This document shows positions 1 to 58,415 of a DNA stretch of 58,415 nucleotides, piece after piece. Origin of the DNA: Seison nebaliae (Eukaryota; Rotifera; Pararotatoria; Seisonacea; Seisonidae); assembly GCA_023231475.1 (NCBI GenBank), contig JALJEE010001240.1, positions 1 to 58,415 of the forward strand. Direction: 5' to 3'. The stretch's first letter is position 1; the number at the start of each line of letters is the position of its first letter. The position numbers and the translations under genes are program-made. Below the pieces are notes generated by a model. That model saw only the letters and a program-made list of their open reading frames with translations, searched no databases and was not told the DNA's origin.

Positions 1-1749
1 ATAATCACTTGGTACAATTAGAGTGGTGAATATCAAGTTATCTAACTTTATTAACAAGAATGATTGGAGTAAATAAAGTTCGTTATGTTGTTCATCATAT
101 CGTGGACAACAGTTAACTATATATGTCCAACAAATTGACAATAAAGAATCTTCTCCAATGTCTGGTATCATTGAAAGAACAACTTATTTTTCTTCTTTCT
201 CATCTCATCAAATTCAAGTCTAGACTATTTGTGACAGTTGAATATCGTGAGACTGAAAATTAGAAATCACTGACTTTTTCTCACTCCAATACAATCATGT
301 ATAAAATTTTCCAATAAGAACAGTGAAACGATGATTTCTTAATCCTACAAAACCCGCATTTCTTCTGGCCATTTTCATATTAACGGAAATTATTATGGAA
401 AAAATTGACAACAAAATGAGACATAAAAACACAAACTTTATCTAATTTACATTTTGTTATTGTCCATTCTTCAGGACAACTTAAAAAATAAAACTTTTTT
501 TATAAACGTCATATAGTCTAATCATTTTTACATCTAACTATTATACGATTAGAATACAAATAAATGAGAGGAAAGTAAAATAAGAACAACATTTCATATT
601 TATTGATCGTTATCGGTTATTTATAAGGGGATTGTATTTCAGATTATCCGAAGCAAATCTTTTTTATCGACCATGACCAGATTCGTAAGAAAAGATTTTA
701 GAAACCCAGAAAAAACGGTTATTTCGGTTTTTTAAATTCGGTGAATCTAACAAAAGAAAGCATCTTTGTAATTAATCTAACTACAGTAAGTTGGAGGAAA
801 CCTAATGAAACTTTAAAATATATTATACATTTCATATTATACAGTCTTATTGCGAGTAAGTAAAACCAATAATTTACTGGTATTAACTTATGAATGTTCA
901 ATTATTTCACTTTTCTAAGTTAAATAAAAAACTTTTAGAAACTAAGAAAAATATCATTAAAAAATTTTAAAAAATCAATATATTCAAACTTTTTTGATAA
1001 TATTCGCTGGAAGGAATTATCTAGCATTAGGCTCACTTTTAATGAGTCACTTATGGCTTCAACTTTATGCAAAAAAATTAAACTCGAGTGATTTTACGAA
1101 TTAATATATTTATTAAATGATTTAATTTAGGAAGAAATTATACCCAAATCTAATCAGAACCCACACATTTATTTGAACAATTTAAACTATAATATATTCC
1201 TTGCTCAAATTGAGCCGTGTGTCGAATTAATACAAACTAATATTTATAGAATAAAATTAATTATATAAATAAACCTTTTTCATAATGATCAAAATTTTGA
1301 TTTATCGAGAAACACTCCTACTCCAGTTGGGTACCAGAAATGTTTAAAACTTGCATCATTCCGATGAAAAACGTGATAATAAAATAACGTGTAAAACATA
1401 TGTGTAACAACTGGTACTGATAGGAACTTCCAGATAGCTTTAAAACAGATAAAAGTTATAAATGGAAGACAATTAATCAAGTTGTTGTTATTTTGGAAAA
1501 CGATAACAACATCATCAACTACGTTATACTTTGCATGTTCATGTTGTCTACATGGTAGCTAAAGTAGGAAAAAGTTTTGGGTTAAAAACCAAGGGAAAAC
1601 CGATGTTTTGATAAAGAATATCATATAATAAATTGCAAATTTTCATTGAAATATTAAAAATTAAAAGTCGGAATAGTCTGGTAAAAAGAATTTATTAATA
1701 AAATTGCTTTAAAATATTTCCCGATAATCAACGACGAGTCTAGGACGTA

Positions 1750-1879
1750 AAAGCCACGAGACAAAGAGCCACGGTACAAAAGAGCCACGGACAAAAGAGT
1801 CACGGACAAAAGAGTCACGGACAAAAGAGCCACGGACAAAAGAGCCACGGACAAAATAGCCACGGACAAAAGAGCCACG
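1750..1879. repeat. 15-bp minisatellite
   Basis: About eight to nine tandem units of a 15-bp motif close to AGCCACGGACAAAAG run through this block. Variants include GTCACGG for GCCACGG and an AATAG unit near 1855. Because 15 is a multiple of three, the block is open in two frames on the minus strand (Ser-Val-Ala-Leu-Leu repeats), but neither frame has other coding character. I treat it as non-coding tandem repeat. Confidence 0.85.
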
Positions 1880-2544
1880 CCGACTTTGATTTTGTTCGAA
1901 CAGCAGAAACATAAAAAGCCAGATTCATGCTCTGACTCGAGTTCGGTCATGAATTGGAATGTATTCCTTTCAAAGTGAAGTAAAATAAGTAAAACACAGT
2001 ATAAGACTGTACAGGATTATCATGTCTGAATTTTTGTTTTCCAAAATTTACAGAAGAATCGAGTCTTATCAGTTTGGAATCAAACTATTTCAAGATAAGA
2101 AATATAATGCATTTCTGTTAAGAAATGAATTTATAATTGTTGAAGTCATTCTTTTGTAATATAGAGACTAGGAAGAGACAAATTAAGGAGACAACCTTGT
2201 TACGTTTTCATTTAGTCTTTTTTTAAAATCTCGATTAGTGATGGGGATACGAAGTGCGAAGGGAAATTAATTTCTTCTCTTTTTTGTATTTGGATAAAAA
2301 TTTTTATTCCTAAAAAAATATACTTTTCCCCCTATCATAATTTTTCAACGAATATATTGTCCTAATACATTGAGATAAGGATTTTGGAAGCAGAAAAGAA
2401 TAAAAATCCAAAAACGAAGAAAACACTTACTGCTCATTTGAAAAACTTTATTGACGCATTTGATACGATGGGCTTTTCATCATATTTATGATTGTAATTG
2501 TATGAACTATCTATAATATAGAAAATATCTTTAGAAGTCTGCAT

Positions 2545-2588
2545 GGCTCTTTTGTCCGTGGCTCTTTTTTCTTGTGGCTCTTTTGTCC
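2545..2588. repeat. inverted outlier of the 15-bp minisatellite
   Basis: About three units of the reverse complement of the 1750-1879 motif (GGCTCTTTTGTCCGT type) are found here, about 670 bp away and in opposite orientation. The middle unit is degenerate (TTTTTTCTT). Confidence 0.75.
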
Positions 2589-3241
2589 TTCCCCCAATCA
2601 ACGTCATATTCTCTAAACAACATTTATTATGAAACAAAGTTATTTAGAGAACATTTTCCAATTACTTATTAAGACTTCTTTGAGTTTTCTCTAGGTAAAC
2701 TTTACTTTTAATTGTACACTCAACTTGACAGAGTACTAGAATGTTTATTATGAAAACTCTATTAGTTTGGTACAGCATATGCCGTCGATTCGTTAGTGAA
2801 TGAATTTGCAAAATAGAAAAGTCACGCATCAAAACATTTGCTTAATTTATGAAGCGTTAAAAGTTTAATTCATGAAGATCACATGAAATAATTACTTCAT
2901 ATGTTAAAGGACTTACTTACTTCTTCCACATATAGATATATATAATGAATGAAACGTTTATAATGTTTAGCGGATATGATGATGATAATAAGCAATATTT
3001 AAGTATTAGACGGAAAACCAAAAATTATAATTTTAATAAAATTCGTAAATATGTTGATAATTATAATATTGAGGTTATTTTTATATATTCGATATGTAGT
3101 CTGATATAGAAGATATGTAAAAGAATTTTCGATATTAATGGAATTGGTCATTTCTATATATTTTGATGTTAATGTGGTAACCAGTGGGGAAAAAAGTATT
3201 GAACTTCCTACATCAGTCATCAGATTTGAATAGACTTACAA

Positions 3242-3505
3242 ATGCATGATTGCGACCAACAAGTTGTTGGCAACAACTTTTCTTATTATCGATTAATCAT
3301 GAGACTTCTAACCTTGGTTTCTAACGAAGGTACCATTTCATTGAAATTAGTAAGGCTCGATACATTGGGGAAATGGCATTCAGTGGGCGAACCATTTGAT
3401 AGACGGGATTATTTGCTAAATGGATGTTTTGTAGACGAAGCATTTAGTGCACTGTTTATACACAATAAAATTATGTTAGACATTTTTGATATTTTCTTTT
3501 TTTGA
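3242..3505 (+). CDS. small open frame of unknown status
   Basis: An ATG-started frame of 87 codons ends at TGA. The predicted product has mixed composition, with a central charged stretch around residues 36-60, and ends in a Phe-rich tail (IFDIFFF) typical of read-through into A+T-rich DNA. I recognise no domain, and no splice partner is obvious. It could be a small real gene, an isolated exon or chance. It is listed only because it is the longest ATG frame in the left 5 kb that does not come from the minisatellite. Confidence 0.15.
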   Translation: MHDCDQQVVGNNFSYYRLIMRLLTLVSNEGTISLKLVRLDTLGKWHSVGEPFDRRDYLLNGCFVDEAFSALFIHNKIMLDIFDIFFF

Positions 3506-5170
3506 CATTATAATTCCACCTCATTATTATAATATGTAATAAAAAGTTAAATCAGAATTTTTATCATTAGATTTTAAAAGATAAAAAAGCTTTAAAAAAT
3601 CTGGTGCTGCTACTTTCCCCCGAGTTACTTTCACCCCGAAAAATTTAAGTAAAATATTCGATTTCAGCATGAAAAACTGATACAGCTTATAAAAATAATT
3701 TTTTTAAATGTCCATTAATTACGTAATTATTGAGCATCTTTCGAAAAGGTCTTTTTCCATTATCTAAGAAATTATTGATTAATTACCCTGTCTTCTTCAG
3801 CATCATCAATAACCCAGAAATACAAATTTTTATTAAAATTGGTAACAAAAAACTATATTTTTTTTGTATTTTCTCTGCACATCTTTAACCGCTCAGCAGG
3901 GCACCTAATTCTGAATCGATTTTTATAAAACTGATCTCAAATTGATCGTCTTTTATTTCTGAACTTATGTTTAAAATCAAAAATTCACGGTACATCTACA
4001 ATATACCAATAAATACCAATTAATACCAATAAATCTACGAATTATATAGATTATCTTCTCTTATAAATAATATTATAAATAATATTCAGTTATATCTTTT
4101 AAAATATGTTAAATAATTATTCAATCTATCCAAATTAATTAAATTATTATCATGAGAATAATCCTATATATTAGTTGTCCTATATATAAATATTTCGAAC
4201 GACAGAATTTAAGAATCTCTTGCGCAACGATTCAAATTTTTTTTCGACCGTGATCATAACTCGATGGACTCGTCACTCATTTCTCAGCTGTTTCTCACTC
4301 TACTCAGCCACATTCTCGATCTCTTCCATTTTTTCACACTATTTGCCACACTTAAAAAAAAATATATATTAATATATTTTTTTTTTATTATAAATTAATA
4401 ATCCCCTCGGGGTAATGTATGACCTAAACTCCAAGACATTATTGATTCTCCAGGTACTTAGCAAACGTACTTGTGAGTAAGTTGTTGTTCATCATTCGCA
4501 TTCAATAACAAAACTCAACCATTAGCAAATCTGTAAATTAATTTATCAATCGTTCAATCGACAAATTTGTCCATAAAAACACATGAAATTTCGAAAAGAA
4601 TTTTAACGTCATATCTTAACATCAATTGTTAGTGAAAAATCAAATATCTCCGCCAGTTAATTGTTTAAACTTATGTTAACTATTCGAATTCGCCATAAAG
4701 AATATTATTAAAATTTATTTGAAAATAAAAAATTTTCTTTTGAAGTTTATGAAACAAAACTCAATTTTTGGATATAGTAAGATGAATCCAAAAAAGGCTG
4801 TATTATTTGACGTTCCTTTCACATCTACCAAAAGAAAAATGATAAATATGATTATATGTCGATAAATTCCATTAAATTTAGTTTTAAGAATTTTAATAAA
4901 ATATTTCACCCATATAGCAGCAAAGCAAATCGAAAAAACGAATTATCAAAATCAGCGTGAAATCGTATAATTTCAAAGAAGAATAAGTCGATTACCAAAA
5001 GAATCGGTAAATTTCATATCCCATTAATTAAGAATAATACAAAATTAATCCTTTACCGAAATTTGGATTCTTAAAATTACATATCTAAAATTAAAACGGC
5101 GAATTAATTTTAATTGAATTTCCATTGTGAAACTTTTCTTTGTCGACTGATGAAGAATGAAATTATTTAT

Positions 5171-8100
5171 TCAACTAACCCTATCACGTAATTCGAAATT
5201 ATTATGATGATTTCCCCTAGGTGTTAGATATGATTTGGCGTTGTTATTGTTTACTTTAATGATGTTCGTTCGATCCTGAAAAAAATCAGTTTTTATTCGA
5301 AATAAAAAATAATAATAACTGGATCTACTAGTTGGTAGTTGTTGCGATGGTTACTAAAATATTGACCTCGAGGATAAACAGGTCGATAACCAAGTTCATT
5401 TACTCCCTGTTTTTCTAAAGGTTCACTTTGTCGACCGGAATGACGATCCATCGATATATCTCGTTCGGTATGATGCATGAGATTAGATTCGGTCCTTTGT
5501 GGCATTGGAATTGTATGATTCTAAAAAAGAAGAATAATTTAATTTGAAATTAAGATAATTGAATTAAAGATATGTGCGTGCAATTATGAAGAACTATGAG
5601 CATTAATAGACATTGTATGGATTTAAACTTTATTTATGGAAAAAAAAGAGAAAGGAAAAAAGTATTGCGGAGCATCACGGAACAGTATTAATGGAAAGCA
5701 AATAAATATTTGGTGTATAATTATTTAGTTCTTTTTTCAATCGATTAAATTTTTACGATTATCAATTAATCAGTTTCTATGCAAAACATTTGCCGGCATT
5801 AATGGTTCGCTATATTGTGGACGTGCACCGTTACGGCTGACATTTGGCAGAGGTGCGCCCGCACCAGGTTTTCCCCAAAATGTATCAAAAGTTTTCGTGT
5901 GCTACAGAAAGTAATAGAAGAATTAGCATTCGGAATAAGATATTCTGAAGAGAGGTCTCAGATTTAGAATGAGAAAGATACATACACTTCAACGTGCACT
6001 GATCGCTACGTAACATTTCGATCTCGAAAATTATTAATAATAATTAACTCACGAACTTGCTGTCCGGCCTGCATTTCTTGCATCTTCATCAATTGTTGAT
6101 CTCGTCGACTTTGTTCTAATTGATTAGATAAATCGGTTGCATAATTTCTCGTTTTATCGTCACTAATATTGTTGGAAGGCGCCTGAAATATAAGGAATAA
6201 TACCAATATAAATTTAATCCGTTTTCACACCACACACACACACACACACACACGCACACACACACACGTACATACGCGAACATTAAAATTTACATTGTCA
6301 TAAAGGCGTCATAAAATTAATTTAAAAATAGCCACAAAAGCAAATAAATTGAGTTATGCAATGAAACTGATTATCGATACAAAAACGCACAAATTTAAAT
6401 TAAATCTCTTTTCATTTTGAGGAAATGGAGAAGTAACTCTAAAAAATTCTTTGTATAATGCAATAAGTGAACTTCTCCATTGGAGAATAAGTAGAGAAAG
6501 CAAAGTTTCGAATTTGGAAAGAAATTTTCAATTTTACTCCATGAAATTACAAAAATTTCCCATTTTCCAATAATACCTTAGCACGAGCTCGTCGATTACG
6601 CCGTTCACGTCGATTCGATTTTTGCATTGTATTCACAATCTTATCTACTCCTTCAATATTCGTTTTATTTATCTCCTTTTTTCGTATCGCTTGTTCTTCC
6701 ATCAACGACAATTGCTCATCTCTTAATTTAACTTTCTCTAGAACATAATCCGTCGAACTATCACTATCATCGCTACGGCTATGAGGCGCTGGTTCGGATG
6801 GAACCATTGGAACATCTTTCTTTTGCGTGTATGACATTTGGAGGATGGGGAAACAACTTCTTACTCTTTTCTGCAATCTCTAAAAATGTAAAGAAATATT
6901 TCTAATAATTGTCTGGACGAAACAGAATATATAGTTCTCAATTATTGACAGTTTGGAAGTTTGGAACGTTGACGAGAATAATTTCCTACTCTTTTTTTTC
7001 TAATAATCGATTTTATCGATTTCCTGTTAATCAGCGTTTTCCGATAGAAGGAATAACGTGAATAACCTTTTGTTGTTGATATGACCTTTGGAAAGCTTGG
7101 AAAGGAATCGGCTCGCCATTCGTTGTACCATTAATATTTTTGTTGTTATTATTATTGGTAATTATCGAATTATTCTTATTTATATGATTACTGCTAATAT
7201 TGGTGTCACTTCGATCCTAATAGGGAAAAGAAAAAATGAAATGTTTATTCCATTTCAATGCATCGTCAAAATTGAACATTCTATAAATTGTGACGAAAAT
7301 GAAATATTTTCGGTGATGGACATTTAATTGAATTTTATTGATTATTCAAACTACTTATGACGATCAATACTAACCATATAAGAGTTGTTGGAGGGAAGTT
7401 GACTGTCAATTGTTCGACTCGTCGATGGAACATAATCACCTAAAATTAAACAATTCAATTTTTCATTATTCTCTTTCGTCAAACCTGGAACAACATACAC
7501 ATTTCGATTTCTTTTCCCAAATGGATAATGATTCCACTAAAAAGATCGATAAATGATGAAGAAGGAAAAATCGATTTATAATTAAAACCATTTCTTGTTC
7601 ATTCTTTATTTTAAATTCTTTTTCAAAACGAGACTTCGCCACTTTCTCCTCCATTTGACGATCTAGTGCTCGTCTATATTGTATTTTGTCCAACATGTCC
7701 AAATCGACACGATTCAATGATTGTCGTAAAGCTTGTTCGTTTTGAAACCAAACTTCATTCCCTTGTGACGCTTGAACCCGGATTGCATTACCTTCGTTCA
7801 CAGACTGTTTCATTTGGGGAGTATTTTCTTGCATTGTGTTTCGATGATTTTGATAAATTCTTTCAGATTGCTTTTGAGAAAAAAAAATATTTGAATTTAA
7901 AAGTTTCGAAGAATTAGATAAAAAAAAGTTGAACTGCTGTTCGTGGATTCTTCTTTTCCACTATTGACCTTGGATTAATCTCTGAATGGAGATTATTCGA
8001 ACGGTTCTGATGAAACATAAGAAACATGATAGGAATGAAATGAATGTAGAATGATTTTCTTAAAAGTTTGTACCGACTGATTTGGAGTTGGAAATGAATT

Positions 8101-10049
8101 TAAAGAAGGACGGTCAAACAAAAATCGGCAGTTGATTCAGTGAGAATTTCATTGGGAAATTGACAGATGAAACTTTAAAAAAAAACAATAACAATTGGAG
8201 AGATGGTACTTGAAAATGAATGTAAATTAATCTTCAGAACAAAATTAATTTGGAGTTGAGCTTCGTTACAATTGTGTGGACGGAATACTTATGAGAATTT
8301 ACTTAAGGAACATTTTTGCTCCACTTCCATAAACCGGATGATTCAAAGAAAACATTTGGATTTTTTTATCGGTTTAATATTACTATGGATTATAATTAAA
8401 GACTTCAGGTAATTTTCATGTATTACATGAAGTTATTTCTATGAAATAATTTGATACATTTCATTAACTTATGAATAACTTATTGGGAGATTGAAAGAAT
8501 TCCATGAACATTAAGAGAATGATGGAATCGAAGATGGAAAATTGAATTTCGATAATACGTGATGGGATATGGAGAAGGAGAATTTTTTAAATCTATTGGT
8601 TTAGAGGAACTGCTTCCTTATTCGAAATGACGGTATACGTGATACCTGTTTGATATATATTATTAACAACAAATGAGAATAAAGTTTCCGTTTCATTTAA
8701 TTGTCATAACAACGAGTGTTTGTTTCGCTTTCTTCCGATAACTTTAAATTTTCAAAATATTTTCTCTCGTATTGCCCTTTTTATATGTTCGAGTGCGGAT
8801 ACTATTATAATTGTAACTATTATATACATTATACGAAAACAAATAAAACATAAAATTCTTTAGGAATAACGTTAATTTTTTCGGATTTATTCGAAGGAGG
8901 ATACTAAAAATTTTGAATAAAAAAAAGTTATGGAATACTGAATATCTTCCCATTAAAATACATGGAAAACAAACTAATATGTAAAAGTTTATCGGAATAA
9001 TATCTAACAGTGGAAATATAATAGTTGACTAAAGTGCTGAACGAGCGGAAGTGCTGAACTTGGAAAATATTGATAATTATCCATGCTTACATGATTCGAA
9101 TGAATAAGGAAAGAAAACAATAAAAAAAAATTTAAAAATATGACTGACCTAAGTAAATGATTATTCTTAGAGAAATAGAAGAAAGTTATTGATAAGTCGT
9201 ATATATATATATATATGTGTGGAAATATGATTGTGTAATTGAAAAAACTCAATTACCTAAAGCCAAGAATCACTTTTGATGTGGAAAATCAATATGTGTT
9301 TAACAATTTATTTTGGAGTTCAATCGGTCTCTTATAGCGCAAGAGAAACTTGAAAAAGAAAGTTTCGGAAAGAAAACTATAATTAAGTTCTGTACCTCAC
9401 ACCAAAAAAAAGTGTTTGTTAGATGATGACTAAATCGATGGTTGTGAAAGTTAGAATTAAGTGGAAAAAGGTAACCATTGCCGATGAATTACTACCCCAA
9501 GGATAATAAGTTTTCAAATGATGTCTATCCTAAATGGCGAGAAATAGAAAGTTTAATTTTAAATGACCCAACATCAGGTAGAAAGAGAAATAAACCAATT
9601 GTTTCTGCTGCTCGTCAGCAATTCGTTTCTCTTGTTTTGCGTGATGATGTTGTTGAAGGAATTCGGAAATTTCTTTCTTTTCTTTTATAAGTCGCTTAAT
9701 ATCGTTGTCACTGAAAGGAGGAATGATTGACAGAATGAATGAAAGATATCGATCACCTATATTCTTTTGGATCATAGTGATATTTACTTTGTCCAATATA
9801 ATCGTTATCAAACGTCGTCATTGAATCACCATTAACTTTAGATATATTTTCCGTCTTCTTCTTAGTTTTATCAGTCAATTTTCCTTTTCTCAAATCTGGA
9901 GAACTGAAATGAAATGTGTAAAATGGGAGAAATTAGAGAAAGAATTATTTTGAGAAAAATATTTTGGAATTGGATATTTCTCTCGTTCAATCCTCTTTCG
10001 TTTCCACCTACGAGAGGAGTTTTGTGATGGGGGCTGGGAAGTTCATCAT
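5171..10049 (-). CDS. CSPP1-like centrosome/spindle-pole protein
   Basis: Thirteen exons on the minus strand: 10049-10012, 9903-9757, 9710-9596, 9529-9476, 7870-7589, 7536-7485, 7439-7375, 7216-7086, 6877-6577, 6182-6057, 5901-5788, 5520-5320 and 5275-5171. They total 1731 nt, or 576 residues. Three times a charged coiled-coil segment is followed by an aromatic-Gly motif: YYPWGSNSS (about residue 108), NHYPFGKRN (about 214) and FWGKPGAGAPL (about 444). This alternation of helices with (F/W)G.PG.GAP motifs is the hallmark I associate with CSPP1, a microtubule-associated centrosomal and ciliary protein. Asn-rich and Arg-rich linkers lie between. The first exon (MMNFPAPITKLL) was chosen because its ATG and GTAGGT donor give exactly the phase needed, and it is the least certain part. 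An internal TGA at 5770-5772 offers a shorter C terminus. Confidence 0.65.
6229..6270. repeat. (CA)n microsatellite
   Basis: A nearly pure CA dinucleotide run, broken once by CG, lies inside the 394-bp intron of the CSPP1-like gene between its exons at 6577-6877 and 6057-6182. Confidence 0.9.
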
Positions 10050-11838
10050 TTTGATATGAAGGAAATGTAGTGGAGGTGAACGACGGTGAGAGTATGTAAG
10101 GTAAAGTAATAATTCAATTGTTATTCATAAAATGACAGAAGGGATAAAGAGTTGTGAAATGGAGAATTCAACTGGAAAAGTTCAGAATTACTTCTATTAT
10201 TCAATTTATCGTCGATGAAAAAGCCATCTAAATGGCACCGAACGTTTCCAAACGAAGTGAAGTAGTGGATTGAAGCGGAAAATATGTTCAACTTTCATAA
10301 AAGAACTTTTTTCCTCAAATTCAACTTCACACAATTACCTCAATCAGTTTCAATTGGATTCGAGATATGTATGTGGAAAAAAGCGGTACCGATGTCTCTC
10401 CCGATCCAACGTTAAATATATATAACTATATATATATATATATATCAGTTCAATGATGTAAATTTGATGGAGAATATTAATCTTCAATTAGTAGTTCATT
10501 TCATTTGAAATAACATGGAAATTAGGAACATAATACTTGGAAGAATTATTATGAATGATTACATAACATTTGAATTTCTTTTAAATGTCGCTGAAGGAAA
10601 GAGGTTGTCGTTAGCCACTATACTTGAAGATCCAGGAGTTGTTTTAGGGAGAAAATGTGAGAAATATTTAACAATCGGCTTGTTCGACAAAGAAGAAAGA
10701 TCGATTTGGGAAAAAGGAAAAAACTCTTCTGTCCACTGAACCAAATCTAATTATAAAGTACGTAAATTCAAGTAGCTTTTAATAAACATACACAATACAC
10801 AACAATGCAAATACAGTTCCATTACAGATTGATTATTCTCCACTAATCATTAAGAACGTATGTTTAAGTTACATTAGTCCGACTTATTCTGCTGTGTTGA
10901 TGAAGAATAATATAGTTTGGAATGATAAAAGTTTAGCGAATAAAACGAGTTTCCTGATGTTGTCCTGCAACAAAATTGAACGTGCTTCTTCGTCTCCATC
11001 CTTAACAATTTCCCAGTGCCAACACAAAAGGACAAACTGACAAGAATAACAATGGTAACAATAGATTAATATTTGGTAAGAGCAAGTACACTGACAGGGA
11101 GTTATATCATATGCATAAATTTTAAGGGAAAGTGAAATGAGCGGAATATGCACAAATTGGTCGTCATGACAACAATAAAAATATCTAACGGAGTTTTCGA
11201 ATTTTTTGGTCTAAAACATCTGAAAAATAAAATAGCAGTGGAAAATGAAGAAATTTCAGTTAATAATATATCATTCAATTCTTCAAATAAAACTAACGAC
11301 ATTGTTCATTAACCCTTCCTCTTTTTTTTCTGAGGAACAATCGAAAAAGAATGGAATAATTTAAGGAGAATTTCTTTAACTCGATCGAATTATAAAGACT
11401 AATGGAACAAATTAGAAATATTTTAACACATCTAATTCTCAAATGATTAACTTGACAATGGAATTTCTCAAATATTTTACTCGAAATATTAAAACATTTA
11501 ACGCAATTCCTTTTAACACAAACTATTTTTTTCTATTGGTTTATTGTCATGAAATTTATATCTAATTCCTGTTATACAAGTACTAATGGAATTATTTAAA
11601 ATAAAGATTTAACTTTCTCTTATATATAATTTTTATTTCATGAACAATATGATGATGATGATGATTTAAGAGTTAATTTAATTAGAATGAAGAGATTATC
11701 GTTAAACCAAACTTTAATATTTTGAGAATGAGAATTTTACAGAATAGAATGAAAAGGATATTTGAAATTATCGAGAAAATAAATAGAATTGGGAGGATTT
11801 GGTGAGAGAAATGAAGCTGATAGTACTTATCCAGAATT
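10050..11838. other. intergenic, with an uncertain minus-strand frame
   Basis: No gene can be assigned with confidence. An (AT)n run lies at about 10414-10446. Two overlapping frames occupy 10515-10744, one on each strand, and I cannot tell whether either is real. On the minus strand a frame stays open from about 11207 to 10884 after a possible TTTTAG acceptor. It is rich in Cys, Tyr and Leu and ends FINTAE, and I do not recognise it. It could be a last exon of an unmodelled gene. Confidence 0.4.
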
Positions 11839-14772
11839 TCAAACGTAATCAAAAATTAGTTGGAATAATGGAACGACGTATTGGGAGATGGAATCGCAAA
11901 TATAATGATATTGTAGACTTGAATTGGATGAACGTATTTGAGTCAAATATTGTATCAAAGACTCGGTGCAATTCTCGCTCATTTTCATCAGATGATTCAT
12001 AATGATGTGATCTGCTAACTCCCAACTCTCGGGACAATAAGTATAATCGATGTTATCGAGATTCATCATATATTCGTGGACGAATCGTGCGAAGAAAGGA
12101 TTGAGAAGTTTCGATGAATTATATTCAGTGAATTGAGATGAATTGTTATTAGTAAATAAAATTTTACATAGAAATTTTATGAAAATCTGAAACGATTTCG
12201 TATTTTGAGAGAATTCTTTCAATTTATTCTCTCTCAACTCATTCAATTGTTGTTGTTGTTGTTGTTGTTGTGGTAGATGAGTTCGACGTTTAGATGTTGA
12301 TGATGATGATGATGAGGTGATGGATTGAAGAATATTTAATTTTTTACGATGTTTCATCGTATCGCCAAAACCACTATCACTCTGCATCGATTGTACCATA
12401 ATTGGTGGAGGTTGTAATGATGATGAGATTGTGGTGGATGTTGGGCAATTGAGATAATGAGAATGTCGTTTCTCTCCTTCCATCGGAATATGATGATGTT
12501 CGATTGGTTGTTCGATTGCTGAAGAATTTGATGATGACAATCCTAAATTACAACGTACGTCTCCATTGTCTAATGAGGATAAAGAAACGGAAGATGATGA
12601 TGGTGACGATAATTCAGGTGATGTATCTTCATTAAAAAATGATTTATTCGTTAGAGATTGAGTGATTTCTTTTTCGATACCTTCAAGAATGATATGTAGA
12701 AATTGATCATTTTTATCTTTCATTTTCATATTAAGTTGAATATAATTTTTATAGAATTGGAGGATTTTATCTAATTTCATTTGAACGAATCCGTTTGGTG
12801 ATTGTTTTCTTTGTTCATGATATTGAATGGAAAGATAACGATAAACATCAAAAATATGATTCATTCGATCATCAGTCGTCAATTCCTGAGAATTCTTTAA
12901 TAATATTATATTTCTATTGTTCTTTTTCTTGTTGTTGTTGTTGTTGTTGATGAGAAGATGGGAAATATGTTGATGAAAATGATGAAATGATGGAACTAAA
13001 TCAATTTTCTTTAAGAAACATTCAACTTCTTCCATTCCATAATGATGATAATTTGATGGTGATTGTGTTAGACGTTGTGAGTAGAAGAGGAAATAATCGT
13101 TCAACATTTCATTCTCATTCTCTAACAAATGTTCCTGGAAATGACTCAGATCGAAATTCATCAAATTCCACCAATTCTCGATGATTTTTTTTGAAAAATA
13201 ATTTTCATTGAAAAAATATTTCGAATAAAATTTTTTCAAAATTTCCAAACGATTTCTATCCTCCACTTCCTCAAATTCACAAAAACGAAGAAATGTCACT
13301 TGGAGCCAACGATGAAGATATGATGACAATTTCTCAATATAATTCCGATTTTTCTTATCATCAATTCTACCGTTATTCATCGAAATTTTATGAGGTAAAT
13401 CATTCTTTAGTTGTTGATGTTGCAAATTAATAATATTCCAGATAGTTTTATAATGACGTGGTAACATTTGGAAGAGATCACTGATCAGATTTCGACAATC
13501 TAATTTCCAATAATCATTCGACGTTGTCATGAGAAATCCATTCACCAATAATTTATTGACATCATCACATTTCGGCCAAATACGTTCGATATTTTTAAAA
13601 AAATTAATTTCTTCGCAGAAAATGTTCATTCCGAAATTTATCGATAATTTCACCGAACGATTCTCTTTTCCATCTAATTTGGCATTCATCAAAATATCTA
13701 TCAACGACGATGACGAACGATTCCCTCGACAATTGTTAACGGCACAAAGAATCGTCTGTGAATTGTGAAGATTCAAAAAATGACCGGATATTATCTGATT
13801 AGAATTACACGTTAAACAATCGGCTAATACACAATTCAATTTATTGACATTCAATTGATTATTATGAAGGAATTCGTTGAATGAGGTTAATAATCGATAT
13901 TGGATTAATCGTCTCCAATCCATGGAAATTAATCGATCGCTCAATATCTTCTCTATCAGAATATCGAAGAGACAATTGTCCATTTCATTCGTTTGTTCAT
14001 TCTTCGGAAGAGGATTCATTTGTAATTGATCATGATTAAAATCGTTGGACGTTAACAAAAATCGATGATCTGATAATTCATTTTCTTTTTCATCTTCATT
14101 TATCGATTTCTTTCTAATTTGAATTCGATCATATGTTAAACGATGTCGTTCTTCAGTGATTTGATGGAAATCGTTTTCATTCGATGAAATATTATTGAAA
14201 ATTAATTGATATTCATTTTTTCCATTTGAAAATTCGTCAAATAAATGAAAATTTGAAAGTGACATAATTAGAAAAAATTTCAAATTATTATTTTTCGGCA
14301 TTAATAATCGTTTGTTGAGTGAGATGGAGAGACATTCTTTTAAGATCTGTTTGAAATTTTCCAATTCTTTTCTCTTCTTTTCATCTTCCTCTTCTCGCCA
14401 TTGGGAGAAGGAGTCGATCAATAATTCACATTCCATCATTTCATTATCATCATTCCGTTTCTTCATTCCTTCTTTCTCACTGGGAAAATCATTCAATTCT
14501 TCATTCTTATTGATAATGAGAACGTGTTTCTCAATCGATGAAGATGATTCATCAATCTTCTTTTGTTCCTCTTCGAATTGATCGATTTTATGGAAATCAT
14601 CAAAATCTACTTCGATTTTCTTCTCTTTCGGTAAGGAGAGATCTACACGAAATTTTATCGATGTCAATTTTGGTAATCTTTTCCTTTTCCTCAATCGTTT
14701 CCTCTTCCCAATAATATCAGCTTCTTGAACGATCGATTCATTTTGTTGATTAAATGAGACACAATTGCCCAT
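11839..14772 (-). CDS. 977-residue protein with MGNC N terminus, unrecognised
   Basis: A single uninterrupted frame of 978 codons, remarkable in a window where most genes have tiny introns. The frame stays open upstream only through TTG, so the first ATG gives MGNCVSF, a classic N-myristoylation signal with an adjacent palmitoylatable Cys. I infer membrane attachment. A basic patch (KRKRLRKRKR) follows at about residue 23. Acid-rich segments come next, then long Leu/Ile/Phe-rich predicted helical stretches, and a low-complexity zone at about residues 700-845 with Ser runs and a short poly-Gln. A conserved-looking helical C terminus (about 850-977) contains NPFFARFVHEYM and PESWELADHIIM. I recognise no named family. 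The coding potential is supported by length and sustained codon pattern. It may have unmodelled 5' non-coding exons. Confidence 0.8.
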   Translation of the reverse strand: MGNCVSFNQQNESIVQEADIIGKRKRLRKRKRLPKLTSIKFRVDLSLPKEKKIEVDFDDFHKIDQFEEEQKKIDESSSSIEKHVLIINKNEELNDFPSEKEGMKKRNDDNEMMECELLIDSFSQWREEEDEKKRKELENFKQILKECLSISLNKRLLMPKNNNLKFFLIMSLSNFHLFDEFSNGKNEYQLIFNNISSNENDFHQITEERHRLTYDRIQIRKKSINEDEKENELSDHRFLLTSNDFNHDQLQMNPLPKNEQTNEMDNCLFDILIEKILSDRLISMDWRRLIQYRLLTSFNEFLHNNQLNVNKLNCVLADCLTCNSNQIISGHFLNLHNSQTILCAVNNCRGNRSSSSLIDILMNAKLDGKENRSVKLSINFGMNIFCEEINFFKNIERIWPKCDDVNKLLVNGFLMTTSNDYWKLDCRNLISDLFQMLPRHYKTIWNIINLQHQQLKNDLPHKISMNNGRIDDKKNRNYIEKLSSYLHRWLQVTFLRFCEFEEVEDRNRLEILKKFYSKYFFNENYFSKKIIENWWNLMNFDLSHFQEHLLENENEMLNDYFLFYSQRLTQSPSNYHHYGMEEVECFLKKIDLVPSFHHFHQHISHLLINNNNNNKKKNNRNIILLKNSQELTTDDRMNHIFDVYRYLSIQYHEQRKQSPNGFVQMKLDKILQFYKNYIQLNMKMKDKNDQFLHIILEGIEKEITQSLTNKSFFNEDTSPELSSPSSSSVSLSSLDNGDVRCNLGLSSSNSSAIEQPIEHHHIPMEGEKRHSHYLNCPTSTTISSSLQPPPIMVQSMQSDSGFGDTMKHRKKLNILQSITSSSSSSTSKRRTHLPQQQQQQQQLNELRENKLKEFSQNTKSFQIFIKFLCKILFTNNNSSQFTEYNSSKLLNPFFARFVHEYMMNLDNIDYTYCPESWELADHIIMNHLMKMSENCTESLIQYLTQIRSSNSSLQYHYICDSISQYVVPLFQLIFDYV

Positions 14773-17700
14773 GATAAAATTCAATTGACAATTGATATTG
14801 ACTGTGTTTTGAAATGACTTGTTGTTGAAATGTTATAGTTGAAATTATTTGAATGATTAATGAATTTGAATGAATAGATCGTGAAATGATAATTCACTTC
14901 ATATTTTGAAAATTAAATATGTGGGAATAAGTTGAAAGGCCGCTCCGTTTTTTTTTGTATTGAAAAAATTTAATTGAGGAAAATTGAAGGAAATTGTTAT
15001 TAAAAATTCAAATTTTTAGTTTTACTTTCTAAAAAAATTATTATTCTTCTTTTCTCCCAAACGACTTTTTTTGAAATATATTTAAAATTCATAGAATTTC
15101 TTTTAAAGAAAACATGTTGTGATCTGATGATGATGAGAAATGGTAAAATAAATAGAGACTATTGATTGATTGATATTTGTGTAATGGAAAATTCATTTTC
15201 ATCAAATTACACGTAACATTTCCTCAAAATAAAAATGAGAACTCAAATTTGATCTTATTATATTTCGTCTTCTACTCATAAACTCATTTCTCACAGAAAG
15301 TATATTTTTTTATGATGAAAAGGGAAAGAAGATTTGTGTGGAATATGATTGTATAAGATCAATAAAATAAATTTGTGGTAAAATAAAAATAAATATTTCT
15401 TGATACATTTTCATGAGGAAGAGAGAAAATCAAAAATAATTTCGAGAAACTGCATTCTCTTACATCATCCAATCAGTGGATTGTTATGCTTCATCAAAAC
15501 AGATGAAATGTGAAGAAAATAAAAGGGACAATAGGGAAGACAATTGATTTGGTTGAGTTGCATGACCGATATCGATATCCATTTCAAATCATTAAATAGA
15601 TAAAAATGAACTATCAAAACAAACACAATCGATAAAAGTTAATTCGCTATCCATAAAACTTATCGGATGATGACGACGACGACCATTTTGACCACCGTCG
15701 AACAAAATCATCAACCAGAAAATGGATGGAAGAGAAGGAAGGAGGGAAAAAAAAGAATTATACGAACAGGAAGTTCCCACTGACCTAATGGGAAAGGAGT
15801 AAAAGGAGTGAAGTAAATTAATTATTTTATCACGTCAATTCAATTGAGTAGAAGAGAAAATGTTGTAAAAGACGAAAATTCCTCGCATGTGATCCATCGG
15901 GTGGGAACTACACACTAATTACGTCATAAGTTGCAACATGATTTCTTTTTGGAATTTGAGTATGTGTGTGGTGAGATTGATGAAAATCAGTTCGAGAAGA
16001 ATTAGAAGAAAATCAATTTTGAAGTTCCACAATTTATTAGGGAAATTGGAAAGGAAAACAATGAGTTAAACGACGAGAAAGATGAGAAAGAAGACGGAAA
16101 TTAATTGAAAATGTAATAAACTTCCGTCGCCTAGCTACTTTGGATGTAATTCATTCAATATTCTCATATTTGCATTCGAAGTATTCTCATCGGAAATTGG
16201 AAAGAATTTACTTCTGAGTTATGTCAAGGAAATCCATTCGACTATACTTCAAACATTGGGGAAAATAACTGATTTCTTCCTATTACCCAACTCCTTCACA
16301 AGAACGTTTATGATGGTTAATAGATCTTAAAATAATTTCACTTAGAAACTTATCAGTTTCATTGAATTCAATTAAATCTCTAATGTCAATATGAACATAG
16401 AGTAGAACATGAATAAGCGCAAATCAATATCCTTTCCTTCTTGTTCAACTTTGATATTATCGATCTTATTATTCTTTGAATGAAGGAGGAAGATGCGGAA
16501 AAAACTATTTTTTTTTCGGTACTCACTTCGGAAACAGTAAGAAATGAAATGATAATCAATTAATTTTGAAGGTTAATCGATTGTTGTTCTAATATATTTA
16601 CAATAGACAAGTGTCCTTCCCCTCCTTACTTGTATGTCCGTCCTTGAGCAGATGAGTTAAACGAAATTCTTCTCCTCCAACAATATTCTGCGGTTTTTAC
16701 ATTGAATAATTTAATTGAATAATCAACCGTTCTTATTACATGATCATTAAATTAATTATGAGAATTATATTACTCACCATCCATTAGATGGAAATGATGG
16801 ATTTAATTAAGAAAGAAAAACAATCGTTCATAAAAGTGTGAGTGGGAGGGAATTGAGTAGAAACCGCAAAGAATAATAAAAAAGAAGAAACGATTGAAAT
16901 TGGGAAGAAGATAGATAGTGGATCCTTTTCAATAAAATGATTTGTTTGTCAATCGATGAAATATTATCGATATAAATCGTTAATCCAAAAATGCTGCCAA
17001 AAACATGCGGAGATAAAAAAGAAAGATGAACTGGTCCATCCAAACAATATGGTTTGGTTCCTGTATTCTGATATTTACATTTTATTTTACTTTCCTTTTT
17101 CTTCCTTAAACGATTCTTCATTTTTTTTATGATGATGAAAAAACCATATTAATTTTTCCGTAGATGGCATGCTTCAGCTACTTTCTCCATTTCCGTCATT
17201 TCCTCATGAAAAATGGCTGTTCTTACTTCTTTGTGTCTTATTCTTTTCTTTTCTTCAAGTGAAAATGATCAGAGGTAAGCAACAATTATGCACAAAACAG
17301 AATGGAAAATAAAGGTAGACAGAAGATATTTTTTATTTCTTCATCTCCATATTTCGTCAAAAGAAAGAAAGAAAGATTCGACAAACTTATAGCAAAGTGA
17401 TAGTGACTGATAGTAACTAACGATTACCAGATTATGGATGTTCATATTTTTCGAACCTTGAATGTTAGAAACATCGAACTGATGGAAATATATCATTCAT
17501 TTGTAAATCTTTGAAGATGTTCGACGTAATCATCATTCATCATACATTGATGGTTACAACAAGAAGAAATAAGAAGGAAAAAGAAAAATGTCGAATATAT
17601 TAGAATAATCGCGGTTATAATCATCCCAACCTCCCTCCCGTTCAATCTCGTCTCTATTCGAATCGGGTAAGTAAAAGGAGGTGGATAGTTTGGTAAATGA

Positions 17701-20700
17701 AAAATGTATATTTGTGACTATAAAATCAGTTCTTGCCATCGAATCAATACGGAAATGTGAATTGGTTGATTAATATTGTCGAAATTAAGTAGTTGAATAT
17801 ATCAAAACACACGTCAATTGCTGATAACAATTTATTTTAAGAAGACTTGATAACTTCAATCTCATTTCAACGAGCTATTGTATTGTATATCTTTAAGTTG
17901 AGAAGAAGGATTTAAGGAAACATTAAAAGATAAATAACTATATCAACTTATTCTGTAACGTTTACGGAGCATATTCATCATGTTCACCGTTTACGTTGAA
18001 AGAATCGATTTGAATTAAGAAAAAAGGAATTTTTGAAGATGACTCCCAGAGTTTTAGAGGGACTATTGAACTGACATGTATATCGTAAAAATATCGTAGA
18101 AATATGGTCTTGTTGGCATATGCATTGAAACGATTAAATGAGAATTATTTAACTAAACATCTTTAATAATTCATTAACAACTAAAAGATAAAAAATTTTC
18201 TGGAAATTCTTTTGAAAAAAACTTTTGGTAATTACTGAATGGTTGAAGGAATATGAATGATGTAATTCTAATGACTCACCCGTTTATTAAGGAGGAGAAA
18301 AAGAATTCATCGTTTTCTAATCTGTCGATCGATAGCATACATCCTTGACAGAAAAAGGTTAGTTACACAACCAATGTTCAAATTGGGTTGAGTGAAATGA
18401 AAGTAGAAAATGGGATTAAGATGGAGAATTGATAAGAAGTGAATGAATCAAATGCTAAATGATAAATAGAATAATAAATTTTTGTTGAATGACATTATCT
18501 GACCATTATCTTTTAACAGATTTGAGAGTCGTTTTCGACTGATTCAGTTCTCACCTATAAACGGTTGAGCTAAAGGAGAAAACTTTACGATACCATGTAC
18601 GTGTTGACTCTCAAACAGACTCTGAAAGTTTCATAGTTTTACTTCAATTACTTATCAGTTTCTACGACTACTGGAACGATTATTGTTAGCAGTATGTTTA
18701 GAGATTATACCTCTCCACCAACATTTATGTGTACATAGTCATTTCACTCGATTAAGAATATAAACAATACGTATCACGGTTGGCTAAAATGAAAAGGAGT
18801 TATCCCCCACCCCTCAAATACAACTCGACGTTGATATTATAATGAGATGGGAATGGAATTAGTACATTCTTATCAAAATGACGTAGTGTTGTTGAGGAGA
18901 TGAAGAGTTTAATTAAATTTACTTTCCTTCCAACCATAATTACAGCGGTTATCGCGAAAACTTGACCGAATCTTTGGAGTTGTCGATGGAGAAGAAAAAC
19001 GATGGTTTCTACGTCGCGAATGATTATGTGGCAAGATAAATATTGGGATAGATTGAATGATGACGAAAACAATACGACTCTTTATGTTTTTCATCCTCTG
19101 ATAAGAGTCGGGATAATCCAGGTGGAATTTGAGAACGAAAATAATTTCCAGTAGAAATTTACCACTAATTTTCCTTTCTTGTCGTTCATTCATGCCAACT
19201 AATCATACAATGTCAATCTGGACGAACGAACGAGCGATCGTAGAATACATCATGTTCGATCGAACTGATGAAATCAAAAATATGTCATTCTCATTCCTTC
19301 ATTCAAAAGTTTTCTTGACTAATTTAATTATGTTGTCAATATAATGTCCACTCAAACCACTAATTTCTCTCTCGTATGTTCTCATGTTCTACTTGAATCA
19401 TTCTCTCCCAAGGGGCAGTTGTACCCGATTGTCCTCAATCCTGTACACTTCATTGAGTTATGTGTGGGAAATGGATTGGTGGGAAAAAGGAAAGGGATTT
19501 GGAAACAGATTGATATGATCATGTAAATTGTTGGTGGATGTAGAAGTGAATCGAATGGCATAAAAGGAGGAGAACGAGGTCAAATTCTTTTTCTTATTCT
19601 CCTTCGTTCGAATGGTATTCCAAATGTATTCGATTTCATCGGCCATATATTCTCTTTCAATTGAAGGAATTGATTATTTTCCTTATCATCGTCGTCGTCG
19701 TCGTTGTAGTCGCCATTTTTAAACGATAGTAATAATGAGAATACATCGGTTTGTTGAATGAATAGAAGAAGTATATTCCTTTTCCATCAAAAAAAGAAAG
19801 AGGAGATATTGTTGTAATTTGATCCTATCCATCACTTGACCTCATTGCAAAGGAAAAAAGGTACTGAATATTTTATTGGTACATTTCGATTAATTTAATT
19901 AAAATAATTTGATTATTTCATTTATTTACCCAACAATCAGTGACAAATAGTTAATCGATCAATTTATCAAGAAACTTCGTTATCCATGATAAATTCAACT
20001 TAAATATTTCCAATTATTTAAATTCCGAATTCGATTAATTATTTTTTATTAAATCATTATTGATGATGAGTGAAAGATGATGATATTCATAATCGAACCT
20101 GTCCCCTCACATTGAACTGAAATGAGGATGGAATTGAGAATGAAAACTGAATTTATTTACATTAATTAATTGAATCGATTGAGTTGATTTATGATGTTGT
20201 GTTGATTGTGGAACATTTGAAATAACTTCATTATAACGTATTTCTAATGATAATCAATCTTTCTATTTGATTTATGTATTCAAACATCTACTCTAATGTA
20301 TACTAAATAGATCATAACATGATCATCATCACAACATTCTCACTAATCGGCAAATATTTATATTAAAATTAAAATATGAGAATATATTCATCAACAATAC
20401 TGCTGCGTTCATTATTATGTGGAACGAAAGTGAATGGCTATCGCTACAAAACTATCAATACACTCCTCCTAACGAAACATGTATGTAAACAACCGCATCA
20501 AATTTACGATGAGAATATCATCATTATCAATCATCTGATACCATTTACTTTTGCTTCGTATAAGAAAGCGACGATTTATTCAATGGCGCTCTCTCATTAT
20601 TCAAGTTGAATTGGGAAGAAATGCGAAGTGTATCTTTATACACATTCTTGTTAGTTTTCTGAATCCGAACTGTTATTTGACCATTATTATCTTTGATTGA

Positions 20701-22979
20701 CATTCAAGTTAGCCGATGGTTCTTCCATTATTCTTTTTTTCTACGCATCTTATACAATTTATATAACGAAAAATTAGATAAGCAACATAAATATAGTCGA
20801 ATTATACTCTAAAAATTTCCACATAAACGGACAATTTACACATTCCTTCTCTTATCAATGATATGGAGAAATTGTTGGTCTATTTTTAGAAAATAGAACC
20901 TGAAACTGAAGAACAAGAAAACTGGGGGAAATTTAAAAAAAAATTTGAATTATTAAATTTCTTTTCATATTTCTCAAAATGTTCTTGAAGTTTCCTTCAT
21001 GATGAACGAACGCATTTCATGTTCATTGTGATGAATTTCTTGATGGTATTATGTCCTCGTCGTCTGACTGTACATCATTGTTTTTGAAGACAAATAAAAT
21101 AAATGTGAATAATCACAAAAAAATTTCTTGAGATACTTGAGACACATATGCTAATACACACATTACATATAGAGAACAGCATAACATGAAGAACAACAAC
21201 AACCATCGCCATCATCTAACGAAGAAAAATGGTCATAGTCTTTCTTTTGTTCGTTTGATTTGCATATAGAATATTTACGAAGAAACATTTCACTTCAACT
21301 TACATAAATAGACATCAGTTGGAAGATGATGAAAACTCATTCCATATTCGATATTTCCCATAAAGTATTTGTTGATGTAATATTACGTGATAATAGATTG
21401 GTCTCCCTTCATTTCGTCCGAGTTAAATTTTCTTCTAAATTTTATTAGATAAAACTTATTAATATTTTCTTCTTCCATCAATTCCATGTGATGTGTCTCG
21501 TTCACATCAACATTGACAGTTTTATTACTTTCTTACATAACAATCTGACAAGTTTGGTGCATTGTCGAGTAAATATTTCTTGGAATTCCATATCATTTCA
21601 TGGGAGATAAGAAGAAGTCCATGGAATATTTCTAATTTTGTGAATAATATTTTCTTCAAATTACTATTATGATCAAATACATATACATATCTCTCGTTTT
21701 TCTTTTCGTTGTTGATTATTATTATTATCATTCAAATTGATTTTCATCTCATATTGTATTGTGTGGAAGAGACATCTATTGGTTGTGCATCTCACAGACA
21801 AAAATGAGAAGATCATGAAGAATAATAAGTGCATGGAATGAGAAGATTTTTCTTTTCGTTTCCAAAAGAAAAGGGAAAAGAGTCTTCTCTAATTGTTGGC
21901 ATCTTCTGATCATAATCGTTCTTATATTATCCCAATTATCGTTATTTCTAAAATACGAATGTGGAAAAAGGAATCTAATTGAAATGCAAAATTCATCTTT
22001 TGTTCATCTCCCTCAATTTTATGAGAATTAGACGTTCACGCCCTCCAAATATCATCATATCGATTAGACTGAAAATGGGTAAATATGCAGATTTTCCGAT
22101 TAACACTTTTGAAGAAAAATAAGGAGGGCGGATCAATTCTTATACCATCACAATATTCTCATAAATATATTTCACATATTCTCCTTTTCTGTTATGCTAT
22201 ATCGCCAATAACGATATCGGTTGATCCAGTTCTCTTTTAATTGTTCGAGAGGAAATGGTTAATTGTTTTAAAACAATTCATTCACGAAATTATAGGCCTC
22301 CACTCTAGTCAGACTATAACGGTCAAATTAAATTCCGTCGAAAGGAAATCTTTTTATCAATATCATTATTCCTCCACTATTATTCTTCCTTCTTATTACA
22401 TTGACATGAAAGGAATCGATGCTCAGAGCAAAGAGAAATCAATGATGCATAAGAAACTATCTCACTCAAATGCATTAAATCCTAATAAACACTTAAAACA
22501 CTCGAAGAGAAAGATACAGTTGAAGAAAGCCACTCTCATACCGAACAAAAAAGTTCCTTTTTTATTCCATCAAAATTTTCCCGACCAAATCCTTTCTTTC
22601 TAAATCATCTCTTCTGCACACAAATAATAAATACATTTCTTATGATAATCGCTCTATCTCATGCAACTTTATTTTTCTCGTTTTGATCGAAGGAGAATTT
22701 CCAATTTATGATTTCGGCATCTGTTGATTGTTTTTCTTCTCTTCTTCTCAACCTCATATTTTTCATTCAATTCTCATTATTGAATATAAACATTTTCCTT
22801 CCTCTATACTCCTTTTACTCGACGTATGACATGCAGCTCGTAAACTAGAAAGGTAACAAGAACAAAAAGTTGTTAAACAAAATTCATAATCAGCTCAACT
22901 TTAATCGAGAACTATTCCATTTCTATCATAATCATCCTAAAGGTGTAACATGTGTACATAATTTATTCAATGTCAATAG
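14773..22979. other. 8.2-kb gene-poor region
   Basis: No gene can be built. Open frames are short, mutually overlapping on both strands and lack splice partners. One exception is a short signal-peptide-like exon at 17213-17274 (+), listed separately. A GAC/GTC repeat near 19690-19710 lies in a minus-strand frame open for about 68 codons (Asp-rich, ending near 19592), which I could not extend. The stretch could be the large first intron or regulatory domain of the gene whose terminal exon starts at about 22980. Confidence 0.5.
17213..17274 (+). CDS. candidate first exon encoding a signal peptide
   Basis: An ATG opens MAVLTSLCLILFFSSSENDQ, a short n-region followed by a strongly hydrophobic core and a small-residue cleavage zone. 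It runs directly into a strong donor (AGAG/GTAAGC) that leaves phase 2. This is what a first coding exon of a secreted or membrane protein looks like. No matching downstream exon was found, and the orphan terminal exon at 22980 enters in phase 0 or 1, so at least one exon would have to lie between them. Confidence 0.25.
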
Positions 22980-23345
22980 GTCACAGATGATCCTTTGATA
23001 TGGTCGAATCGTTCATACCCATTCTTTCCCGTTGATCGATTGGCAAATTTCACAACATCATCACCATCAATAACACCAACAACGACAACAAGTAGTAGTT
23101 ACTCGTTTTATGAGTTTGTAGCAAAACATCCATTCGACTTAGACAAATGGCTGTCAAAACAAACTGACATTCGAATGCTAAACTCACAAACTAAACAATT
23201 GCTCTACGAAAATTTAGACTGCGACTCCCAAAATAATCTTCTTCCGACAGCCAGAGCGATACTTCTAACGAGAATTCATATTGGAGATTATTTGACGGAA
23301 ATTCTGCTCAGAAGGAAATTGAATGCGACGAAGGAAATGAATTGA
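22980..23345 (+). CDS. orphan terminal exon, product unknown
   Basis: Behind a GTCAATAG acceptor the frame runs 121 codons to TGA and is coding-like: VTDDPLIWSNRSYPFFPVDR at its start, a Thr/Ser-rich stretch, then a predicted helical region with FYEFVAKHPFDLDKWLSKQ and a final basic helix (ILLTRIHIGDYLTEILLRRK). An alternative CAG acceptor seven bases further would also work with a different phase. An AATAAA overlaps the stop codon (23345-23350). I recognise no family. Upstream exons were not found in the preceding 8 kb. It is probably the 3' end of a gene with one long intron, but could be a short single-exon gene starting at the internal ATG (22999). Confidence 0.4.
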   Translation, partial: VTDDPLIWSNRSYPFFPVDRLANFTTSSPSITPTTTTSSSYSFYEFVAKHPFDLDKWLSKQTDIRMLNSQTKQLLYENLDCDSQNNLLPTARAILLTRIHIGDYLTEILLRRKLNATKEMN

Positions 23346-23535
23346 ATAAATTTACACAAATTTATAATAAGAGAATAAAAAAATTATTTTTCATATTTTA
23401 GAAACATTTTTTTTTCTTTTTTCCACCAACAATTCCATTGGAGTTGTTATCCATTGAGAAGTTGATGAATTATAATTAATAATTGAATTGTCAATGTCAA
23501 TGAAACATCTAAAGAGGAAAGAAGGAAAGAGTAAA

Positions 23536-24596
23536 TTAGTGAAACGGAAGTTCAGAATAAAATGATGAGAAATAAATGAAATGGAAAATGTGAAATTGAA
23601 TTAAACGATTAATTAATAGATTATTGGCTGAATTCATCGATAATTGACCACAAGGTTGTGGAACGTTTTTGATCCAGTCGCATCTCATTGTGAGTACATT
23701 GAATTTCAAACCATTTGGACATTGACCACTCTTCGTTTTCTTTTGATTGATACATTGATAGAATTCGGTACAACCGTCATCGACATTAGGATAAACTCCG
23801 TTCGGTCTTCCATCACCTTTTAAATTTATTGAGATTTTATTATTAAAAATTATGAGAGAAAATTAAAACATAAATTTTTCCCAATTTCCAATACCGGTCG
23901 TTCGCCACATTCTACATCGTTCTCTTTAGTACATTTCCTCGTCTCCTCATCAAATAATTCGTTTCTGGGACAAGAGAATTTTCCCAATCGCCGATTGACA
24001 CAAACAAAATATTGATTACAATCTTTTGGATTTGGCAGATATTTCTCGTCATAATGACAAGATCGTCCTTCTTTCAATATCTCATTCACAGTAGTCGTCG
24101 TGCTAGTCGATGGTGAGATAGTTGTTGAAATTTTGCTCTTTTTATTTTTCTTTGTTTTCTTCTTCTTCTTATCTCCTTTACCGTCTTTTCCTGGCCCTAC
24201 AAACATTTTAAATATTCAAATTTTTAAATTAAATTAACAATTATCCGGCGGTTCCCAATCAGGTCTCTCACCATTATTACATTGAAGTGAACTTGCCATA
24301 TCACATCGTTCATAAACGGGATCATATGCCATGCCTGGTCCGCACCATCCATCCTCTCGAAAATCTCCGTTACATTTATGAAATCGACCACAATCCCATG
24401 GATCTGGCCATTTCCCATCAGATGGACATTTGAAAACTTTTTTATTTTCCTTCTTCTTCTTCTTTAATTTCTTCGTTTGATGTACAACTATTGATAGAAG
24501 TTTGAAATTTGTGGAAATTTTGAAAGAGAAATTTTAACTGAACAATTGAGTTGATATGAAAAGAATGATGATGATGAGATTATGTCTCATTTTCAT
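23536..24596 (-). CDS. secreted protein with three peritrophin-A (CBM14) domains
   Basis: Four exons: 24596-24539, 24487-24239, 24196-23909 and 23816-23536, giving 291 residues. The first exon encodes a signal peptide (MKMRHNLIIIILFISTQLF). A Lys-rich spacer leads to CBM14 domain 1 (about C39-C88). A Lys- and Thr-rich linker (about 108-140), likely O-glycosylated in its Thr part, leads to domain 2 (C149-C199) and directly to domain 3 (about 200-254). Each shows the six-Cys peritrophin-A spacing with aromatic chitin-binding positions (for example CNQYFVCVNRR). The family binds chitin in peritrophic matrix or cuticle. The donor after exon 3 splits the last Cys codon of domain 2 and the next acceptor restores it, which confirms the model. 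The C-terminal tail after domain 3 is hydrophobic and of unknown role. Confidence 0.85.
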
Positions 24597-25472
24597 CTTA
24601 TACAATTTCCGTAATTATTTCTATTAATATTGACTGGCGTTATATCGAATGGATAATCGATCAGTTACTCCAGTTTCCTTTAACTTAATTCAAACAAATA
24701 TTTGATCAATTCTTTCTGTCGATTTTGGTGATGATATGTAAAAGGAATGATAATTCTTGTAAATATTGGAAAGAATTCAGTTGACGATTTCCTTTATCGT
24801 TCATCTCTCTTCCACTTTTGACTTATTCACCCCAACTGAACTGTGATAGTTAACGTTCATTCCACGATTGATGATACGTGTAAAATATCATCAAGTCACC
24901 TATTATCATCTCCAGTCGATAATCACTTCTATTTATAAATGGATTGTCTTTCCAATTCTTTTATTTTCCCAACAATATCATCGAACTAAATCGTCCCCGT
25001 CTTAAAAACGGTAGCGAAAGTTTAATTTATTGATACAAAAAAGAAGAATTTAAACATGATTTTCCAGATAAATACGTCATTTACAGACGGAAAATTATTT
25101 TGAAAAAACATTTTAAGAAAGAATTGAAACACGGACAAACGAAAAAGAAGAGACACAAATAAATTAGGAAAATATGAAAGAAGATTTATCGATTATCAAT
25201 TTAAGTTATAAATAAACTAAAAAAAATGCTTTCAATTCATCATTCTATCACCAAATATAGAGGACATTTGTGGATGAGAATGGAAAATTTTCGACGGAAT
25301 AAAATTAGGAAATTATAAAAAAATTAAATAAATATATGTTCGAATTTCTTTTTTTTTTCGACAAAGGCCTATCGAATGGAGATAATGAAAATGGATGAGG
25401 ATTGTTAGAAAAAAATTGAATTTAAAAAAATAATTAAATTAATTTTAAATAAATTAGAATTATTAAATAAAA
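24597..25472. other. intergenic
   Basis: A+T-rich sequence between two minus-strand genes. It should hold the promoter of the chitin-binding protein gene and the 3' end of the SPFH gene. I see no further gene, RNA or repeat. Confidence 0.6.
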
Positions 25473-26431
25473 TTAATTGGTAATACTTTCATATGAAAAT
25501 TTGGCAGGAGAATCCAATGCAATTTGGATTTCTCCCCTCGCTTTCTCCATTACTCCGATAGCTAAATGGGCGAGAAGTCCCTCCGTATCGAAACGATAAG
25601 TACTTTTAAGTTTCTCATAAATTTCAGCTTCTGCTGCATATTCTGATTTGATAGCTTCGGCTTGTTTCTCTGCTGATTGAACAAGAATTTCTGCATCATT
25701 CATCGCTCGTTGTTTTTGGATGATGGCATCTTTTTGCGCTTTCACTAATTCAGTATTGGCAATTGTCATTTTTTTCGGTCGCTCTTTTATTGCCACATCG
25801 ATCTTTTCTTTTGCATGTTCTTTCTCTTGAACGGCATTATCGAACTGATAAGGTCGTCGAATGTCACTGACTTGGAGATCGGCGACAGTACATGAGAATT
25901 GATTCAAATAAGTCTCTGTAACATTTTGCATGTCCATCTGGAATTGTAGTCGAAGATTCTGATATTCACTCGTATCATATTTCACACATGTCTCGTGAAT
26001 AGCGGCAAGTGCTACTTGTCGGAGAACGTCGACACATTCGTCATGATCTTTGAATTCTTTGACGACTTGAATAATTGAATCAATCTGGAATTTGTATTGA
26101 AAAGCGACATCTAAATTAATGTTGACTCCATCCGAATTCATACAGATGACATCGTCAAATGTCATCGTTTTGTAGATGGAGGGAAAGATGAGGAATTTGA
26201 AACCGATCGGTCCCACATGTAATCCCTGTCGCATCACATTATTACCCAATTTCTTCCAAATCGTATCATATTTTATTCCAACTAAATGTCAAAGAAGAAT
26301 AAAAAGATTGAAAGAATCAAATGAAAACGTTCAGTTGTACTCAATTTACGGAACGATGAAGCAACCAATGCTATTATCACAATAATAACAGCGAGCACTA
26401 TTCCAATAATTCCACCTGCTACTTTCTTCAT
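25473..26431 (-). CDS. SPFH/band-7 (prohibitin-homology) membrane protein
   Basis: Two exons, 26431-26329 and 26281-25473, 303 residues. The N terminus carries one transmembrane helix (about residues 6-27, GGIIGIVLAVIIVIIALV). After it the sequence has SPFH-type features: ELGIKYDTIWKKLG, GLHVGPIGFKFLIFPS, a beta-rich stretch with DGVNINLDVAFQYKFQ, and then a long Ala/Glu/Lys-rich helix (about 170-265) typical of the stomatin/prohibitin superfamily. Members scaffold membrane microdomains and chaperone membrane proteins. It is not a close match to prohibitin 1/2, stomatin or erlin signatures that I know, so I give no symbol. The 47-bp intron falls just after the membrane helix. Confidence 0.75.
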
Positions 26432-27930
26432 ATTCCTATTCACAAACAGGAAAACAAAACAACAGGATAATTATGAAATCTCATTATTATGCAACTATGG
26501 TCAAGTAAAAATTATTGGTAATAATTCATTTTAATTTTAATTTCTAAACCTCTTATATTATTCAATTTTTGGCGTAGAAGAATTCGTATTTTCTCTTTAC
26601 AATTAGTTCTCCATCTCCAGTTAATATTTCTCATTCTCTCAAATTCATTTTTTCTCTTTAATCAATTAACTTTCGTCAAAGCGAACAAGAAAAGTTTAGT
26701 GTAAATTGTGAAAGAAATATAAAATTTAATATTATTTTTTAAAATAAAAACACAAAAGTTATATAGAAAAATAAGAAAATTTTATAATTTATTCATTCGA
26801 TTTAACTCTCAACCAATTCGATATATACCGAATTTTGTTGAAGATATTGAACGATACAGATGAACAAAGTCTTCATAGACAGTCTATTAATGTATTAAAT
26901 AAAAGGATCTAGTCAAGTCGATATTAACGAATTAATGATTAATTTAATGTTAATGTTTTAGACGGCACGATTATTCATCGAATAGTTGCTGATTCTTATA
27001 ATGTCTGGAAGTAGATGTCTGGATTCCTATGAGGTTCGGAAGACTACATTAATATATTTATTAACAATTGAAGTTTCCATGGAAGATTTAATAAGAGTGT
27101 ATGAAGAATTGTATAAAAATAGCCATATATTTCTCTTGAATTTAGCTCAAGTTAATATGAGAGTAAAGAACTAGAGAAAAACTATTACAATTACTAATCG
27201 AACTAAATTTCATATACAACAATTGGCTCAGACACTCTTACTCTGTTAGATATTAAGCATGACACTATTTTGTTAACTGGAGAATATTCGGCATTATTAG
27301 CTCGATATCTTACCGTCAGTCTCATTGGGCAGTTGTAATAAGTGTGGGAATTCTATTCTCCGAGAATAATTCTCGTCTACAAAACATCTGATGAACCTTA
27401 TATCTTATACGAGCATTATTATATTCGATACTCGTTTTTCGAGACGTTAGTAACAGTTTAAAAATGTATTTTTCCCTGGGAAAATTTATAGAACAGTTTG
27501 ATTATAGTTTGATTTGGCATTATTATATTATAAACTTTCTAATAAATTTATTGAGAATGAATGAATGAATATAAAATATATAAATATAAATACAAAATGA
27601 AAAAAAATAGTTGCAAATATGAAAAAAATGATAAAATTCATCGGTACTTATCTTTAAATCATCTTTCTCTAATGTTTCTTTCTAACTGAACTCGAACATA
27701 ATAGAAAATCAGCTGGAAAATTTCCCTCATAATCGTCAATAGAATTGTAGATAAATTATATCGTCGTCTATTGAGATTACGATAAAAAATTGTACATTAC
27801 CTCATTAATGAGAACTCATGTTAATGTTTCATCCAACTAATTTCGGTTTTCGCACTTTATATTTTTCGTGCGCTCGAACGTAGAATTCCGTCCAAGATCC
27901 TTGATAAAACGAATGAACACATTTCTTCTT
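26432..27930. other. intergenic
   Basis: No supportable gene. A short plus-strand frame at 26986-27174, after a possible TTTTAG, reads MEDLIRVYEELYKN in part and looks mildly coding, but it has no recognisable domain or partner. It may be a decayed fragment. Confidence 0.4.
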
Positions 27931-28932
27931 TTACAAATTATATCTAACTGCATATACAGGCATTCGGTAGCCCATGTACATGTCATCATTGAATACTTCT
28001 GTCAAATAGTGAAGGGCTAATGATAACGACGTCGTTGACGTTCCTGTCATAGAAGAGGTGATGTAATTTCCTTTTAACTCAACCGTTCTTTCATCCATTG
28101 GTTCCATTTGAATTTTAGAATTCGCTAGCAAACTAATGAGATCTTTCCTCGTTTTCAAAAATCCTATTTTAAAAATTGAAGAAAACTTCAATTTAGAAAA
28201 CCATCAGAAAACCTGTGCTCTTATCAAATAATGAGGAATATGGTAAATTAATCGAATGCTTAATATGTTGACTGTCGAAAGCTTCTCGACTTCTTGTATC
28301 AACGACGATCTCTTTTCTAACTTCATCCTGATCATGAATGGTATTGAGAATTTGGTGGAAATTTCGTCTCCTAACGGTTTTCGTCTTCGTGCTGTATTTC
28401 CAATTCTAGAAATTTGAATGAAGTGAAGAAGATGAAATTAATGTTACCCCATTCTCCATCGTATATCCTACGCCTCTTTCTAGTTAACCTACGTTCCTCA
28501 TCAACACACTAACGTTCTCGTGTCCGAACATCTTCGATGAAATTGATGATGGATTGAAATTGAGAAGAAAAGAACTTTAAATGTCCAGAATGCTTTGGAT
28601 GCAGTTTGAAAGCCGAATTGCGAACGATCATAAAGGACGACATGGTCGCGTCGATTTAAACCAACCTCATATTTACAGTATGATTCAAAATCGCGAGCAA
28701 ATGGGAATGGTTTCGGATAGAGGCGACAAGGCCTCGTCACTGCAAACAAATCGAAATATTGGGCTTTCGGGATGTGCACCTGCTTAAACTCATCCTTCAT
28801 GTTTACTTTCGGACTTGGCGAGCGCGAAACGTCCAAGATCCGTATTGCCTTAGGAATGTTGTTCCTGTCTAGTGAACCCTTCATGATATTCTCCAGGAAA
28901 TTGGGCTTTATTATACAAGAAAGTAAAGACAT
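27931..28932 (-). CDS. rhodanese/mercaptopyruvate sulfurtransferase-like, active-site Cys lost
   Basis: Four exons, 28932-28576, 28531-28493, 28405-28213 and 28163-27931, 273 residues. The N-terminal rhodanese domain is clear: IRILDVSRSPSPKVNMKDEF, HIPKAQYFD, NRRDHVVLYD and FWTFKMFGHENVSVL. The second domain has VVDTRSREAFDSQHIKHSIN and the active-site loop region. In active TST/MPST enzymes that loop is Cys-Gly-Ser-Gly-Met-Thr; here it is TSSMTGTST, so the sulfur-carrying Cys is gone. The segment after VSVL, where DGG and the inter-domain linker are expected, is also eroded and is bridged by a splice from a GTAGGT donor at 28492. The reading frame is intact, but the enzyme is predicted dead. 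It is either a pseudo-enzyme or a very young pseudogene. Decayed paralogous fragments lie just upstream. Confidence 0.6.
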
Positions 28933-29589
28933 ATTGATCTTCAATAAAAAAAAAGAGGATCACTTTTATCTGAATTAAATGCTAACCTAATTTCCCAATA
29001 GAATATCCCAACAATCGGTAATGAGTAGTGAATATGTTATTAAATAAGTTATTGATAGGTTAGTTTTTATACTATACAAAATATAAGTAACTTAATCGAA
29101 TAGTACTTACTAGTTAAGAATTAAAAAGAAGTGGGTTGAGATGAAATAATATTTATGCAAGTTACTCTTTGTTTCATTTCAATTGAATTCTAAACCTAAT
29201 ATAGTCAGTGGAAATCGGTTGAAATACGAATTAACAGTTGATTCAATCAAATTTTGCGCACGAAAAAACTACTCTAACAATATTCTTCCAAATTCTTCGG
29301 TTCATTTTAAATTATCATCTATTATTTTATTAGCAATACCGAATTATTTGCTATTTGTTAGTTCGTGTTTTTATCAAATGAACTAGAGAGATTTTATAAC
29401 ATATTATTTCTTTATCATAACTCCTTAATGAAATTATTGCAAACGAACAGAAGTCTTATTTTGAGTAAATTTAATAAATTGAATAGAAGTTAAAAAGACG
29501 GAAAATAAATTATCGGTTATCTGAGAAATTAGAAATGAGAGTTAGTTTGCAATTTTTGATTATAAATATATCATAAACATGATCATGTC

Positions 29590-29880
29590 GATTTAATCCG
29601 ATTTAAAATTTACAGTAAAATTCAAAATCGGGGAGTAGCATAGATAGCAGGTTTCGGATAGAGATGACAAGTCTTCGTCGCTCCAATTAGATGGAAGTTT
29701 TGAGATTTTGGGATGTGTTTCTGCATAAACTCATCTTTCATGTTTACTTTCAGATTTTGCGAGCAAAAACCGTCCAAGATCCGGATTGTCTTCCATGATA
29801 ATCTCGAGGAAGTTCTGATATGATGATCTTCAATGAATAAGAAGCTCACTTTCATTTGAATTAAATGCAAACCTAATTTC
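29590..29880 (-). pseudogene. decayed rhodanese N-terminal exon duplicate
   Basis: The minus strand repeats the first exon of the neighbouring rhodanese gene at nucleotide level, including its upstream leader (ATTAGGTTTGCATTTAATTC). The frame reads IRILDGFCSQNLKVNMKDEF then HIPKSQNFHLIG, and breaks in the CHLYPKP segment through indels and stops. It corresponds to about residues 25-80 of the intact copy. Confidence 0.75.
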
Positions 29881-29924
29881 GAATAACTAGTATCACTATC
29901 CGATATAAGCTAGATATTAGCTTT

Positions 29925-30012
29925 ATATTCTCCACCAACTTTGCCTCCTTTTATCATCAAACCGAACAGACCACCGTTCAACACATTGACGTTTTCATAT
30001 CCAAACATCTTT
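29925..30012 (-). pseudogene. decayed rhodanese second-exon fragment
   Basis: The minus strand encodes MFGYENVNVLNGGLFGLM followed by KGGKVGGEY, the counterpart of exon 2 of the intact gene plus the linker that the intact gene has lost (it keeps the NGG/DGG turn). The preceding bases match the intact gene's first intron. No upstream coding exon survives. On the minus strand it lies before the duplicate first exon, so it belongs to a further, third copy. Confidence 0.65.
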
Positions 30013-30689
30013 GCACGAATTGATGATGGATTGATAAAACTCTTTACGAAATATAAGTTTATTGAATTAGAGTTACAATGAGACACTGTTAGAATGAAAA
30101 AGTAAACTTGTTGAAATGAAATAATGTCTACTTAAATTGCTATTTTTACAATTTTAATTCACTTATATACTAATTCAACTGAAACTCATCAGTTGATTCA
30201 ATTCGCGCGCAATTAACTGCTAAAAATTTAACTAATTTCCATTTTAATTACAATCTACTTTTTTTTAGCTATACAGAATTATTTGCTATTTGGTTATTTT
30301 TGTTTATGAACGATCTTTGGTAGAAGGATCATGAATTGAAAAGACTTTTTTTAATTTACTTCATTATTTCTTTCTCCCAAAAGAAAGGAGAGAATGGAAT
30401 AGAAGTTTTTCGGAAGAACGTGAGAGGAATAATTAATTGAGATCCACATGGTCAAATGACGTATCGTGAACAATGGAGTGATTCATGGAGGAACAATGGA
30501 ACACTGACACGATTCGAAAGAAGACAAGTTCCCTGTCAAACGGTTGAGAACGAGTACTATAAAAACCAAACAAAAAAATAATAAGCACAAAATTGTAAGT
30601 AATAATAAAAATTGTTTCAATATATTTTTCATATTAAGAAATTAATTATTAATCATTTTAATAAATATCCTTATTACATTATTTTATTA
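30013..30689. other. intergenic
   Basis: A+T-rich sequence between rhodanese fragments and the LINE remnant. No gene or RNA seen. Confidence 0.5.
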
Positions 30690-31270
30690 TTATTTATTAT
30701 CAAAAGTCCTGTCGGGATCAATTGGAAAAAAGATTAAAAAATGCCGGTCCTCACCAATGTTGATCAAGTGGTGTAAGTCGATAAGAGTTTCTTGATTAAT
30801 TGGAGAAGGCGTGATCGGATCGTAAGAAAAAATGAAGTCCTTAAAATCGGGAATTAGAATATCTCGTGATAAATCGTAGTATCGAATAGTATGAGAAAAG
30901 ATTGAGTGAACTTGGAAAGCATTATTATAAGTAGTAAAAGAAGTGAGAGGATTCGAAACTGAAATTTTGTCTAGGAGAGAAAAAATTCGACGAGAAAAGA
31001 TAATAGGCAGTGTAAGAAACCAACGGTGGCGAAGAGTATGATTGAGAGAACGATTGCACCCGTTGAAACAACAGACTAATCTCCCGAATTAAATATCCTG
31101 AATATTATCTGAATATATCCTGACAGACTTAAGTCTGTCTATATATAAGTCTGTCGAATAATTATCTCCTGGAAGAAATAAACTCTTAAAAAGTTGTAGA
31201 TATAATTTTAAAGGATCGAAATTCGTCTTGGAAGAGAAAGAGAAAAATGATCTGCATAATTTGTTTAGAA
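30690..31270 (-). mobile_element. 5'-truncated non-LTR retrotransposon (LINE) remnant
   Basis: The minus strand is clearly related to the C-terminal third of the LINE open frame at 55998-57281. For example DFIFSYDPITPSPINQETL here matches DFIFSYDPSESMPIDLESL there, followed by LHHLINIGEDRHF versus LHRLINSGEDRNF. Several frames are broken. The 3' end is followed by an A/T-rich (TAA-like) tail at about 30650-30690, as in the other copy. It is an old, inactive copy of a different subfamily. Plus-strand frames in 31228-31455 are shadows of it or unrelated. Confidence 0.8.
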
Positions 31271-32322
31271 GCGGACGTTACCCTTGGATACGTAGATTGA
31301 CTGTTCAAAAGAGATGGGCCGGAGATTTTCATGGAAATATCGGATGGATTATTGACAAATTTGATACATCAGTCCCTAAGAAAAACGTTTGTTGTTGGAA
31401 AGAAAAAAAATGGACGGATATGGGTTCTTTCCAGCTAAAGAACGGGATCAAGTAATTTATTCAAGTTGTTAGCAGTAAACCAAATGATGAACGAACGCAG
31501 CATGTTGGGAAAATCGTCGAGTTTTTTGCTTCTCATTCGCCATAACTTACAAATTGTTAGAGAAACTCAGATCAGATTCTGCTGACGTAGACCGTGAATT
31601 GAGGACCACTTAGTGGATAACTTCTCACTTACTTCTAAAGATTGAGACGAAGGCGATAGTCGTTCACTGAAATGAAGTTCGTCGGTTCGGCAACTACTTC
31701 GTCTTTTACGATAGACTGTATTTTTTTTCCAATAATTCATACAACAACCGTTTGATTTCGGATAATTCTGTCAATATGTCTCTTTGGTTCAAATTCGGTT
31801 TCGGAACTTTTATACGGAATATTATTCATGAATAAAAATTGAAAGTTAAATATTTAATTTTACAATTAGTAAACAATTCTTACAAAATACATTGATCACT
31901 TCATTTAATATGGGAAATTTTTGAAATTTTACAATTTTTATTGAGAATTTGCAAAAAAAAGAATAAGAATAATTTTGAGAAATTTGTGATTTAGATATGA
32001 CAATTAAATAATAACCGATATTTCTCGTTGATGCGATGTAAAATGACCGGACAAAAATGAGTTTAATGAGACGTGTTTTAAATGTGAAAGTTAGAATGTT
32101 TTTCGTATTTTCTATTTCGTTCTGTGTTTTCACTAAGCGATGTTAATGGGAAGTTGATAAATTCATAAGAATCTGAATCAAGATTAAATGAAAAGACAAA
32201 ATTTTTGCATTTACCTCTGTTTTTTCTTTTTTTTTTATTCTATTTGTTTTGTTCTGAAGGAAAGACATTAATTGAAACTCTTATTAACTTTCTCACATCT
32301 TATTCGATTTCATTTTGTAATC
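31271..32322. other. intergenic
   Basis: No supportable gene. It should contain the promoter of the downstream acid phosphatase gene; a T-rich tract (32220-32240) lies about 90 bp before its start. Confidence 0.5.
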
Positions 32323-34033
32323 ATGCCTAATCCCACCGATCATATTATGCCACCAGATAACGAACTAAAATTGATTTGTGCTCAAATCATCTTTCGTCAT
32401 GGTGCCCGAACACCTCTACGTATTTGTCAGGGAATTGAACAAGTATTTCTCACATTCCTTTTCGACACTTTAACAATTTTTTCCTTCTTCACAGGCCAAT
32501 TGGGATCGAAGGAAATTTATGACACCATATCGTCGAATAAACAACAATTATAAATGTATCGATATGCAAGGACGTATTCTACCCACAAGTTCAGTGGACA
32601 CTATTTACCAGAAAGTTTTTCTAAAAGTTTTCATTTAATTTGTGGGAAATATAGAAATTATTAAACGAATTTGTAGGGAGGCTCCAATCCTGGTCAATTG
32701 ACAAGTTTAGGACAGAAACAATTGTTCATGTTAGGACGAATGTTGAGGAAACGTTATGTGGAGGAATTTCCTCTAATTTCTGAAAATTATCAACCTACTG
32801 AAATTTTGTTAATTTTCAAATTAAAGTTTCAAATAATAACTTTCGATAATAATAATTAGTGCTCGATCAACGAATATCGTACGAACATTACTTTCTTGTC
32901 GTTCGTTATTAGCTGGAATGTATCAAGATTCCGATGGAAATATGTATTATACACCAGGTGAAATTTCCATTCATTCCATTTTTAATATTTGAAAATTCCA
33001 TTCACAAATGTTAAATAGAACAACAATTTATTATTCGAGTGGAAGATCCTGAATATGAGATTCTTTATCCAAATCCAGGACAATGTCGACCGTTGAAAGA
33101 AATGAGTTTCAAAGGATGGACAATACTCCCACAAGTCCTTCCATCATTCCAACGAGATAAGAATGCCATCGAAAATATTTTAGGTTCCTCCTTCAACTAT
33201 TTCCAAATTATAATTATTAAAAATATTATAAATTCATTATTATTATAATTTTCCTTTAGGTATTCCAAGTAATCGATTGAATGTAACTGATTTACGTGAT
33301 GATTTAGTAGCAAGGAAAGTTTGAATTTGATAGAAATATGAGGAATTTAATTTGAAATATGATCAGGCTCATAATCTACAAATGCCATCAAGAATTGAAG
33401 GATGGTTATCAACCATCGATATGTATGCAACCAAAATCCATCTCAACGTTTCTCATGGAAGTATTCCCAGGTGAGAATAATTGATTTTCCATTAATAATT
33501 CATTATTTTATTTAGTGAACATCGATTAGCAGAACGGTTATCGATGGGAAGAACAACATGTTTATTGGTAGACAATATGATGGAGGCGATAGACAAATCA
33601 AAACAAGCACTACCAATCAATGGGTTTATTTTTCTAACATTTATTTATTATTTAATTTATTATTATATTTAAAAAGATATCGATTATTTCTTTATTCTTG
33701 TCATGACTCATCGATATTCCCTTATCTCTGCGTATTCAATATGGATGACAAACGTTGGCCACCGTTTGCCAGTGACGTTACTTTCGAATTATATCTACAT
33801 CCGCCGACTTCTCGATATTATGTTAAATTATTCTATTGTGGACAAGTTCAATTAGATATTCCCAATTTATCATTAACATTATTTGATAGGAACAAGTTAT
33901 TCCTGGTATGAGTCACTCCGTTTGTCTATTGGAGAAGTTTCTGGATTTCATTCAACCATATATCATGGATCCATTGGAATATCAGGAATATCAAGATATC
34001 TCTCTAGAAGCTGCATGTTCAAATATGAAATAA
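32323..34033 (+). CDS. ACP6: histidine acid phosphatase, ACP6 (lysophosphatidic acid phosphatase) type
   Basis: Ten exons: 32323-32442, 32495-32626, 32677-32807, 32860-32957, 33019-33183, 33260-33318, 33367-33470, 33516-33623, 33677-33845 and 33890-34033. They give 409 residues, close to human ACP6. The nucleophile motif RHGARTP is at 25-31 (His26). FARSTNIVRTLLSCRSLLAG, EILYPN.GQCRPL, the AHNLQMP element and the C-terminal catalytic YSCHDSSIFP (His315-Asp316) with KRWPPFASDVTFELY follow the ACP6 pattern closely. ACP6 hydrolyses lysophosphatidic acid to monoacylglycerol, in mitochondria in mammals. No clear signal or transit peptide is visible ahead of the ATG; the upstream frame is open through TTG with a hydrophobic stretch, so a longer N terminus from an unseen exon is possible. 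Introns are 43-61 bp. It converges on PGM3. Confidence 0.88.
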
Positions 34034-34215
34034 TTTTTTTTTTAAGTTTTAATAATTCATTTTTTTCTCATATTTGTAGTGGTAAAAAATCAGGATTATG
34101 TCAATAAGTCGAAACGTCAAGATCATGCAATCATTTAGTGAAAGCAGACGATGATTTCACAAATTATTTTAATGTTTCTCTTCCAACCAAAAAATCTTTT
34201 CATTAATTTTTATTA

Positions 34216-34221
34216 AATAAA
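34216..34221 (+). terminator. polyadenylation signal AATAAA
   Basis: Canonical hexamer about 180 bp after the ACP6 stop codon and about 100 bp before the end of the convergent PGM3 coding region. Confidence 0.4.
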
Positions 34222-34320
34222 ATTATATAAATATATCTAGAATAATTATTATCTAATGGAATAGAGAAGAAGAATAATTTCTTTAGCCAAACATTTACAC
34301 CCAATGGAATGATGGAAATT

Positions 34321-36087
34321 TCAAAAATTCTCTTTAACAATTTTCTCTATTTCTTCACTTAATTCTTTCGCTTTCAAATAACTTATGATGGATTCCGCAT
34401 AAATCCTCACAGCGTCTTCAGTACCACTCGGTCGAACAAATGAACGACACGAATCTTTATTCACCATATTATGATTTTCAATAATTTTATCGATCAATTC
34501 CTGAATTTGAATTGGTCCGATAATTTTTAATTCGTTCTCACTCGTCTTAATTGCGTATCGATCTTTAACGATTAATTTTGAAAGATGGAAATAATTATCG
34601 AGATAAATTTCACTCCACGCCACTGCACTATGTCGTGAAGAGTTGGATGGATAATGATATTGGAGAAGAATTTCCACACAAATCATATTTGTAATTGCAT
34701 CGCCAATAGAACGATTGATGATATTGGAGAATAATCTTAATAAAGTTCGCGATTCTTTTACTTCCTTCTTCTTTATCATCTCCACATTCTTCTCTGATAC
34801 TTTCTCATAAAATTTCTGTGAGAATAAAATGGTTCCATGACCGTTCGCTTCGAAATAAATGGAAATATCATATTTCATTCCTTCACGATGTAAATATTTC
34901 ACTCCCGTTTTCGTCAATGAAGTTCCGATATTTTCTTTCTCATTCAAATATTTCGTCGACGCTCCATTCGCATAACCCGTTTGAATACAACGGAATGTTA
35001 ATTGGTCCTTCAATTCAGCTTCTTTCAACCATCGATTGAGAGTTTTGGCGAAAATAATCAGGATTTTATCACCATCCAATAAAATGAATTTATCATTTTC
35101 TGATTTGTAAGAATAAATTATTCGATCAGCATCACCATCAAATGAGCAACAACGATCATTTATCTGGTAAGGTGGCGAGAGTTTGGATGAAAATAATCCA
35201 GAAGGAAATGTTTGTTGCGTTTTCACAAAATCTGCTCCACAATCCACATTTAATGTAGTACCTAAAAATTAATAATTATTTAAAAAACTTCCTTCGAAAA
35301 ATTACGAACAACAATCAGAAGATTGACGAGTGTCATCAATTAGTTCATAATTAAATTTAAAATTTCCATCAATTTTTTCAAATTTATCATTAATATCATC
35401 TAGCAATCGTTTGACTGTCGGCCCTCCAATTCCGTTGGCAGCGTCAATAAATAATTTATTTTGATGATTTTTATTATTCAATTGTAAAACGTTTAATAAT
35501 TTCACGGTATTTTCCACGAAATCTTCTTTGTAAATATTTTTCACTTTTTCAACGGGAATTTTTTCGTTAATTCTCATCACTCCATAATGAAGTTTTGGTG
35601 TTGTCACTTCACCAATATTAATAAAAGAAATTGTTAATCGTTTAAATATCTTTTCAATAATTCCCAAAAATCGCTGAGTTGATGGTCTCGTATCTCCACC
35701 AATTATCACTAATGATTTTCCTTTGCCATCCAGTTGATCAGGATAAGTTTTCCAAAGGAAATCTAACGATTTGTCAATTGAAGTTATTTTGATGAATTCA
35801 TCTAAATTACTCTCTGATTTCAAATTCAACATTCCCCCATCAATATCGACGATTTTTATTCCGTTATCTTCCACCGGATTATGAGACGCTGTCACAATAA
35901 TTCCCATCGCGTCATTGGGATGTGTTTGGGATTCCAATGACATAAAACATGTCGTCCAAGCGACAATTGGATCTAAATATTTCGAATTAGCTCGAAATCC
36001 TGCCGTTCCATAACTCCGAACTTTTCCCGGAATATCATTCAACGGATACTCATTAAGAACTTCTCCCAGTATCTTCTTGAACGTCAT
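34321..36087 (-). CDS. PGM3: phosphoacetylglucosamine mutase
   Basis: Two exons, 36087 to 35313 (or 35310) and 35261-34321, 571 or 572 residues against 542 in human. It interconverts GlcNAc-6-phosphate and GlcNAc-1-phosphate for UDP-GlcNAc, and so feeds chitin, N-glycans and GPI anchors. The phosphoserine loop TASHNP is at about 66-71 (Ser68). The metal loop DGDADR is at about 300-305, and the phosphate-binding RPSGTED is at about 535-541. The frame is open upstream through a TTG, but ATG (36087) is the first start and lies shortly after a TTTTCCTGAA/CAG-type acceptor, so a non-coding first exon is likely. The donor is ambiguous: two GT dinucleotides three bases apart (GATT/GTT/GTTCG) both keep the frame and would add or drop one Cys. 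Confidence 0.92.
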
Positions 36088-36558
36088 TATTTTCAAATTA
36101 TTTTCCTGAAAAGAATTTAATAATTTCTCTCAAATTTAAAAACTTGAAGTTTTCTCCAGAACGGCTATCAAGTTGAACTGGAATCAAAATATTTCTTTCT
36201 CTTCAAACGATTCTCATGTATTTGATTTCTTATCGAGAAATCTATAAAGGAAATGATGTGAAAAAGATGGTATTATGTGATGGTGTCAAACAGATGTTAA
36301 GACCCTATAAATATCAACTACTTTAAATGTCATGAATTAAATGTCAAGAGTGAAATATCAGAAAAGTAATCCAGATAGGTTTAATACTGTAGGAAAGAAG
36401 AATAATTTCCGGTTAAACTTGTCCACATAATGACATTTTTTTAAATTTATTCTATTAATTATAAGAAATGTGATGGGATATTCGTTATTTACATAGAATT
36501 AAGAAAATATAATAATAATAATATTAAACAAGATTATTGTCGATATACATCTGATATC
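36088..36558. other. intergenic
   Basis: Short spacer between PGM3 and the serine protease 3' end. It holds the presumed PGM3 promoter; no other feature seen. Confidence 0.5.
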
Positions 36559-38001
36559 TCATAACGTATATTTATGGACAACGCTTCTAATCCATTCATT
36601 GAATCGACTGATTTTGGTATAAACTCCAAAATTGTTCGGTTTAGCACATCCCCGACCCCAGCTTACTATTCCAGCCAGTATGTAAGGTTGAGTGTTTTTC
36701 TTCTGATTCTTTCTGATTTTGGACGGAATATCAATTGGTCGATCGGTCGGCCACATCGGACAAACTAGAGGGCCTCCACTATCACCTTTACACGCATCGG
36801 CACCACCTGCTACTCGACCTGCACATAAATGGAAATCTTTTATACGATTCGGTCGATGATACTTTTTACATTCCTCCGTCGACACAACTGTTAAATCTGC
36901 GAATTTTATCGTTTTCAATGTCGCTATAATAATAGAAAGAAAATGAAGAAATTTTAAAAAAAGAAATAAAAACCGGATGAAACGATACTTTCAAACTTCT
37001 TGTCGAAAACTTTTTTGAGTAATTTAGGAATTTTATTAATTTGATAAGCTACTGTAGGAGTGTGACCAATGACGGTACAACATCTTTCATCGAAATTTGC
37101 ATTATTTGCTGGTAGTTGAATCATATCGACATAATCATTCAAAATTGCTTCAACTTTTAATTTGTTGGAATTGAATGGAATTTCTTCCGATTTAATATTC
37201 ACAACTTTCTTCTCTTTCGTCCAAACTAATTGAAAACGAGTTTTAAGAAATGTTTTAAATCGTTGCAAAATTGATGGTTTCTTTCGTTTACGAGCTAATT
37301 GAACGAGAACTATATCATTATCATTCCTCGTCAAATTGAAAGTGGCAATATTTCCCCATGCGTCATAATTCGGATGTCGAACAATTCGTCCAATATTAAA
37401 CAATTGTTCATGTCCCTCATCCACACCGATTGTTGTATCACCTAAAGAGATTTGTGAATTCTCATAATATTCTTCATCAGTAAAATATTTGAAACAATGT
37501 GCCGCTGATACGATCCATTGACGATGAATGAGACTACCTCCACAAATATGTTTCCCATTATACAAAATAGCTGCTTGCCATGGAAATCGTTTGATTCCAT
37601 CAAATCGATTTTCGTCGAATGTCAATTCTGTTTTCAAATGACCATCTTCCGTCCGTTTATATTTCCTGATGACAATAAGATCATTTCTCTTCAAATTCGT
37701 TCTTATCGTTTCACTTTTCCATTCTTTCTCTTCTCCTGATTTGTCGATTTTTGACGTTGTCTGTGAAAAAACTTTTTCCGATCTACCATTTATTATCCAA
37801 CGACCGCCAACAATTCTTTTCACTCGATTATGAAATTTTTTCCCAGCGGCACATCCTAAAAATTAATTGAAAATTTGAAAAATAAATAATTGGAAGAGAA
37901 AGATTTAATTAACTTTCAATAACGGCGATATTTGATGGTATTAGACAACTAAGGAATAATAGAATTTTTAATATTCTCTTTATTAACTTCACTATTTTCA
38001 T
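36559..38001 (-). CDS. secreted trypsin-like serine protease with insertions
   Basis: Three exons, 38001-37914, 37855-36974 and 36923-36559, 444 residues. A signal peptide ([17 protein letters not shown]) is followed by a very short propeptide with one Cys (C31) and RVKR/IVGG at 40-47, so activation is after Arg43. The triad is complete: SAAHC (His149), NDNDIVL (Asp210) and GDSGGP (Ser372). Asp366 in [10 protein letters not shown] sets trypsin-type Lys/Arg specificity. About 70 residues, highly charged, are inserted between IVGG and FPWQAA, where chymotrypsin-fold proteases have about a dozen. A second basic insertion (about 216-265) follows the Asp. The usual GWG.T is replaced by IGHTPT. RVKR fits the proprotein-convertase consensus, so furin-like activation is plausible. 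Arthropod relatives act in digestion, moulting or immunity. Confidence 0.85.
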
Positions 38002-38622
38002 ATTATTGGAAGACGGAAATGGATTGAGGAATTTGTTTTTTGGAAGTTCCTTATTGGAAATGATTGTTTTAGTAAAAGAGATTTTTTGATGAAAATTTAT
38101 AATTTCGTTTTCAACTGACTGAGAATGATCAAAATTAGAATTGCATATCTCCTTTTTATGTTACGTTGTATCTCCCAATGTTCATCGGAAATCATTCAAT
38201 GACATCAAAGAAAGAACTTGAAGAGAAAAGAATGACAATACCGGAAATTCGAAGTGAATATTAAGAGTAAATTTGACTGAATGTGACATAGCGTCTTTGA
38301 TGAAAAGACTAACAGCGATGACAATGTCGTCAATTGAAAAGGACATTATGATTCTTCACTTCTTAAGATGATCGACGGTAAAGTCGACCTCACAACAATG
38401 TTAGAGAAGAATAAAGCTGATCTATTCAAGTTTATTAGAGGCCGGAAGACGATTCTTCTTCCGTTTCGACGAACGGATAAATATTAACTGACGAGTAAAA
38501 AAAATTAGAGAATTATTTTCGTTTTGTTTCGAAATTTATTACATTGAAGAATCACGGAAATCTGACGAACATTAATGGAAAATTAGAAATTAAATTTCTT
38601 CTTCAATTTCTCATTTAAATTC
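38002..38622. other. intergenic
   Basis: Spacer between two minus-strand genes; presumed protease promoter and LBR 3' end. No gene or repeat seen. Confidence 0.5.
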
Positions 38623-40804
38623 TCAGTAAATGAGAGGGAATATACGATATCTCACCCGATTTGCATAACATTTCCAATAACATCCATATTTCTCCTCACA
38701 TATCTTTCCGTCGCGATAATCACGATTGATTAGCATCGAGGTATAATAAAAGACGTAAAACCATGGAAGTGCATATTTAACTCCTGGAAAAAAAGTTTTT
38801 TAATTTAAATTTTTTTCAAATTAAATTTTTTTGAAATCCTGCAAAAAAAGTCCAACCACAAGGGATGCTCCACGAGAGAGCCATAAGTATGTCACCCAAA
38901 TAATTGGGATGACGACAAATTCCCCACCATCCGGAAACCAACAATTTTTTATTCCATTTAGTTTCAATCGTTTCTAGATCTTGAAAAAAATCATATTATG
39001 AATTTCTTCTATTTTAAATTTTTAAAGAAAGAATTAACTGCAAAATTGAGGAGCATTTGGATTCTTTCGGAATTGATTTTTTTGATTGTTCGAGCCTCGA
39101 TATATTAGATATCCTACAACCATTAAAACGATGGCTAAGGAGAATAAGATTCGTTTTGGTGCCGGATGAACGCGGAACATAAATTGAGTTTGGAGTGAAT
39201 AAACGAAGGGAATCCAGACAAAATCTCCGAAAGCCAACATGAAACCGAAACCTTCAGCTAAGATGTCCATTGTATTCAAAACGGCTTCCTAATATTAATT
39301 ATATGATTGATAATAGAAATTTGATTTTAGAAATATATTTGAAAATACTAAACTTCATACCATAAAGTATCAAGAACGTATAAGTTCTGAAAGACGCCAA
39401 CGATGACTAGACAAGGATTGAGTTTCCCTTGATTTTGCCAATCACATACAATAAAAGCAATATTGAGAACAGCCTAATGAAATTGATGTAGAGAAAAAAG
39501 GATATAATTCTTGTTTAACCCATCCGATTAAACCAGGGCGTAATTCAGCAAAAAATTTCAAATCTAAAATTCTTGATCCGAGTCGAATTCGTGGATTCAA
39601 TTCTCGACCCATGAAAAAGTCATAAACACAATGGCCCGATTGTCCGCACGGTGATAATTCCCATGGTTGACATTGTTTCCCTCTCAAATATAGAGCGAGC
39701 GATAACAAGAAAGTGAGAAATATAGCAGAAGATATGATTCCAATGTAGTGGGCGACAATCAATTGGGAGAGATTTATCTTGAAACTGATTAGATAATATA
39801 CAAGCAGAGTAACAAAATACGCATGAATGCCGTTACAATTGTATATTAATCGTTGACGATTTCTTAACGGTTGACCTTCGATGACTCGTCCAAAGGGTAG
39901 AATGTACAGGATGACTTGGAAGAGCACCCAAAGCACAACCAAGCCCAATCCAACTTTATCTAAGAGTATTTTCCATGAAGGCAAATAATGAATTTTCGAC
40001 CATAAACTAATTTTCTATGAAAATTTATTATTTATGGAATTTTTCAATAATTAAATGGTTAACTGGATAACAACATATATTTAAGTATAACACTAATGCT
40101 GGTAAGAATATGATAAGAATAATGACACCGAACGGACCACCAAACTCCCATTGTCGTTCGTTACATAACGGCATTTCCTGTTCTAAAATTTTCCTTAATG
40201 GAATCGCATCTTTATTCATCCTTTTCGGCATATCCTTCACAGAAACTTCCTATAAGACAGTCGTCGTTAACTCAGCCTCAGATATGTGGACTATTAATTT
40301 AAACTTGTAAATTTTTCATGTTCACCGGAATTCCTCCTTTTGGGGTATTCACTACCAGAGTTTCGGATTCTGATGGTTTAGAGAGCTCTGCAACGCAATC
40401 TCTTGGAATGGGACACGGATCTGGACAACATTTGGGTTTTGAACACTTATCTGGTGGACAACTTCCGGCATTGTTATTTATTTGACCATCTGGTTTCCCG
40501 TCCTTATCATCTATCACGTTTTGACGATGATCGTAAAAGAAATTAAAAGAATTTAAACCTAATTGAATAAAATTTTTCGGAGACTGAAAAGCATAGATGA
40601 ATTATTTGATGGAGATTGAACATTGAAGAAAAATGTAACATCAACGAATTTCGGAGCGACAGCAACAATAACTCCGTTTTGGAACTGACACAAATAGGAA
40701 CCGTCATTAGCAAGAATTTTGGCTTTGTAGTACAAATCGCTACCCGGCCACTTAGCCATAACCATTTGACCAACGTCAATTTTCTTATCCATCACTTCTA
40801 CCAT
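38623..40804 (-). CDS. LBR: lamin B receptor (Tudor plus sterol C14-reductase-like)
   Basis: Eight exons: 40804-40622, 40583-40305, 40249-40064, 40014-39520, 39473-39354, 39288-39039, 38979-38857 and 38783-38623, 598 residues (human LBR 615). An N-terminal Tudor domain (about 8-58, [16 protein letters not shown]) precedes a Cys/Pro/Lys-rich nucleoplasmic linker. The multi-pass ERG4/ERG24 domain starts at about 189 ([12 protein letters not shown]). Reductase signatures are intact: [12 protein letters not shown] at about 347, [41 protein letters not shown] and the C-terminal [12 protein letters not shown] anchors B-type lamins and heterochromatin at the inner nuclear membrane. The reductase part is enzymatic in vertebrates; arthropods are sterol auxotrophs, so here its enzymatic role is doubtful. 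The first intron is only 38 bp. The Tudor head separates it from plain DHCR or TM7SF2 proteins. Confidence 0.93.
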
Positions 40805-41675
40805 TGGCTGTATAGGCGAAAGGAAAGTAGTTAGAAATGATGAAACAAAAATGAAAACTGGAAAACCTTTGAAATTTAATTTTTCGATTTATATTCCTAA
40901 ATGGAAAAAGCAAGTTTCTTTTCTCTTGAAATTAAACGAATAAAACAAAAATTAATTTGATTATAACAAATATTCTCGTTACATTGTTTATTTTATATTT
41001 TCGATTTACTTCCAATTTAACTGCCATCCATTTATTATAATACTCACCGATTTGAGAGGCTGGAGCAATTATTCTAAATTTCTTCCATTCTCCTTTCCAC
41101 TATCTGATATCCATTTTTTTCCGTATATGATAATTTATCAATGAAAATTGATAATTTTATACATCAATTTTCCCTCCAAATCTCCCAAGAAAATGGCTTT
41201 AGGATTTTTTGCTTGTAAGTGTATATGGTTAGATTTTTTTAGTTAAAACTGAATTGTCTAACTAAATCCAAATGAAGGAACCATAATATGGTCCCTACAA
41301 CTAGGCAACATGTAGGGAATTATTTTTCCATTTCCAACATTATGAAAATTGTAAAATTGACCAAATAATTAATAATAAAAAACATGAGAAACAAAATTGT
41401 ATTTCTTTTACTAAACTTACTTAATAGTACAAATTTGATGATAAATTTTACTGTAATTAATAATTTGCATTTTCTACAATTTACAATATAAACTACAAAA
41501 CATTTAAGAAATGAATCGTTTTTTTAGTGGATGAACTCTCACCAGGAACTCATGAATTTGTAAACCGTAAACAATAAATCTGATGAATTTATTTTGTATA
41601 TTTCTCTAATTCTTTTTTATTTAGAATTTTTTAACTTTAGAAATTATAGTTTGTAAAGTGAGAGACATAATTATA
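40805..41675. other. intergenic
   Basis: Spacer between LBR and the 908-residue protein gene, both on the minus strand. It contains a small potential stem (CCCTACA ... TGTAGGG, about 41292-41319) of unknown meaning. No gene seen. Confidence 0.5.
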
Positions 41676-44630
41676 TTAATCATTCCTATTCCGTTTTTTT
41701 GAAGATTGTTCGGGAGATCTTGATTCTCCCTTCGTCTGCTGATTAGTTTTACGTTGCCTAATGTTCAAATAATTTAAGAGGGGTAAACTACGAGGTCCTG
41801 GAGGTGATCGGTTCATAGGAGGTTTCCATGTACTATTTGTTACATTTGGTGATTGTTGTCGCATTGTTGGGACATCTTGTGGGGACGGCAAATTTTTTAA
41901 ATTCTCTCCAACGTTGAACTAAAATTATTCTATATTAAAGAACAAACTAATAAAATTGAAAACTGTTTTATTCCTTTGAAAATAATTTCCCCATGAGAAA
42001 AGATTCACCGGCGTTGATGAAACGTTTTGATTAGGTAATGAACTGGTTTTCTCTATAAAGGAACTTAAACAAGATATTGTTCTTTAAATAATAACTTATA
42101 CTCGTTTTACTTATTTTTTGATCGAATGATAAAACTGAAGTTTTCGACTCGGGTGTTTCTCTTGTGGTATAATAAGTATTTGGCGTTTTAACTGAGCCCA
42201 TCCGCTCAGATTTTGCATCATCATCAATCGAATAATTATGAGTTAGAATTGGACTAAATGAGACAGTTCGTTTATTAATAATTTCAGATTTGCCTTCATT
42301 GAGACTCTTCTCTTTTGATAGAATTGATTTTATGGAATCCGATCCTTCATAATATGAGGAGGGAGTTAAATAAGAACCGAAAAGTCTCTTCGATTTTTCT
42401 GTAGAATTCGATTCTCGAGGTATCTCTTCTGTACTTAATTTCTTTTCATTTACATCCTCTTTCTTACTATCATCATCTTTCTTTTTTATCATCGACGATT
42501 TCGGTTGGAGATATTGTTGTGATTTCGATTCCAGTTCAATTCCGTTACTTAATTCAACAAACCTTTCATAACTGACATCACCCAAAAATTCTTCATTAAT
42601 CATTGCTCCACTTTCTACATTTTGTGATCTCCTACGATATATTTCCATTGAAATTGGATCATTTACATTCAATTGTCCTTGTCCATAAGTATTCAATTTA
42701 TTTCTAGAAATATCTTCATCTTCGAAGGTAAATTCTCTAATGGCTTTCTTCTCAGCTTCTATGACTCGTTTGAATTCTTGAGATTTACTTTTACTTAAAT
42801 CATTTGCCAACATTTTATCATAAATATTCGAATCCGATTCGTGTACAATTAATGTCAACCGTTTATTGGAGTATCTCGTATTGAATAATTCTTCAACTGC
42901 TTCTTTTGAAATCTCATTTAAATTTTCATTTTTTACACTTAAATTCGCACTCGATTTCAACTGAGAATGTCTATAAGAATCATATTTTCATTACAAGAAA
43001 AATAGCATAAAAAATTATTCGTGGACTTAAAAGAATAAGAACTAACATTGAATATGAAAATTGAGTATTAACAGAAGAATCAACATGACTTGATGATGAA
43101 TTCATTTTAAGGGAAATCTTTATCGGCGAATCCGGCATCAAATGATTGTGTAGTGAGGAATTCTTCGAAACTTTCAACGGAGAATCTTTTGTCACTGAAT
43201 TTTTACTCCGAGAATTTTTCGGAGATAAATTATTTGTGGGAGAATCTACTGTCAGATATTCGCTTGTCTGAAAATATTTCGTCGAAGTAGTTTTTGGTGG
43301 GGGGTCGTTTTTCGAACTATCTCTCTCTGGGAACGATTTAGTGGAAAAAAAGTTTAATGGGAAAATTTTTTGTATGGAATCCCTCATTGGAGTACTTGGA
43401 TTATTTACAAACGAATCGGCCTCAATTTGTTGTTTTTTAAGTTTGTCATCATCTTCTCCTTCCCCAAAAGTTACATCACTCACAGTGATGTTGGTTGAAC
43501 GCCATTCGTTCTCTTTGCGATAATACATCTTTCCATCATAGAAGAGTTTTCGCGAATTTGGTATAGGTGAACTAGTGGAATTAGTTGAGGAATTTGATGA
43601 AGCCAAACGATTTATACTCAAAAAATGACTACTTGATTTATCTGGTTTAATATTTGGAAGATTCTTAATTTCCATTTTAAAGGAGTTATTTGGGATTTCT
43701 TCTATCAGTTCTTTTTGTGATTTATTTGAAATTTCTTCATGTGATGAATTTGATAATAATATTTTTAATTGGTCACTTACTTGTGTTTTGGTGGAGAAAA
43801 AGGATTGCTCAAATTCTCTTTGAATTATCTCGTTACTTTTCGATTTAATTCTTGGTGAATCTACAACTAATATGTTCGACGGATAAACTTCATTTTTGCT
43901 TTCTTTTTTTGAAAATAAATTATTTTCATTTTCCTTCTTATTTATATCGTGTCCATTTAATTCATCATCTTCTTTATCAGTAACTTTCGGTTTAGACTTA
44001 TCTTCCTGCAATTTTTTCGATGTAGTACCCAAAATAGGAAATAATAATATGATGAATATAAGACCGGAACTGAGATATAAGGTGGATTTGGGGACAAATG
44101 CTATTGCGAAAAGAACCCAAAAGTTAATGTTCAATAACATTCGACCAACGAAACAAAGAATGGTGAATTTAAAGGACATTTGTGAGTCGGGTAACGGAAA
44201 TTTATCTTTCCCAATTGGAATTGGAGTATCTGGAATGTGAAAGACAACTTTTCTATTCCCTAAATTATGTGATTTACGTTCGGAATATTTTCTTTCATTT
44301 TCATCTGTTCGACATTTCCCGATCATTCCCTTACAATTTTTTAATTTCTTTAATAACGGATATAAATTAATCGTTTCTGTATCAGAAAACAACTGAAAGA
44401 AAAATGATGAAAATCGTTAAAACTTTTATTCCAAATCTAACTTTGTTATGAATATTTAGAGGAAACTTCTTCTGAGATCGTTTGGATCGACCACTTAAAT
44501 TCTTCTTGTCACTTATAAGAGATTGTGTATCATACGATTCGGTTATCGTATCTCCATAATAATTAGTAAATTTCGATCTTACCATATCATCCTCATAATT
44601 CCTTCCCAAATTCTTCTTTGTTTTAGTCAT
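41676..44630 (-). CDS. 908-residue Ser/Lys-rich protein with two hydrophobic segments
   Basis: Five exons: 44630-44442, 44392-43047, 42970-42111, 42052-41964 and 41918-41676, total 2727 nt. Residues 1-135 are basic and hydrophilic. Two hydrophobic stretches follow, at about 137-163 and 168-185 (LYLSSGLIFIILLFPILG). The remaining 720 residues are disordered-looking, rich in Ser, Lys, Asn and Glu, with many Ser-Pro or Thr-Pro sites (repeated DSP.K/NLSPKNS motifs at about 410-470) and a Pro/Gln/Arg-rich end. I infer a membrane-anchored, multiply phosphorylated protein with a long soluble tail. I do not recognise the family. It is the head-to-tail neighbour of the lamin B receptor, which by itself proves nothing. 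All splice phases agree. Confidence 0.7.
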
Positions 44631-45684
44631 TCTTAATATTCGTTATTAGTAAGTAGGATTTCTATTTCTATTATAAACTATGAATTTTATCTCTCTTTCA
44701 CTAGGGCGTCACTGGTATCTATGCGATTTGTCTGAATATTTGATTCAGATGAAAAATAAAGAACATATGACAAAAATTCAAAATAAAACGAAAATTTAAC
44801 GATTAAAAATTTTTAACGTTCAATTTTATATCATACCATTTAACGGTTAACAAATTGATCCTTTGAACAATGTGAAATTAAAAAAATGGAATAACAATCG
44901 AAGATATTTTAATAATTTTTAATAACTTTTCAATTTTTTCCTTCATTATTAGATATATTATATTCCTTTAGTCAATTTACTTCTGAACACTAAAAATTTA
45001 CCAATAAAAATACTTGAAAATAAATTGAACTCTTTTTAACTTAAATCAATTCAGATGAAGAAAAAAAGTTGAAAATTCTAAAATTTATATGAATTATTCA
45101 TTTATATTATACATTAAATTTTGAAATATTATACTGCTAAATAGAAATGTGATGTAATAAGAAGGAAATTCAATTAAAAATTAAAAAAAAATTAAAAAAT
45201 TTTTAAAAATTTTAACATTTCTTTTCCTTTTAATCAATCGAATCTACCACGACAAATTCTCTACATATTCCACTTTCTATTAATTCTTTTTTGAATCAGC
45301 ATTATTTAAGTTACAGAAAATATAATTAGAGTGAAATTAGAAAATTTCTCACACTTCAAATTTCCTTCCAAATAATAGATCAATCTATAAACTTCAAATG
45401 TTTTTCTTGTGTTTAAGTTGTCCATAAATGTACCTACGAATGAACTGGTTGAAATTCGTTGACATAAGAAATGATAGAACTGTATTATAAACAAATGCAG
45501 TTGTTAGATATTGTCATGCAATTTGTAAACGGACAAAAATAAAATGTACCGACTTATTTGCCCTTTCTAATTACGTAATTATAACACATTTCTCTAATTA
45601 AACAACAATGCCAAAGTCACAATACGATTCACAATGATTATTTAAACAGTCGAAGATTGTCTATTTTTTCTCTTAGAGTTCTTT
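44631..45684. other. intergenic, divergent promoters
   Basis: Separates a minus-strand gene from a plus-strand gene, so it should hold two promoters. A minus-strand frame at 45306-45494, behind an ATAATACAG acceptor-like site, has mildly coding character (YHFLCQRISTSSFVGTFMDN) but no partner exons. Nothing else seen. Confidence 0.45.
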
Positions 45685-46604
45685 ATGAATTTTACTTCCC
45701 ATTGGTCTGACTTTTACGTAAAAATGAAAAGGAAATTTTCATCACAACCAAAAGAACCGAAAGAACCGAAAATGAAAGAGGATAATTCGAAAAATCTTGT
45801 GAAAGAAACGACGAGAGAGAAGGAAGTTGATGAAGAAAGTTCGTCGAAGAAAATGGAAGAAAAGAAGATTAAAAAGATGACGATAGTGAAATATAATATA
45901 GTTGATTTTATTTGTCCGATTTTAGACCATAAAGTGAGGATAGGTCATGGAATAACGATGCCCTGTTGTAATGATAATGTTTGTCGGTTAATCTAAATAA
46001 TTTATTTTCATAACCATTTTTTTTTAGAGCTTGTCTCTACAAATATATGTTGGTAAATATTGAAGGTGTCAGTTTGTTCGAGATGATACCATGTCCATGT
46101 TGTTTGGGTGTCATGGATTTCGAAGTGGCTCGATTATTGTTGAAAAAAAGAGACATGGAAAAACTTTTATTGAAATTATTGAAGTATTGGCAAGCAAACA
46201 ATAAAACGTTCCATTGTACTAATGCGAATTGTTCGAACTTTATTGAACTTCCTGAGACGTTAAAAGATCCAATTTATAAATGTACTCACTGTGGAATGGA
46301 GGGTTGTGTCGTTTGCGGCGTTTCGCATAACAATGAAATAACATGTGCAGAAGCAGCAGACAAAACAATACTGGCCACTCATGAATATTTTGTTCGAGAA
46401 AACTTTGATGGTAAAATTATGAAATGTCCTAAATGTAAGATTTACATAAGTAAGTTGGCTGGATGCGATTATATTCATTGTCGTTGTCAAACTGAACTTT
46501 GCTACGCCACTAAAGGATTACGAAGGGGACCAGATGGTTGTCATTGTAAATCACCATCACGCGGTTATCAAGCATGTGCTCCCGATTGCAAAGGTTGTCA
46601 TTAG
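45685..46604 (+). CDS. degenerate RBR (RING-IBR-RING) ubiquitin ligase-like protein
   Basis: Two exons, 45685-45986 and 46028-46604, 292 residues. A charged Lys/Glu-rich N terminus precedes a RING1-like region (about 75-127). There CPIL replaces the usual C..C pair and Asn stands at the normal His ligand (CCNDNVCRACL), so zinc sites are missing. The IBR (about 164-207) has a full ligand set: HC.NANC, KC.HC, GCVVC and SH...TC. RING2 (about 234-265) reads CPKCKIYISKLAGCDYIHC, with the catalytic Cys at 247, but the late ligand Cys in LCYAT is lost. RBR ligases pass ubiquitin through that catalytic Cys. Activity is plausible, though E2 recruitment by RING1 is doubtful. Confidence 0.7.
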
Positions 46605-47867
46605 GTATCTTTTATTATTCCTAATGTCCATCTAAATGATTCATGTAAATATATCGTCTTCTATCGGTCATAAAATTGACATTTAAATTATTCAATCCAC
46701 TTCAAATCTTCCTCAAAAGTTGAAAGAATCATTCGTGTCGAAAAAATAATATTTTACTCAAAATTTAATTTGTTATTATTATAATTGGTTTTTTAAACAT
46801 CGCATTATTCTTATAAACGATCTTTCAATCGGTCATCAATTTAATATCGTTAATAAAAAATTTTTCAATTTTCTTAAGTTTCTGTAAATTAAATAAATTA
46901 ATAAATAATTTAATTATAAAATCAAAATAGAATTTATTGTAAATATTTTTTTAAAGTTTCCTCAAAAATTGATTGAAAATTAAATAAAAATTAGATAAGA
47001 GAACGAATAAAAGAAGGTTAACCGAATAGAACATTTCTAAATAAATTGTTACAATTAATATGGACAGATGGCAACATTATGTAAATAGGATAGCATCTTC
47101 TTTTATCTTTCAGATAATTTCCACTTTTAATATTGGTCATTTTTATCTTAAAAATTAAATGTTTAATATATTTTAATGAAAATTTTATTATGATATGGGA
47201 AATGATATGACATAGCATATTTTCCCACGTAAGTGAGAGAGAAGAGGAGGAAGAATGAAGCTCAAAATTGATAAGTTCTATTCACATTCAGTTTATTTAG
47301 TTTTCAATTTCCTTAATATAAATATTATGTGGAAATACTAACGAATATTCACCGACTTCATCAATCAATACCAATTTATTATAAATTACCTTATTAAAAA
47401 TAATTAATTATCTTTTCAATAATTATATCTATTGATGACAATTGTAAAGATATTTCATCCACACTTCAAACGATTGATGTCACATATTGTCACAAATTAT
47501 TATATACAGTTTATTATATCATTAATTATACACTTTTTATAAAGAAAGAGAATTTTCTTCTCTATTCGATTCTATTCGAATGAAGTCGGAAGAATCTTAT
47601 TTCTGTGATTCCTATTGTTCCCTCTTTTTCGCATAAATTTCCTTTTCTTTCAATGGTCTATTTTAATTTTTACAAATCATAAAGTTTTCTACGTAAACTT
47701 ATTCATTTTCTCATGCTTATGTTATCAACAAAAGTGTAAATACTTAAAAAGTTCATTAGGAAAAAGGTTTCAAGTATTCTCTTTCGAAATATTCTCTTTA
47801 GAATTTCAAATTACTTCGCATAATTATCTCCTTCACTATTCGGTTAACGTGAATATGTGGCTTTGAT
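46605..47867. other. intergenic with a tiny uORF at its end
   Basis: A+T-rich spacer. No gene seen. At 47855-47866 an ATG-TGG-CTT-TGA mini-frame ends one base before the aminotransferase ATG and may modulate its translation if it is inside the transcript. Confidence 0.4.
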
Positions 47868-49304
47868 ATGTCGGCGATAGAAAAGACAGATTTATTGCTA
47901 TTTACTCCCGGACCTCTTACTACTTCAAGGAAAGTGAAAGAAGCTTTATTGACCGATAAAGGATCGAGAGATACAGATTTTATTCGCTCTATTTCAAATA
48001 TCCAAAGTAAACTTTTAGATTTATTAGGTTTGTATATCTCTTTTCCAATGTCTTCATTTGAGTTTTATTGAAAAATTGAAATATTGCTTGTATTTTAAAA
48101 ATGCCAATTTTCCCATTTTTCTTATATAAATAATGTGAATATTATTTAGAACTGCCAAATGAGAATGAATATTGTTCGGTTTTATTACAAGGAAGTGGCA
48201 CATTTGGATTGGAGGCTGCATTGAACACTTTCCTCCCAAGGAAATCACCGAACGTTAGTTTAATCCATTTGAGATTACTTCGATTCTTTTTCAGGTGCTA
48301 ATTCTCAGTAACGGACGATATGGGGAGAGAGTGGCTCAAATACTTCGACTAATGTCGATCGATTTTACTCTTTGGGAATTTTCGGAAAAACATTCTATCA
48401 AACTATCGGACGTATTGAGGAATTGTGAGGAAAACGATTTTTTACCTGACACTTACACGAACGTTTGGCTCGTCCATTTAGAGACGACGATCGGAGTCTT
48501 GAATGAAGTGGGTGAGATCGGTCAATGGATTAAGAGAATGATGCCAAGTTTTTTTTTGAATTTGAATTGCTTGTTCATCTTAATTAGATGCAATTTATAT
48601 GATCGATGGAATGTCGTCAATTGGTGCGGTTAATTTGGATGATAATACGAAATCGTCGTTTGATGTATTAATTAGTTCGGCGAATAAATGTATTCAAGGT
48701 GTTCCTGGATTCTCTTTCATTATTACGAAAAAGGATCTCTTATTGAATTGTAAAGGTTTTTTTTTCTTTTTTTTTTTAATTTTAAAATAATTCAATTTTT
48801 TAAAAGGAAACAGTCGGTCGTTATCTTTCGATTTAACTGATCAATATTTGTATATGGAGAAAACGGGATGTTTCCGATTCACTCCACCAGTTCAAGTGAT
48901 AATGGCATTCGAATGTGCATTGAATGAATTGTTTGATGAAGGCGGATGTGTGGGTCGAATGAAACGTTATAAGAATAACAATAATCTTTTGCGAACTGGA
49001 ATGAAGTCTCTCGGTTTCACAGAAATAGCTCCATCAAATGAACAAGGCTGGGTTATTACAACATTCCATTACCCGAATAATAATTTCGATTTTCAATCGT
49101 TCTATGAACGTTTGAAAGAACGGAGTTAGTTCCTTCCACAAATTAATTTAAAATTATTTGAAATTATTTTTTTTAGAAATTGTAATTTATCCCGGAAAAT
49201 TGACTAGTGTCAATTCTTTCCGACTTGGCAACATTGGGGATTTACATGAAGATGATATTGAATATCTAGTGCGTTCGATAAAGGAAGTTATGGAGGATAT
49301 GTGA
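47868..49304 (+). CDS. phnW: 2-aminoethylphosphonate-pyruvate transaminase (PhnW type)
   Basis: Six exons, 47868-48027, 48150-48253, 48295-48547, 48588-48755, 48807-49124 and 49177-49304, 376 residues, the usual size for PhnW. It is a PLP class V aminotransferase that converts 2-aminoethylphosphonate plus pyruvate to phosphonoacetaldehyde plus alanine. Family hallmarks run end to end: [70 protein letters not shown] (Asp179 for the PLP nitrogen), [15 protein letters not shown] (PLP lysine Lys206), SRSLSFDL and IVIYPGKLT...FRLGNIGD. Alanine-glyoxylate or serine-pyruvate transaminases lack LLQGSG and the CIQGVPGF block. Five short spliceosomal introns show it belongs to the host genome and is not a bacterial contaminant. 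Confidence 0.88.
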
Positions 49305-49408
49305 CAACATTTCACTCAATTATTTGTTTTTCCAATTCATTAATCCATCGAGGATGTTCCTATCGATGATAAATTGTTTCAATATGAATATTCATAGAAA
49401 TTTTTTAA

Positions 49409-49414
49409 AATAAA
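49409..49414 (+). terminator. polyadenylation signal AATAAA
   Basis: Canonical hexamer about 105 bp after the aminotransferase stop codon. Confidence 0.4.
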
Positions 49415-49569
49415 TTAATTGATTTGTGATTGAAACTCTAATTGATTTCCAATTGACATACTAATGAGTGAGATGACTCTTGTACCATCTGATTAATTTT
49501 AATTTTATTTCTGATTAATTGGACGATCGATTAATGAGATCAACTGACGACTAACTTTACTTTCGTCAC

Positions 49570-49577
49570 TATATAAA
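49570..49577 (+). promoter_or_regulatory. TATA-like box
   Basis: TATATAAA lies in a comparatively less A+T-dominated context (CACTATATAAACTGAGCAG), about 345 bp upstream of the homeodomain gene ATG. That would give a roughly 310-base 5' UTR. In A+T-rich DNA chance occurrence is likely. Confidence 0.25.
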
Positions 49578-49920
49578 CTGAGCAGATTAGTCAAAAGGAA
49601 TATCATTCACTTTCTTACTATCATCATCAATAATAGATCGCATTGAATAAACGACATCGTCATCATAAAAAAGAAATATTTTCTTTCATTCTTATCCGAT
49701 TTCTTTTAGTGTCATTACTTTAAAAGAAATTTTATCCGAATAATCAAAATCGTCCGATTTTCTTTGATTTTCAGTCGTCGGAAATTTCAAATAATTCTTC
49801 ATTATTCGAAGTTTAATCAAATTATCGAACGAATATAAATATCTCTCCTTTCCATAAGTGAATATTACATTCGACTAATAATTATTCAATTCCTTCATCT
49901 CCAAAATTCAAATTATCAAT

Positions 49921-50547
49921 ATGCAATCTTATTATCAATCCTCATCCACTTCGAACGCCGCCCAAGGTAGTCGTTTGAGTAAATGGTTAGGAAAAGAAAT
50001 CGAAGAGAAAGAAGATAAAGAAAATATTCCACAAGTGATTCCTTCAACTCATTATCATTTCCAACAACCACAACAAATCGATTGTTTCTCTTTTCCATCG
50101 CAATATCAAAATAATTTTTATCCCAATCAATTCTTTTACGAACAACAACAACAACAAGAACAACAACAAATGAATAATTTCTATTATCAAAATGAAATGA
50201 AATTTTATCAACCAATTCCTCCACCAATTCCTTCTACTGGTCCAATGATGATGAATAATAATTATGTGAACAGTAGCGCCAAACAATCATCAACAATTCC
50301 TCAACGTACTTCATATGCAACTATCTTACCAACACCCGATTGGAACGATGATCAATTAGCCAAATTAGAACAGCAATTTCAAACTTTCATGAAACGACCA
50401 AATGAACGTCAAATGCAACAGATGGCTGATTCAGTTGATGCTCTTTACGCCGATATCGAATCTTGGGTACGAAAACGACGAATGCTTATCCGCAAACAAA
50501 AACAACGAAACCAACGAATTCGGGAACATTTGGAAATGTATCAATAA
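49921..50547 (+). CDS. divergent homeodomain protein, intronless
   Basis: A single exon of 208 residues. The first 135 residues are low-complexity: Gln-, Asn- and Pro-rich with a short poly-Gln at about 75-83. Residues about 138-195 fit a homeodomain: DDQLAKLEQQFQTFMKRPNERQM matches helix 1 and turn (Leu16 and Phe20 positions), MADSVDALYADIESWVRKRRM fits helices 2-3, with the invariant Trp48 at residue 182 and Arg52-Arg53. Phe49 is replaced by Val and the normally invariant Asn51 by Lys, so DNA recognition must be altered. Homeodomain proteins are nuclear transcription factors. Intronless structure may mean a retrocopy or just a short gene. The class is not assignable by eye. Confidence 0.65.
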   Translation: MQSYYQSSSTSNAAQGSRLSKWLGKEIEEKEDKENIPQVIPSTHYHFQQPQQIDCFSFPSQYQNNFYPNQFFYEQQQQQEQQQMNNFYYQNEMKFYQPIPPPIPSTGPMMMNNNYVNSSAKQSSTIPQRTSYATILPTPDWNDDQLAKLEQQFQTFMKRPNERQMQQMADSVDALYADIESWVRKRRMLIRKQKQRNQRIREHLEMYQ

Positions 50548-51480
50548 TTTCAATGAATGACAAGAATCATTATCATCATTTAATTCTAACATTTCTTTGA
50601 ACAATTATCATTGTTCTTTTTTCCATTCCACAGTTTTCTATCTACTCTCTCCATATTGAATAGAAGATAAGTAATTCATCTTCACAGAATTTCATTCTCA
50701 GCTCATTTTCCCATTCGAGAGTTCGCTTCAAAATTATTTTCATTTCATATTTTCTTCGTTTTTCCTATTTTGTCATTTAACATTTCTTCATTTAATTCAC
50801 TTCTCATCAAATGAAATTTTAATTCTTTCACTTCTTCTCTTTGGGATTTTTGGGAAGAAATTTCCAAATTTTATATTAAAATCGAATTTCATATAATTCT
50901 TTAGTAATGAATATGGATTTAGTGAATCTATTTCATTATAGTGGGGGTACAATATCAGATTTTAATAAAAAAAACAATCAATATATTCATATTCATCAAG
51001 TCTTCATTTTAATATGGTTAATGAGCTAATAAAAATATGGTTGAATGAAAAATTATTTAGCTCAATGTAAGAAGGTAAATTGAACTCATGATGTTAAAGT
51101 CGTGTTGTATTTTAGTTTATCCAAATGCAACAATGAATATCCAATGAATATATTCAACATAATTTATTAAAAAGTTGTAAATGACACTTATTATTTAAGT
51201 GTAATCAATATCCATTCAATATGTAGAATAACAAGTGTTATTCACTTATTCATTGTTTATCTCCAATTGCTTCTACATTACATATTATAAGTTCTAACGA
51301 CATGTTGCAAACTCCTAAGTATAATCAACAAAATTACTGTAATTACATAATTCTTATTAGAGTTTTTAAGTAAAAACAATTTTCTTCGTTCTTACTTGAA
51401 GTTCTCCCACAAGGAAAACGAACAACTTTATAACATATTTTACCTTTTTCCCACAATTTACCATAGATCAATTTACAAAA
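50548..51480. other. intergenic
   Basis: A+T-rich; an AATAAA at 50964-50969 may end the homeodomain transcript. No other feature seen. Confidence 0.5.
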
Positions 51481-52086
51481 ATGAAAATTTTCATATTTAT
51501 TTTCATGATCAATTTCATCTTTTCATTCGAATTAAATAATGAAGATTATTATATCCAAGTAATAACACTAACGAGTAATGAAATTATTAGGTTCGACGAT
51601 CAAGCTAAACAATGTGCTCAAAATGATTGGGTCCAAATGATATATTTAGATGAAGAACTTTATAGCAAGTTTTCTTCACAGCTCTCGGATCAAAGAATAA
51701 TGGGAATCATGTTAGAGAATAATAGGATTCGTTGGTTGAATAGGTTTGGTACACAATTTTTAGATTCATGTCGTTTTTGGGCAACGGGTGAACCTAGAGA
51801 AAACAGACGTTGGAGAGTGTCTATTAGTTCAACTGGTTTCAGACGTGTACGTAATACAAAGAAATATCTTTGTATGGAAATGAAAAGAAGAAATTTATCA
51901 TTTAAATTGATTTCTCCCACCAATGTCAAAAGGAATAATTACGAAATCAAAAAACTAATTGAAGGTGTACCTAATATTGATCCGAATGTATTGGTTGATA
52001 AATCGGATTGTCATAAAAAAGAAATCAGCTTGAATGGCATCATATATCAAGTACAAAATGATGGTACCATAGGTTTCACAGTTTGA
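51481..52086 (+). CDS. secreted C-type-lectin-like protein, divergent
   Basis: A single exon of 201 residues. A clear signal peptide (MKIFIFIFMINFIFSF) opens the protein. The following region has a C-type-lectin layout: AKQC...NDWVQMIYLDEELYSKF (about 42-64), a hydrophobic strand IMGIMLENNRIRWLN, then SCRFWATGEP (about 96-105) in the position of the W..GEP element, and KYLCMEM (129-134) for the final strand Cys. Typical Ca2+ ligands (EPN/QPD, WND) are not evident, so sugar binding is doubtful. A C-terminal extension of about 65 residues has one further Cys (DCHKK). Secreted lectin-like proteins in arthropods often serve immunity or saliva, but that is only family knowledge. AATAAA follows at 52109. 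Confidence 0.5.
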   Translation: MKIFIFIFMINFIFSFELNNEDYYIQVITLTSNEIIRFDDQAKQCAQNDWVQMIYLDEELYSKFSSQLSDQRIMGIMLENNRIRWLNRFGTQFLDSCRFWATGEPRENRRWRVSISSTGFRRVRNTKKYLCMEMKRRNLSFKLISPTNVKRNNYEIKKLIEGVPNIDPNVLVDKSDCHKKEISLNGIIYQVQNDGTIGFTV

Positions 52087-52108
52087 ATTTGTACAATTTT
52101 AGCATGGT

Positions 52109-52114
52109 AATAAA
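52109..52114 (+). terminator. polyadenylation signal AATAAA
   Basis: Canonical hexamer 23 bp after the stop of the lectin-like gene. Confidence 0.45.
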
Positions 52115-52436
52115 TCCATAATATGATACATGTAATATAATATAATAATAATACTATTATTTATGTCTCATATTCTTCAAATGATTTTACTAAACTTATT
52201 TTTAGTTCTGCTCTTCATTTTTTCCAAAGTATATTCATTTTGTTTCGAAATATTCGATTTTTATTTATTATAATGAAAAAAATGAATAATAAAATTTTCG
52301 ATAAACCATATTTCTTAGTATTGTTCTCAGCAGTAACTATTATGTGACAATAAAAACAACTAGGCAATTTGTCCTTTTTGATTTTACTTTTCTTTTTGTT
52401 TACTTTTTAAACTTCAGACAGCAATTGCATTAGCGA

Positions 52437-53825
52437 ATGGATTTGATGAACAATTATTCGTCTTCTTTAATGCCTAACCGATGGAAGGAGCTTAACATTA
52501 TCGCAAAAAATAGCCAAACTAAAGTTGTGGGATTTGACAATTCTCAAAAACTAGGTTTATGTTTGACGAACGTTATATTAGCAATGATAACTTCGAGTGT
52601 TAATTTAATGAACGCGATAAAATGTAAGGAAGCAAACTGTCCAACAAATTTAAAATATCAAATAGAACAAATTCAACTATTTTTATGCAACACGAAACAT
52701 TCAATTTCGATAACGGCCACTCCTTCTGATATTTTGATTAAAGGAATATGTGAGACTTCCTAGAAAAAGGTTGATAATTCTATATTTGGAGTTACTGGCG
52801 ATTACTATCTATTGAAATCGTTTATACTTCGAAAAGTTATACCTAATTTATACCATTCAACGGAAGTCATTTGTAGTGAAATAATTCGTCGAACAAAACT
52901 TTCCGATTCACTCGATCACTTAAGATGGAAAGATCTTATTAAAGATCTCTTCAATGATCCACATATTGTTCACAGGACCAGTTTCCCTTTTTCTTTCGAT
53001 TGGTATCCACAACTACAAATGTTAAATGTTCATACTACCCCGACTAGACTATCGTTGAATCCAACTGAACTCAGACCTTTCCTACCTAACTATCAAGACA
53101 ATTTCCAATTGTATGAAATTAAAAAACTGGATAATATTTTAACCACTTTGAAAGCAAATCCAAAACTGATATCGATCAATTTTGAAACATCAGATATGGT
53201 TCGATTGCATAATAAATTTTACGTTGATTTTGTTAAATTTTTGAATCGCACTTTTCATAGCAATGAACCTTTCGATTTAAGTGATATTCCAATTTATTAT
53301 TACCCCCAATGTATGTCATTCCCCAACCTCAATGCCAATGTGAATAAATATCCTTTTCAGATAAACGGAATAAATAAATTATATGATCTCAAAGCTGTAG
53401 CAGTTTTACTTACTCTTGAAAGGAATATCAGATTAGGAAATATTTCGAAAATGGGCAAGCTTTTTCCAAACAAATCATATAAGTCTTGTCTAAATAATAT
53501 GTTGATTCAATCAAGAATTTTATTACAAGAAAGATATCCTTACGTTTTAATGAGTTGGTACAGACGACATTTATCAGTAATCAGATCTGAATTTGGTAAA
53601 ATTTGTGAATATTTAATTATCGAGGGAAAAGATCAATTTATCAACGGTGACTCTGATCCAATACACGCATTTGCTTTGATTTTCAGAGATAACAAATGGA
53701 TAATGATGAATGATCATTTCTCGGCTGCTATTGCTGATATTAATAAGTTCAATTTAATTCTTAAAGAAGAAACTATTAGCGGTATATTATTGGAAGAGAG
53801 GACTACTACAGAAACTCGCTATTAG
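52437..53825 (+). pseudogene. 463-codon frame of unknown function with one in-frame TAG
   Basis: From ATG 52437 the frame runs 108 codons to TAG at 52761-52763, then continues in the same frame for 354 codons to TAG at 53823. Codon character is sustained on both sides, so this is one ancestral coding region of about 462 residues with a single nonsense codon. The first part has a hydrophobic helix (LTNVILAMITSSVNLM) and several Cys. The second is Leu/Ile/Asn-rich and helical, with FPFSFDWYPQLQML, SWYRRHLSVIRSEFG and GDSDPIHAFALIFRDN. I recognise no family. The simplest reading is a recent pseudogene; stop read-through, or a downstream start, are alternatives. An intron cannot explain the stop: the only GT..AG around it is 14 bases long. 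An origin from an integrated foreign or mobile sequence cannot be excluded. Confidence 0.55.
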
Positions 53826-54027
53826 AAAGGAGCAATTATAGAAAATGTATCAACGAAATGAGAACTTAATCTTTAAGAATTTAAGAAAAGTAACCTAAAG
53901 GTTTCAAATAGAAAAATTAAGAGCCGTAGCGATCATGAGACTATTCTAATCTAAAAATGCATGGATTCTTGAAAATAACATCAACAGCATGAGCTAATTA
54001 ATTCTTAATTCATATTTAAAATTTAAA
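53826..54027. other. intergenic
   Basis: Short A+T-rich spacer before the inverted-repeat element; nothing seen. Confidence 0.4.
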
Positions 54028-54403
54028 AAAAATTTCGTTGGCGATTAATAACCTAAAAGATCTTAAAGAATATGAATAGGACTATTTTTTATATTTTTAT
54101 ATTTATAGACCTATGCTATAAATTTTTAAGAAAAATATTTAACATTAGTGTCGAGGAGGCCGCGGGACTTCATTGCCAGTTGACTGATGGCCTGGTTCTT
54201 GAGGCTCGTTGTCGTCAATGTTATGCATACTGGAAGAGAACGCAGACAGAAGAAGTATTCGGAAATGAGAAGATGTTTTATTATATTGGAAAACATGAGA
54301 TTATATAGATGTTAATGTTGTTGTTTTTCATTAAGGTTTTCTTTTTTATATTATCCTCGGACGCCTCCACGACATTAGGTTATTAATCGCCAACGAAATT
54401 TTT
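54028..54403. mobile_element. MITE-like element with terminal inverted repeats
   Basis: A perfect 27-bp inverted repeat bounds the element. The left arm (54030-54056) begins AAATTTCGTTGGCGATTA and the right arm is at 54375-54401; two more A/T pairs extend it. A weaker, GC-richer inner inverted repeat is visible (GTCGAGGAGGCC around 54150 against CCTCGGACGCCTCCACGAC around 54355). The whole is 376 bp with no convincing coding region (the 78-codon frame inside is probably chance). Size and structure fit a non-autonomous DNA transposon. Both flanks show TTTAA-type sequence, so a target-site duplication is possible but not certain. Confidence 0.65.
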
Positions 54404-55074
54404 ATTTAATTTAAGGAGTCAATAAGGAATAAACCGAAGAAATCCAGAATTTATCGATGGATTCTTCAAATATTATCATTCATAGACAACGATAAAGGAA
54501 AAATTAATTTTAAAAATTTATTTACTAAAAATTAAGTTTTTAAAAAACTAATTTATTCGTTTAAGAGTTGAATCATCTGTTGTCAGGTAATTTAGGATTC
54601 TTTATCCATCCAGTAGTTCTTTAACAGTTCTAATATTTAAAATAACGTCGTTAAGATTTTCATAGATTTGAACAAGTAGCAATATTTGACAGAGAAAATG
54701 CTAGAAGAAGTAAGTGACGGTAAACTAACAATGTAGTGTAACAATAACTTGTAAATTATTACGTGACGAAGAATAGAAAAGTACTGACAAAGTACTTCTG
54801 AGAGTTAAAGGAAGAAATAAGAACGGAAAGATAATATTGAATTGTCGAAATTTGAAGGATAAGTGTATGGGATCCAATGCAACGGATGAACATTATAATA
54901 TTGTAGAAGAACGAAAACCTCATACTTGCACATCTAATGAAGATTTCTTGGTAGAGGTTAATCGGAATCGAAAAATGACGGAATTGTCAAAGAATATCGA
55001 TTTGAGTGGGTTTGATCGATATTCGGTTTCTTCAGAATTGAAATATTTTTGAAGAGGAGCGAGATAGAAGAGAA
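54404..55074. other. intergenic
   Basis: No gene seen. A plus-strand frame at 54837-55052 begins with a non-ATG codon and has no recognisable domain. Confidence 0.4.
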
Positions 55075-55965
55075 CTAATGATGACAAAGAATTAAATTTA
55101 CGGAATCAGTAAGGCCGGTAAAGAGAGATGGAAGTAAGTGTTGCACCAATTTAATGCAAACGTTATCGAAACCGTGAGGATTAGTACCATCGAGAGCCTG
55201 GATAGATTCGAAAATTTCTTGAGGAGTGAAAAAATCGAAATGGACATTGACGATAGGGCAGACGTAGGGTATAATGGAGGTACGGTACATATAAGAGCCG
55301 AAGTATTCCGCGAAGGAGTCGGCAGAAATAGACGATGTCGATGAGATGGAGAAACGATTAGTTATTATTTTCCTAATATTCGAAGGATGAGAAGAAAGAC
55401 AAGCGTTATGGAGTCTTCCGTGAAAATGATCCCTAACGGATGTTAGGTTCGAGGAAATGTTTCCATTTATCCGCGGAGCAGCGGATGATAAAGGAGTGAC
55501 GAGTCGTGGGAATATCATTGTTTCTCGATTTGAGTGCATCGCAATAAGAAGCAATCTTATGATCACGGATGTTCGTATGCTTATCGCTGATGAGTGCGTT
55601 ATGAGAGTTACGACAGTTCTCGATGATTATCTGTTGACTCGCTATAATAGTCTTTAAAGACATAGCGATTTCTTCGAGAAAAGCGTGAGACTTGTTGGGT
55701 ATCACGAGAGAGTTGGTGAACGATGTTACTGTCTCCTTCAGTTGAGATATGATCTGTAGGTAGGAAACTCTCTTAGGAGCGGATGTCTTGCTCGATTTCT
55801 TCGTTTTCTTAATGGACGGATTGGTGGATTTTTGAAGGATTATTGGGAGGATGCAGGTCTTTCCCGTTTGGAGCGAATGGATTGGTTATTGCTAGGTGGC
55901 GAAGAGTGGTGGATTCTTCCTTGATTGGAAGGATCATTGAGAGGGTTTGAGTGAGTGTTGGTGAG
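55075..55965 (-). mobile_element. LINE fragment: segment upstream of the reverse transcriptase core
   Basis: On the minus strand two frames joined by a frameshift near 55435 encode the region that in non-LTR retrotransposons lies between the endonuclease and the reverse transcriptase core. There is a Lys/Ser-rich helical part (55840-55440, including KKSSKTSAPKRVSYLQ and KWKHFLEPNIR) and then the RT-0-type segment TPQEIFESIQALDGTNPHGFD followed by KLVQHLLPSLF. It stops at about 55075, before the catalytic core. It directly follows the 3' tail of the core fragment at 55998-57281 on the same strand, so the domain order is swapped. Confidence 0.65.
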
Positions 55966-55989
55966 ACGTAAATGTAAAATAAATGTTGT

Positions 55990-57400
55990 TATTAATATTA
56001 TTTATTAATCAAATTCCCGACGGGATAATAAAGAAAATTTCGATCTTCGCCACTATTGATCAATCGGTGTAATTCCGCGAGAGATTCCAGATCGATTGGC
56101 ATAGATTCTGAGGGGTCGTAGGAGAAAATGAAGTCTCTGAAATTTTGTAGATTCATACTATGAGACAAACCGTAATACCGGAGGGTATATGAAAAGATTG
56201 ATCGATTCTGAAAAAGATTAGCGTTTGTGAGATGAGAAATGTGGAAATTAGATTCGGCGATTTTGTCGATAATAGTAAAAATTCGACAAGAGAAGAGAAT
56301 GGGTAGGGGAAGAAGACCGACTGTTGCGAAAAGCAGAGAACGGTGACATCTGTGAAAACAACAAACTAATCTCCTAATAAGCCGATTGTAAGCGCGGTCA
56401 ATAGACAAGAACGAGCGTTGACTGCATACGAAAATCGTTTCCAGAGAATATAAGGGAAGAACTAAACTCTTAGAAAGCTGTAAACGTGATTTTAAAGGAA
56501 TGAATTTCCTTTTGGGAGAGAAAGAGAAGAAGGCTATGCATAATTTGTTGCAAATATGATCTAACGCAACGGAGGATAGGCTGTAGAAATCAATAGTTGA
56601 ACCGAGAAACATAATGGAGGATTTAAGAGGAATAGTCGAGAAAGAACGTAGATCGGTTGATAATAAACAGCATTTTGACGGATTAATGGATACACCTCTT
56701 TGTGTGTGTAGTAGAGATAAACGTTGATAAGATTGTTTTAGATGACGCAAAGAACGATCTAAAATTACGATGTCGGCTACGTAGGCCATGACATGTGGAA
56801 ACGAATTGTTTCCTATGTGGATGTCACGTGAGTCATTCAGATCACGAAGAACTTCGTCAATGACTAGCCCAAAAATCCAAGGGCCAACAATAGTACCTTG
56901 ACGAATACCGGAATTGATGTGAAATATTTCGCTGAGTCGATCGTCGATGAAGACACGCCCCGTAGATTGGTAGAAAAGATGATATAGAAATCTGAGGAGA
57001 GGAATCTCGACGTTATGACGACACAGATAATTAAGAGCGAATGATACGTCGACAGAGTCGAAGGCTTTAGAAGCATCGAGAAAGAGAATGTGTAGAGAAA
57101 CTTTCTTTTCTTTTGCATCAGATATAGATATCTTAGCGAAGAGTTCCTGATGTCGCAGTTGAAATCGCCACCAATAATGAAGCCGATGTGTCCAGAAGAA
57201 GCGATAATTGATTAGATAGCAGTTAAAGTAGATTGGAAAAAAGTCAGGTCGCTCGGACGAAGATATTGATTGATTGAACATTGAAACATGGTGAAATTCC
57301 GTATCGTGAAATAGAAAACATCAGTGGATAATTGAGTGAAAGAACGAGGAAGGAGATCTTTTGAAACCAATGTACATCGATTTTCATTGAAAACAATTAG
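55990..57400 (-). mobile_element. LINE fragment: endonuclease remnant fused to reverse transcriptase, inactive
   Basis: The minus-strand frame 57281-55998 has reverse-transcriptase motifs: FLDASKAFDSVD (motif A), SGIRQGTIVGP (motif B), then VMAYVADIVIL where motif C should be Tyr-X-Asp-Asp. The first catalytic Asp is Ala, so it is dead. In another frame, 57240-57140 reads FIIGGDFNCDIRNSS, the GGDFN signature of the apurinic-type endonuclease, immediately before the RT frame. An internal deletion near 57130 has removed the linker and early RT. The C-terminal part ends NLINK and is followed by a (TAA)-like tail. It is related to the remnant at 30690-31270. Confidence 0.85.
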
Positions 57401-57520
57401 TTTTTTTATTCCATCTCTTTGATTATATTCTTTACTAAATATTTAGTTATCTTACAAGAGAACTATTTAAATTTAAAGTTTATTTTATACTAAAAAAGTT
57501 AGAGTAAAATACCTAATACC

Positions 57521-57549
57521 TAATACTAACAAATCATTTGTTAGTATTA
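57521..57549. repeat. perfect hairpin, 13-bp arms and 3-base loop
   Basis: TAATACTAACAAA, loop TCA, then its exact reverse complement TTTGTTAGTATTA. It may be the end of a degraded element or a chance A+T hairpin. Confidence 0.6.
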
Positions 57550-57897
57550 CTCTTGACAATCTACCGATCTTGACAAACATCGATTATCATTATCAGTAGC
57601 CAGTCTAACAAGGGACTATAAGTACGCGTTCGCATCAGACCTTTGACTACAAAAAATCATGCAGATAAGAAAATTAAAGTTAAAGAAATGTGTAAATTTT
57701 TTTATCCTTAGTCGAAGTATTACACCAGATTTTTGGCCTTTTTCTATGCTGTAGATATAGGTATGTATGATTTTATCAACGAAAATGTAACGAGCATTTT
57801 TAGTTTTTTCTCGATTTTTGTTGAAATATGACGCCATTTTGTGAAAATAGTCATACCTACTGAATATTTTCATTGATAGAATATTTTCAACGAAGCT

Positions 57898-57917
57898 GTT
57901 CGCCTCGCGAGGCGAAC
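57898..57917. repeat. 20-bp perfect GC-rich palindrome
   Basis: GTTCGCCTCG followed by its exact reverse complement CGAGGCGAAC. It stands out as a G+C-rich island in A+T-rich sequence and lies in no supported gene. Confidence 0.7.
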
Positions 57918-58415
57918 AAATGTAGATAGAATGTACGTACAAATTCAGACTACCAATGTATAGGAATTTCGCGAAACACTTGTTTTTCAAATTCCAGACT
58001 TCAAAATTTTTGTACGTAAAAAATACATTTTGTTCGTGTTCGTTTCCCCAGCACTAGGACTATCCTTTAAATCAAAAAATTTTTGTATGAGAAATAGTTC
58101 TAATGGACAGTCCATAACAAAAAAAATTGTCATTCGGTCTATTCCTTAATAAAAAATAGTCCGAATAAATCAACGGTCACTCGTTTCTAATCTTCAAGTA
58201 TTATCATTCATAGGTCGAAAAAAGCATAATAATGGGATGAAATTTATTTCCTTGAAAATAGGAAATAAATTGGGACTGTTTAGTTTATTTTATATGCATA
58301 TTATCTGATATTTGCAATGGTGATTGTATTTGTAACGATTGTTTGAATTTTTCATCGTAGAAGCCTTTCATCATCCTTATAAGTTAGTTGAATACGATTG
58401 ATAGTGGTTAATCAG

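Follow-up and report, generated by a model that had tools for sequence, protein, structure and literature searches.

Aminoethylphosphonate (AEP) transaminases of the PhnW/AepZ family are PLP-dependent class V aminotransferases that interconvert phosphonoacetaldehyde plus L-alanine and AEP plus pyruvate, and phosphonopyruvate decarboxylase (PPD) makes phosphonoacetaldehyde, their substrate in the synthesis direction. A coral with all three genes for AEP synthesis, namely PEP mutase, PPD and AEP transaminase, is described in PMC3640398, a locust glycoprotein carrying AEP is reported in PMC6935376, and AEP transaminase and PPD transcripts of bdelloid rotifers were counted as foreign in PMC3499245. 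The genome of the rotifer Seison nebaliae, a member of the Seisonidea, epizoic on the marine crustacean Nebalia (PMC8351084), resembles that of the coral in containing both PPD and the transaminase, whereas PEP mutase, present in the coral, was not found in the part searched.

The transaminase gene lies at 47868–49304 on the plus strand of the window, by which we mean the whole 58,415-nucleotide stretch of Seison DNA that was analyzed (contig JALJEE010001240.1). It has six exons and five introns (122, 41, 40, 51 and 52 nt, all GT...AG, A+T content 71–92%) and encodes 376 codons plus a stop; the joined exons, with the frame rebuilt from the window sequence, contain no internal stop, and an in-frame TGA read by eye at 47850–47852 stands five codons upstream of the ATG. 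The first-pass annotation, made from the letters alone, had described a complete 376-codon frame over six exons with PhnW hallmarks in an apparent arthropod genome: its frame, exon count and length, together with each of the four motifs that it quoted, are correct, and we confirm the gene as real and intact, but the host is a rotifer (the best database match is S. nebaliae's own SNEBB_000467) and no arthropod. The features of the gene are as follows.

47868..48027, plus strand: exon 1, with the start codon and TPGPLTTS; NF010006 match at 47883–48026; the deposited model concurs
48150..48253, plus strand: exon 2, with LLQGSG; matched at 48143–48265 in the search with Seison's own protein; no NF010006 match
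48295..48547, plus strand: exon 3; NF010006 match at 48292–48540
48588..48755, plus strand: exon 4, holding the PLP lysine K206; NF010006 match
48807..49124, plus strand: exon 5, containing the 57 nt (48966–49022) cut from the deposited model; NF010006 match
49177..49304, plus strand: exon 6, with YPGK, FRLGNIG and the stop codon; NF010006 match
49408..49413, plus strand: AATAAA, a possible polyadenylation signal noted by eye and weak, the sequence being A+T-rich

A search of the genome contigs with the protein itself returned six matches, exon by exon and all at one place (contig C586); this is the only copy found in the genome searched, among the best candidates scored. The deposited protein SNEBB_000467 (P0001, 357 residues) is identical to the 376-residue model in its start, its end and all five junctions, and omits the in-frame 57 nt of exon 5 as if they were an intron, so that 20 residues become one. 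This 20-residue stretch is missing in none of 25 animal relatives (none has more than three gaps), each of which is identical to Seison at 9–13 of the 20 residues; the 25 compared are drawn from the 26 other named animal rows among the closest 120 proteins, a second Rotaria socialis row being omitted. Because the stretch is kept in 25/25 relatives, homology indicates that the 376-residue splice model is probably preferable to the deposited one.

Elsewhere in the window the following features were noted.

34321–36096, minus strand: pieces of a phosphoacetylglucosamine mutase (AMG1) gene, a eukaryotic-type neighbor
36954–37823, 39442–39984, 25473–26249 (minus strand) and 46047–46604 (plus strand): Trypsin, ERG4/ERG24, Band 7 and IBR domains, unremarkable neighbors in an animal genome
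42031–44392, minus strand: one frame weakly matches a phage head-to-tail associated domain (25.6 bits, cut-off 27) and adjoins a 470-residue frame that has no Pfam match
55998–57281, minus strand: RVT_1 (reverse transcriptase) domain at 64 bits, probably part of a retroelement

By comparison with family models and structures, the Seison protein is a predicted AEP transaminase of the PhnW/AepZ family. It passes NF010006 (400.4 bits, cut-off 296) and TIGR03301 (380.8 bits, cut-off 360.8), and its best matches in the PDB are the PhnW structures 1m32, 7e7g, 9kk8 and 9kka at 253.8–265.9 bits, against only 23.5–73.6 bits for AGXT or serine-type aminotransferase entries; these results bear out the earlier call of a PhnW-type enzyme and speak against a placement nearer the alanine–glyoxylate/serine–pyruvate transaminases, the outcome that it had set against its own call. 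Bacterial PhnW 1m32 aligns with the Seison protein over nearly its full length (266 bits), with the lysine, the aspartate and the C-terminal arginine all aligned; the Seison gene differs in its five introns, and its product falls 22 bits short of the cut-off of the narrower PhnW model TIGR02326 (378.8 bits, cut-off 400.8). In 6pd1, a nucleotidyltransferase–class V aminotransferase fusion that joins a phosphonate cytidylyltransferase to an AEP transaminase, the aminotransferase half matches Seison residues 10–374 at 137.8 bits, far more weakly than PhnW does, and the Seison protein is without the fused domain. K206, D179 and R350, the PLP lysine, the pyridine-nitrogen aspartate and the C-terminal substrate arginine, do not vary across Seison and the 25 animal relatives, nor do they in 20/20 rows of a further alignment (A1). 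All five other animal proteins tested exceed the TIGR02326 cut-off (419.9–451.6 bits), and so do, among the bacterial proteins tested, 5/5 that are synthesis-linked and 10/10 that are phnX-linked; the Seison miss was accordingly dropped as a mark of a synthesis enzyme, and, since other animals and synthesis-linked bacteria pass, we attribute it to sequence divergence and not to reaction direction.

Twenty-seven of the closest 120 proteins (best 120 of 7483) are named animal records, Seison's own included, and come from rotifers, molluscs, insects, crustaceans and echinoderms, so that the first-pass annotation's description of the enzyme as mainly bacterial gives no ground for surprise. In trees whose sampling is biased, the proteins and bacterial loci being chosen by likeness to the Seison protein and protists and non-bilaterian animals being absent, 24 animals (three near-copies omitted, Seison represented by the 376-residue model) form one side of a branch with SH-aLRT 99 against 87 bacterial rows (80 loci, 4 plasmid loci and 3 named proteins); the animal branch receives 97/99 in a bootstrapped tree against 49 bacteria, and, when three animals and 90 rows without a species name are added, the animal group consists of 27 animals and 23 such rows (99), with no named bacterium inside it. 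The transaminases of Brachionus plicatilis (P0006) and of bdelloids (P0018, P0055, P0062) share this animal group with Seison's, are 44–49% identical to it and agree with it in family, length and catalytic residues. The Seison branch is much longer than those of the other rotifers and is indeed the longest end branch of the 24 animals (1.03), so that its exact position in the tree is unsure; the Seison protein also ends a few residues before most other animal versions.

On the simplest reading of these trees, the gene has been handed down within animals since at least the time of the bilaterian ancestor, and the Seison gene is, on this phylogenetic evidence, best described as an ordinary representative of an old branch of animal PhnW/AepZ genes and not as a recent acquisition, although an ancient transfer may have preceded the bilaterian ancestor. 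Recent horizontal transfer from bacteria, or bacterial contamination, is exceedingly improbable: the family is abundant in bacteria (at least 588 relatives among at least 594 matched stretches), but the gene has five introns, its neighbors are of eukaryotic type and its animal group is one without bacteria. The same three lines of evidence uphold the earlier claim that this is a host gene and not contamination. The phylogeny that the first-pass annotation had proposed thus favors an animal gene, and, by grouping Seison with rotifers, molluscs, arthropods and echinoderms and giving no sign of recent transfer, argues against its suggestion of a horizontal acquisition, at least by the Seison lineage. 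A scan of viral contigs with exon 1 found no relative.

The bdelloid transaminases (P0062, P0055, P0018 and P0043), Adineta ricciae included, fall within the animal group, and bdelloid PPD (P0190, P0168) groups with Brachionus at 97/83 in a PPD tree in which bacterial rows are partly too divergent for rooting (branches up to 10) and the position of Seison is uncertain. The position of these copies within animal groups suggests that the bdelloid AEP transaminases and PPDs examined were inherited rather than transferred, which conflicts with the foreign listing in PMC3499245, although the transcripts listed there may be other copies.

A gene for PPD is likewise present in the Seison genome, on contig C747 at 15324–16807, where a TIGR03297 profile search gave matches over two of its four exons.

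L027 3325–3453, 3509–3656, 3710–4163 and 4214–4808: the four PPD exons, giving 441 residues

The resulting model is 100% identical to the deposited SNEBB_000792 and scores 471.3 bits (cut-off 312.5). By eye, its N-terminus resembles a mitochondrial presequence; the transaminase model is without one. The search for pathway genes recommended by the first-pass annotation hence succeeded for PPD, and neither PEP mutase nor PhnX was found in the genome searched, which comprises 36.0 Mb in 846 contigs. The published assembly GA2 measures 43.9 Mb in 3301 contigs (PMC8351084), so about 18% of it may be outside the search if, as we infer, the contigs searched are a subset of GA2.

None of five queries (PF13714, TIGR02320, a 272-residue mussel stretch, Segatella AepX and a Brachionus protein) detected PEP mutase in the 36.0 Mb. 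The enzyme should match if present, because identity to the mussel enzyme is 76% or higher in every one of the best 120 of 7045 relatives, two of them from Brachionus. A PF00266 search of the genome missed the transaminase gene of the window, and nulls with short exons therefore needed a control; NF010006 matched five of the six exons, indicating that exon-wise search can work at such divergence (it also gives weak matches, of 24 and 35 bits, at two further class V aminotransferase loci, C257 and C269). Weak PEP mutase-like matches were put down to chance: those at C87 (E 0.014 and 0.020) span about 45 residues of a 3713-residue frame, and another lies at C48 (E 0.49). The match of Segatella AepX at C213 was also rejected, as it covers only AepX residues 1–78, the nucleotidyltransferase part.

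One reading of this result is that the pathway is a remnant, PEP mutase having been lost, and that PPD and the transaminase work on another substrate or on food- or host-derived phosphonopyruvate or phosphonoacetaldehyde. The failure of all five queries, the long end branch of the transaminase and the gene loss reported for the Seison line in PMC8351084 would fit such a history; PPD and the transaminase are both intact, however, the catalytic residues of the latter are kept, and the search covered 36.0 Mb against the 43.9 Mb published. We consider a remnant quite unlikely. Free phosphonopyruvate is not known to be an animal nutrient, which also counts against it. That PEP mutase is truly lost and that Seison finishes AEP from a phosphonate intermediate of its crustacean host or of bacteria is more doubtful again; if true, a phosphonate pathway would be split across two organisms, the epizoic Seison and its supplier.

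The first-pass annotation had instead inferred that the animal catabolizes AEP or turns it over. A catabolic PhnW would convert dietary AEP (from bacteria or host tissue) to phosphonoacetaldehyde, which would pass to PhnX or a dehydrogenase with a saving of phosphate and nitrogen. The reaction is reversible, and the sequence itself does not tell its direction. Among 80 related bacterial loci, phnX is nearby in 40, PEP mutase plus PPD in 5 and neither in 35 (some of them cut by contig ends), and phnX is present in 4/4 plasmid loci; the 40/80 would suit catabolism, yet with 5/80 linked to PEP mutase and PPD these neighborhoods do not settle the direction and were set aside as a guide to it. From bdelloid rotifers, transaminase, PPD and PhnX transcripts have all been reported (PMC3499245). 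In Seison, searches of the 36.0 Mb with the TIGR01422 profile and two bacterial PhnX proteins (E up to 1) detected no PhnX, a weak null given that none of the queries was an animal PhnX, that none of 14 control genomes exceeded the TIGR01422 cut-off, leaving the searches without any positive control, and that about 18% of the assembly may be outside. PPD, which would feed phosphonoacetaldehyde in, is present and intact. Catabolism thus finds no support in these searches, which point towards synthesis, and we regard it as unlikely. A phosphonoacetaldehyde reductase adjoins PPD in Segatella, and a reductase or dehydrogenase would be another possible exit for phosphonoacetaldehyde.

With PPD present and PhnX not in sight, the transaminase running towards AEP is the likeliest exit for phosphonoacetaldehyde, and we infer, with a probability of roughly 0.6, that the Seison enzyme, a predicted member of the old animal PhnW/AepZ branch, mainly makes AEP. 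In the proposed pathway, PEP would be converted via phosphonopyruvate and phosphonoacetaldehyde to AEP, with the transaminase running mainly towards AEP as the last step; PEP mutase would presumably be encoded outside the 36.0 Mb searched, and the AEP would then be used for phosphonolipids or glycan decoration, as in other invertebrates. Of 22 named animal genera counted by eye in the transaminase list (best 120 of 7483), five (Brachionus, Timema, Periplaneta, Octopus and Argonauta) are also among the listed best 120 relatives of both PPD and PEP mutase, a further eight are in one of these lists (Seison via PPD) and nine, including three echinoderms and two shrimps, are in neither, again by eye; as each list holds the best 120 only, absence from it means little and gives no support either. 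In the open-access literature searched we found no paper that reports a measurement of AEP in rotifers or deals with a phosphonolipid in Brachionus, and neither the Seison genome paper (PMC8351084) nor a 2025 rotifer-parasite paper has a word beginning "phosphon" in its main text.

The PPD partner is a useful addition to the transaminase, and with the Seison gene seisonids join monogononts and bdelloids as the third rotifer lineage in an animal family of C–P enzymes that is old and has drawn little notice.
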